Of a DNA stretch of 35,952 nt, positions 1 through 35,952 are shown piece by piece; position 1 is the stretch's first letter; the number at the start of each line of letters is the position of its first letter. The position numbers were made by a program, and so were the translations under genes. Source of the DNA: Selenomonadaceae bacterium (GTDB lineage Bacteria; Bacillota; Negativicutes; Selenomonadales; Selenomonadaceae); contig JAFPVP010000018.1 in the NCBI GenBank assembly GCA_017412925.1, forward strand, positions 1 to 35,952, written 5' to 3'. The notes under the pieces were generated by a model. That model worked only from the letters and a program-made list of their open reading frames with translations, made no database searches and had not been told where the DNA came from.

Positions 1-14
1 AGAACATCTTTCAT
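1..14 (-). CDS. 5' end of a leftward gene cut by the window edge
   Basis: An ATG on the minus strand at 14-12 opens a frame reading M-K-D-V to the window edge. A Shine-Dalgarno match AAAGGAG (plus 28-34) sits about 13 bases upstream of it, and a divergent minus promoter lies further up. Only four codons are visible, so nothing can be said about the product. Confidence 0.3.
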
Positions 15-41
15 AAAAAATTTTCCGCTCCTTTCGCCGCG

Positions 42-69
42 ATTATAACATAAAATCTTGCCCGCGCAA
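42..69 (-). promoter_or_regulatory. Sigma70-type promoter, leftward
   Basis: On the minus strand TTGCGC (plus 64-69) and a perfect TATAAT (plus 42-47) are separated by 16 bases and point at the start codon at position 14. It overlaps the rightward promoter at 58-86, so the two are divergent and face to face. Confidence 0.4.
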
Positions 70-86
70 AAAGTTTCGCTTAAAAT
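58..86 (+). promoter_or_regulatory. Sigma70-type promoter of the methyltransferase operon
   Basis: TTGCCC (58-63) and TAAAAT (81-86) are separated by 17 bases. The start codon at 114 lies 28 bases downstream, preceded by a GGAG ribosome-binding site. Confidence 0.45.
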
Positions 87-113
87 GATTTTAAAAACTT
101 TTGGAGAAAAATT

Positions 114-1688
114 ATGCTCAACTTCGACGAATATCCGATTAGAGACGTTCTGCTGATATTGCTGCGCGGCTTGAAGATTGACGGTTGCGCCGAAATAAAA
201 CCGCGCGCGCTCAAATCTGCTGACGAAAAATTTTTCCGCACGCGCTCAATCGCCGAAGTTTTCACGCCGAGCCGCGTTGTCAAGTTCATGGTTGACGCGC
301 TGGACGACGGGCAAATTGATTCTACATGGCTTGAAATTGCTTGCGGCGAGGCTCCCTTTATCACAAACCGCTACGACGCCGAGACCGGCGAAAAAATTTC
401 TCCCGAATGCCGCGTTGGAATTCTCGATAGGAAACTCCGCGCCGCCAAAAATTTTCCCGAAGCTAAACGCGCCCTTCAAAGTGTTTACGGCTACGAACTG
501 CAAGCCGACAGTTTGTTAATCGCCCGCGCCAATGTTCTGCTGACTTTTGCTGAAGCCGTCGAAAATTTTTCTGACTCCAATCTTGCCGAAGCCGCCAAAA
601 TTATCAGCCGCAACTTTTGGAAGATGGACGCTTTGAATCCGCCGCCCGCGCAGATTTCCCTGTTCGACGAGGCTACAAATTCTGGCGAAAATTTTTCAGG
701 AGGTCTTCCCATGAAAAAATTCGATTACGTCATCAGCAACCCGCCCTATCAAGACGACACCTCCGGCGACAACAAAACTTTCGCACCGCCAATTTATCAT
801 CACTTCATGGACGCCGCGCGGAAAATTTCCGACAAAGCGGTCTTCATCACGCCCGCAAGATTTTTATTCGACGCGGGAGCCACGCCCAAAGATTTCAATC
901 GCCGCATGCTCAGAGACCCGCATTTTAAAGTTCTCGACTACGCACCCGATGCTAAAAAATATTTCTGTAGCGTCAAGATTAAAGGCGGCGTTGCTGTCAC
1001 GCTCCGCGACGACACAAAAAATTTCGGCGCGATTAAAACTTTTATTCCCTTCCCCGAACTCGAAAGCATTCACAAAAAGGTTTGCGTCGACGATAAAAAT
1101 TTCCGTCCGTTCAGCAAAATTGTTTATCCGCGCGCCGCTTATCGTTTCGCCGAAAATAATTCTTCCGTCGCGACCAACGCCTTTGATAAAATTGGGAAAA
1201 TTTTTTTCGACGCCAAGCCCGACGACGACGAATATTTAAAAGTTTTGGGGCGCGGCGGCACGCAACGAATTTACAAATGGATTCGCCGCAGCCATATCCG
1301 CGACATAGAAAATCTCGGCAAATACAAAGTTTTTATTCCAAGCTCCACCGGCTCCGGAGAATTCGGCGAAATTTTAAGCGAGCCGCTAGTCGAAGAGCCG
1401 TTCGTCATTGCCACGGAAACTTTTACGGCGGTGGGAGCGTTCGATACGCGCGAGGCGGCGGCGGCTTGTTTAGCTTATATCAAGAGTAAATTCGCGCGGG
1501 CGATGCTGGGCATTTTAAAAGTCACGCAACACAATCCTGCGGCGACGTGGGAAAAAGTTCCGCTACAAAATTTCACGGCGGGCGGTGAGATTGATTGGAG
1601 CGGGAACGTCGACGCGCAACTTTATCGCAAATACAAACTGAACGCGCCGGAAATAAAATTCATCGAGCGACACATCAAGGCAATGTAA
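114..1688 (+). CDS. Adenine-specific DNA methyltransferase, Eco57I/type I-like gamma class
   Basis: A 524-residue N6-adenine DNA methyltransferase. The order of motifs is that of gamma-class enzymes: FTPSRVV (about 50-56, motif X-like), LEIACGEAPF (73-82, an unusual motif I) and the catalytic NPPY (209-212) inside a stretch beginning at residue 201. The C-terminal half (about 300-520) should hold target recognition but no domain is recognisable by eye. The start ATG has TTGGAG about 8 bases upstream. It is followed after 14 bases by a helicase/nuclease gene, so the pair is most simply a restriction-modification system with this protein as the modification subunit. Oddity: a strong AGGAGG lies at 698-703 before an in-frame ATG at 711, exactly where a free-standing NPPY domain would start. 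Function as a DNA methylase is well supported; specificity is unknown. Confidence 0.85.
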   Translation: MLNFDEYPIRDVLLILLRGLKIDGCAEIKPRALKSADEKFFRTRSIAEVFTPSRVVKFMVDALDDGQIDSTWLEIACGEAPFITNRYDAETGEKISPECRVGILDRKLRAAKNFPEAKRALQSVYGYELQADSLLIARANVLLTFAEAVENFSDSNLAEAAKIISRNFWKMDALNPPPAQISLFDEATNSGENFSGGLPMKKFDYVISNPPYQDDTSGDNKTFAPPIYHHFMDAARKISDKAVFITPARFLFDAGATPKDFNRRMLRDPHFKVLDYAPDAKKYFCSVKIKGGVAVTLRDDTKNFGAIKTFIPFPELESIHKKVCVDDKNFRPFSKIVYPRAAYRFAENNSSVATNAFDKIGKIFFDAKPDDDEYLKVLGRGGTQRIYKWIRRSHIRDIENLGKYKVFIPSSTGSGEFGEILSEPLVEEPFVIATETFTAVGAFDTREAAAACLAYIKSKFARAMLGILKVTQHNPAATWEKVPLQNFTAGGEIDWSGNVDAQLYRKYKLNAPEIKFIERHIKAM

Positions 1689-1702
1689 AGGAGCTGAGCC
1701 GA

Positions 1703-4700
1703 ATGAAAATTAAAATTAGCACGGCAAAGGAATTCGCGCCGAAAATTTACGCTTACACGACGCCGGGCGTGATCTATCACGACGGCTGGACAAAAATCGG
1801 TTACACGACGCGCGACGTTTTGACGCGGATAAAAGAGCAACTGCATACGGCGGAAATTATTTTTAATTTGGAGTGGGCGGGCGCGGCGGTCTACAACGGC
1901 GACCCGAAAAAAACTTTTGTCGACAGAGATTTTCATGCGTACCTGCGCAAGCTCGGCGTCAGTCAGGAATCCGACAACGAATGGTTCCAAATCACGGGCG
2001 CGGCGTCAGAAAAATATTTCCACGACTTCAAAGACAATCGCGGCGTGCTGAAAAATTCTTCGGCGATGCCCTACACTTTGCGCGAAGAGCAAGAGCTGGC
2101 GGTCGCGGCTACGCTGAAATATTTTCACGGGCACGCGGACGCAGAATTTCTCTGGAACGCCAAACCGCGTTTCGGAAAAACTCTGGCGGCTTACGACTTT
2201 TGCAAGCGGGCGGACGCTCACAACGTTTTAATCGTCACAAATCGCCCCGCAATCGCCAACGCTTGGTACGATGATTACGTAAAATTTTTGGGCGAGGAGT
2301 GGCTTTTCGTCAGCGAGGTCGACGCGCTCAAGGGCAAAGCTCACGTTCACAGCCGCAAAGAATTCAACGACGAAATTTTCAAGCACAAAGACGCCCGCTG
2401 TATTGAATTCGTCAGCCTGCAGGACATGAAAGGCTCAAAATATTTCGGCGGCGCGTTGGATAAGCTCTCCGAAGTCAAAGAAATTCATTGGGACGTTTTA
2501 GTTGTCGACGAGGCGCACGAGGGAGTTGATACTTTCAAGACGGATATCGCCTTCGAGCAAATTCGGCGCAAGTTCACGTTGCACTTATCCGGCACGCCCT
2601 TCAAAGCCCTAGCCAACAACAAATTTCCTGCGGCGGCGATTTTTAATTGGACGTACACCGAGGAGCAGACTAAAAAAAATTCTTTCGGCGACGACGAGAA
2701 AAATCCCTACGCCGAACTGCCCAAGCTCAATCTTTATACTTATCAAATGTCGGAAATTGTTCGCGACGTGATAGAAAGCGGGCTTGAACTGGAAAATTCT
2801 TCGGTTGAATACGCCTTCGACCTCAACGAATTTTTCAGGACGGAGAACGGCAAATTTGTCTATGAGTCTTCGGTTGATAAATTTCTTGACGCGCTGACCA
2901 CGCAGAAAAAATTTCCCTTCTCCACCGACGAGCTCCGCGACGAATTGCGCCACACTTTTTGGCTTTTAAATCGCGTCGAAAGTGCCCGCGCCCTCGCAAA
3001 AAAATTGGAAGCCCACGAAATTTTTCGCTACTACAAAATTATTTTGGCGGCGGGCGACGGCAAGATTGACGACGACGACGAAAACGAAAAGTCCTACGAT
3101 AAAGTTGTCGAGGCGATAAAAAATTTTGACCGGACGATTACAATTTCCGTCGGGCAGCTGACGACCGGCGTGACGATTCCTGAATGGACGGGCGTTTTAA
3201 TGTTGGCAAATATGCACAGCCCCGCGCTTTACGTTCAGGCGGCGTTCCGCGCGCAAAATCCCTGCGTCTTCAAGCGCGGCGGAAATTTTTTGCGCAAGGA
3301 AAATTCTTACGTTTTTGATTTCGACCCGGCACGCACGCTGACGATTTTTGAGGCGTTCGCGAACGATTTGGCTAGCAACACGAGCGGCGGACGCGGCGAT
3401 TTGGAAACGCGCCAGAAAAATATCCGTGAGCTACTGAATTTTTTCCCCGTTATCGGCGAGGACGACCAAGGCGAGCTGATTGAACTTGACGCCGAAAAAG
3501 TTTTGTCCATTCCGCGAAAAATTCGTTGCGTGGAAGTTGTGCGGCGCGGCTTCATGAGCGATTTCCTTTTCCAAAATATTTCCCGCGTCTTCAACGCCGC
3601 CGCCGAAGTTGCCGAGATTATCGCGCAACTGCCCGCCGCCAAAGAAGTCAACTTGCTGGACGAAGTGCGCGACGCCAAAGAAAATCTTTTCCTTGACGAC
3701 GACGGCGAAATTGCCCTGCCCGAAAAGCACGTTATCGGCAGGGCGGCAGATATTTTCGGCGAAAAAATTTTTATTGATGTCAAGCCGACCGTCCGCGACG
3801 CCGAAAAAATTTTGAAGACCGAAATTAAATCCACGCTTGACGCCGCGCAGAAAAATTTCGGCAAAGATTTGACGGGCGGCGAACGCAAGAAGTTGGAGCG
3901 GCAACTCAAGGAGAAGGCGGAGACGCTCGTCAAGAAAGCTTTTACGACTCACGACATAGACAAGCAGACGATAGAGGGCAACCGCGCTAAAGCTCTGGAA
4001 AACCCTGACGAACGTTCCGCCGCAGAAATTAACGCCGAATTCGACCGCCGCAAACAGGACGCCGAAAAAATTTTCCGAGCCGAACTGTCAACAAAAATCA
4101 ATGACTTCGTGGAGACCGCCAAAGTTGACACCGTCGAACACGTCGAAACGAAAATTCAGGAGCGCGAAAAAATTTCCGTCGAGGACGACATCCGCGACCA
4201 CCTGCGCGGCTTCTCAAGGACGATTCCGTCTTTTCTCATGGCTTACGGCGACGAGACCGTCACGCTCGCCAACTTCGACAAAATTATCCCCGACGAAGTT
4301 TTCCGCGAACTGACGAGCATCAGCCTTGAACAGTTCCGCTATCTGCGCGACGTGGGGAAACTTTTCGACGAGGTGACTTTCAACGACGCCGTCAAGGAAT
4401 TTTTGAGATTGCGCCGCGAACTTGCCGACTACTTCGACGAGAACCAGACCGAGGATATTTTTGATTACATTCCGCCACAAAAGACCAATCAGATTTTTAC
4501 AGCCAAGGACAGCGTCCAAAAAATTCTCGCGCTAATCGAGGCGGAAAGTCCCGGCTGCTTCGACGACCCCGATAAAACTTTCCTTGATTCGTACATGAAG
4601 AGCGGAACTTTCGCCGTCGAAATCGTCAAGCGGCTTTATCGCAGTCCGCGCCTCAAAAAAATTTTCCCCGACAAGGCGCAACGTTTAAATCACATTTTCG

Positions 4701-4897
4701 CCGCGCAGATTTACGGGCTGGCTCCCACCGAAATTATTTTTAAAATCGCCGTCAACTACATTCTCGGCTTTCAAGAAAAGTTGGACATTAAAATTGCCAA
4801 GCACAATTTCCGCCAAGTCGACGCTATACCCGCCGCCAAAGCCGATAAACTCGACGAACTTTTGGAAAAACTTTTTTCGGAGGAGGTGACGCGATGA
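1703..4897 (+). CDS. Restriction helicase with N-terminal GIY-YIG-like nuclease domain
   Basis: A 1064-residue multidomain protein, likely the restriction or translocation subunit paired with the upstream methylase. Residues about 10-105 (GVIYHDGWTKIGYTT) resemble the T5orf172/MUG113 branch of GIY-YIG nucleases. Residues about 122-545 form an SF2 helicase: KPRFGKT (154-160, Walker A), VVDEAH (267-272, DEAH box), SGTP (296-299, motif III) and a motif V/VI region around QAAFRAQNP (512-520). A charged, probably helical segment follows (about 650-830). The last 143 residues contain FTAKDSVQKI and a DSYMKSGTF motif that looks like a degenerate methylase motif X/I region. The ATG at 1703 is chosen because AAGGAG (1688-1693) precedes it; the longer frame from 1595 runs inside the methylase gene. 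The stop overlaps the next start by four bases. It could be a type ISP-like split system or an unnamed variant. Confidence 0.8.
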   Translation: MKIKISTAKEFAPKIYAYTTPGVIYHDGWTKIGYTTRDVLTRIKEQLHTAEIIFNLEWAGAAVYNGDPKKTFVDRDFHAYLRKLGVSQESDNEWFQITGAASEKYFHDFKDNRGVLKNSSAMPYTLREEQELAVAATLKYFHGHADAEFLWNAKPRFGKTLAAYDFCKRADAHNVLIVTNRPAIANAWYDDYVKFLGEEWLFVSEVDALKGKAHVHSRKEFNDEIFKHKDARCIEFVSLQDMKGSKYFGGALDKLSEVKEIHWDVLVVDEAHEGVDTFKTDIAFEQIRRKFTLHLSGTPFKALANNKFPAAAIFNWTYTEEQTKKNSFGDDEKNPYAELPKLNLYTYQMSEIVRDVIESGLELENSSVEYAFDLNEFFRTENGKFVYESSVDKFLDALTTQKKFPFSTDELRDELRHTFWLLNRVESARALAKKLEAHEIFRYYKIILAAGDGKIDDDDENEKSYDKVVEAIKNFDRTITISVGQLTTGVTIPEWTGVLMLANMHSPALYVQAAFRAQNPCVFKRGGNFLRKENSYVFDFDPARTLTIFEAFANDLASNTSGGRGDLETRQKNIRELLNFFPVIGEDDQGELIELDAEKVLSIPRKIRCVEVVRRGFMSDFLFQNISRVFNAAAEVAEIIAQLPAAKEVNLLDEVRDAKENLFLDDDGEIALPEKHVIGRAADIFGEKIFIDVKPTVRDAEKILKTEIKSTLDAAQKNFGKDLTGGERKKLERQLKEKAETLVKKAFTTHDIDKQTIEGNRAKALENPDERSAAEINAEFDRRKQDAEKIFRAELSTKINDFVETAKVDTVEHVETKIQEREKISVEDDIRDHLRGFSRTIPSFLMAYGDETVTLANFDKIIPDEVFRELTSISLEQFRYLRDVGKLFDEVTFNDAVKEFLRLRRELADYFDENQTEDIFDYIPPQKTNQIFTAKDSVQKILALIEAESPGCFDDPDKTFLDSYMKSGTFAVEIVKRLYRSPRLKKIFPDKAQRLNHIFAAQIYGLAPTEIIFKIAVNYILGFQEKLDIKIAKHNFRQVDAIPAAKADKLDELLEKLFSEEVTR

Positions 4898-5709
4898 TTT
4901 CAGTTAAAGACGTGAGCTACACTTACATGACGGGCACACCGTTTGAAAAGACCGCGCTGAAAAATATTTCGTTCGACGTGGCGGACGGCGAAGTTTTAGC
5001 AATCGCGGGGCACACCGGCTCCGGCAAGTCGACGTTGATTCAGATTATCGCGGGGCTGATTAAATTGACGCGCGGCACCGTCGAAATTGACGGCTTGAGC
5101 GTCGCCGATAAAAAAATTCGCCGCCTAGTCGGAATCGTCTTCCAATATCCCGAACACCAGCTGTTTGAGGAAACTGTCGAAACTGATATTGCCTTCGGAC
5201 CGAAAAATTTTGGCTTGAATGACGCGGAAATTTCAGCGCGGGTCGAAGAGGCAATGCGGCAAGTTGGATTGGACGCCAGCTTGAAAAAAGTTTCTCCGTT
5301 TGAATTATCGGGCGGACAAAGGCGGCGCGTGGCTATCGCGGGGATTTTGGCACTCAAACCGAAATATTTAATCCTCGACGAACCGACTGCTGGGCTTGAC
5401 CCACTCGCTAAAGAAAAATTGCTCAAAGAAATTTTCGGCGCGATAAAAAAGTCCGGCGTCACGATAATTTTAGTTTCGCACAACATGGAGGACATTGCAC
5501 GCTTTGCAAATCGCGTCGTCGTCCTAGCGCAAGGAAAAATTCTATTTATCGGCACACCACGCGAACTTTTTGCCCGCGAAGAAATTTTAGCCCGCGCAGG
5601 CTTGGAATCGCCGCCGATAACTCAACTTTTGCGCTTTCTGAACGTAAATAAGCAAGCTTTGACGCTCGATGAAGCAGAAAAAATCATTTTGAGCCAATGG
5701 AAAGCTTAA
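4894..5709 (+). CDS. ecfA2: Energy-coupling factor transporter ATP-binding protein EcfA2
   Basis: A 271-residue ABC ATPase of the ECF (vitamin/cobalt-type) import family. It has Walker A GHTGSGKS (39-46), the ECF-typical Q-loop VFQYPEHQLFEETV (82-95), signature LSGGQ (138-142), Walker B LILDEP (159-164) and the D-loop GLDP. The opening VSYTYMTGTPFEKTAL is characteristic of the EcfA2 half of the EcfA1/EcfA2 pair. In the cell it would sit on the inner membrane face and energise EcfT and an S component; neither EcfA1, EcfT nor an S component is in this window. Its ATG overlaps the helicase stop (ATGA) and has GGAGGTG just upstream, so it is translated with the restriction genes, an unusual association. 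The last 164 bases are tandemly repeated twice downstream. Confidence 0.88.
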   Translation: MISVKDVSYTYMTGTPFEKTALKNISFDVADGEVLAIAGHTGSGKSTLIQIIAGLIKLTRGTVEIDGLSVADKKIRRLVGIVFQYPEHQLFEETVETDIAFGPKNFGLNDAEISARVEEAMRQVGLDASLKKVSPFELSGGQRRRVAIAGILALKPKYLILDEPTAGLDPLAKEKLLKEIFGAIKKSGVTIILVSHNMEDIARFANRVVVLAQGKILFIGTPRELFAREEILARAGLESPPITQLLRFLNVNKQALTLDEAEKIILSQWKA

Positions 5710-6039
5710 ATATCGGCACACCACGCGAACTTTTTGCCCGCGAAGAAATTTTAGCCCGCGCAGGGCTCGAATCCCCGCCGATAACTCAACTTTTGCGCCT
5801 TCTGAACGTAAATAAGCAAGCTTTGACGCTCGATGAGGCAGAAAAAATCATTTTGAGCCAGTGGAAAGCTTAAATATCGGCACACTACGCAAAATTTTCG
5901 CCCGCGAAGAAATTTTAGCCCGCGCAGGGCTCGAATCTCCGCCGATAACTCAACTTTTGCGCCTTCTGAACGTAAATAAACAAGCTTTGACGCTCGACGA
6001 GGCAGAAAAAATTATTTTGAGCCAGTGGAAAGCCTTAAA
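5547..6039 (+). repeat. Three tandem 164-bp copies of the ecfA2 3' end
   Basis: Copy 1 (5547-5710) is the end of ecfA2, copy 2 is 5711-5874 and copy 3 is 5875-6039 (one extra base near its end). All begin TATCGGCACAC and, except copy 3 with its insertion, end in GTGGAAAGCTTAAA-like sequence. Copies 2 and 3 share several bases against copy 1, so the second duplication is younger. The unit is not a multiple of three, so each copy sits in a new frame but is itself an open frame. Confidence 0.95.
5697..5873 (+). pseudogene. Duplicated ecfA2 C-terminal fragment, 58 codons
   Basis: From an ATG embedded in the last codons of ecfA2 this frame reads MESLNIGTPRELFAREEIL and continues as the EcfA2 C-terminus, ending in SQWKA and a stop. 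Against copy 1 the coding part differs by seven bases, only one changing an amino acid (F to L). There is no Shine-Dalgarno sequence beyond what could be supplied by termination-reinitiation on ecfA2. It lacks all ATPase motifs, so it is either a decaying by-product of tandem duplication or a small reinitiated peptide. Confidence 0.5.
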
Positions 6040-6064
6040 TCTGCTCGTCAGCAAAAAAATTTGA
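5861..6064 (+). pseudogene. Second duplicated ecfA2 C-terminal fragment, 67 codons
   Basis: The third copy opens at a GTG in the last codons of copy 2 and reads MESLNIGTLRKIFAREEIL, then the same tail as EcfA2. A one-base insertion near the end replaces the stop, adding LNLLVSKKI. Three amino-acid changes (P to L, E to K, L to I) cluster at the beginning; most other differences from copy 2 are synonymous. No independent ribosome-binding site is visible. Confidence 0.45.
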
Positions 6065-6083
6065 ACTTTGCAGGAAAAATTCA

Positions 6084-6118
6084 GCCTCGCGGCGAAATAC
6101 GCGGGGCATTTTTGTTTT
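6084..6118 (+). terminator. Rho-independent terminator before trpB
   Basis: GCCTCGCG (6084-6091) pairs with CGCGGGGC (6100-6107) around an 8-base loop and is followed by ATTTTTTGTTTTT. It closes the ecfA2 operon. Because the trpB ribosome-binding site begins at about 6119, it could also act as an attenuator of trpB. Confidence 0.75.
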
Positions 6119-6133
6119 TGGAGGTTTAAAATC

Positions 6134-7354
6134 ATGGACTACTCGACTTATTTGAAAAAATATCCCTCGGAGGACGGTTTCTTCGGCAAATTCGGCGGCG
6201 CGTACCTTCCTCCGCAGCTCGTTCCCGCTATGGAGGAGATTACTCAGGCTTATTTGACGATTTGCCACTCGTCGCAGTTCATTAACGAGCTCCGCCGCAT
6301 TCGTCGCGAGTTTCAAGGTCGCCCGACGCCCGTTTATCACTGCGAAAACCTCAGCCGCAAGCTCGGTAACTGCCAAATCTACCTCAAACGCGAAGATTTG
6401 AATCATTCCGGCGCACACAAGCTAAATCACTGCATGGGCGAGGGTCTTTTGGCAAAATTCATGGGAAAAAAGCGGATTATCGCTGAAACCGGCGCAGGTC
6501 AGCACGGAGTCGCCCTCGCAACCGCCGCCGCCTTCTTCGGACTCGATTGTACGATTTATATGGGCGAAGTTGACATCAAAAAGCAGGCTCCGAACGTCGC
6601 ACGCATGAAAATTCTCGGCGCAAATGTCGTTTCAGTCGATAAAGGCGCAAAAACCTTGAAAGAAGCCGTCGATGCCGCCTTTGAAGACTATTTGCAGAAC
6701 TATAAGGATACAATTTACTGCATTGGCTCGGTTGTCGGCCCGCATCCCTTCCCAATGATGGTTCGCGACTTCCAATATGTCGTCGGAGAAGAGGCTCGCG
6801 ACCAATTTAAGGAGATGACCGGCTTATTTCCCGATGTTATAACCGCTTGCGTGGGCGGCGGCTCGAATTCTATCGGTTTTTTCCTGCCTTTTATCAATGA
6901 TCCCGTCGAAATCGTCGGAGTTGAGCCTCTTGGACGCGGAAATAAGCTCGGAGACCACGCCGCCTCGATGACTTACGGTTCTGAAGGCGTTATGCACGGT
7001 TTTAACTCGATTATGCTTAAAAATTCCGCCGGAGAGCCCGCGCAAGTCTATTCTATCGCCAGCGGGCTTGATTATCCGTCTGTTGGCCCCGAACATGCCT
7101 TTTTGCGCGAAATTGGACGTGTAAAATACGAAACTGCGACCGATTTGGAGGCTGTCGACGCATTTTTCAAGCTTAGCCGCTACGAAGGCATAATTCCTGC
7201 CCTCGAAAGCTCTCATGCCGTCTCTTATGCCATGAAACTCGCTAAAAAACTCGGAAAAGGCTCGATTCTTGTCAATTTGAGCGGCAGAGGCGATAAAGAT
7301 TTGGATTATGTCATCGAAAACTACGGTTACGGCGAAAAATTTAAGGATTTTTAA
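6134..7354 (+). CDS. trpB: Tryptophan synthase beta chain
   Basis: A 406-residue PLP enzyme that joins indole and serine to make tryptophan. The PLP lysine lies in HSGAHKLNH (K96), the catalytic glutamate in [11 protein letters not shown] (E118) and the phosphate-binding loop in GGGSNS (241-246). The N-terminus [13 protein letters not shown] is the classic TrpB opening. The start at 6134 has GGAGG about 9 bases upstream; an upstream in-frame extension to 6068 would run through the terminator hairpin and is rejected. No trpA, trpC, trpD or trpE is next to it, so it is an orphan copy, possibly for indole salvage or serine deamination, or the partner genes are elsewhere. It is followed after 3 bases by a DedA gene. 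Confidence 0.92.
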
Positions 7355-7357
7355 CAT

Positions 7358-7948
7358 ATGGAGCAAATTTCGCAGTTTTTTTTAAGTTTTATTGATTCTT
7401 GGGGCTATTTTGCCGTCGCAATCCTTATGGCAATGGAAAATGCGTGTATTCCAGTGCCGAGTGAGCTAATTTTGGGCTTCGCGGGCTATTTAGTCAGCGC
7501 GGAACGCATGACTTTTACCGGAGCGATGATTGCGGGCATGATCGGCGGCATGATCGGCTCAATTTTTGCTTATTTCGTCGGCGCGACCGGCGGAAGGAAG
7601 TTTGTCGACAAATACGGCAAATATTTCTTTATTAAAAAGTCTCACGTCGATTTGGCGCAGAAATGGTTCGATAAATACGGAATTCGAGCCGTTTTTTTCA
7701 GCAGAATGCTGCCCGTTATCCGAACTTTTATATCATTACCCGCCGGTTTCGCCCGCGTGAACTTTAAACAGTTCCTTTTTTACACTTTTGCCGGCTCATT
7801 GCCCTGGACTGCCCTAATTTTGTGGGCGGGAATCATGCTCGGCGATAATTGGGAATATCTTTTGGAAATCGGGCACGAATTCAGCTTGCTTTTCGTGATT
7901 GTGAGCGTTCTGATAATCGCTTGGCTCTATTTCAGAAGAAAAAAATAA
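7358..7948 (+). CDS. DedA-family membrane protein
   Basis: A 196-residue integral membrane protein of the DedA/VTT family, which includes undecaprenyl-phosphate and lipid flippases. Visible marks are the N-terminal amphipathic segment, the re-entrant region around ENACIPVPSE (27-36), the glycine-rich segment GMIGGMIGS, and the conserved FFSRMLPVIRTFISLPAG loop with its two arginines. A C-terminal membrane helix ends in RRKK, a cytoplasmic anchor. It is 3 bases after trpB and ends at a strong terminator, so the two are probably co-transcribed. Substrate is not predictable. Confidence 0.9.
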   Translation: MEQISQFFLSFIDSWGYFAVAILMAMENACIPVPSELILGFAGYLVSAERMTFTGAMIAGMIGGMIGSIFAYFVGATGGRKFVDKYGKYFFIKKSHVDLAQKWFDKYGIRAVFFSRMLPVIRTFISLPAGFARVNFKQFLFYTFAGSLPWTALILWAGIMLGDNWEYLLEIGHEFSLLFVIVSVLIIAWLYFRRKK

Positions 7949-7955
7949 AAATTTC

Positions 7956-7987
7956 ACCCTTCGGCGCGTGTCGGAGGGTTTTTTTTT
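7956..7987 (+). terminator. Rho-independent terminator after dedA
   Basis: ACCCTTCGGC pairs with GTCGGAGGGT, followed by nine T. It belongs to a set of four closely similar terminators in this window (also 10596, 11107 and 11661). Confidence 0.9.
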
Positions 7988-7989
7988 AT

Positions 7990-8795
7990 GCCCAAATGGA
8001 AAATTGCATTTAAACGCAATTTTTCAATCCCAATCTCAAAATCACCCTAAATTTAGGGGGTTTTTTTTACCCCACGAAAAATCCGCATTAGAACGCCATT
8101 TTTTAGACCTGAAAATTGCATTTATTTGCAATTTCTCGTTTGACCCTAAAAACCGCCTCTCCAAACAGGTTTCGAGGCTCAAAATCGGTGCCGCATTGAA
8201 ATTTTCAGCCCGAAACGCCGTTTTTCAAGCCCTGAAAATTGCATTTATTTGCAATTTCTCGTTTGACCCTAAAAACCGCCTCTCCAAACAGGTTTCGAGG
8301 CTCAAAATCGGTGTCGGCTTGAAATTTTCTGCTCGCGACGCCATTTTTCAGCCCCTGAAAATTGCATTTATTTGCAATTTCTCGTTCGTGCCCCAGAATC
8401 GCCACGCAAAGCCATGTTTCGACGCTTCAAAAGCTGTTTCGACGCTTAAAAACGCCGATGTGCGGACTTTTTTGTCTGCCACAATGGAAAATTGCATTTA
8501 AACGCAATTTTTCAACCCAAACCCCAAAATCACTCAAAAAACAGGCGTTTTTTTCGCCACACGGAAAATCCGCGCCATTACGCCATTTTTCAGCCTTGAA
8601 AATTGCATTTATTTGCAATTTCTCGTTCCGACCCTCTCAAACCCCAAATCCGAGGCTCAAAAGCCGTGCCGCATTGAAATTTTCAGCCCCAAATGCCGTT
8701 TTTCAGCCCCTGAAAATTGCATTTATTTGCAATTTCCCGTTTGCCCTTCCAAACCACCCAAAAATCTGCTAAAATCGGTTCAAAATCCGTTTTGA
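7990..8795. repeat. Array of seven hairpin-bearing repeat units, no gene
   Basis: The core GAAAATTGCATTTA recurs at 7999, 8111, 8234, 8357, 8487, 8598 and 8712, with spacings of 112, 123, 123, 130, 111 and 114. Each core is a hairpin. Type A (7999, 8487) has arms AAAATTGC/GCAATTTT around ATTTAAAC. Type B (the other five) has arms AAATTGCA/TGCAATTT around TTTATT and is preceded by a second hairpin such as TTTTCAGCCCCTGAAAA. The order is A-B-B-B-A-B-B, a higher-order repeat. Units starting at 8111 and 8234 are nearly identical for about 75 bases (including AACAGGTTTCGAGGCTCAAA). Open frames here are low-complexity reads of the repeats, not genes. The array ends about 100 bases before a RepL-like gene. 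Confidence 0.9.
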
Positions 8796-8899
8796 AGGGC
8801 ATTTCGGCTGATGAAACCCTCTCCGAACTGAAAATCTCCGCCAATTTGCCCTAAATCGTCCGTCTGAAGATGTTTTTCGCCTTTGAAAGGAGTTTTATC

Positions 8900-9295
8900 A
8901 TGATTTTTCGTGAAGAAGACCTGCTCAACAAGATTATTGCCGCTCCAAACGGCTCCGAACTCAAAATTTTCGTCTATATCGCACTGAAACAGCCCGCGGA
9001 AGGCATTTTGGGCTTTGAAACCACTAAAGAACAGCTCGCTATCGACTTAAACTTGAAAATTAGGACTGTTTTTACCGCTTTGCACTGGTTGAAGAATAAT
9101 TTGCTCATTCAAGAGCTGAAATTGTTCGATACTGTCGATTTTATGGTGAATCCGCGCTTCGTTATGAATAATTCCGACTATCAAGACCGTTTGAACGAGT
9201 GGAATCGCCGTTGCCGCCTCGATATTGCCCGCGAAATTCGTATTAAGAAAGAAAAACGCCGTCGCGAGCTTAAAATTGCTAAAAAAAATGCTTGA
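8900..9295 (+). CDS. RepL-like winged-helix protein
   Basis: A 131-residue basic protein with a winged helix-turn-helix at about 45-105: TTKEQLAIDLNLKIRTV (helices 2-3) then ALHWLKNNLLIQ and a wing ending FMVNPRFVMNNSD. This arrangement, with NPxFVMNN after the wing, resembles RepL-type replication/maintenance proteins of Firmicute plasmids. The C-terminal 35 residues are a lysine/arginine-rich helix suited to nucleic-acid binding. AAAGGAG (8886-8892) fixes the start at 8900. A seven-unit hairpin array lies directly upstream, as iterons do in replicons, which could be its binding sites. Whether it initiates replication or is a domesticated regulator cannot be told from sequence. Confidence 0.6.
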   Translation: MIFREEDLLNKIIAAPNGSELKIFVYIALKQPAEGILGFETTKEQLAIDLNLKIRTVFTALHWLKNNLLIQELKLFDTVDFMVNPRFVMNNSDYQDRLNEWNRRCRLDIAREIRIKKEKRRRELKIAKKNA

Positions 9296-9319
9296 CAGCC
9301 CGTTTTTTTTTTTTATAAT
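9292..9319 (+). promoter_or_regulatory. Consensus promoter with a T12 tract in the spacer
   Basis: TTGACA (9292-9297) and TATAAT (9314-9319) are both perfect, with 16 bases between. Twelve consecutive T (9303-9314) run through most of the spacer into the -10 box. The promoter overlaps the last codons of the RepL-like gene. Confidence 0.75.
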
Positions 9320-9325
9320 GCTTCC

Positions 9326-9401
9326 GCCAATATTCCAGTATAAAACCAACTGTCTGATGAAAAAAATCCCGTCTAAAGTACGTAAGCGGCGGGATTTTTT
9401 C
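9326..9401 (+). ncRNA. Possible short orphan transcript
   Basis: Between the consensus promoter and a terminator only about 76 bases would be transcribed. They contain no convincing gene; an ATG at 9358 opens a 31-codon frame that runs through both terminators. The product could be a small RNA, or the promoter could simply be insulated by the terminator. No RNA family is recognised. Confidence 0.3.
9364..9401 (+). terminator. Rho-independent terminator
   Basis: ATCCCGTC pairs with GGCGGGAT (one G-T pair) around a 14-base loop, followed by TTTTTTCGTTT. Confidence 0.75.
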
Positions 9402-9412
9402 GTTTATGACAT

Positions 9413-9442
9413 AAAAAAACGCCCCGACATGTCGTCAGGGCT
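9413..9442 (-). terminator. Terminator of the minus-strand DUF operon
   Basis: On the minus strand GCCCTGAC pairs with GTCGGGGC and is followed by seven T. It sits just past the stop at 9449. Confidence 0.75.
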
Positions 9443-9448
9443 TAATTT

Positions 9449-9691
9449 TTAGCTCAAATCAAGGTATTTCGTCGTTGTATTGCGTTTGATCGCCTTATTT
9501 ATCCTCCGAAAGTCCGAAGAGTCGCGGTCGCCGATAATTATGTTCTCTTCCTGCATGAAAGTTTCCAAATTTTGAATATCAGAAGCCGAAACATCACTGC
9601 GCGGGCTCCTTAACGTAATTGTGCGCGTGTCTCCGTCCAAAAATGAGCATTCAATACTTAAAACAGACGCCATTTTAACTATATCAGCCAT
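9449..9691 (-). CDS. Small conserved protein, DUF2922-like
   Basis: An 80-residue protein with the pattern of DUF2922: an N-terminal strand with a hydrophobic alternation, LRSPRSDVSASDIQNLETFM as the conserved centre, then a charged C-terminus (INKAIKRNTTTKYLDLS). It is the third and last gene of a three-gene minus-strand operon; its start overlaps the preceding stop by a base. No signal peptide or catalytic motif is visible. Members of this family occur in Firmicutes next to DUF1659 genes and have no established function. The assignment is by resemblance only. Confidence 0.6.
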   Translation of the reverse strand: MADIVKMASVLSIECSFLDGDTRTITLRSPRSDVSASDIQNLETFMQEENIIIGDRDSSDFRRINKAIKRNTTTKYLDLS

Positions 9692-9876
9692 TATACCACG
9701 CTCTCTTTCGTGATTTTAGTCGTTTTGTCGTAAATTTCGTCCGTTAATGCTACTAACATTTGCGCGAACTGCCGCAATTTGTCGTTTGTAGCCTCAGGAT
9801 TTACATAAATTATGTTTGTCGTCTTTTTTTTGCCGTTATCTTCCGTAATTATCTCGATACTCGTCAATTTAGCCAC
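9691..9876 (-). CDS. Small conserved protein, DUF1659-like
   Basis: A 61-residue protein. The segment VNPEATNDKLRQFAQMLVALTDEIYDKTTKI matches the usual look of DUF1659 (strand, then a helix containing QFAQxLxALT, then a polar tail with K-T). It is the middle gene of the operon and overlaps the preceding gene by 8 bases and the following one by one base, implying coupled translation. No function is known for the family. Confidence 0.6.
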   Translation of the reverse strand: MAKLTSIEIITEDNGKKKTTNIIYVNPEATNDKLRQFAQMLVALTDEIYDKTTKITKESVV

Positions 9877-10123
9877 TATAAATAACCTCCTCCTCGATAA
9901 TTACGATTTTTGCGCCGTCAATCCGAGTAAATGGCGCGCCATCTGCCGAAACGAACGTTTGATAGAAATATTCGTATTCGTTATTGACATTTTCGTTAAT
10001 CGCAAGGATTTTCGACTTGACATTGGACAAATCTGCTGCCGCAACGCCCTCCAAAGTGTAATTCCGCGTGGTTTCGTCCTCATAAAGCAACGTTAAGACG
10101 ACATTATTCGTTTGCGACGACAT
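9869..10123 (-). CDS. Small conserved protein, DUF2922-like, first gene of operon
   Basis: An 84-residue acidic protein. NNVVLTLLYEDETTRNYTL, then LSNVKSKILAINENV, and DGAKIVIIEEEVIYSG at the end match the strand-helix-strand layout of DUF2922, where the closing strand reads A-x-I-V. A Shine-Dalgarno-like AAGGACGGTG precedes the ATG. It heads three minus-strand genes that diverge from the double-glycine peptide genes starting at 10266; the 142 bases between hold both control regions. Confidence 0.6.
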   Translation of the reverse strand: MSSQTNNVVLTLLYEDETTRNYTLEGVAAADLSNVKSKILAINENVNNEYEYFYQTFVSADGAPFTRIDGAKIVIIEEEVIYSG

Positions 10124-10207
10124 TTTGATGCACCGTCCTTACTGCTTGATTGGGATCATACTGATTTTGAAAGTTTATAATGCCCAAAAGCTGATTAATT
10201 CCGCCGA

Positions 10208-10257
10208 GTAACAAAATCGGATTTCCAACGTATAAGCAGTATAAAACGATTTGGAGG
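10208..10257 (+). promoter_or_regulatory. Duplicated upstream region, copy 1
   Basis: These 50 bases recur at 10658-10707 with 46 identities and end at the GGAGG ribosome-binding site in both. GTAACA (10208-10213) and TATAAG (10231-10236) are 17 bases apart and could be the -35 and -10. Since the copies lie in front of otherwise different genes, the block is likely a transferable promoter/leader. Confidence 0.6.
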
Positions 10258-10265
10258 TAGATAAT

Positions 10266-10559
10266 ATGGCTGAAAAGAACAAATTCGCGGACGAAATGCT
10301 CACCGATGACGAACTCGACAACATTTTTGGCGGCTCAAACGGTTATGTTTATTATGCTCGCGTAGAAAGACCCGGCATTGACGGCTACTATCTTGTATTC
10401 AGCGAAAAACCTATGTTGAAGGAAGAAGTAAGATTTTGTGTGTACACTACACCGCATATCATTTCCCCATTTATCGACTATAAAGACAAAGCCAAATTTT
10501 TGGATATAGCAAAAGCTAAAGGTTATGAAGCTATCGATTACGACAAGATGAAGAATTAA
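10266..10559 (+). CDS. Double-glycine leader peptide, bacteriocin-like precursor
   Basis: A 97-residue small protein with a 23-residue leader MAEKNKFADEMLTDDELDNIFGG ending in Gly-Gly (written in parts: MAEKNKFADEM, then LTDDELDNIFGG). The LTDDELDxxxGG pattern is that of Nif11/bacteriocin-type leaders recognised by C39-peptidase ABC exporters. The cargo (about 74 residues, starting SNGYVYYARVERPG) has one cysteine and no recognised fold. The ATG is chosen because GGAGG lies at 10253-10257. No exporter or modification enzyme is in the window. It shares its upstream region, but not its cargo, with the next gene. Confidence 0.65.
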   Translation: MAEKNKFADEMLTDDELDNIFGGSNGYVYYARVERPGIDGYYLVFSEKPMLKEEVRFCVYTTPHIISPFIDYKDKAKFLDIAKAKGYEAIDYDKMKN

Positions 10560-10595
10560 AAAATGCGGCGGACGGTCGAAATCTATGATAGAAAG

Positions 10596-10624
10596 CCCTT
10601 CGGCAACGTGTTGGAGGGTTTTTT
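10596..10624 (+). terminator. Rho-independent terminator
   Basis: CCCTTCGGCAAC pairs imperfectly with GTTGGAGGG and is followed by six T. Same family as the terminators at 7956, 11107 and 11661. Confidence 0.85.
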
Positions 10625-10657
10625 CGTTAACGGAGGCAAATTTTTCTGCTAAATTGC

Positions 10658-10707
10658 GTAACAAAATCATATTTCCAACGTATAAGCAGTATAAAATGCT
10701 TTGGAGG
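10658..10707 (+). promoter_or_regulatory. Duplicated upstream region, copy 2
   Basis: Second copy of the 50-base block at 10208-10257, again with GTAACA and TATAAG 17 bases apart and ending in GGAGG. The four mismatches lie at two positions after ACAAAATC and in the bases just before TTTGGAGG. Confidence 0.6.
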
Positions 10708-10716
10708 TTGATAAAA

Positions 10717-11070
10717 ATGGCAAAACGCGAAGAAAACATGAAAAAAATCAACGCGGAACTCGAATTGATGAGCGATGAGGAACTCGAAAGCGTTGCTGGC
10801 GGAACAATCGGTCAAACTGCCGGAGATAGCAAGATTCTTTACGATTATGGGCTTATGGATAAATATTACGGCACGATACCTGTAATGTTCTATTGGAATT
10901 CGAAAAGCGCGGAAGTTGATGCAGGTTGGTCGAAAGCCGGCATTACTTGCGTAACGAAACCTTTCGGTTCTAACCAATATTTCCTCAACGACAAGGAAAT
11001 TTCGCGCGGAGAGGCTTATGATCACTTGAAAGCGAATTTTAAAAGGATTCATCAAATCAGCGAAGATTAA
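10717..11070 (+). CDS. Double-glycine leader peptide, second precursor
   Basis: A 117-residue protein with a leader of about 29 residues ending LMSDEELESVAGG, again the E-L-x-x-V-x-G-G type. The cargo (about 88 residues from TIGQTAGDSKIL) is rich in Tyr, Trp and Lys, has one cysteine (ITCVTKP), and is not obviously related to the cargo of the gene at 10266. GGAGG at 10703-10707 sets the start; a longer frame from 10585 would pass through the preceding terminator. With no exporter nearby, processing would rely on genes outside this window. A secreted antimicrobial or signalling peptide is inference. Confidence 0.65.
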   Translation: MAKREENMKKINAELELMSDEELESVAGGTIGQTAGDSKILYDYGLMDKYYGTIPVMFYWNSKSAEVDAGWSKAGITCVTKPFGSNQYFLNDKEISRGEAYDHLKANFKRIHQISED

Positions 11071-11106
11071 TTTTGCTTAAAAAAGCGTCTCGACAGCAAA
11101 AAAAAG

Positions 11107-11135
11107 CCCTTCGGCGGTTTGTCGGAGGGTTTTTT
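11107..11135 (+). terminator. Rho-independent terminator
   Basis: CCCTTCGGC pairs with GTCGGAGGG (internal T-G mismatch as in its relatives), followed by six T. Confidence 0.88.
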
Positions 11136-11137
11136 CG

Positions 11138-11166
11138 TTGACTTTGTTAAAAAATTTTGCTAAAAT
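11138..11166 (+). promoter_or_regulatory. Promoter of the toxin-antitoxin pair
   Basis: TTGACT (11138-11143) and TAAAAT (11161-11166) are separated by 17 bases, immediately after the preceding terminator. Confidence 0.65.
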
Positions 11167-11183
11167 TTATTCGAGGTGAGAAG

Positions 11184-11486
11184 ATGGACGTAAATTTTGA
11201 ACTCGGAGATTTGAAATTTGTTTGGGATAGTAATAAAAACGAACTAAATTGGCGAAAACATAGAGTAAGATTTGAAGATGCGGCGCGAATTTTCCTTGAT
11301 GAATACAGATACGATGACTTTGATGAGCTTCACAGTAATTTTGAAGACAGAATTAAGACTGTAGGCTTTGTTAGAAACGTTTTGGCGGTAATTTATACCG
11401 AACGAGGAGACAGAACAAGAATTATTTCGGCGCGTCGTGCTGATAGAGATGAGGAGGCTGAGTATTTTGGACAATTCAAGCAATAA
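11184..11486 (+). CDS. brnT: BrnT-family toxin
   Basis: A 100-residue BrnT/DUF497 ribonuclease toxin. Family marks are KFVWDSNKNELNWRKH near the start (W-D-x-x-K-x-x-x-N-x-x-K-H), FEDAARIF, a central acidic stretch ending EDRIKTVGF, and AVIYTERGDRTRIISARRA at the end. In the family the toxin cleaves RNA and is neutralised by BrnA, which also represses the operon. GAGGTGAG precedes the ATG by 5 bases. The downstream antitoxin gene overlaps its end by 20 bases. Length is typical. Confidence 0.85.
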   Translation: MDVNFELGDLKFVWDSNKNELNWRKHRVRFEDAARIFLDEYRYDDFDELHSNFEDRIKTVGFVRNVLAVIYTERGDRTRIISARRADRDEEAEYFGQFKQ

Positions 11487-11655
11487 AAACATTCCGCCGC
11501 TCACTAAAGAGCAAATTTGGAGACTTTATCAACTTTCAAAGATGTCTGATGATGAAATTGATTACAGCGACATTCCGAAAATTACAAAAGAAGAATGGAA
11601 CGAAAAATTTAAACCTTCGCGCCTTCGTAAACAAAAACAAAACATTGCAAGTTAA
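11467..11655 (+). CDS. brnA: BrnA-like antitoxin
   Basis: A 62-residue protein from a TTG start that has GAGGAGG (11451-11457) at good spacing; an ATG at 11449 would place the start inside that site. SDDEIDYSDIPKITKEEW is the BrnA signature that contacts the toxin. The family's C-terminal ribbon-helix-helix DNA-binding part seems reduced to a basic tail (KPSRLRKQKQ), so autorepression may be weaker or use another factor. It overlaps brnT by 20 bases. Confidence 0.75.
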   Translation: MDNSSNKNIPPLTKEQIWRLYQLSKMSDDEIDYSDIPKITKEEWNEKFKPSRLRKQKQNIAS

Positions 11656-11694
11656 AAAAAAGCCCTTCGGCGCACGGTCGGAGGGTTTTTTTTA
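11654..11694. terminator. Bidirectional terminator between brnA and prepilin peptidase
   Basis: CCCTTCGGC pairs with GTCGGAGGG, with eight T to the right and an A-run to the left, serving the convergent genes on both sides. Confidence 0.85.
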
Positions 11695-11695
11695 G

Positions 11696-12298
11696 TTATT
11701 TTAGCAGAAAATACATCGCACTAAGCGCAAAATAAGGACCGTAAGCAAAAAAACTCTTTCGGTCTTTTTTCTTAATCAAAATCATGAATAGAGCGGCTAA
11801 TCCGCCAAAAATCGACCCGAAAATCACGACATTTAATAGATTTTCCGCTCCGAGCCAGAAACCTAGCGCGAAAATTAGTTTAACGTCGCCGCCACCGAGT
11901 GATCCTTTAGAAATTATCGCCAACAACAGAAAAATTCCGCCGCCGACCATCGCCGCAATGAAATTTTCCATTAAAATTGCGTTTTGCCACGCAAAAACCG
12001 CTCCGATAGCCGCAAAAGGCAAAGTCATGGCGTCGAAGAGCATGTATTGTTCAAAATCCGTCACGGTCATGAGCAAAAGGAAGAAAATCGCCGACATTAT
12101 CCAAAAATCTCCATTCAAAGTCAAAAAAATCAGCGCGAGAAACAAAATTGGCTTGCGAAAACGTGCTCGACGTGAAATTTCTTCTGGAAAAGTCAGTTCC
12201 TGGCAATTTTCATAGAGTTTATCAATCCAAATCGACCCGACGACTGTTAAAATCGCCGCAAAAATTATTTTCGCGATTAAAATCTCGATAAAAATCAT
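11696..12298 (-). CDS. Prepilin peptidase, A24 family
   Basis: A 200-residue membrane protease that cleaves type IV prepilin-like leaders. Its two catalytic aspartates are in VTDFEQYMLFD (D81) and GGGDVKL (D138), each at the end of a hydrophobic segment as in the family. Six to seven membrane helices are visible. It lacks the long cysteine-rich N-terminal methylase part of PilD, so it is the short TadV/CpaA-like or Firmicute type. The ATG at 12298 is preferred to a TTG three codons earlier because GGGGAGAG sits at better spacing. No pilus genes are beside it. Confidence 0.85.
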   Translation of the reverse strand: MIFIEILIAKIIFAAILTVVGSIWIDKLYENCQELTFPEEISRRARFRKPILFLALIFLTLNGDFWIMSAIFFLLLMTVTDFEQYMLFDAMTLPFAAIGAVFAWQNAILMENFIAAMVGGGIFLLLAIISKGSLGGGDVKLIFALGFWLGAENLLNVVIFGSIFGGLAALFMILIKKKDRKSFFAYGPYFALSAMYFLLK

Positions 12299-12338
12299 TT
12301 TCAACACTCTCCCCAGAAGAATTTTCCCTAATTATAGC

Positions 12339-12368
12339 AAAAAAAATCGCCCGATAAAGTTTCAGGCG
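12339..12368 (-). terminator. Terminator of the rsmG operon
   Basis: On the minus strand CGCCTGA pairs with TCGGGCG around a 7-base loop, followed by at least eight T. Confidence 0.75.
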
Positions 12369-12371
12369 CAT

Positions 12372-12584
12372 TTACGGCGAAATTTTTGATTTATGGGCTG
12401 AAAAATCCTCTTTAACGTATTTAAGGGCGGCAACGGGGCAAATTGAAGCGATATTCGCCCAATCCTCCGATAAATTGGTCTTGTCAAAAAAAATTTGACC
12501 GCGTTTATACGTTACGCCGCCAAATTCGGCTTCACTGACGCAAGCCAAGCATTTTACACAAATTTTTTCGTCGTAATGAATCAT
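12372..12584 (-). CDS. Small ferredoxin-like protein
   Basis: A 70-residue protein with CVKCLAC (Cys 9, 12 and 15) and a distant CPV (Cys 49), enough for one [4Fe-4S] or [3Fe-4S] cluster as in short ferredoxins. The middle (FGGVTYKRGQIFF) is a beta hairpin and the C-terminus is basic. The start overlaps the stop of the CNNM gene by four bases, so it is translated with it. It would act as a cytoplasmic electron carrier; its partner is unknown. Confidence 0.75.
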   Translation of the reverse strand: MIHYDEKICVKCLACVSEAEFGGVTYKRGQIFFDKTNLSEDWANIASICPVAALKYVKEDFSAHKSKISP

Positions 12585-13861
12585 AGCTCGTTAATTAGGA
12601 TTTTTTTAATGCGAACGCCGTCCATTTCGGTAACTTTGAAGCGAAAACCGTTCCAATCGTGAATTTCGCCGACTTTTGGGATATAACCGAAGCGGGAAGT
12701 TAAAAAACCGCCCATAGTTTGGAAATGATCGTGTTCTTCGTCGGGCAAAGTCTCAATATTAAAGCGTTCCTTGAATTCGTCAATATCACAAAGCCCGTCG
12801 ACCGTCCAAGAGTTATCTTTATTCTTTATAAACTGATGTTCGGGCTCTTCAGGGCTATTTATGTCGACAATTTCGCTTAAAATGTCGTAAAGGGTGATGA
12901 AACCGATAATTCCGCCGTATTCGTCGTTTACCATCGCCTCAGTAATGCCACTAGAGCGAAATTTTTCGACGACGCGGAAAGATTCCATAGTTCGCGGCAC
13001 ATAACTTGCTTTTTTAATTAAATCAGTCAAATTAATGTCGCGACCGCCTTTTAAAACGGCATCGAGCAGATCTTTTGCGTAAATTAGCCCGCGACAATCG
13101 TCAAGACTGCCATAACCGACGGGAAAAATCGTATGCGGACTTTCCTGGACGATTTTTAGATTTTTTTCCAAATCGTCGTCCAAATCGAGCCAAATAATCT
13201 TAACACGCGGCGTCATAAGGGAATAAGCGGTTTCATCGCCGACATCGAAGATTCTGCCGACCATTTCCTGTTCAGATTTCTCAATCGTGCCGTCTTCGGT
13301 GCCCTGTTCGATTAAATCTTTAACTTCGTCCTCGGTTACGGTGTCATTTTTAGTTAAATTCATGCCAAAAATAAATCCGACGCCGCCAGCGACAGTTGAG
13401 AGCATAGCAACGACCGGATTCATTATTTTGACGATAAATCGGAAGGTTTTATGATGATTTAGCAAAAATTTTTCTGGTTCGCGTTTAGCGGCTTGTTTAG
13501 GCAAAAATTCTCCGAACAACAGGAAAATAAACGTCGTAACGCAAAGCGCGATAGCCGCCGCTGGAAAAATTGATAAATTTAAGTGCTCGGCGATATTTGG
13601 GCTGGTTAAAATTGCGCAAACGCCGGCTAAAATGCCTGTGCAAGTGATTCCGATTTGCGCGACGGTCAAAGTTGCGTGCGATTCTGTCATTTCCAGGGCA
13701 GTTTTAGCGTCCGAGTCGCCTTCTTCCGATAATTTTTCCAATCTCCCGCGATGACTTTCTATCAAAGCGGTTTCAATCAGCGAAAAGTAGCCGCTCACCG
13801 CCGCCAACACGATTATCAGCGCAGGCGGGATTAATTCTGTTTCCAAACTTCCACACTCCAT
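12581..13861 (-). CDS. CNNM/CBS-domain transporter-like protein (hemolysin family)
   Basis: A 426-residue inner-membrane protein of the CorC/HlyC-TlyC family, likely in Mg2+ or Na+ transport despite the hemolysin name. Residues about 8-195 form the four-helix CNNM (DUF21) domain, with ESHRGRLEKLSEEGD in the first loop and GITCTGILAG. Residues about 210-335 form two CBS domains (MTPRVKIIWLDLD; VPRTMESFRVVEKF). Residues about 345-425 form the CorC_HlyC domain (DNSWTVDGLCDIDEF). Its ATG overlaps the stop of the upstream gene (TAATG), indicating coupling. Confidence 0.88.
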   Translation of the reverse strand: MECGSLETELIPPALIIVLAAVSGYFSLIETALIESHRGRLEKLSEEGDSDAKTALEMTESHATLTVAQIGITCTGILAGVCAILTSPNIAEHLNLSIFPAAAIALCVTTFIFLLFGEFLPKQAAKREPEKFLLNHHKTFRFIVKIMNPVVAMLSTVAGGVGFIFGMNLTKNDTVTEDEVKDLIEQGTEDGTIEKSEQEMVGRIFDVGDETAYSLMTPRVKIIWLDLDDDLEKNLKIVQESPHTIFPVGYGSLDDCRGLIYAKDLLDAVLKGGRDINLTDLIKKASYVPRTMESFRVVEKFRSSGITEAMVNDEYGGIIGFITLYDILSEIVDINSPEEPEHQFIKNKDNSWTVDGLCDIDEFKERFNIETLPDEEHDHFQTMGGFLTSRFGYIPKVGEIHDWNGFRFKVTEMDGVRIKKILINEL

Positions 13862-14835
13862 TAATTTAAAGCAATTCTGGCGTATTCGTCGAGCATATCG
13901 ATAAAAGTCATGTGTGAACGCTCATTTGCCTTAGATTTGCCGATAATTTTAAGCGTCGCGTCGTAAATTACCGATTCGATACTGCCCGGCACCAAATTTT
14001 CCCAATTTTTATAGTCGTAAGCCCGTTCATTAATTGCATTTTGCGGACGACCGAAAACTTCCAGCTCGCAGAGGAATTGAATTTGATTTGTCTTCGGGCG
14101 CAGGTAATAATGCTCCAAAACGTAAGCTTGACTGCGCAAAACCTTTAAATCTTCGGGCGAATACTGATAACCCTGCTCACGCGCCAACGCAACCTCTGCT
14201 CTGAAATTTTCCGCGCCGTAAGCCGCCATATCGTTATCAAGCCGCGTGGGATTGCGTTCAATCATGCGAACCCAGACATCAGCCATGTATTCGCTCGCCA
14301 AATACGGAATTTTTTTCCACTGCACGGATTTTTTATCGAGATAATAGATATAAGTGTCGTCGACCGCCAATTTTAGGAACCGTTGCTTGAGAGTTCTCAA
14401 TCCGGTTGACGGCGGCGCAGAATTTTCCGCTGGAAAATATCTCCGTGCGGGTTGCGCTTCATTTGCCGGCGAAGAATTTACAATCGGCTCCTCAACTTGT
14501 TCTTGTCCGCCGTGAATATTTGTTGGTCGCGCGAACGGTCTATCAACGGAGCGAAATGATTCGACGGGCGGCTCTTCTTCCTGCGGTTTCACGATTTCCG
14601 GCTCTGACGACGGTTTTTCCTGCGGTTTTATTGATTCAGGCTTAGGTTGCGCAGGTTTTACGGCTGGCGGCGGCAATTCTTTCTTTACAGCGGGTTTTTC
14701 TACCTTTTTTGGCGCGGGAGCCGCCTCGTCCTCGAATTCTCCGCCGAAAATTACAACATCATCGTCCGCCGAAACTTGCGGAGCATTCATCAGCAACGCG
14801 AGAACCGCCGCGCCTGCTATAAATTTTTTTCTCAC
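13861..14835 (-). CDS. Secreted protein with Pro-rich linker, unknown function
   Basis: A 324-residue protein with a clear signal peptide (MRKKFIAGAAVLALLM, cut after QVSA), an acidic patch, then a linker at about 40-150 of Pro, Glu and Lys repeats (KPAQPKPESIKPQEKP). The C-terminal part (about 145-324) is globular and contains LKLAVDDTYIYYLDKKSVQW, a strand-rich segment such as that seen in Negativicutes secreted proteins, and LEHYYLRPKTNQIQFLCEL. The start is GTG with AAAGGTG in the end of rsmG, one base after its stop. The linker suggests a TonB-like span across periplasm or cell wall. Function is not recognised. Confidence 0.7.
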   Translation of the reverse strand: MRKKFIAGAAVLALLMNAPQVSADDDVVIFGGEFEDEAAPAPKKVEKPAVKKELPPPAVKPAQPKPESIKPQEKPSSEPEIVKPQEEEPPVESFRSVDRPFARPTNIHGGQEQVEEPIVNSSPANEAQPARRYFPAENSAPPSTGLRTLKQRFLKLAVDDTYIYYLDKKSVQWKKIPYLASEYMADVWVRMIERNPTRLDNDMAAYGAENFRAEVALAREQGYQYSPEDLKVLRSQAYVLEHYYLRPKTNQIQFLCELEVFGRPQNAINERAYDYKNWENLVPGSIESVIYDATLKIIGKSKANERSHMTFIDMLDEYARIALN

Positions 14836-14836
14836 G

Positions 14837-15544
14837 TCAATTCACCTTTCCCAAAACAGAACTTCTAATCACACTTTCACGCCGCGGGAATTTTATTGGC
14901 GTCGATTTCTTTTTGCTGACGTAAATCACAGCCCGCGAATCGTCAAGCGTCGGCAATTTCACTTCGCGGATAAAAATTTCGCCGCCGCCGAGGATTTTTA
15001 TCGCTGACTGCGCCTCGTCCAGCTCCTCGCGAAAATTTTTCCCCTTCAGCGCGACGAACACGCCGCCAACCTTCACGAACGGCAAACAATATTCCGCCAA
15101 GACGTTCAAGCGTGCCACTGCCCGCGATGTCACTGCGTCGAATTGTTCACGGAAAATTTTTTGCCGCGCGAGTTCTTCTGCCCGCCCGTGAAAGATTTCC
15201 ACGCCGTCAAGCTCCAATTCCGCAACAACTCTTTTTAAAAACTCTACGCGCTTATTTAGCGAGTCAATCAGCGTGAATTTCAGTTGCGGGCGGAAAATTT
15301 TCAGCGGCACGGCAGGGAAACCTGCGCCCGTCCCCACGTCTAGAACTTTTTCGACACCGGAGAAAAATTTTTCGTCCCACGCGCTCAAAGAATCAATTAT
15401 GTGTTTGATTGCGAACTCGTGCGGCTCGGTTATCGCCGTCAAATTCATCACGCGGTTTTTTTCAATCACCAGCCGATAAAATCTTTCGCAAAGGTCAATC
15501 TGCGCGTCATTCAATCCGAATCGTTCCAATTCGCCGCGAATCAT
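14837..15544 (-). CDS. rsmG: 16S rRNA (guanine-527-N7) methyltransferase
   Basis: A 235-residue SAM enzyme that methylates G527 of 16S rRNA. The diagnostic pieces are NLTAITEP (34-41), HIIDSL (48-53), motif I VLDVGTGAGFPAVPLKI (67-83) and VTSRAVARL. It is the first visible gene of the minus operon rsmG-secreted protein-CNNM-ferredoxin. It diverges from hisC; the short gap (15545-15646) holds the hisC promoter. It is not next to mnmG/parA as in many genomes. Confidence 0.93.
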   Translation of the reverse strand: MIRGELERFGLNDAQIDLCERFYRLVIEKNRVMNLTAITEPHEFAIKHIIDSLSAWDEKFFSGVEKVLDVGTGAGFPAVPLKIFRPQLKFTLIDSLNKRVEFLKRVVAELELDGVEIFHGRAEELARQKIFREQFDAVTSRAVARLNVLAEYCLPFVKVGGVFVALKGKNFREELDEAQSAIKILGGGEIFIREVKLPTLDDSRAVIYVSKKKSTPIKFPRRESVIRSSVLGKVN

Positions 15545-15585
15545 TTAATCATCTCCGCGAATATTTTAGCCGCCGCGCAGGAACT

Positions 15586-15615
15586 TTGCAAGCTAAACTA
15601 TTTTTCTGCTATAAT
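15586..15615 (+). promoter_or_regulatory. Promoter of hisC-hisB
   Basis: TTGCAA (15586-15591) and TATAAT (15610-15615) are separated by 18 bases, 31 bases before the hisC start. Confidence 0.65.
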
Positions 15616-15646
15616 CGGGGAAAAATTTTTTAAAGAGGTTTTGCAA

Positions 15647-16711
15647 ATGCTCAATTACCGCAACGAACTGGAAAAAATGCCGTCGTATGACGGAGTGGAG
15701 AAAAATTATCGGATAAAAGTCAACGCGAACGAATCAACGCTATCTTTGCCGCCGCTGGTCGAAGAGCGCGTGATAAATCGGCTGGCGTTGGCGGCGTTCA
15801 ATCGCTACCCGAACGAACAATATTATTCGCTTGTCGAGCAGCTCGCCAAAAATTTTTCCGTCGACGAAGCGCAAATTTTATTGGGCGGCGGTTCCAGCGA
15901 AATTATCGAAAAAGTTTTCCACGCATTCGGCGGCGCGGGTCACAAAGTCGTTTATCCCCAGCCGAGCTTTTCCATGTACAAAATTTACGCCAAAGCTGCC
16001 GAATCTGACGGCGTGCCCTTCGATTTGGACGAGAAATTTAATCTCAACGTCGATGAATTCATAAAAAAAATTCGCGAAGTCAATGCAAGCCTTGCCGTCG
16101 TCTGCAACCCGAACAATCCAACCGGAAATGCCTTGACGCCCGCGCAGGTCGAGAAAATTGCCGCGTCGATTGATTGCGCTTTCCTGCTTGATGAGGCTTA
16201 CGTCGAATTTTACGGGCGGTCGGCGGTTAATCTCGTCGCGAAATATCCGAATTTAATTGTTGCCCGCACATTTTCCAAGGCGTATGGCATGGCGGGCGCG
16301 CGCGTCGGCTACATGATTGCCCAAGCCGAAGTCACGCGCATGATTAACAAATGTTTTATGCCGTATCACATGAACGTTTTGACATTGACGGCGGCGGACA
16401 TCGTCTATCAAATGCGCGACGAATTTATTCCGCGCCTGCAAATGATAATCGCCGAACGCAAACGCATGTTCGAGCGGCTGAAAAATCTGCGCGGCGTGGA
16501 AGTTTTCCCGTCGGAGACGAATTTTATTTTAATACGGCTCGCCCGCGCGGAAGAGCTTAAAAATTATCTGGAGTCGCTGGACATAGGGATAAGATATTTT
16601 TCGCCGGGCGCGTTCGGATTAAAAAATTGTCTGCGAATCTCAATCGGTACGCGCATGGAGAACGATGAAGTTTTCGCGGCGATAAAAAATTTTTTGGAGG
16701 ACGGGCAATGA
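15647..16711 (+). CDS. hisC: Histidinol-phosphate aminotransferase
   Basis: A 354-residue fold-type I PLP enzyme catalysing the histidinol-phosphate step of histidine synthesis. It shows NANES (26-30), RYPNEQY (53-59), CNPNNPTG (153-160), LDEAYVEF (181-188) and the PLP lysine in TFSKAYGMAGARVGY (K211). GAGG at 15635-15638 supports the ATG at 15647; the longer frame into the rsmG region is rejected because it lies upstream of the promoter. It overlaps hisB by four bases (ATGA). Confidence 0.92.
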   Translation: MLNYRNELEKMPSYDGVEKNYRIKVNANESTLSLPPLVEERVINRLALAAFNRYPNEQYYSLVEQLAKNFSVDEAQILLGGGSSEIIEKVFHAFGGAGHKVVYPQPSFSMYKIYAKAAESDGVPFDLDEKFNLNVDEFIKKIREVNASLAVVCNPNNPTGNALTPAQVEKIAASIDCAFLLDEAYVEFYGRSAVNLVAKYPNLIVARTFSKAYGMAGARVGYMIAQAEVTRMINKCFMPYHMNVLTLTAADIVYQMRDEFIPRLQMIIAERKRMFERLKNLRGVEVFPSETNFILIRLARAEELKNYLESLDIGIRYFSPGAFGLKNCLRISIGTRMENDEVFAAIKNFLEDGQ

Positions 16712-17292
16712 GAATCGGCAAAATTAATCGGGCGACGAATGAAACTCGCGTTGACGTTGAAATAAATCTTGACGGCGCGGGCGTGGCGGAAATTAATTCT
16801 GGCGTCGGATTTTTTAATCACATGTTGAATTTGTTCGCGGCGCACGGGCAATTCGATTTAAAAGTCATCTGCGCGGGCGATTTGGACGTTGACGGGCACC
16901 ACAGCATAGAAGACATTGGAATTGCGTTGGGCGCGGCGTTGAAGGCGGCTTTGGGCGACAAACGCGGCATAACTCGCTACGGAACTTTTTTCTTGCCCAT
17001 GGACGAGACTTTGGCGTTGGTGAGTTTGGACATCAGCGGGCGACCGTTCCTCGTTTATGACGGCGGCGAACTCGCTCCGATGATTGGCGCGTTCGATACT
17101 GAACTTGTCGAAGAATTTCTGCGGGCGTTCGCCTTCAACGCGGGAATAACTCTGCACGTGAAAATTCTTTACGGCAAAAATTCTCATCACAAAGTCGAGG
17201 CGATTTTTAAAGCATTGGGGCACGCGCTACGGACAGCCGTCACCGTCGACGAAAAGATTAAAGGCGTCCCGTCGACCAAGGGTGTGCTGTGA
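16708..17292 (+). CDS. hisB: Imidazoleglycerol-phosphate dehydratase
   Basis: A 194-residue enzyme of histidine synthesis that makes imidazole-acetol phosphate. The two metal-binding boxes are present: DGHHSIED (62-69) and NSHHKVEA (158-165), along with FNHML (36-40). Length matches the monofunctional bacterial form. It is translationally coupled to hisC, consuming adjacent pathway steps. The other his genes are not in the window. Confidence 0.95.
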   Translation: MRIGKINRATNETRVDVEINLDGAGVAEINSGVGFFNHMLNLFAAHGQFDLKVICAGDLDVDGHHSIEDIGIALGAALKAALGDKRGITRYGTFFLPMDETLALVSLDISGRPFLVYDGGELAPMIGAFDTELVEEFLRAFAFNAGITLHVKILYGKNSHHKVEAIFKALGHALRTAVTVDEKIKGVPSTKGVL

Positions 17293-17301
17293 AAATTTTT
17301 A

Positions 17302-17330
17302 TTGACAAAATTAAACCGGTGTGATAACAT
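17302..17330 (+). promoter_or_regulatory. Promoter of the tRNA-rpmG-secE-nusG operon
   Basis: A perfect TTGACA (17302-17307) and TAACAT (17325-17330) are separated by 17 bases; GATAAC two bases earlier is an alternative -10. The first tRNA starts 36 bases on. Confidence 0.55.
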
Positions 17331-17366
17331 GCGCCCTGTTATGGACAAGGCGTTCATGACAAGAGC

Positions 17367-17442
<76 letters not shown>

Positions 17443-17444
17443 AC

Positions 17445-17520
17445 GCTGATGTAGCTCAGTCGGCAGAGCGTATCCTTGGTAAGGATAAGGTCACCAGTTC
17501 AATCCTGGTCATCAGCTCCA
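17445..17520 (+). tRNA. tRNA-Thr(GGT)
   Basis: The acceptor GCTGATG pairs with CATCAGC, the anticodon stem TATCC/GGATA encloses TTGGTAA, and CCA is encoded. It lies two bases after tRNA-fMet. Confidence 0.93.
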
Positions 17521-17522
17521 TT

Positions 17523-17599
17523 GGCGGCGTAGCTCAGTTGGCTAGAGCATTCGGTTCATACCCGGAGTGTCACTGGTTCAAATCCAGTCGCCGCTACCA
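17523..17599 (+). tRNA. tRNA-Met(CAT), elongator
   Basis: The acceptor GGCGGCG pairs with CGCCGCT/C, the anticodon loop is TTCATAC, and CCA is encoded. A normal first base pair and only two G-C pairs next to the loop mark it as elongator. A lysidine-type tRNA-Ile(CAT) is possible but the stem fits Met. Confidence 0.88.
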
Positions 17600-17611
17600 C
17601 TTGAGATTAAC

Positions 17612-17628
17612 GCCCCTGCATAAGGGGC
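17612..17628 (+). terminator. Weak hairpin after the tRNA cluster
   Basis: GCCCCT pairs with AGGGGC around a 5-base loop and is followed by TTATTCATTT. It may be a partial terminator or a processing site letting tRNA transcripts run into rpmG. Confidence 0.4.
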
Positions 17629-17658
17629 TTATTCATTTAACAAACAGGAGGTTGAATC

Positions 17659-17808
17659 ATGAGGACGAATATCACCTTGTCCTGTACCGAATGCAAAAAT
17701 CGCAACTACAGGACAAACAAAAACAAAAAGAATACTCCCGACCGCATCGAGCTGAAGAAGTATTGCAAGTTCTGCAAAAAGCACACCCTGCATAAGGAGA
17801 GCAAGTAA
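17659..17808 (+). CDS. rpmG: 50S ribosomal protein L33
   Basis: A 49-residue protein reading [17 protein letters not shown] at the start, with a second pair in [10 protein letters not shown]. The four cysteines (9, 12, 36, 39) make it the zinc-binding (C+) form of bL33. CAGGAGG lies 8 bases before the ATG. It precedes secE and nusG in the standard bacterial order. Confidence 0.93.
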
Positions 17809-17809
17809 G

Positions 17810-18001
17810 TTGTCGGAGAAAAAAGGCGTCGTCCAATTTATCAAGGAAGTCCGCACCGAACTCAAAAAAGTTTCGTGGCCGACAAATAAAGAGCTTGTGT
17901 CCTACACAGGCGTCGTCGGCTTGGCGGTTGTCATCGTCTGCGCGTTAATTTGGATTTGCGACACGGCGTTTGCTAAGTTGTTTCGCCTCATTCTCGGCTG
18001 A
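17810..18001 (+). CDS. secE: Preprotein translocase subunit SecE
   Basis: A 63-residue single-span component of the SecYEG channel. FIKEVRTELKKVSWPTNKEL (10-29) is the amphipathic SecE signature and residues about 33-58 form the membrane helix. The start is TTG, one base after the rpmG stop, with AAGGAG (17794-17799) at the end of rpmG as its ribosome-binding site. Confidence 0.93.
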   Translation: MSEKKGVVQFIKEVRTELKKVSWPTNKELVSYTGVVGLAVVIVCALIWICDTAFAKLFRLILG

Positions 18002-18015
18002 AAGGAAAAGTTGCA

Positions 18016-18564
18016 ATGGAAAAGAAAGTTGCGGAATCGGAGCGCATTTCAGACCGCGCTTGGTATGTCGTTCATACTTTTTCGGGCTACGAGAAGAGAG
18101 TTAAAGCGACCCTTGAGAAAAAAATCGCCGCGCAAGGTCTCGAAGACGTTATCTTTGATGTTATCGTGCCAATGCGTGACGAATCCGAATTCAAGGACGG
18201 CAGACGGCGCATCGTCAAGAAAAAAGTTTTCCCTGGCTACGTCCTCGTCGACATGATTGTCAACAACAATTCCTGGTTCGTCGTGCGCAATACTCAAGGC
18301 GTCACGGGCTTTGTCGGCTCCGAAAAGGATCCTGTTCCGCTTAGCTACGAAGAGGCGCAGAGAATTTTGACTGAACTGGTTGACGGACGCGCCGCAGATG
18401 ATACGCTCGGCTTCAATGTCAATGACAACGTGCGCATTATCGACGGCATTTTTGAAAATCGGCTCGCGGTTGTCAAGAGCATCGACGCCGCTAAACAACG
18501 CCTTAAAGTTTTGGTGGAGGACATGCCTGTTGATTTGGACGTCAGCCAAGTTGAAAAGATTTAA
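18016..18564 (+). CDS. nusG: Transcription termination/antitermination protein NusG
   Basis: A 182-residue RNA-polymerase elongation factor. The NGN domain starts WYVVHTFSGYEKRVK (16-30) and contains KKVFPGYVLVDM; the KOW domain follows at about 128-180 (NDNVRIIDGIFENRLAVV). AAAGGAAAAG precedes the ATG. It follows secE by 14 bases. Confidence 0.96.
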   Translation: MEKKVAESERISDRAWYVVHTFSGYEKRVKATLEKKIAAQGLEDVIFDVIVPMRDESEFKDGRRRIVKKKVFPGYVLVDMIVNNNSWFVVRNTQGVTGFVGSEKDPVPLSYEEAQRILTELVDGRAADDTLGFNVNDNVRIIDGIFENRLAVVKSIDAAKQRLKVLVEDMPVDLDVSQVEKI

Positions 18565-18570
18565 ACTGCA

Positions 18571-18646
18571 ATTAGGAATGCGCAGTGCGCAATGCGTAAT
18601 TAAAACCAAAATCATTGCGCATTACGCCTTACGCATTACGCATTGC
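18571..18646. repeat. Hairpin of GCATTACGC-type short repeats between nusG and rplK
   Basis: GCAATGCGTAAT (18589-18600) is an exact inverted match of ATTACGCATTGC (18635-18646). The bases between and around are further variants of the same 8-9-base word (ATTGCGCATTACGCCTTACGC). It lies in the middle of the ribosomal-protein operon. Confidence 0.85.
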
Positions 18647-18666
18647 TTTTGAAAGGAGGTGCAACT

Positions 18667-19092
18667 ATGGCAAAGAAAGTTACCAAAGTCGTCAAGCTTC
18701 AAGTTCCTGCGGGTAAGGCAACACCCGCGCCGCCTGTAGGTCCCGCGCTCGGTCAAGCGGGCGTCAACATTATGGCGTTCGTCAAGGAATTCAACGACCG
18801 CACGGCTCAACAAGCGGGCTTGATTATCCCTGTAGAAATTTCGGTTTATGAAGACCGCTCGTTCACGTTCATAACCAAAACTCCGCCGGCGGCAGTCCTG
18901 CTCAAAAAGGCGGCGGGTATCGAGAAGGCTTCGGGCGAACCGAATAAAAACAAAGTCGCCAAATTGCCTCGCGCCAAAGCTCAAGAAATCGCCGAATTGA
19001 AGATGAAAGACCTCAACGCGGCGTCAATCGAGGCGGCAACGCGCATGATTGAAGGCACAGCGCGCTCCATGGGCATTGAGATTGTCGCGTAG
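18667..19092 (+). CDS. rplK: 50S ribosomal protein L11
   Basis: A 141-residue protein of the GTPase-associated centre. [20 protein letters not shown] and [15 protein letters not shown] at the start and [13 protein letters not shown] at the end are the uL11 signatures. AAAGGAGGTG precedes the ATG. Length is the family standard. Confidence 0.97.
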
Positions 19093-19100
19093 GTTTTATT

Positions 19101-19132
19101 CTAACAGCTGTCAGCTAACAGCCAACAGCTAA
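19101..19132. repeat. Short CAGCTAA-type repeats between rplK and rplA
   Basis: The stretch holds several imperfect copies of the words CTAACAGC and TCAGCTAACAG, direct and inverted (ACAGCTGT is palindromic). It is a second, unrelated short-repeat cluster in the same operon. Confidence 0.8.
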
Positions 19133-19177
19133 ACTGCGGGAGAGTTAATCGATTGCACCGCAAGGAGGAAAATTTTA

Positions 19178-19858
19178 ATGGCAAAGCAAAGTAAAAGATT
19201 CCGCGAGGCGCAAGCTCTCGTCAAGCACGGCAAATTTTACACCGCCGACGAAGCTGTTGCACTCGTGAAGAAAACCGCCACCGCGAAATTCGACGAGACG
19301 ATTGAATTGCACGTGCGCTTGGGCGTCGACCCGAAATACGCTGACCAGCAGGTTCGCGGCGCGATTGTCCTGCCCAACGGCATTGGCAAAACTAAAAGAG
19401 TTCTTGCGTTTGTCGACGGCGAAAAAGCTCAAGAGGCTCAAGCGGCGGGCGCAGAATACGTCGGCTTGGACGAATTCATCGCCAAAATTCAAGGCGGCTG
19501 GTTCGATTTCGACGTAGCGGTTGCCACGCCCGATTCCATGAAAAAGCTTGGTCGTCTCGGTAAACTTTTGGGTCCGCGCGGCTTAATGCCCAACCCCAAA
19601 CTCGGCACCGTCACCAACGACATTGCAAAAGCTATCGCCGAACAAAAAGCTGGTAAAGTCGAGTACCGCACCGACAAGCAGGGCATTATTCACTGCCCGA
19701 TCGGCAAAAAAACTTTCGAGGAAGATAAGCTCAAAGAAAATTACCAGACGCTTATCGATACCTTGATTCGCGTCAAACCGGCGGCGGCTAAGGGGCAATA
19801 CATTCGCTCAATCACGTTGGCGGCGGCTATGGGGCCGGGCGTCCCGATTCAAATTTGA
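19178..19858 (+). CDS. rplA: 50S ribosomal protein L1
   Basis: A 226-residue protein of the L1 stalk. It starts [10 protein letters not shown] and contains the uL1 signature around [18 protein letters not shown]. The usual end [12 protein letters not shown] is present. CAAGGAGG lies before the ATG. In other bacteria L1 represses its own operon by binding the mRNA; no such site was identified here. Confidence 0.97.
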
Positions 19859-19924
19859 TATTGATAATTTACAAGCGTTACACTTAAGCGCGGCGATTAA
19901 TTTTAATTCGTCTTAACGCTCAAG

Positions 19925-20063
19925 CGCGTACGCTGTTTGCTACTTTTTAAAAGTAGGACCGTAGAAGGCAAGTTCGGCGTGCCGATTAAAGTTCTTGCTC
20001 AGGTCGAAAGTAACTTTGACATTAAAGTTTCCTTCGGTCTGCGCGGTCGAAGGATTTTTTAAT
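19925..20063 (+). ncRNA. L10 leader, regulatory RNA of rplJ-rplL
   Basis: The 228 bases before rplJ contain features of the L10 leader: GTAGGACCGTAGAAGGCAAG near 19952 and a final hairpin CCTTCG/CGAAGG (20031-20053) with six T. In this family, L10(L12)4 binds the leader and promotes termination before rplJ. The 5' limit is approximate. Assignment is by position and motif, not by alignment. Confidence 0.6.
20031..20060 (+). terminator. Terminator arm of the L10 leader
   Basis: CCTTCG pairs with CGAAGG around an 11-base loop, followed by ATTTTTT, 27 bases before the rplJ start. Confidence 0.7.
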
Positions 20064-20086
20064 TAAGCTTTGGGAGGTGAAAATTT

Positions 20087-20644
20087 ATGGCAGTTACAAG
20101 CAAAGTGACGCCCAAAAAAGAGGCGGTCGTTGCCGAAATTAAAGGTTGGCTGACGGGTTCCAAGGGCGTTGTTTTGACGAGCTACAACAAACTCGACGTC
20201 GCGACCGATACGCAACTGCGCCGCGAACTCCGTGCGGCTGGCGTTCAATATAAAGTCGTTAAAAATACAATGCTCCGTATTGCGGCAAAACAGGCGGGCA
20301 TTGAAGGGCTTGACGCGCACTTGGAAGGCACCACGGCGATGGCTTTTTCGGCTGAAGACGCGGTTGCTCCGGCGAAAGTCCTTTGCGACTTCATGAAGAA
20401 AAACAAGCTCGAAGATCCCGGCATTTTGACGATTAAAGTCGGCATGGTCGAGGGCAAAGTTATCGACACGGCGGGCGTTAAAGCTCTGGCGAATTTGCCG
20501 AGCCGCGAAGTTCTCGTTGCAAAATTGTTGGGCAGCATGAACGCCCCGATTGCAAACTGCGTCGGCGTCCTGTCGGCGGTCATTCGCAATTTCGTTGGCG
20601 TTGTCGACGCGATTCGCGAAAAGAAGGAAAAAGAGGCAGCTTAA
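20087..20644 (+). CDS. rplJ: 50S ribosomal protein L10
   Basis: A 185-residue base of the L7/L12 stalk. KEAVVAEIKGWLTGSKGVVL, YKVVKNTMLRIA and LLGSMNAPIANCVGVL mark uL10, and the C-terminal helix that binds L7/L12 dimers is present. GGGAGGTG precedes the ATG. It follows a regulatory leader. Confidence 0.96.
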   Translation: MAVTSKVTPKKEAVVAEIKGWLTGSKGVVLTSYNKLDVATDTQLRRELRAAGVQYKVVKNTMLRIAAKQAGIEGLDAHLEGTTAMAFSAEDAVAPAKVLCDFMKKNKLEDPGILTIKVGMVEGKVIDTAGVKALANLPSREVLVAKLLGSMNAPIANCVGVLSAVIRNFVGVVDAIREKKEKEAA

Positions 20645-20674
20645 TCCGTTTGAATTTTTGGAGGGAAAAATACA

Positions 20675-21049
20675 ATGACTAAAGAAGAAATTATGCAAGC
20701 TATTGAAAGCATGACGGTTCTCGAACTTAGCGAACTGGTCAAGGCTATGGAAGAACGTTTCGGCGTGTCGGCGGCGGCTCCCGTGGCTGTTGCGGCGGCA
20801 GGTCCGGCAGCGGCGGCGGCTGAACCCGAAGAGGAGAAAACTGAATTCGACGTTATCCTCGCCAACATCGGTCAGGAAAAAATTAAAGTCATCAAGGCTG
20901 TCCGCGAGGCGACCGGTCTCGGACTTAAAGAAGCTAAAGCTCTTGTCGACGGCGCACCCGCTCCCGTCAAAGAAAAAATCTCCAAGGCTGACGCCGAAGC
21001 TCTCAAGGCGAAACTCGAAGAAGTCGGCGCGACTGTCGAAATTAAATAA
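20675..21049 (+). CDS. rplL: 50S ribosomal protein L7/L12
   Basis: A 124-residue stalk protein with the N-terminal dimerisation helices ([19 protein letters not shown]), an Ala-rich hinge (about 38-52) and the C-terminal domain [20 protein letters not shown] that recruits translation factors. GGAGG precedes the ATG. It is followed by a terminator, not by rpoB. Confidence 0.97.
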
Positions 21050-21070
21050 TTTACGTTGCAAAAATTTTTC

Positions 21071-21109
21071 GGACGTGCTCAAAATTTCGGGCGCGTCCTT
21101 TTGATTTTT
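21071..21109 (+). terminator. Terminator after rplL
   Basis: GGACGTGC pairs with GCGCGTCC (one T-G) around a 12-base loop, followed by TTTTGATTTTT. Confidence 0.8.
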
Positions 21110-21123
21110 CCGCGAAAAAGTTC

Positions 21124-21152
21124 TTGACAATTTTAAGCATAGCGATTATAAT
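21124..21152 (+). promoter_or_regulatory. Consensus promoter of the tRNA-Val pair
   Basis: TTGACA (21124-21129) and TATAAT (21147-21152), both perfect, are separated by the optimal 17 bases. The first tRNA starts 33 bases on. Confidence 0.9.
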
Positions 21153-21184
21153 TCCGCTTGTCTTGATTCAAGGCGCAGTAACGT

Positions 21185-21261
21185 GGGGTTGTAGCTCAGA
21201 TGGTTAGAGTGCCTCGTTGACATCGAGGAGGTCACAGATTCGAGTTCTGTCAGCCCCACCA
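21185..21261 (+). tRNA. tRNA-Val(GAC)
   Basis: The acceptor GGGGTTG pairs with CAGCCCC, the anticodon stem CCTCG/CGAGG encloses TTGACAT, and CCA is encoded. Confidence 0.95.
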
Positions 21262-21274
21262 TTTAATTTCAGGG

Positions 21275-21350
21275 GCTCGCTTAGCTCAGTTGGTAGAGCA
21301 TCTCCGTCACATGGAGGAGGTCGGGGGTTCGAGTCTCTCAGCGAGCACCA
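21275..21350 (+). tRNA. tRNA-Val(CAC)
   Basis: The acceptor GCTCGCT pairs with AGCGAGC, the anticodon stem TCTCC/GGAGG encloses GTCACAT, giving anticodon CAC, and CCA is encoded. Position 32 is G, where a pyrimidine is usual, and the T stem uses two G-T pairs. Confidence 0.88.
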
Positions 21351-21366
21351 CTTAAAACGAAATCCA

Positions 21367-21403
21367 AAGTTGCCTTCCCGTGCGGGGAGGTAACTTTTTT
21401 TTG
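21367..21403 (+). terminator. Terminator of the tRNA-Val pair
   Basis: A 13-bp stem AAGTTGCCTTCCC / GGGGAGGTAACTT with a 4-base loop, followed by T-rich sequence. Confidence 0.9.
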
Positions 21404-21471
21404 TGTCGTGAAGGATTTTTTCTACAGCGGCAGAATTTGAAAGCCAAACTTTTTTTAAGGAGAAAATTTTT

Positions 21472-22731
21472 ATGATAAAAAAATTAGCCGCGCTGTTTAT
21501 GGCAGGAATATTTTTTTTGAGCTCGCCGAGTTTCGCACAGGCGGAGGAATTTTACGGGACAAATGTGCCGACGAAACCGCCGGAAGGTGTGCCGCAGTCG
21601 ATTGATGAAGACACTCCGCCGCCTTCAACTGCCGATAAACCGGAAGAAAATGCTCACGGACTGGATCCTGAATATTATGACCCGCCGGTTTATGAAGAAG
21701 GACAAAAGCCACCGCAAACCGTTGAACCGCCGCCCGTCGATGACGGCGAGGGCTTGGAATTTTTGGTTTATCATCAAAACGGAGTGATGGCGTTCGCGAT
21801 TATCGCCGACCACGAAAAATATCAGTTGCGCCCCGTGCTGGCTCGCGGACAAATTCCTGGACGCGCGACCGTTTCGCAGATGAACGCGCCCGACGCAATC
21901 GCCACGATTAATGCAAGCTATTTCGCGCCGAACGGGATTATCTTGGGCAACACGAAAATCGACGGGCTTACGGTCGGCACGACTTACTTTATACGCTCGG
22001 CGATAGGAATTCGAGCGGACGGCTCCACGATTTTTGCGCGGCAGACTTATCGCGGCGTCCTGCAATTCAACGGCGAGGAAGTTGTCGTTGCTGGCGTCGA
22101 CTGCGAACGCAATGCAAATACCGTCGTCGTCTACAACGGCTGGTACGGCGCGACGACGGGCACGAATGATTTCGGCGTGGAGCTTGTCGTTCAAGACGGC
22201 GTTGTCGTAAATGTTTTCCACGACAAGGGCAACAATTACATTCCGCCGGACGGATTTATCGTCAGCGCGCACGGCACCGCCGCCGAAAGTTTTAAGGGCG
22301 TTTACGTCGGCGACACGATAATTTTCGACGAGGATTATATAAACGTGGAGCACGGCGAGGACTTCAACGAGGCAATTCACATTGTCGGGGCGGGACCCAC
22401 GCTGGTTAAGGACGGCGAAATTTACGTGACGGCAGACGCGGAGCAATTCCCGCCCGATATTCGCGTCGGACGTGCGCCGCGTTCGGCTGTCGGTATCACG
22501 AAGTACGGCGATTATATTTTTGCGGTCGTCGACGGGCGGCAAGCGCACAGCAAAGGTTGCACGCTCACCGAATGGGCGCGGATTCTCAAAAATAATTTCG
22601 GCGCGGTCGAGGCGATTAACTTGGACGGCGGCGGCTCCACGGAATTATTTTTTAAAGGCAGTTTGGTAAACAAGCCCAGCGACGGCAGAGAACGACTTGT
22701 CGGCGACGCGCTGACTATTCTGCCTAAATAA
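21472..22731 (+). CDS. Secreted phosphodiester glycosidase family protein (NAGPA domain)
   Basis: A 419-residue exported protein. Residues 1-24 are a signal peptide (LFMAGIFFLSSPSFAQA). Residues about 25-90 form a Pro/Glu-rich linker. The rest is the NAGPA (DUF2233) domain, seen in GlcNAc-1-phosphodiester glycosidases and exopolysaccharide proteins: INASYFAPNGIILG, DIRVGRAPRSAVGI, DGRQAHSKGCTL and NLDGGGSTELF (DGGGST, 385-390) are its conserved loops. It probably trims phosphodiester-linked sugars in envelope polymers; the substrate is unknown. AAGGAG precedes the ATG. It is a single-gene unit convergent with pgeF. Confidence 0.87.
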   Translation: MIKKLAALFMAGIFFLSSPSFAQAEEFYGTNVPTKPPEGVPQSIDEDTPPPSTADKPEENAHGLDPEYYDPPVYEEGQKPPQTVEPPPVDDGEGLEFLVYHQNGVMAFAIIADHEKYQLRPVLARGQIPGRATVSQMNAPDAIATINASYFAPNGIILGNTKIDGLTVGTTYFIRSAIGIRADGSTIFARQTYRGVLQFNGEEVVVAGVDCERNANTVVVYNGWYGATTGTNDFGVELVVQDGVVVNVFHDKGNNYIPPDGFIVSAHGTAAESFKGVYVGDTIIFDEDYINVEHGEDFNEAIHIVGAGPTLVKDGEIYVTADAEQFPPDIRVGRAPRSAVGITKYGDYIFAVVDGRQAHSKGCTLTEWARILKNNFGAVEAINLDGGGSTELFFKGSLVNKPSDGRERLVGDALTILPK

Positions 22732-22741
22732 TTTACTAGCT

Positions 22742-23569
22742 TTATCTAAGCGCGATAGCGGCGGCGATTCGTCCGATGCGGTCGCGATTTTTTTTCTGCG
22801 CGGCTCGGTAGGAAAAATACCAATCGCTCTTGCAACAAGTGCACTCGCCCGCCACGTCGATATTTTTTTCGGGCACGCCAATCTCCAAAAGTTGGAGGAC
22901 GTTCGCCCGCCACAAATCCAAAAAAATTTTCCCGTCGCGTTCAATCAAAAGCTCGCCGTGATTATTCGGGAACGCCGCCTTGCATTTGTCGATGACAGCT
23001 CCGCCAACTTCATAGCAGCACGCCCCGATTGACGGCGCAATTCCAATCAGACAATTTTTAATTTGAGTGCCGAACTCGGAATTCATCTTGAGCAAAGTTT
23101 TCGCGGCGATTTTTTGGAGCGTGCCCTTCCAGCCACCGTGCGCCAGCCCGATTGCGCGATTGTCCACGTCGACAAAAAAAATCGGCACGCAGTCGGCAAA
23201 ACACAACATCAGCGGCAAGCCGGGCGTGTCAGTTATCAGCGCGTCGGTTTCGGGTATCGAGTCGGCATAATTTGCACAGCCACAGCCGCGATAATTTTCG
23301 TCGACGCGGAAAATTTTATCGCCGTGCACTTGGTTGGGCGTGACAATATCGGCTACACCAAAGCCCAGCGATTGAATAAATTTTTTCCGATTGACAAGAA
23401 CATCAGCGGGCTCGTCACCAACATGCAACGCCAAATTCAAACTGTCGAAGGGCGGCTTGCTAACTCCACCGAGCCGCGTCGAGACTGCGTGCACAATCAA
23501 ATCTTCGGGGAACGTCGAAAATTTCCCATGCCAAAGATTATTTTCCATTCGTTTTAAAAAGTAGCTCAT
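22742..23569 (-). CDS. pgeF: Peptidoglycan editing factor PgeF (multicopper-oxidase-like)
   Basis: A 275-residue YfiH/LACC1-type enzyme, described as removing mis-incorporated residues from peptidoglycan precursors and also as purine-nucleoside active. The zinc ligands are present: H82 (NQVHGDK), C127 (CFADCVP) and H144 (AHGGWKGT). The ATG at 23569 follows GGTGGAGG; an upstream GTG overlaps that site and is rejected. A C-terminal CCKSDWYFSYR segment is typical. Confidence 0.92.
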   Translation of the reverse strand: MSYFLKRMENNLWHGKFSTFPEDLIVHAVSTRLGGVSKPPFDSLNLALHVGDEPADVLVNRKKFIQSLGFGVADIVTPNQVHGDKIFRVDENYRGCGCANYADSIPETDALITDTPGLPLMLCFADCVPIFFVDVDNRAIGLAHGGWKGTLQKIAAKTLLKMNSEFGTQIKNCLIGIAPSIGACCYEVGGAVIDKCKAAFPNNHGELLIERDGKIFLDLWRANVLQLLEIGVPEKNIDVAGECTCCKSDWYFSYRAAQKKNRDRIGRIAAAIALR

Positions 23570-23583
23570 AATTTCCTCCACCT

Positions 23584-23629
23584 AAAAAAAATTCCCTAGA
23601 TTTGCTTATTGTAGCGAATCTAAGGAATC
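23584..23629 (-). terminator. Terminator of the RTX-like gene
   Basis: On the minus strand a long imperfect stem (ATTCCTTAGATTCGC against GCAAATCTAGGGAAT) is followed by at least seven T. It separates the RTX-like gene from pgeF. Confidence 0.8.
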
Positions 23630-23662
23630 ATGGCAAGCAAGCTTAATTCAACTTGCTGACGT

Positions 23663-25408
23663 TCATTTTATCCTGTAAGTTTTATTATTCACGTGAAAAG
23701 TCGTGGTCGTGGAATTTTTCAAAGTTATCGTATTCGAGCCGACCTTGAAGAAGACATCGCCGCTTGTTTTATTATACGACGCCGAGAACGTGCCGGTAAT
23801 TTGGAGCAAATCATCACTCCCGAATCCGTAGATAGTGTCGTTGCCGTCGCCGGAGCCGTAGATAAAAGTATCGTCGCCGCTACTGCCCCAGAGCGTATCA
23901 TTGCCCTTGCCGCCAATTAAAGTATCGTAGCTCGCACCGCCGGCTTTTAAAACGTCGTTGCCGTCTCCGCCGTTGAGTGTCGAATATTTTCCAAGGCTCG
24001 TGTTCCCGATAGTGTCGTTCCCTGCGCCGCCGAGGATTGAGTTGTAGCTTCCGTAGTTGGTGACGCTGTCATTGCCCGCGCCGCCGAGAATCGTCGAATA
24101 ATTCGCGCTTGAGCCTGCATAAATGGAATCTGCGCCGTCGCCGCCGTCGAATTTAGTACGAGCACTCCAACTTTCTAACTTGTCATTACCTGCGCCGCCG
24201 ATAAGTGTAACCTTCGAGCCGTCAGAAAAGGAAACAAGGTAATCGTTATCCGCGCCGCCGTTCATCGACACGTTGCCGCCGTAATTGTAAAGGGTATCCG
24301 CGCCGCTCGTGCCGGTTATTTTTTTGTTGGAGTTCTTGTTAGTGTAAGATGCGCCCTTGCTTGAAGTTGTGGTTGAAGCTTGGGTACCTTTAATGTTGAG
24401 AGTGTTGCCCTTGCCGCCGACGATTGTAATTTTTCCGCTGCCGACAGTGAGAACAACATCGGAGCCGACCGTCGAGCGCGTATAAGTGCCGCCCGTAATG
24501 CTTAGCGTGTCTTTCGAGCCGATATTATAAATTTTGTCATTGCCGTCGCCGCTGGCGTATTGAATCACGTTTTTAATCGCGAAGCTATAGAGCGAGACGG
24601 TATCATTGCCCGCACCTGCATTAATCGTGCAGTAGTCGTTGTTACTATAGATAGAATCGTTGCCCGCGCCGGTGTCAATTTTGCAATATTTGCCCGAGTT
24701 GCTGACGGTATCATTGCCTGCGCCTGTCGTGATTGTCACATCATGTGCAGCATAATTATTAGTAATTTTATCAGCGTAGCTTGTGCCGCTCACTGTTTTG
24801 TATGGAGTGTTGTTCTGAATATTTTTACCCGTGCTTGAAGTCGTGGTTGTCGCTTTGGTTGAAGTTGAAGCGTTCGTTCCTTTAATGTTGAGAGTTTTGC
24901 CCTTACCGCCGACGATAGTAATCTTGCCACCGCTGGTAGTGATGATAACATCGGAGCCGCTGGTTTGGCTGGTATAGGTGCCGCCTTCAATGCTTAGCGT
25001 GTCCGTCGAGGCGAATCCGTAAATTTTATCGTTGCCGTGTTTCCAAGCGTCGGTTACGTTGCTATAAGCGGCGTATTGTAGCAAACGTCTACTTCCGCCC
25101 GTCAATGAAATGGTGTCATTGCCCGCACCGCCCATGATTGTAACCGAGCTACCGTTGCTTTCAATCTTATCGTTACCCGCGCCGCCGTTGATTGAAACGT
25201 TTGAAGCATAATTGGAAATTTTATCGTTGCCGGAGCCGCCGTCGATTTTGGTTTTTGAAGCGTAATTTGTGATTGTGTCGTTGCCCGAACTTCCGCTAAT
25301 GGTGGAGGAAACGCCTTTGCTTGAATTGGAAATTTTGTCGGCGTAAAGCGTGCCGTACAAGTAGGCATAAGGAGTTGTCTTGTTGTTGATAGTTTTACCG
25401 GAAGCCAT
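23663..25408 (-). CDS. RTX-like calcium-binding repeat protein
   Basis: A 581-residue extracellular-type protein made of nonapeptide repeats GGxGNDxI, which in this family bind Ca2+ in parallel beta rolls. Three modules are visible. The first two (about 14-185 and 205-350) each run from xGTxYADKI through four to five repeats to HGNDKIYGF or DGNDKIYNI, DTLSIxGGTY, SDVxxT and GGKGxTLNIKGT. The third (about 355-581) starts ITGTSGADTLYNY, has seven or more repeats and ends with TFHVNNKTYRIK. No signal peptide is seen, as expected for type I export. No exporter is in the window. GGAAAGGAG lies before the ATG. Its promoter carries a poly-C/G tract. Confidence 0.85.
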   Translation of the reverse strand: MASGKTINNKTTPYAYLYGTLYADKISNSSKGVSSTISGSSGNDTITNYASKTKIDGGSGNDKISNYASNVSINGGAGNDKIESNGSSVTIMGGAGNDTISLTGGSRRLLQYAAYSNVTDAWKHGNDKIYGFASTDTLSIEGGTYTSQTSGSDVIITTSGGKITIVGGKGKTLNIKGTNASTSTKATTTTSSTGKNIQNNTPYKTVSGTSYADKITNNYAAHDVTITTGAGNDTVSNSGKYCKIDTGAGNDSIYSNNDYCTINAGAGNDTVSLYSFAIKNVIQYASGDGNDKIYNIGSKDTLSITGGTYTRSTVGSDVVLTVGSGKITIVGGKGNTLNIKGTQASTTTSSKGASYTNKNSNKKITGTSGADTLYNYGGNVSMNGGADNDYLVSFSDGSKVTLIGGAGNDKLESWSARTKFDGGDGADSIYAGSSANYSTILGGAGNDSVTNYGSYNSILGGAGNDTIGNTSLGKYSTLNGGDGNDVLKAGGASYDTLIGGKGNDTLWGSSGDDTFIYGSGDGNDTIYGFGSDDLLQITGTFSASYNKTSGDVFFKVGSNTITLKNSTTTTFHVNNKTYRIK

Positions 25409-25447
25409 TTTGCATTCTCCTTTCCAAAAAGTTAAACTTTCCCATTC

Positions 25448-25478
25448 ATTATCTCCCCCCCCAATGCCCCGTTGTCAA
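25448..25478 (-). promoter_or_regulatory. Promoter of the RTX-like gene with a G8 tract in its spacer
   Basis: On the minus strand a perfect TTGACA (plus 25473-25478) and GATAAT (plus 25448-25453) are separated by 19 bases. The spacer holds eight consecutive G (plus strand C, 25455-25462) plus four more, so its length could vary by slippage. Confidence 0.55.
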
Positions 25479-25487
25479 GACCTTTGC

Positions 25488-25525
25488 AAAAAAAAATTTT
25501 CCCGCCGCTGTGACGGGAAAATTTT
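25488..25525 (-). terminator. Terminator of the amino-acid permease operon
   Basis: A 12-bp perfect stem AAAATTTTCCCG/CGGGAAAATTTT with a 9-base loop, followed on the minus strand by a T-run. Confidence 0.88.
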
Positions 25526-25538
25526 CTGTTCAGAGTGA

Positions 25539-26873
25539 TTATTTTTTCTTGGAGCGATAGAAAATCCAAATTGCCAAAATCCAAATCGGCATGACGATAA
25601 CTGCCGGTCGCATCTCGTCCATCATCGCCATAATTATTAAAATGCCCGCAAGGAACGCCAAGCACAAATATTCCGCGAACGGATAGAAGAGCGATTTGAA
25701 TTTCGGGACGACGCCCGACGCCTTGCAGTGTTCACGGAATTTTAAATGCGTCAAGACAATCAAGCCCCAGCTTATGACGACCGCGCCCGTGACGATTGCC
25801 ATCATGTACATAAAAACTTCGTCGGGCAAAAGATAATTCAGCACCGCCGCAAGAAGCGTTATCCCTGACGAAACTAAAATGCCGTTGACGGGGACGCCGC
25901 GCTCTGAAAGTTTTTCAAAAAATTTCGGAGCGTTGTTGCTCTTCGCCAAGCCGTAAAGCATTCGCGAATTGGAATAAATCGCCGAGTTGTAGACGCTAAC
26001 CGCCGCCGTCAGCACCACGAAATTTAAAATGTTCGCGGCAGTAGCGAAGCCCGCGCCCTCAAAAATTTGAACAAAAGGACTTGCCTCCTTGCCGACTTCA
26101 TTCCACGGCCACAGCGTCATTAAAACAATCATCGTGCCGACGTAGAAAATCAAAATGCGGTAGATAACTTGATTAATCGCGCGGGGAATAGTTTTATCGG
26201 GATTTTCAGCCTCGCCCGCCGTGATTCCGATTAACTCAATGCCGCCGAAACTGAACAGCACGGGCGCAAGCGACATGATCATACCTTCCGCGCCGTTCGG
26301 GAAAAATCCGCCGTGACTCCACAGATGATGAAAATTCATCGGGAAAGGATTCGGGTCTACGGCAATGGAATAAGAGCCGAGCAGAATCATTCCGATAATC
26401 GCGCTGATTTTAATGCCCGCCATCCAAAATTCAATTTCGCCGTACGCGCTGACCGTGACGAGATTAATCGCCGTGATGATAATCAAGCAGGCGAGCACGC
26501 CAATCCATTTGGGCAAGTCGGGGAACCAATAGCCCAGATAAATCGAGACGGCAGAAAGTTCCGCCATGCTGACGAGGATATAAAGAAACCAATAATTCCA
26601 GCCCGCGAGGAAGCCGGGGAATTCGCCCCAATACTTCGCGGCGTAGTGGCTGAACGAACCGCTAACCGGCTCTTCAACGCTCATCTCGCCGAGCATGCGC
26701 ACGATAAGAAAAATAATTATCCCGCCGATCAAATAGCTCAGCGAGACGGAGGGACCTGCCATGGCGATTGTGGCAGTCGAGCCGTAGAATAAACCCGTGC
26801 CGACCGCCGTGCCCAGCGCAATCATTTGCAAATGGCGATTTTTCAAACCGCGTTGCATTTTATTTTCAGCCAT
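25539..26873 (-). CDS. Amino-acid permease, AAT family of the APC superfamily
   Basis: A 444-residue inner-membrane transporter with about twelve helices. QMIALGTAVGTGLFYGS (16-32) is the substrate-binding first helix of AroP/PheP/LysP/GabP-type permeases; EPVSGSF and the FSFGGIELIGITAGEAENP segment are also characteristic. The end is basic (YRSKKK). Substrate cannot be assigned by eye. It is 47 bases downstream of the SDR gene and may be the last gene of a four-gene operon. Confidence 0.9.
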   Translation of the reverse strand: MAENKMQRGLKNRHLQMIALGTAVGTGLFYGSTATIAMAGPSVSLSYLIGGIIIFLIVRMLGEMSVEEPVSGSFSHYAAKYWGEFPGFLAGWNYWFLYILVSMAELSAVSIYLGYWFPDLPKWIGVLACLIIITAINLVTVSAYGEIEFWMAGIKISAIIGMILLGSYSIAVDPNPFPMNFHHLWSHGGFFPNGAEGMIMSLAPVLFSFGGIELIGITAGEAENPDKTIPRAINQVIYRILIFYVGTMIVLMTLWPWNEVGKEASPFVQIFEGAGFATAANILNFVVLTAAVSVYNSAIYSNSRMLYGLAKSNNAPKFFEKLSERGVPVNGILVSSGITLLAAVLNYLLPDEVFMYMMAIVTGAVVISWGLIVLTHLKFREHCKASGVVPKFKSLFYPFAEYLCLAFLAGILIIMAMMDEMRPAVIVMPIWILAIWIFYRSKKK

Positions 26874-26920
26874 AAATATTTCAAATCCTTAAGGAAAAAT
26901 ATTCCGTTGACACTGCCTTA

Positions 26921-27664
26921 TCATCTGGCATTATATCCGCCGTCGATAGTTAAGACAGTTCCGGTGATGAACTCGTTTTCTTCGGAGGCAAGGAAAAATA
27001 TTCCGTTGGCGATGTCTTCTACCTTGCCGAGCCTGTTCATGGGATGAATCGCTTCAATGCCTGACACGTCGTAAGTTCCTGCGTCGATAGCATTTTGAAG
27101 AATATCCGTCTTGATTGCTCCCGGTGCCACTGCATTTATGCGTATTCCCTGCCGTGCATAATCAATGGCGGCACCTTTGGTCAGACCTACGACAGCATGT
27201 TTCGTAGCACAATACTGCGCAGTCGCATACAAGCCGTTGAGTCCCGCAATGGAGGCTAAATTCACAATCGAGCCGCCGTTTGTTTTGAGCATTTCTTTTA
27301 TCGCATATTTCATTCCGTAATAAACGCCCATCACATTTGTATCAAGCATTTGTCTCAAATCATCAGACTTTGTCTCCGCCAACACAGCATTGCCCAATGA
27401 AATACCTGAGTTATTGACCATGACATCCAATTTCCCGTACTTGGCGACCGTTCCTTTTATTACGTCTCGGACTTGTTCTTCGTCCCTGACATCGAGTACT
27501 TTGAAATCTACTTCCAAGCCTTTATTCTTAAATTCATTTCGCAGGGCAGTTTCTTTTCTTGAATCACGACTGGTAACAACAACATTATAGCCGTTTTCGG
27601 CAAACTTTATGGCAGTTGCTTTACCGATTCCGGTTGTGCCGCCTGTGATAATTACTGTTTTCAT
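26921..27664 (-). CDS. Short-chain dehydrogenase/reductase
   Basis: A 247-residue classical SDR. The cofactor loop TGGTTGIG (7-14), NNSG (84-87), and the catalytic Ser138, Tyr151 and Lys155 (YCATK) are present, as is the tail TGTVLTIDGGY. Family members reduce oxoacyl-ACP, sugars or small ketones; the substrate is unknown. Its wording differs from neighbours: fewer A/T runs and more mixed codons, which might mean recent acquisition, though this was judged only by eye. Confidence 0.9.
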   Translation of the reverse strand: MKTVIITGGTTGIGKATAIKFAENGYNVVVTSRDSRKETALRNEFKNKGLEVDFKVLDVRDEEQVRDVIKGTVAKYGKLDVMVNNSGISLGNAVLAETKSDDLRQMLDTNVMGVYYGMKYAIKEMLKTNGGSIVNLASIAGLNGLYATAQYCATKHAVVGLTKGAAIDYARQGIRINAVAPGAIKTDILQNAIDAGTYDVSGIEAIHPMNRLGKVEDIANGIFFLASEENEFITGTVLTIDGGYNAR

Positions 27665-27697
27665 TGTTCCTCCTTATTAAAAGCCGAATCTGACAAT

Positions 27698-28678
27698 TTA
27701 CCAAACCTCGTCGGGATATTTCAGATTCCAATTTTTTCTCAGCGCGGTCATAATATCCATAACGTCTTTGGAAAAATTTAATTTCATTGCCGAGGCGTCG
27801 CCGCTTAGAATTGCTTGTTCCATGTCGTTCATTTCGTAAAAGAGCGCGTCAGTCTGTTCGCCCGCGAAAATTTCTTTTACGTCGCCAGTCGCCGCGTCCA
27901 CGAAAAAAGCTTTCTCTGCGCGGGGATATTCCAAAATTTCGATGTAGCCGCGTTCGCAACTGATGACGGCGCGTTTTGGCTGTTTGGAGTGCATTGACAG
28001 CGCGATCGTCGCCAACTGCCCGTGAGAATTTTTTAAGAGAATCGTCGACATTTCGTCGGAGCCGGTCGGCGAAGGCTGCCACTGACTTAAAATTTCCGTC
28101 GGCTTCTCCGCCATGAACGAACGCACAATCGACAGCGCGTAAACGCCAATATCGAGGAGCGCACCGCCCGCCAAATTCATGTTGAAAAATCGGTTGCTCA
28201 TGTTGTATTCTTTGAACGAGCCGAAATTCGCCGTGATGATTTGCACCTTGCCGAAGTCGCCGCGTTCGATTTTGCGCCAAAGATTTTTATAAAGCGGCAT
28301 GTGCCAAATCGTCATAGCTTCAGCGAGCACCAGATTTTTTTCAGCCGCGAGGGAAATCATTTCGTTGAGTTCGCGGCTGTTGAGCGTGATAGATTTTTCA
28401 ACGAGCAAATGTTTTCCGTTGTCGAGGGCGCGTTTCATGAAAGGATAATGCGTATTGTGCGGCGTTGTCAAATAAATCACGTCAACATTTTTGTCGGAAA
28501 AAATTTCGTCGATTGAATCGTAAACTTTTTCGACGGAATATTTTTCGGCGAAGGCAACGGCTTTTTCGTGCGTGCGATTGGCGACGCCGTAAAGATTTCT
28601 GCCGTGCTTATGGAGAGCCTGCGCCATTTCGTTAGCAATGACGCCGACTCCGAGCACCGCCCAATTTAAATTTTTCAT
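27698..28678 (-). CDS. Gfo/Idh/MocA family oxidoreductase
   Basis: A 326-residue NAD(P)-dependent dehydrogenase acting on sugars or related compounds. The N-terminal Rossmann motif is VLGVGVIANEMAQAL (8-22), the catalytic-lysine motif is VEKS (93-96) and the C-terminal half is the usual alpha/beta domain (GGALLDIGVYAL). It begins 13 bases after the glucosaminidase stop and ends 33 bases before the SDR gene. Substrate unknown. Confidence 0.9.
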   Translation of the reverse strand: MKNLNWAVLGVGVIANEMAQALHKHGRNLYGVANRTHEKAVAFAEKYSVEKVYDSIDEIFSDKNVDVIYLTTPHNTHYPFMKRALDNGKHLLVEKSITLNSRELNEMISLAAEKNLVLAEAMTIWHMPLYKNLWRKIERGDFGKVQIITANFGSFKEYNMSNRFFNMNLAGGALLDIGVYALSIVRSFMAEKPTEILSQWQPSPTGSDEMSTILLKNSHGQLATIALSMHSKQPKRAVISCERGYIEILEYPRAEKAFFVDAATGDVKEIFAGEQTDALFYEMNDMEQAILSGDASAMKLNFSKDVMDIMTALRKNWNLKYPDEVW

Positions 28679-28691
28679 GGCGAAACCTCAA

Positions 28692-29450
28692 TCATTGAAT
28701 CAAAATATCGCGGAACATGGACAAAATTTCTTGCCCGTAAAATCTGCCGGGGACAGCCCAACGCCCGTTCAAATCCTGCCACTTGCCCAAAGTCCGCGAG
28801 CCGTAAGCTTGGCGAACGATACCGTAGCGCGGGTCGACGACGGGCATTGTGGGGCGGCGCGTAGAAGAATAAGCTAATAAGTGCTGAATGTGAGCGCGAA
28901 CTCCGAGTTGGGGCGTCGCAAAAAATTCGCCCTTGACACCGCCGCCGGTCGTGCCGAGTCCGCAATAATTATTTTGTTCGGGGATAACATCGCCGCCGTA
29001 GCGGAAAAAGCCGGTCTCCTTGAGAGCTTGCGCAAAAGCCACGTCAGGACGAATGCCTTCGCGTGCGCCTTCCTCGTAGTAGTAAGCGACGATTTCTTCA
29101 GCGGAAACTTTCAAATTCGGATTGGGATTGTTGCGCAGGAGATATTTAACGCATTGCTGTTGAGTGGCGATAGGCGTGCCGATAATCGACGTGTCGGCGG
29201 AGGAGACGGTCGTCGGGACGGAAAAATTTTCTTGGCTGTCGAAGGCGTCGAAAATTTTTTCTTCGGGCGACGGTTTAAATTTGCTCATGGTTTCGGCGAC
29301 ACGCTCGCGCAACGTGGGAAGTTTACGTTCGACGGATTTAGTTTCAACTTTCGGGTCGTGAATTCTGGCGTCGACGGTCACGGGCATGGAGAGCGCAAAA
29401 GCTCCGAGCGCAACCGCCGCGATAAAATTTTTTGCCTTGAAAAAGTTCAA
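28692..29450 (-). CDS. Secreted glucosaminidase-domain protein
   Basis: A 252-residue exported protein. Residues 1-28 are a signal peptide (FIAAVALGAFALSMPVTVDA), about 30-100 a linker and about 100-252 a glucosaminidase (GH73/lysozyme-like) domain: VAFAQALKETGFFRYGG has the expected catalytic glutamate (E145), followed by NNYCGLGTTGG and TPQLGVRAHIQHLLAY. It likely cuts peptidoglycan glycan strands. The start is TTG, preceded by GAGGTGAT. It shares a short divergent control region with tmcAL. Confidence 0.87.
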   Translation of the reverse strand: MNFFKAKNFIAAVALGAFALSMPVTVDARIHDPKVETKSVERKLPTLRERVAETMSKFKPSPEEKIFDAFDSQENFSVPTTVSSADTSIIGTPIATQQQCVKYLLRNNPNPNLKVSAEEIVAYYYEEGAREGIRPDVAFAQALKETGFFRYGGDVIPEQNNYCGLGTTGGGVKGEFFATPQLGVRAHIQHLLAYSSTRRPTMPVVDPRYGIVRQAYGSRTLGKWQDLNGRWAVPGRFYGQEILSMFRDILIQ

Positions 29451-29500
29451 ATTATATCACCTCGTACAGATTAATTTCAGAAATTTATCATCTGCCGCGA

Positions 29501-29529
29501 AGTATACACCATTTGAAAATTTGTTGCAA
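29501..29529 (-). promoter_or_regulatory. Promoter of the glucosaminidase operon
   Basis: On the minus strand TTGCAA (plus 29524-29529) and TATACT (plus 29501-29506) are 17 bases apart. It overlaps the divergent tmcAL promoter. Confidence 0.55.
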
Positions 29530-29540
29530 GAATTTAAAAT
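29513..29540 (+). promoter_or_regulatory. Promoter of tmcAL
   Basis: TTGAAA (29513-29518) and TAAAAT (29535-29540) are separated by 16 bases. Transcription would begin near 29547, downstream of the ATG at 29539, favouring the TTG start at 29560. Confidence 0.5.
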
Positions 29541-29559
29541 GAAATTAGAGGTGGGAAAA

Positions 29560-30759
29560 TTGGCGGTCGGGATAATCGCGGAGTACAATCCGTTTCACGC
29601 GGGGCACGCGCATCAAATTGCGCAGATAAAAAAAATTTACGGCGGGGAAATAGTCGCGGTGATGAGCGGAAATTTCACGCAACGGGGCGAGCCGACAATC
29701 CTCGACAAATTTACGCGGGCGCGGCTGGCAGTTTTGGGCGGCGTGGATTTGGTATTGGAATTGCCGTTCGTCAAGGCGGTGCGCAGTGCGCAAGATTTTG
29801 CACGCGGCGGAATTCAGTTGCTGGAAAGTTTGGGCGTGGTCGACGTGCTGGCATTCGGCGCGGAGTTCACGGACGTTGAGCATTTAAAATTAGCGGCGGC
29901 GGCGTTCGCGGAAAAAACTTTTGCGGAGGAATTGCGGCGGCTAATGTCGGCAGGAATTTCATACGCGGCAGCAGTCACGAAAATTTTATCGCGCGTCACG
30001 GGTCTCGACGAAAAAATTTTGCGGCAACCGAACACGATTTTGGCGATAGAATATCTGCGCGCCCTGCCCGAAAAAATTTCGCCGTTGCTGATTGAACGAC
30101 GCGGCGCGGCTTACGACGATTTGACTTTGCGGGAAGAATTTTCTAGCGCGTCAGCAATTCGGGCAGCTCTCTACGAAAATTCTCCGCCGTGGGAAAAAAT
30201 AGCCGCGCAGGTCTCAACCGAAACTTTGCAGGCTCTGCGCACAGAAAAATTTCCAGACGAAAAATTTTTGTTCCGCCCGCTGATGACGAAACTTTTAACT
30301 GCCCGCGCAGATGAGCTGAAAAAAATTTACGGCATGACGGAGGGGCTGGAGTTCCGAATTTTAAACGCGGCGACGGCAAAAAATTTCTCGGAGCTGATAA
30401 AAATTTTAATCGGGCGACGCTACACCGCGAGCCGAATCCGCCGATTGCTGTTGTATTTTTTGCTTGACGTGACGGCGGAAAAAATTGCCGAACTGGACGC
30501 GGCGACCTGCATAAAAGTTTTGGCATTCAACGAGCGCGGACGGGCATTAATAAAAAAAATCTCCGTGCCAATCGTCACGAAGCTCACGAAACATTTAAAT
30601 CGCCGCGACATTCACGAACGCCGCCGACTTTTGGAACCGTATCAAAAAATTTTATTGTACGACGTGCTGGCGACGGATTTGCGCGGAATTTTATTTGAGC
30701 CGCCGCGCCCGCCGCAAAGTGATTTCGCCACGTCGCCCGCATTCGTCAGGAAGGATTGA
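29560..30759 (+). CDS. tmcAL: tRNA(Met) cytidine acetate ligase
   Basis: A 399-residue YlbM/TmcAL enzyme that acetylates the wobble cytidine of elongator tRNA-Met using acetate and ATP. GIIAEYNPFHAGHAHQI holds the HxGH nucleotidyl-transfer motif; MSGNFTQRGEP, RARLAVLGGVDLVLELPF and FGAE follow in family order. The TTG start is chosen because GAGGTGGG (29548-29555) precedes it, the protein then begins MAVGIIAEYN as relatives do, and the likely promoter lies over the upstream ATG at 29539, which is the alternative start. Elongator tRNA-Met, its substrate, is at 17523. Confidence 0.9.
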   Translation: MAVGIIAEYNPFHAGHAHQIAQIKKIYGGEIVAVMSGNFTQRGEPTILDKFTRARLAVLGGVDLVLELPFVKAVRSAQDFARGGIQLLESLGVVDVLAFGAEFTDVEHLKLAAAAFAEKTFAEELRRLMSAGISYAAAVTKILSRVTGLDEKILRQPNTILAIEYLRALPEKISPLLIERRGAAYDDLTLREEFSSASAIRAALYENSPPWEKIAAQVSTETLQALRTEKFPDEKFLFRPLMTKLLTARADELKKIYGMTEGLEFRILNAATAKNFSELIKILIGRRYTASRIRRLLLYFLLDVTAEKIAELDAATCIKVLAFNERGRALIKKISVPIVTKLTKHLNRRDIHERRRLLEPYQKILLYDVLATDLRGILFEPPRPPQSDFATSPAFVRKD

Positions 30760-30763
30760 TAAC

Positions 30764-31255
30764 ATGCTGAAAAATTTCTTGCCGCCGCACATCTATCGTA
30801 TTGAGGGACAGCCCGCGTATTTTGACCCCGTCCGGAAAAAATATGTGCTCGTTACGCCGCGCGAAACTGTCCGTCAACGTGTCGTGCCGTATCTGATTCA
30901 GGAGCTCGGCGTGCCGCAGAAAATGATTCGTATCGGCGAAAAACTTTCCTACTACGGGCTGAATTTTCGACACCGCGCAGACATCGTTATCGAACGCTTC
31001 GACGCGGCAGAAAATATTTCGCGCCCGCTTGCCGTCGTCGAGTGCAAGGCGATTGAAACTCCGCTGAACGAGGCGGCGTTTAACGAAACCTTCGACTACG
31101 CGGAAAAGCTCGGTTGCGCCTATTGCATACTCACCAACGCCGAGAATTTATTTTGTTTTTATATCGACGCGGAAGAATATATCGAATTGGAAGACGTTCC
31201 TAACTATCACGAAATGCTTAAAGCACGTCTGCAAAATGCGGGCGGAGTTTTTTAA
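30764..31255 (+). CDS. Orphan HSDR_N-type nuclease-domain protein
   Basis: A 163-residue protein matching the N-terminal domain of type I restriction HsdR. The PD-(D/E)xK core is visible: HRADIVIERF (D73) and VVECKAIETP (E93, K95), followed by QTFDYAEKL-like helix EAAFNETFDYAEKLG. It is 4 bases after tmcAL, with AGGAAGGA as ribosome site. There is no helicase or methylase nearby. Such stand-alone proteins are widespread and unassigned; DNA binding or cleavage is plausible. Its last 38 bases overlap the convergent permease gene. Confidence 0.8.
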   Translation: MLKNFLPPHIYRIEGQPAYFDPVRKKYVLVTPRETVRQRVVPYLIQELGVPQKMIRIGEKLSYYGLNFRHRADIVIERFDAAENISRPLAVVECKAIETPLNEAAFNETFDYAEKLGCAYCILTNAENLFCFYIDAEEYIELEDVPNYHEMLKARLQNAGGVF

Positions 31256-32027
31256 AGCACCACGCGCCGATAAGCATAACCGCCGCCGTCAACGCCCAAT
31301 AATAAGCCGTCAAATACAAATGCTCCCAAAACCATTCGCGATAAATGAAACTCTGCCGGTAGCCTTCCACGACGTAATAGGCGGGATTCAACTTCAAAAT
31401 AAATTGGAACTGTTCGGGGAGCATTTTTAAATTCCAGAAAATCGGCGTGCCCCAAAAACCGAATTGCAGAATCATCGCGACCAACTGCCCCACGTCGCGC
31501 ATAAAAACCGTCAGCGAACTCGTCAGCCAACTCAAGCCCAACGACAGGCAAATCATCGCGAAGAAATAATAAATTATCTGCAGGTTATAAATTGTGGGCG
31601 GGTAGCCGTAAATCGCGAACATGACGAACAGCACGCCGACAAAAAAAATGTGCACGACCAGCGCGGAAATAATTTTCACAATCGGCAACAGCTCCACGCG
31701 GAAGACGATTTTTTTCACCAGGAACGAACTTTCGATAACCGAATTCGTCGCGCTCAAAATGCTCTCGCTCAAAAAAAACCACGGGAACATTCCGCAAACC
31801 AGCCACAGGATAAACGGGAAATTGTTCACGGGCATGGATTTGAAGCCGACTTGGAAGACGAACCAGAAAATTAAAACCGTGATGGACGGCTGAATAAACG
31901 CCCACAAAATGCCCAAATATGAGCCGAGATAACGTTGGCGGAAGTCGCGCTTTGTCATTTGCCACAAAAGTTTTCGATTGGCGATGATGTCGCGAATCAA
32001 GCCGATAAGACTGTAAAATTTGTTCAT
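31218..32027 (-). CDS. ABC-2 type permease for polysaccharide export (Wzm/TagG-like)
   Basis: A 269-residue membrane protein with six helices, LWQMTKRDFRQRYLGSYLGILW at the N-terminus and the expected end FKKLRPHFADVL. Family members form the channel for O-antigen, teichoic-acid or capsule chains together with a Wzt/TagH ATPase. No ATPase gene is adjacent; its 3' neighbour is convergent. AAAGGTGA precedes the ATG at 32027; a GTG two codons earlier is within that site. It follows the methyltransferase by 9 bases. Confidence 0.88.
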   Translation of the reverse strand: MNKFYSLIGLIRDIIANRKLLWQMTKRDFRQRYLGSYLGILWAFIQPSITVLIFWFVFQVGFKSMPVNNFPFILWLVCGMFPWFFLSESILSATNSVIESSFLVKKIVFRVELLPIVKIISALVVHIFFVGVLFVMFAIYGYPPTIYNLQIIYYFFAMICLSLGLSWLTSSLTVFMRDVGQLVAMILQFGFWGTPIFWNLKMLPEQFQFILKLNPAYYVVEGYRQSFIYREWFWEHLYLTAYYWALTAAVMLIGAWCFKKLRPHFADVL

Positions 32028-32036
32028 TGTCACCTT

Positions 32037-32708
32037 TCATTTAATGCAGACGAAGCCCGCAAAAGATTCGACGTTCGTGATTTCGGCGCGGGTGTAGCGG
32101 TCGCTCAAAAGTTTTTGTAAACTGTCAAGCGTCTCGTGCGGCGGCGAAAAAAATCCTTGCCTGTCGCAGAATTGATTGACGAAAATATCCGTCCGCCGAT
32201 TCTCGCCCTTGACGTACATGCACCCGCAAAAAATTCCGCCGCGCCTCAACACGCGATAAGTTTCCGCCCAAGCTGAAATTTTATCGGGGAAGACGTGGAA
32301 GCCGTTGACCGATAAAACTACGTCGAAAAAATTATCTGCGAACGGCAAATCCGCCACGTCGCCTTGAAGAAATTTCACGCCGCGCAGATTCATTTGGTCG
32401 GCGCGTTCTTTGGCGGCGTCGAGCATTTTATTTGAATAATCCAGGCAGAAAATATCCGCGCCGTCGAGTTCGCGATAAACGGGCAACGACAAAACGCCCG
32501 TGCCTACGGGAACTTCAAGCAGTCGTCCGCTGAAATTTTTGGGAATACCCGCGAAGGCTTGCGTTAAAAATTTTTGATAGGCGTCGACGTTCAGACCCCA
32601 AAAAAGTTTCAATGCCAGCCGCGCAGGTAAATCTGCGGCGGTCATCATTCTGTCAAAAAAAGTTGACAGGTGACCGACCAGTTGATAGATGTTAAAATTT
32701 TTTCTCAT
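32037..32708 (-). CDS. Class I SAM-dependent methyltransferase
   Basis: A 223-residue UbiE-like methyltransferase. Motif I is LLEVPVGTGVLSLP (63-76), then DIFCLDYSNKML (the acidic residue of motif II), GDVADLPFADNFFDVVL (motifs III-IV) and RVLRRGGIF (motif VI). Substrate unknown. It overlaps manA by 17 bases and precedes the permease by 9, so the three are coupled. A role in decorating the exported polysaccharide is only suggested by context. Confidence 0.83.
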   Translation of the reverse strand: MRKNFNIYQLVGHLSTFFDRMMTAADLPARLALKLFWGLNVDAYQKFLTQAFAGIPKNFSGRLLEVPVGTGVLSLPVYRELDGADIFCLDYSNKMLDAAKERADQMNLRGVKFLQGDVADLPFADNFFDVVLSVNGFHVFPDKISAWAETYRVLRRGGIFCGCMYVKGENRRTDIFVNQFCDRQGFFSPPHETLDSLQKLLSDRYTRAEITNVESFAGFVCIK

Positions 32709-33624
32709 CGTCGGGTACCGTAGTCAAGAGGGCGTCGCAACTGCCGCTAATTTTCCACTCGCCCGCGCCCGCCGTCAAAAAGAACGAATCGCCTTTGCTA
32801 TAAAAAAATTCCTCTGCGCCGCAAGAAATTTTCCCTGCGCCGTCCAAAATCAACACGCTCAAAAAAGTTTTTTCGTTGACGGTGCCGCACCCCTCCGATA
32901 AAATTTTTCCGTCGAGCGTGAGCTTATCCACAGCAAAATAATCGCAGGCGGCAAGGTGCGGATAATTTTCGCCGCGAACATTGACAGGATTTAAATTCGT
33001 CACGTCGAGGGCTTTTTCTAGGTGGAGCGGGCGATTTCTGCCGTAGTCGTAAATTCGATAGCTGACGTTTGAATTCTGCTGAATTTCGGCAAACAAAATA
33101 CCCTTGCCGACCGCGTGAATTGTTCCGGCGGGAATAAAAATCACGTCGCCGCGCCGCGCAGGTATCGCGTTTAGGACTTCAACAAGGGAATTATTTTTAA
33201 CGTGGGCAACGAATTCTTCGCGGGAAATTTTTTTCTTGAAGCCGCAGTAGAGAACAGAATTTTCGTCGGCGTCGAGAATGTACCACATTTCGTTTTTGCC
33301 GAGCTGGTTTTCGTGAGCCAGCGCGTAATCGTCGGGCGGGTGCACTTGCACGGAAAGATTTTCGCGGGCGTCGATGAATTTTATTAGAATCGGGAAATCG
33401 CGGAAGCGGCGGCAAGAAGTGCCCAAAATTTTCGCGCCGTGACGTTCGAGATATTCTGCAAAAGTTTCGCCGCCGTCAATGGTCGACGCGCCGTCTTTGT
33501 GAGCAGACAGAACCCACGCCTCCGCCAAAATTTTTTTATCGCACGCGACGCCGAATTCTTCAATGAGCCGCCGTCCGCCCCAAAGATAATCTTTACAAGC
33601 AGGTTTCAGTTTCAAAATCGCCAT
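32692..33624 (-). CDS. manA: Mannose-6-phosphate isomerase, class I
   Basis: A 310-residue cupin that interconverts mannose-6-P and fructose-6-P, the entry to GDP-mannose. Metal ligands are Q93 and H95 (SVQVHPPDDYA), E112 (GKNEMWYI) and H170 (PAGTIHAVGKG). Its length is that of the short Bacillus type. The ATG at 33624 is preferred to a GTG within the GGAGGTGG ribosome site. It leads a methyltransferase and a polysaccharide permease, consistent with envelope sugar supply. Confidence 0.92.
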   Translation of the reverse strand: MAILKLKPACKDYLWGGRRLIEEFGVACDKKILAEAWVLSAHKDGASTIDGGETFAEYLERHGAKILGTSCRRFRDFPILIKFIDARENLSVQVHPPDDYALAHENQLGKNEMWYILDADENSVLYCGFKKKISREEFVAHVKNNSLVEVLNAIPARRGDVIFIPAGTIHAVGKGILFAEIQQNSNVSYRIYDYGRNRPLHLEKALDVTNLNPVNVRGENYPHLAACDYFAVDKLTLDGKILSEGCGTVNEKTFLSVLILDGAGKISCGAEEFFYSKGDSFFLTAGAGEWKISGSCDALLTTVPDDEKKF

Positions 33625-33663
33625 AAAAAATTTTTCCACCTCCGAATTCCTGCACTATAGCAC

Positions 33664-33715
33664 AAAAAAGACCGCTATACAATGATTGAAATCATTCAAG
33701 CGGTCAAAATTTTTT
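33664..33715. terminator. Bidirectional terminator with a double palindrome
   Basis: GACCGCT (33670-33676) pairs with AGCGGTC (33699-33705), and inside it AATGATT pairs with AATCATT. A-run on the left and T-run on the right give a tail on either strand. It ends the hsp70 operon on the minus strand. Confidence 0.85.
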
Positions 33716-33734
33716 CAGAAACGCCGCCGCAGAG

Positions 33735-35363
33735 TTAGTCGGAGGAAATGCGCAACTGGTGGACGGCACTGCGCTCAACGTCAATGTCGCTTTCGGTGCG
33801 CAGGAAAGTTTCAAAAATCTCGTCGGTCTTTGTATTGACCGCTTCGACGTGCACGCCCGACGCATCAACTTTGAACGTGACTTTAATCGGCGTGTCGCGG
33901 CTGGTGTTTGGCGGCAAGTTGACGATAAGCTCGCCCAAAAGTTTGACTTTGTAGGCGGGGTCGGTGGCTTGCGGGTTGCCGTCCTCGTCGACGCAGGGAA
34001 TCAACGTGTCGTCAGTGGAAATATTTTCAAAGGCGCGCAGGCGGACGAGTTCTTGATTGTCTTCAAGCGGGTAGTAAGTTTTCGTGAAGACCGCCGGCAT
34101 TTTCTCGCCGATTTTTATAAAATTCTCCAAAACATATTTGTGCTTTGCGCCGTTCATGTCGACGACGCCCGGACCAAATGAGCGCGGCGTTTGATCCTCG
34201 ACGGTAAACTTTGATGTGAGCTGTTCGGCGTGGGGAGTTTCGCCTTCCGAAGTTTGCGAATCCTGCGCGGCGGGCGAGCCAACTTCCTCAACCAACATGC
34301 TGGCGTAAATCGCGGCACCTTTTGCGACGGCTTGGTCGGGGTCGTGCTGCTGAACTTTGCCAGGGAATTTGCCTTCGACAGCGTTTATAATCATCGGCAT
34401 GTAAGTGGAGCCGCCGACCAAAAGTACCGTGTCAATTTCGGCGGCGGGCACCTTGTCAAGTATGGCGTCAACAAAATTCATCGTCTTTGCAACAAGGTCA
34501 GAGGTCATCTGCTCGAAATCCGCGCGCTTGACAGTAATTTCTGTGCGCGAGCCATTCACGTCGATACGAACTTTGGCGGATTGCTTCTTGCTGAGTTTGC
34601 GTTTCGCCTCCTCGACTTTGGAGCGAATATCTTGGCGCGTCTCCGCTTCGATTTCTTCGGGCGTCAAGCCGTTTTCGTCGCAGCAGGCGTGCAGAATGTG
34701 ATTGTAAAGTTTATCGTCCCAATCTTTGCCGCCGAGTACGTCGTCGCCGTCGGTGGCAAGCACGGTTATTTTTTGAACGTCGCGCCCCGAATCATTTTGC
34801 GTCATTGACATTTTTAAAACAGTCACGTCGAACGTTCCGCCGCCCAAATCGTAAACTAAAATCGTGCGGTCTTCTTGAAATTGACGGGCGCAATAGCTCA
34901 AAGCCGCCGCCGTCGGTTCGTTAATCAAACTCAACACGTGTAGCCCAGCGAGTTCGCCGGCTTGACGGGTTGCAGAGCGTTCCTCCAGTCCAAAGTATGC
35001 GGGCACTGTTATAACCACGTCCTCAATCGTACCGCCCTGCGCCTCGACTAAATTTTTCAGCCGCGTCAGAATCAGCGCGCTAATTTCCACGGGCGTATAA
35101 GTTTTGCCGTCGAATTCGTAGGTTCGGGATTCAGGCTTGCCGATTTCCCGCTTGACGAACTGCACGACGCGCTCGCCGTCCGTCTCCACATTTTCCTTTG
35201 CCGCCTGCCCGACGACGACGTTGTTTTCGTTCTCAAAAAAAACCACGCTGGCAACGGTGTTTGAATCGTCTTCGTTGTTGCGAATCACTTCAGGGTTGCC
35301 GTTCGAGTCCAAATGCGCTATGCATGAATAAGTTGTACCGAGGTCGATACCGTATGTGCTCAT
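33735..35363 (-). CDS. Hsp70 family protein, DnaK-like
   Basis: A 542-residue Hsp70. The ATPase domain (about 1-370) has GIDLGTTYS (5-13), VVITVPAYF (116-124), LINEPTAAALSY (146-157), VYDLGGGTFDV (170-180) and VLLVGGSTYMP. A linker follows, then a beta-sandwich substrate domain (about 420-542: PPNTSRDTPIKVTFKVDASG). The helical lid of true DnaK (610-640 residues) is missing. The fourth strand is acidic and no GGMPGG-type tail is seen. Gene order is GrpE-like then this protein, as in dnaK operons, but dnaJ is absent. It is probably a second, specialised Hsp70 beside the housekeeping DnaK. Confidence 0.88.
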   Translation of the reverse strand: MSTYGIDLGTTYSCIAHLDSNGNPEVIRNNEDDSNTVASVVFFENENNVVVGQAAKENVETDGERVVQFVKREIGKPESRTYEFDGKTYTPVEISALILTRLKNLVEAQGGTIEDVVITVPAYFGLEERSATRQAGELAGLHVLSLINEPTAAALSYCARQFQEDRTILVYDLGGGTFDVTVLKMSMTQNDSGRDVQKITVLATDGDDVLGGKDWDDKLYNHILHACCDENGLTPEEIEAETRQDIRSKVEEAKRKLSKKQSAKVRIDVNGSRTEITVKRADFEQMTSDLVAKTMNFVDAILDKVPAAEIDTVLLVGGSTYMPMIINAVEGKFPGKVQQHDPDQAVAKGAAIYASMLVEEVGSPAAQDSQTSEGETPHAEQLTSKFTVEDQTPRSFGPGVVDMNGAKHKYVLENFIKIGEKMPAVFTKTYYPLEDNQELVRLRAFENISTDDTLIPCVDEDGNPQATDPAYKVKLLGELIVNLPPNTSRDTPIKVTFKVDASGVHVEAVNTKTDEIFETFLRTESDIDVERSAVHQLRISSD

Positions 35364-35378
35364 AAAATTTTGTCTCCT

Positions 35379-35948
35379 TTACTCAGTGCGTACAGCTTCG
35401 GATTTTTTGCCGCCCGCGTTCGCGTCGTAAACATAAACGTCGACGAATTCGCGGTAAAGCGTGCGCCCGTTGCGCATGACGCCGGGGCGTCGGCTTTTGG
35501 CTATGGTGTTGTGCAAATTTTTATTGGCGGTCGCGACGGTGTTGACGATTTTTGTTAAGAGCGGGCGACGCGCTTCGCCGATTGGCGACGTGAAAACTTC
35601 CGCGTCATACTCCGATAAAATATCTTCCAGCTCGTCGAACATCAATTTTAATGTGCGCCGCGTCCGTCGCGAAACTGATTCGTCCGTCAAAAGTTTTCTA
35701 TACTCAACGCAGACTGCCGCCACCGCCTTTAATATCGGCGTGAATTGCTCGCCGCGCTGTTGTTCTTTTAAAGTTTCAAGCTCGCGTTGCATGCCTTGCC
35801 GCACCTGATTTTGGAAGTTCACGTTCTCGCGCAAGGATTGCACCAGTTGCCGAGAATTTTTTTCCTGCAACTCCAAAATTTTTTCCAGCGTCGCGGCGAT
35901 TGAACTTTGCTCCGATTCTTGCGGCAGTGTTTCCGATTGTATATCCAA
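35379..35948 (-). CDS. GrpE-like coiled-coil protein, possible nucleotide exchange factor
   Basis: A protein of at least 189 residues. Residues about 15-68 are a long coiled coil (ATLEKILELQEKNSRQLVQS then a heptad-rich run). A helical middle (ILKAVAAVCVEYRKLL) is followed by VMRNGRTLYREFVDVYVYD, which resembles the C-terminal strands of GrpE. The weak similarity is supported by its place 15 bases before the Hsp70 gene. The first codon seen is TTG at 35948, four bases from the window edge with the frame still open, so the true start may lie outside. Alternative: an unrelated coiled-coil partner of this Hsp70. Confidence 0.5.
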   Translation of the reverse strand: MDIQSETLPQESEQSSIAATLEKILELQEKNSRQLVQSLRENVNFQNQVRQGMQRELETLKEQQRGEQFTPILKAVAAVCVEYRKLLTDESVSRRTRRTLKLMFDELEDILSEYDAEVFTSPIGEARRPLLTKIVNTVATANKNLHNTIAKSRRPGVMRNGRTLYREFVDVYVYDANAGGKKSEAVRTE

Positions 35949-35952
35949 GCTA

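What the first reader, a model, noticed from the sequence alone, without database searches (positions are those of the whole stretch)
7990..8795. Seven-unit hairpin array with A-B-B-B-A-B-B order beside a RepL-like gene
About 800 bases without a gene contain seven regularly spaced (111-130 bp) copies of a 22-24-base palindromic core, in two arm/loop variants, with a second hairpin in front of each B unit. Base changes in arms keep pairing (TGCA against GC with a shifted loop), suggesting the structure matters. It ends next to a winged-helix protein of plasmid-replication type, as iterons would, but the spacing is far longer than classic iterons. Possibilities: an origin or partition site of an integrated replicon, an operator array, or a structured RNA.
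Basis: partly seen in the sequence, partly recalled or inferred. Interest (0 to 1): 0.68.

Follow-up and report, generated by a model that had tools for sequence, protein, structure and literature searches.

The report
Dispersed paired binding sites with matching regulator
In a rumen bacterium (Quinella group), a row of seven palindromes beside a small DNA-binding gene turns out to be the largest copy of a repeated element scattered through the genome, and the palindrome's sequence changes in step with one amino acid of the protein that most likely binds it.

Summary
In detail: seven palindromes in A-B-B-B-A-B-B order, spaced 111-130 bp, far beyond chance. The reading as an iteron origin is not supported. 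The array is an expanded copy of a dispersed intergenic element: palindrome A, a terminator-like hairpin, a conserved GCG..CGC motif, palindrome B, then degenerate 20-nt repeats. About 20 or more loci carry it in this genome. Of 66 genus genomes, 24 have it. Most copies have no neighbouring gene.

The neighbouring 131-aa winged-helix (wH) protein is a multi-copy, genus-restricted family (21/66 genus genomes, 0/123 others of the family; no Pfam match). In 20 of 26 inspected wH genes, palindrome B ends 32-34 nt before a -10 box. Palindromes co-vary with the wH recognition helix: residue 54 Lys goes with TTCC..GGAA (8/8), Arg with GGAT (14/15). Palindrome arms show no G.U excess, which suggests DNA dyads rather than RNA hairpins.

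At orthologous sites the element can be absent, present, or swapped for another core type. Best reading: operators of a diversifying wH regulator family, spread as REPIN-like elements. Binding, autoregulation and the spreading mechanism are inferred. Closest known: REPIN-RAYT, but no transposase was found.

The parts
7956..7987 (+). intrinsic terminator of dedA; the array starts 12 nt after its T-run
   Evidence: stem of 10 pairs; similar spacing at many other loci
8000..8023 (.). palindrome A1 (AAAATTGCATTTAAACGCAATTTT)
8044..8074 (+). T1: terminator-like CCCTAAATTTAGGGGGTTTTTTTTACCCC
   Evidence: the motif recurs between A and B in relatives
8083..8103 (.). G1: conserved CCGC..ACGCCATTTTT motif
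   Evidence: CGC..CGC columns invariant or nearly so in 17 elements
8112..8135 (.). palindrome B1
   Evidence: element A1-T1-G1-B1 scores 163 bits with model R1 (this element is in the training set)
8235..8258 (.). palindrome B2 (123-bp tandem duplicate unit)
8358..8381 (.). palindrome B3
8488..8511 (.). palindrome A2, start of a second A-T-G-B element (138 bits; in the training set)
8524..8558 (+). T2: region with the GGCG-T7-CGCC variant of the T hairpin
   Evidence: sequence
8570..8590 (.). G2: CCGCGCCATTACGCCATTTTT
   Evidence: sequence
8599..8622 (.). palindrome B4
8713..8736 (.). palindrome B5, promoter-proximal site, 33 nt before the -10 box
8767..8775 (+). putative extended -10 element TGCTAAAAT of the wH gene
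   Evidence: same spacing from B in 20 of 26 wH genes; not seen by the generic promoter scan
8900..9295 (+). wH gene, 131 aa: winged helix plus a 37-residue basic C-terminal helix; RBS GAAAGGAG; predicted recognition helix residues 54-66, with residues 54-55 = Ile-Arg
   Evidence: AlphaFold pLDDT 92; relatives; co-variation

Best explanation
The seven palindromes are binding sites (DNA dyads) for the wH protein encoded next to them. The array is a tandemly expanded copy of a dispersed element made of operator A, a terminator-like hairpin, a conserved GCG..CGC motif, operator B, often degenerate 20-nt repeats and, beside wH genes, a promoter. In front of wH genes, operator B sits at a fixed distance (dyad centre about 57 bp before the presumed start site) from an extended -10 promoter that lacks a clear -35. 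A wH dimer bound there, probably helped by further sites upstream, most likely regulates its own gene. The genus carries several wH paralogues per genome, each with its own palindrome sequence, and specificity is set largely by residues at the start of the recognition helix (around 53-56). Gene-less copies of the A-to-B element with matching palindromes are scattered through the same genomes, often just after a gene's stop codon or terminator, and behave like non-autonomous repeats. Shown here by computation: the element anatomy, dispersal, filled and empty sites, swaps between core types, the protein-palindrome co-variation and the fixed promoter spacing. Inferred: physical binding, dimerisation, autoregulation and its sign, and any role of the wH protein in the spread.
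For: Co-variation: of all 9-residue windows of the protein, the five best correlated with palindrome similarity all lie in residues 50-62, around the predicted recognition helix (partial r up to 0.41; recognition-helix windows 0/2000 permutations). Residue 54 Lys goes with GGAA in 8/8, Arg with non-GGAA in 15/15 and with GGAT in 14 of them (Fisher p 2e-6; 4 of 4 independent contrasts on a tree built without the helix agree, though four pairs alone give only p 0.125). Geometry: B ends 32-34 nt before the -10 in 20 of 26 wH genes, while 0 of 78 gene-less copies have an extended -10 at 31-36 nt. DNA rather than RNA: arm changes are mostly two-sided, with G.T 8 against A.C 31. A and B of one element resemble each other (0/2000 permutations). 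Gene-less palindromes match the wH-linked ones of their own genome best (rank 1 of 720 genome-label permutations). wH genes and elements occur in the same genomes (18/3/6/39, p 2e-8, not corrected for phylogeny). Filled and empty sites: ylqF, mnmA; L237; core type swapped at the same site with near-identical flanks. A terminator lies just upstream of A in 44 of 96 elements against 5.6% of background windows. Fold.
Against: No binding or expression data exist. Which palindrome counts as a gene's own was chosen by hand as the one nearest the start codon, before the residue-54 pattern was noticed; one gene (C205) was entered with its distal palindrome because its proximal ones look acquired, and with the proximal ones it would be an Arg case with neither core. 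In G053 the gene-less palindromes do not match its only intact wH gene. Gene-less copies lack the promoter geometry, so the autoregulation model does not explain what they do. Six genomes have elements but no detected wH gene (incomplete assemblies, 59-82%).
Confidence: 0.75

Rival explanations
1. The elements are plain REPIN/MITE-like mobile repeats moved by some host or IS transposase. The wH gene is cargo, and its link with the palindromes is a by-product of shared descent.
For: Near-identical copies at unrelated loci in G000; empty and filled orthologous sites; preferred position after terminators; most copies lack the gene.
Against: Shared descent does not explain why co-variation peaks in the recognition helix after correcting for the rest of the protein, or the repeated Lys/Arg-GGAA/GGAT switches, or the constant B-to-(-10) spacing.
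Confidence: 0.15
2. Replication origin or partition site of an integrated plasmid, with the wH protein as a RepL/DnaD-like initiator and the palindromes as iterons.
For: Winged-helix fold; weak PHROG matches to a replication initiation protein (E 7e-4) and a DnaD-like helicase loader; repeats beside the gene.
Against: Sites scattered at about 20 chromosomal loci, mostly without the gene; no relatives in plasmids, phages or viral contigs; spacing of 111-130 bp; promoter-locked geometry; no RepL match in Pfam.
Confidence: 0.05
3. Structured RNA: the hairpins act in transcripts (leader, 3' end or small RNA).
For: Conserved pairing with many two-sided changes; position after stop codons and terminators.
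Against: No G.U excess on the + strand (8 G.T, 31 A.C); in wH genes palindrome B lies upstream of the presumed promoter; no Rfam match.
Confidence: 0.05
4. Mobile promoters: the whole module with promoter and RBS is copied in front of host genes and puts them under wH control. This would extend the best explanation rather than exclude it.
For: mnmA in G005 and G021 carries the same TTATAATCACTCGCGGAGGTG promoter and RBS as wH genes such as L057; at L237 the filled site gains the element and a promoter between two formerly adjoining genes; most downstream genes in G000 are co-oriented.
Against: 0 of 78 gene-less copies keep the 32-34 nt spacing; some copies lie between convergent genes or upstream of a host gene's own promoter.
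Confidence: 0.25

Closest known systems
REPIN-RAYT system (REP doublets and REP-associated tyrosine transposases; PMC3116915)
   Same: Pairs of palindromes dispersed in intergenic space; several sequence groups per genome, each with copies beside its own protein gene; co-evolution of protein and palindrome proposed; some tandem arrays.
   Different: The protein here is a winged helix plus a helix, with no Y1/HUH transposase match; the element is about 135-155 bp and one class has a terminator-like hairpin between the palindromes; the protein genes are themselves present in several diverged copies.
BOX elements of Streptococcus pneumoniae (PMC3049150)
   Same: Modular intergenic repeats with variable numbers of an inner module in tandem; hairpin-forming.
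   Different: BOX is not known to me to have a cognate DNA-binding protein gene; the module order differs and no sequence similarity was looked for.
Autoregulated paralogous repressor/activator-operator pairs (divergence of duplicated repressor-operator pairs; PMC1464816)
   Same: Paralogous DNA-binding proteins with private palindromic operators, switched by recognition-helix residues.
   Different: Operators here are embedded in a dispersed repeat present at many gene-less loci and exchanged between types at fixed sites.
RepL-type plasmid replication proteins and iterons
   Same: Small winged-helix protein with repeats next to its gene (resemblance from general knowledge).
   Different: No profile match; dispersed chromosomal sites; no plasmid relatives.

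Membership tests
REPIN-RAYT | dispersed intergenic paired palindromes | tested here: met
REPIN-RAYT | associated Y1/HUH tyrosine transposase | tested here: not met
   wH protein: winged-helix model; no transposase family in Pfam, NCBIfam or PHROGs. Other genes of the genome were not screened.
REPIN-RAYT | palindrome group specific to the neighbouring protein gene | tested here: met
RepL plasmid replication protein | RepL profile match (Pfam PF05732) | tested here: not met
   no RepL hit at E<=10 for any of 23 members
RepL plasmid replication protein | occurrence on plasmids | tested here: not met
   no match in 72,556 plasmid records
Iteron array | short (about 20 bp) direct repeats confined to one origin next to rep | tested here: not met
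   units of 111-130 bp, dispersed over the genome
MITE | target site duplication | tested here: inconclusive
   one clean empty/filled pair (ylqF) allows a 3-bp GCG duplication, not reproduced elsewhere
MITE | terminal inverted repeats shared with an IS transposon | not tested
   IS ends of the genome were not examined
Autoregulated wH transcription factor | binds palindromes upstream of its own promoter and alters transcription | not testable with these tools
   only indirect: fixed spacing and co-variation

The most novel reading that the evidence does not exclude
A selfish operator-regulator system: a DNA-binding protein without a catalytic domain drives, through its paired dyads, the copying or overwriting of its own recognition element at many chromosomal sites. 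New specificities would replace older ones site by site, as the swaps of core type at near-identical flanks suggest.
Probability: 0.2. Interest if true: 0.88.

Novelty: new variant of a known kind. Interest (0 to 1): 0.66.

Why it matters
The genus offers a natural experiment in how a DNA-binding protein and its site change together. Some thirty paralogue-palindrome pairs were read here, and one residue (Lys/Arg 54) tracks one base pair across independent lineages. The same palindromes mark a dispersed repeat family with empty, filled and type-swapped sites in close relatives, so the question of how REPIN-like repeats spread without an obvious transposase becomes testable. No profile database searched here describes the protein or the element.

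Tried and rejected
RepL/iteron origin: rejected. Structured RNA: Rfam gave only tRNAs and the L10 leader, and the G.U test is negative. Coding sequence: long open frames cross the array (7968-8501, 8362-8772), and in C205 and C58 such a frame runs into the next gene. Rejected because unit steps are not all multiples of three and the downstream genes have their own RBS; no formal coding test was run. Mobile promoter as the general explanation: weakened. Solved-structure search by sequence: nothing. Foldseek: only generic ArsR/SmtB-type winged helices, best E 7e-4. Quinella repeat literature: nothing relevant; 'putative mobile promoters': no paper held.

Full report
What is there. The window carries seven 24-bp palindromes between dedA (7358-7948) and a 131-codon winged-helix (wH) gene (8900-9295). 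The array starts 12 nt after dedA's terminator. Its last palindrome ends 33 nt before TGCTAAAAT (8767-8775), a plausible extended -10 box for the wH gene.

It is a dispersed element. The exact B core occurs at five loci of this genome, only two of them beside a wH gene. Comparison with relatives shows a constant order with changing palindromes: A, a CCCC..GGGG-T hairpin in one class, a CCGCATNANNACGCCATTTTT motif, B, and often degenerate 20-nt repeats. A covariance model of 17 such elements finds about 20 or more loci in this genome and elements in 24 of 66 genus genomes, up to about 40 matches per genome (overlapping and reverse-strand matches inflate these raw counts, and the training elements match by construction). 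Related records are titled Quinella, Selenomonadaceae or Selenomonadales; several name ruminant hosts. The window's array reads as two elements joined, because the sequence before and around A2 resembles that of locus C134, plus amplification of 123-bp B units. It is the largest array seen.

The protein. AlphaFold gives a confident winged helix followed by a 37-residue basic helix (pLDDT 92). Foldseek matches are generic. The family was found only in this genus: 21 of 66 genus genomes and none of 123 others of the family, with 1-5 copies per genome and several broken copies. There is no relative in plasmids, phages or viral contigs. Genomes with the protein and genomes with the element coincide (18 both, 3 protein only, 6 element only, 39 neither), although relatedness of the genomes is not corrected for.

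Protein and palindrome change together. For 28 wH genes I took the palindrome nearest the start codon (the distal one for C205, see below). Similarity of palindromes correlates best with similarity of residues 50-62, around the predicted recognition helix, after correction for the rest of the protein (five best of all windows; 0 of 2000 permutations). Residue 54 Lys goes with TTCC..GGAA in 8 of 8. Arg goes with GGAT in 14 of 15, and Ile (with residue 55 Arg or Pro) with TTGC or TTATC cores. The Lys/Arg difference arose several times: four independent contrasts all agree. An orthologous pair shows it directly. At L235/L339 the flanks and palindrome A are alike, while palindrome B changes from ATCC..GGAT to TTCC..GGAA and the helix from SRTKFFN to GKTVFFD. 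C205 is a caution: its protein has Arg54 and its distal palindrome has an ATCC core, but its proximal ones are TTGCA, seemingly acquired from a C58-like array.

DNA, not RNA, and linked to the promoter. Arm changes are mostly two-sided, and mismatches are not biased to G.U on the + strand. In 20 of 26 wH genes B ends 32-34 nt before the -10 box; most of the others have extra sequence, mainly 20-nt repeats, in between. This fixed phase suggests that the bound protein acts at the promoter. None of 78 gene-less copies has an extended -10 at that distance, so they are not simply transplanted wH promoters, although mnmA in G005 and G021 does carry the same promoter and RBS.

Movement. The ylqF site is empty in G002 and G023 and filled in this genome. 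mnmA sites are empty in five genomes and filled in G000, G053, G005 and G021 with different cores. In G021 against G005 and G002, with upstream flanks mostly 95-100% identical, sites are filled in one and empty in another (L237), or hold a different core type at the same place (L234, L236, L238, L239, and single palindromes at L241, L244, L246, L250). Elements sit close behind a terminator T-run at many loci, most often 5-12 nt, or directly at a stop codon. The enzyme responsible, the exact right end and any target duplication remain unknown. Ectopic gene conversion, repeated insertion at preferred sites and exchange between strains could each produce the swaps.

How it works, most likely. A wH dimer binds its dyads in front of its own gene and regulates it; the extra dyads of the window array would raise local occupancy. 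Whether the wH protein also promotes the spread of the element is open. Membership in REPIN-RAYT is not claimed, because no transposase was found. In what it works like, REPIN-RAYT is the nearest system: there too, each palindrome group lies beside its own protein gene (PMC3116915).

Noticed in passing
window 9290-9404: Directly after the wH stop codon lies a perfect TTGACA-16-TATAAT promoter whose spacer is mostly a run of T, followed about 50 nt later by a strong terminator: a possible small RNA with a slippage-prone promoter. Similar T-spacer promoters are seen near L032, L035 and L230; only one exact copy of the pattern in this genome.
   Followed up: partly
window 7949-11695: dedA is closely followed by a prepilin peptidase (A24) gene in G005, G036, G055, G057 and G056, whereas this genome has 3.7 kb of extra genes there: a variable island after dedA. 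In G002 and G025 a second partial copy of the dedA 3' end lies at the far side of the insert.
   Followed up: partly
L099:1667-1887 and many gene-less loci: Degenerate 20-nt tandem repeats (CTCAAAAATCCGTTTCGAG, up to 11 copies) follow palindrome B; the unit holds an imperfect dyad TTTCGAGGCTCAAA.
   Followed up: partly
L024:778-1453, L021:241-1586, L042: Numerous small genes with Nif11-like leader peptides (..DDELDQVAGG..) near wH genes and elements look like a further dispersed cassette family.
   Followed up: no
L150, L163, L214, L218: Other genus genomes carry different short repeats in similar intergenic places (AGTGGTTAGTGATTAGT.., AATTGGGAATTTGGAATTAGG.., GCCAGCTGCTAGCTG..).
   Followed up: no
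L093 (C111), after the element: The promoter and the first few dozen codons of mnmA are duplicated in tandem.
   Followed up: no
L100 / G000:C130: A further wH-type element whose wH gene is cut after about 10 codons next to a transposase-like gene.
   Followed up: no
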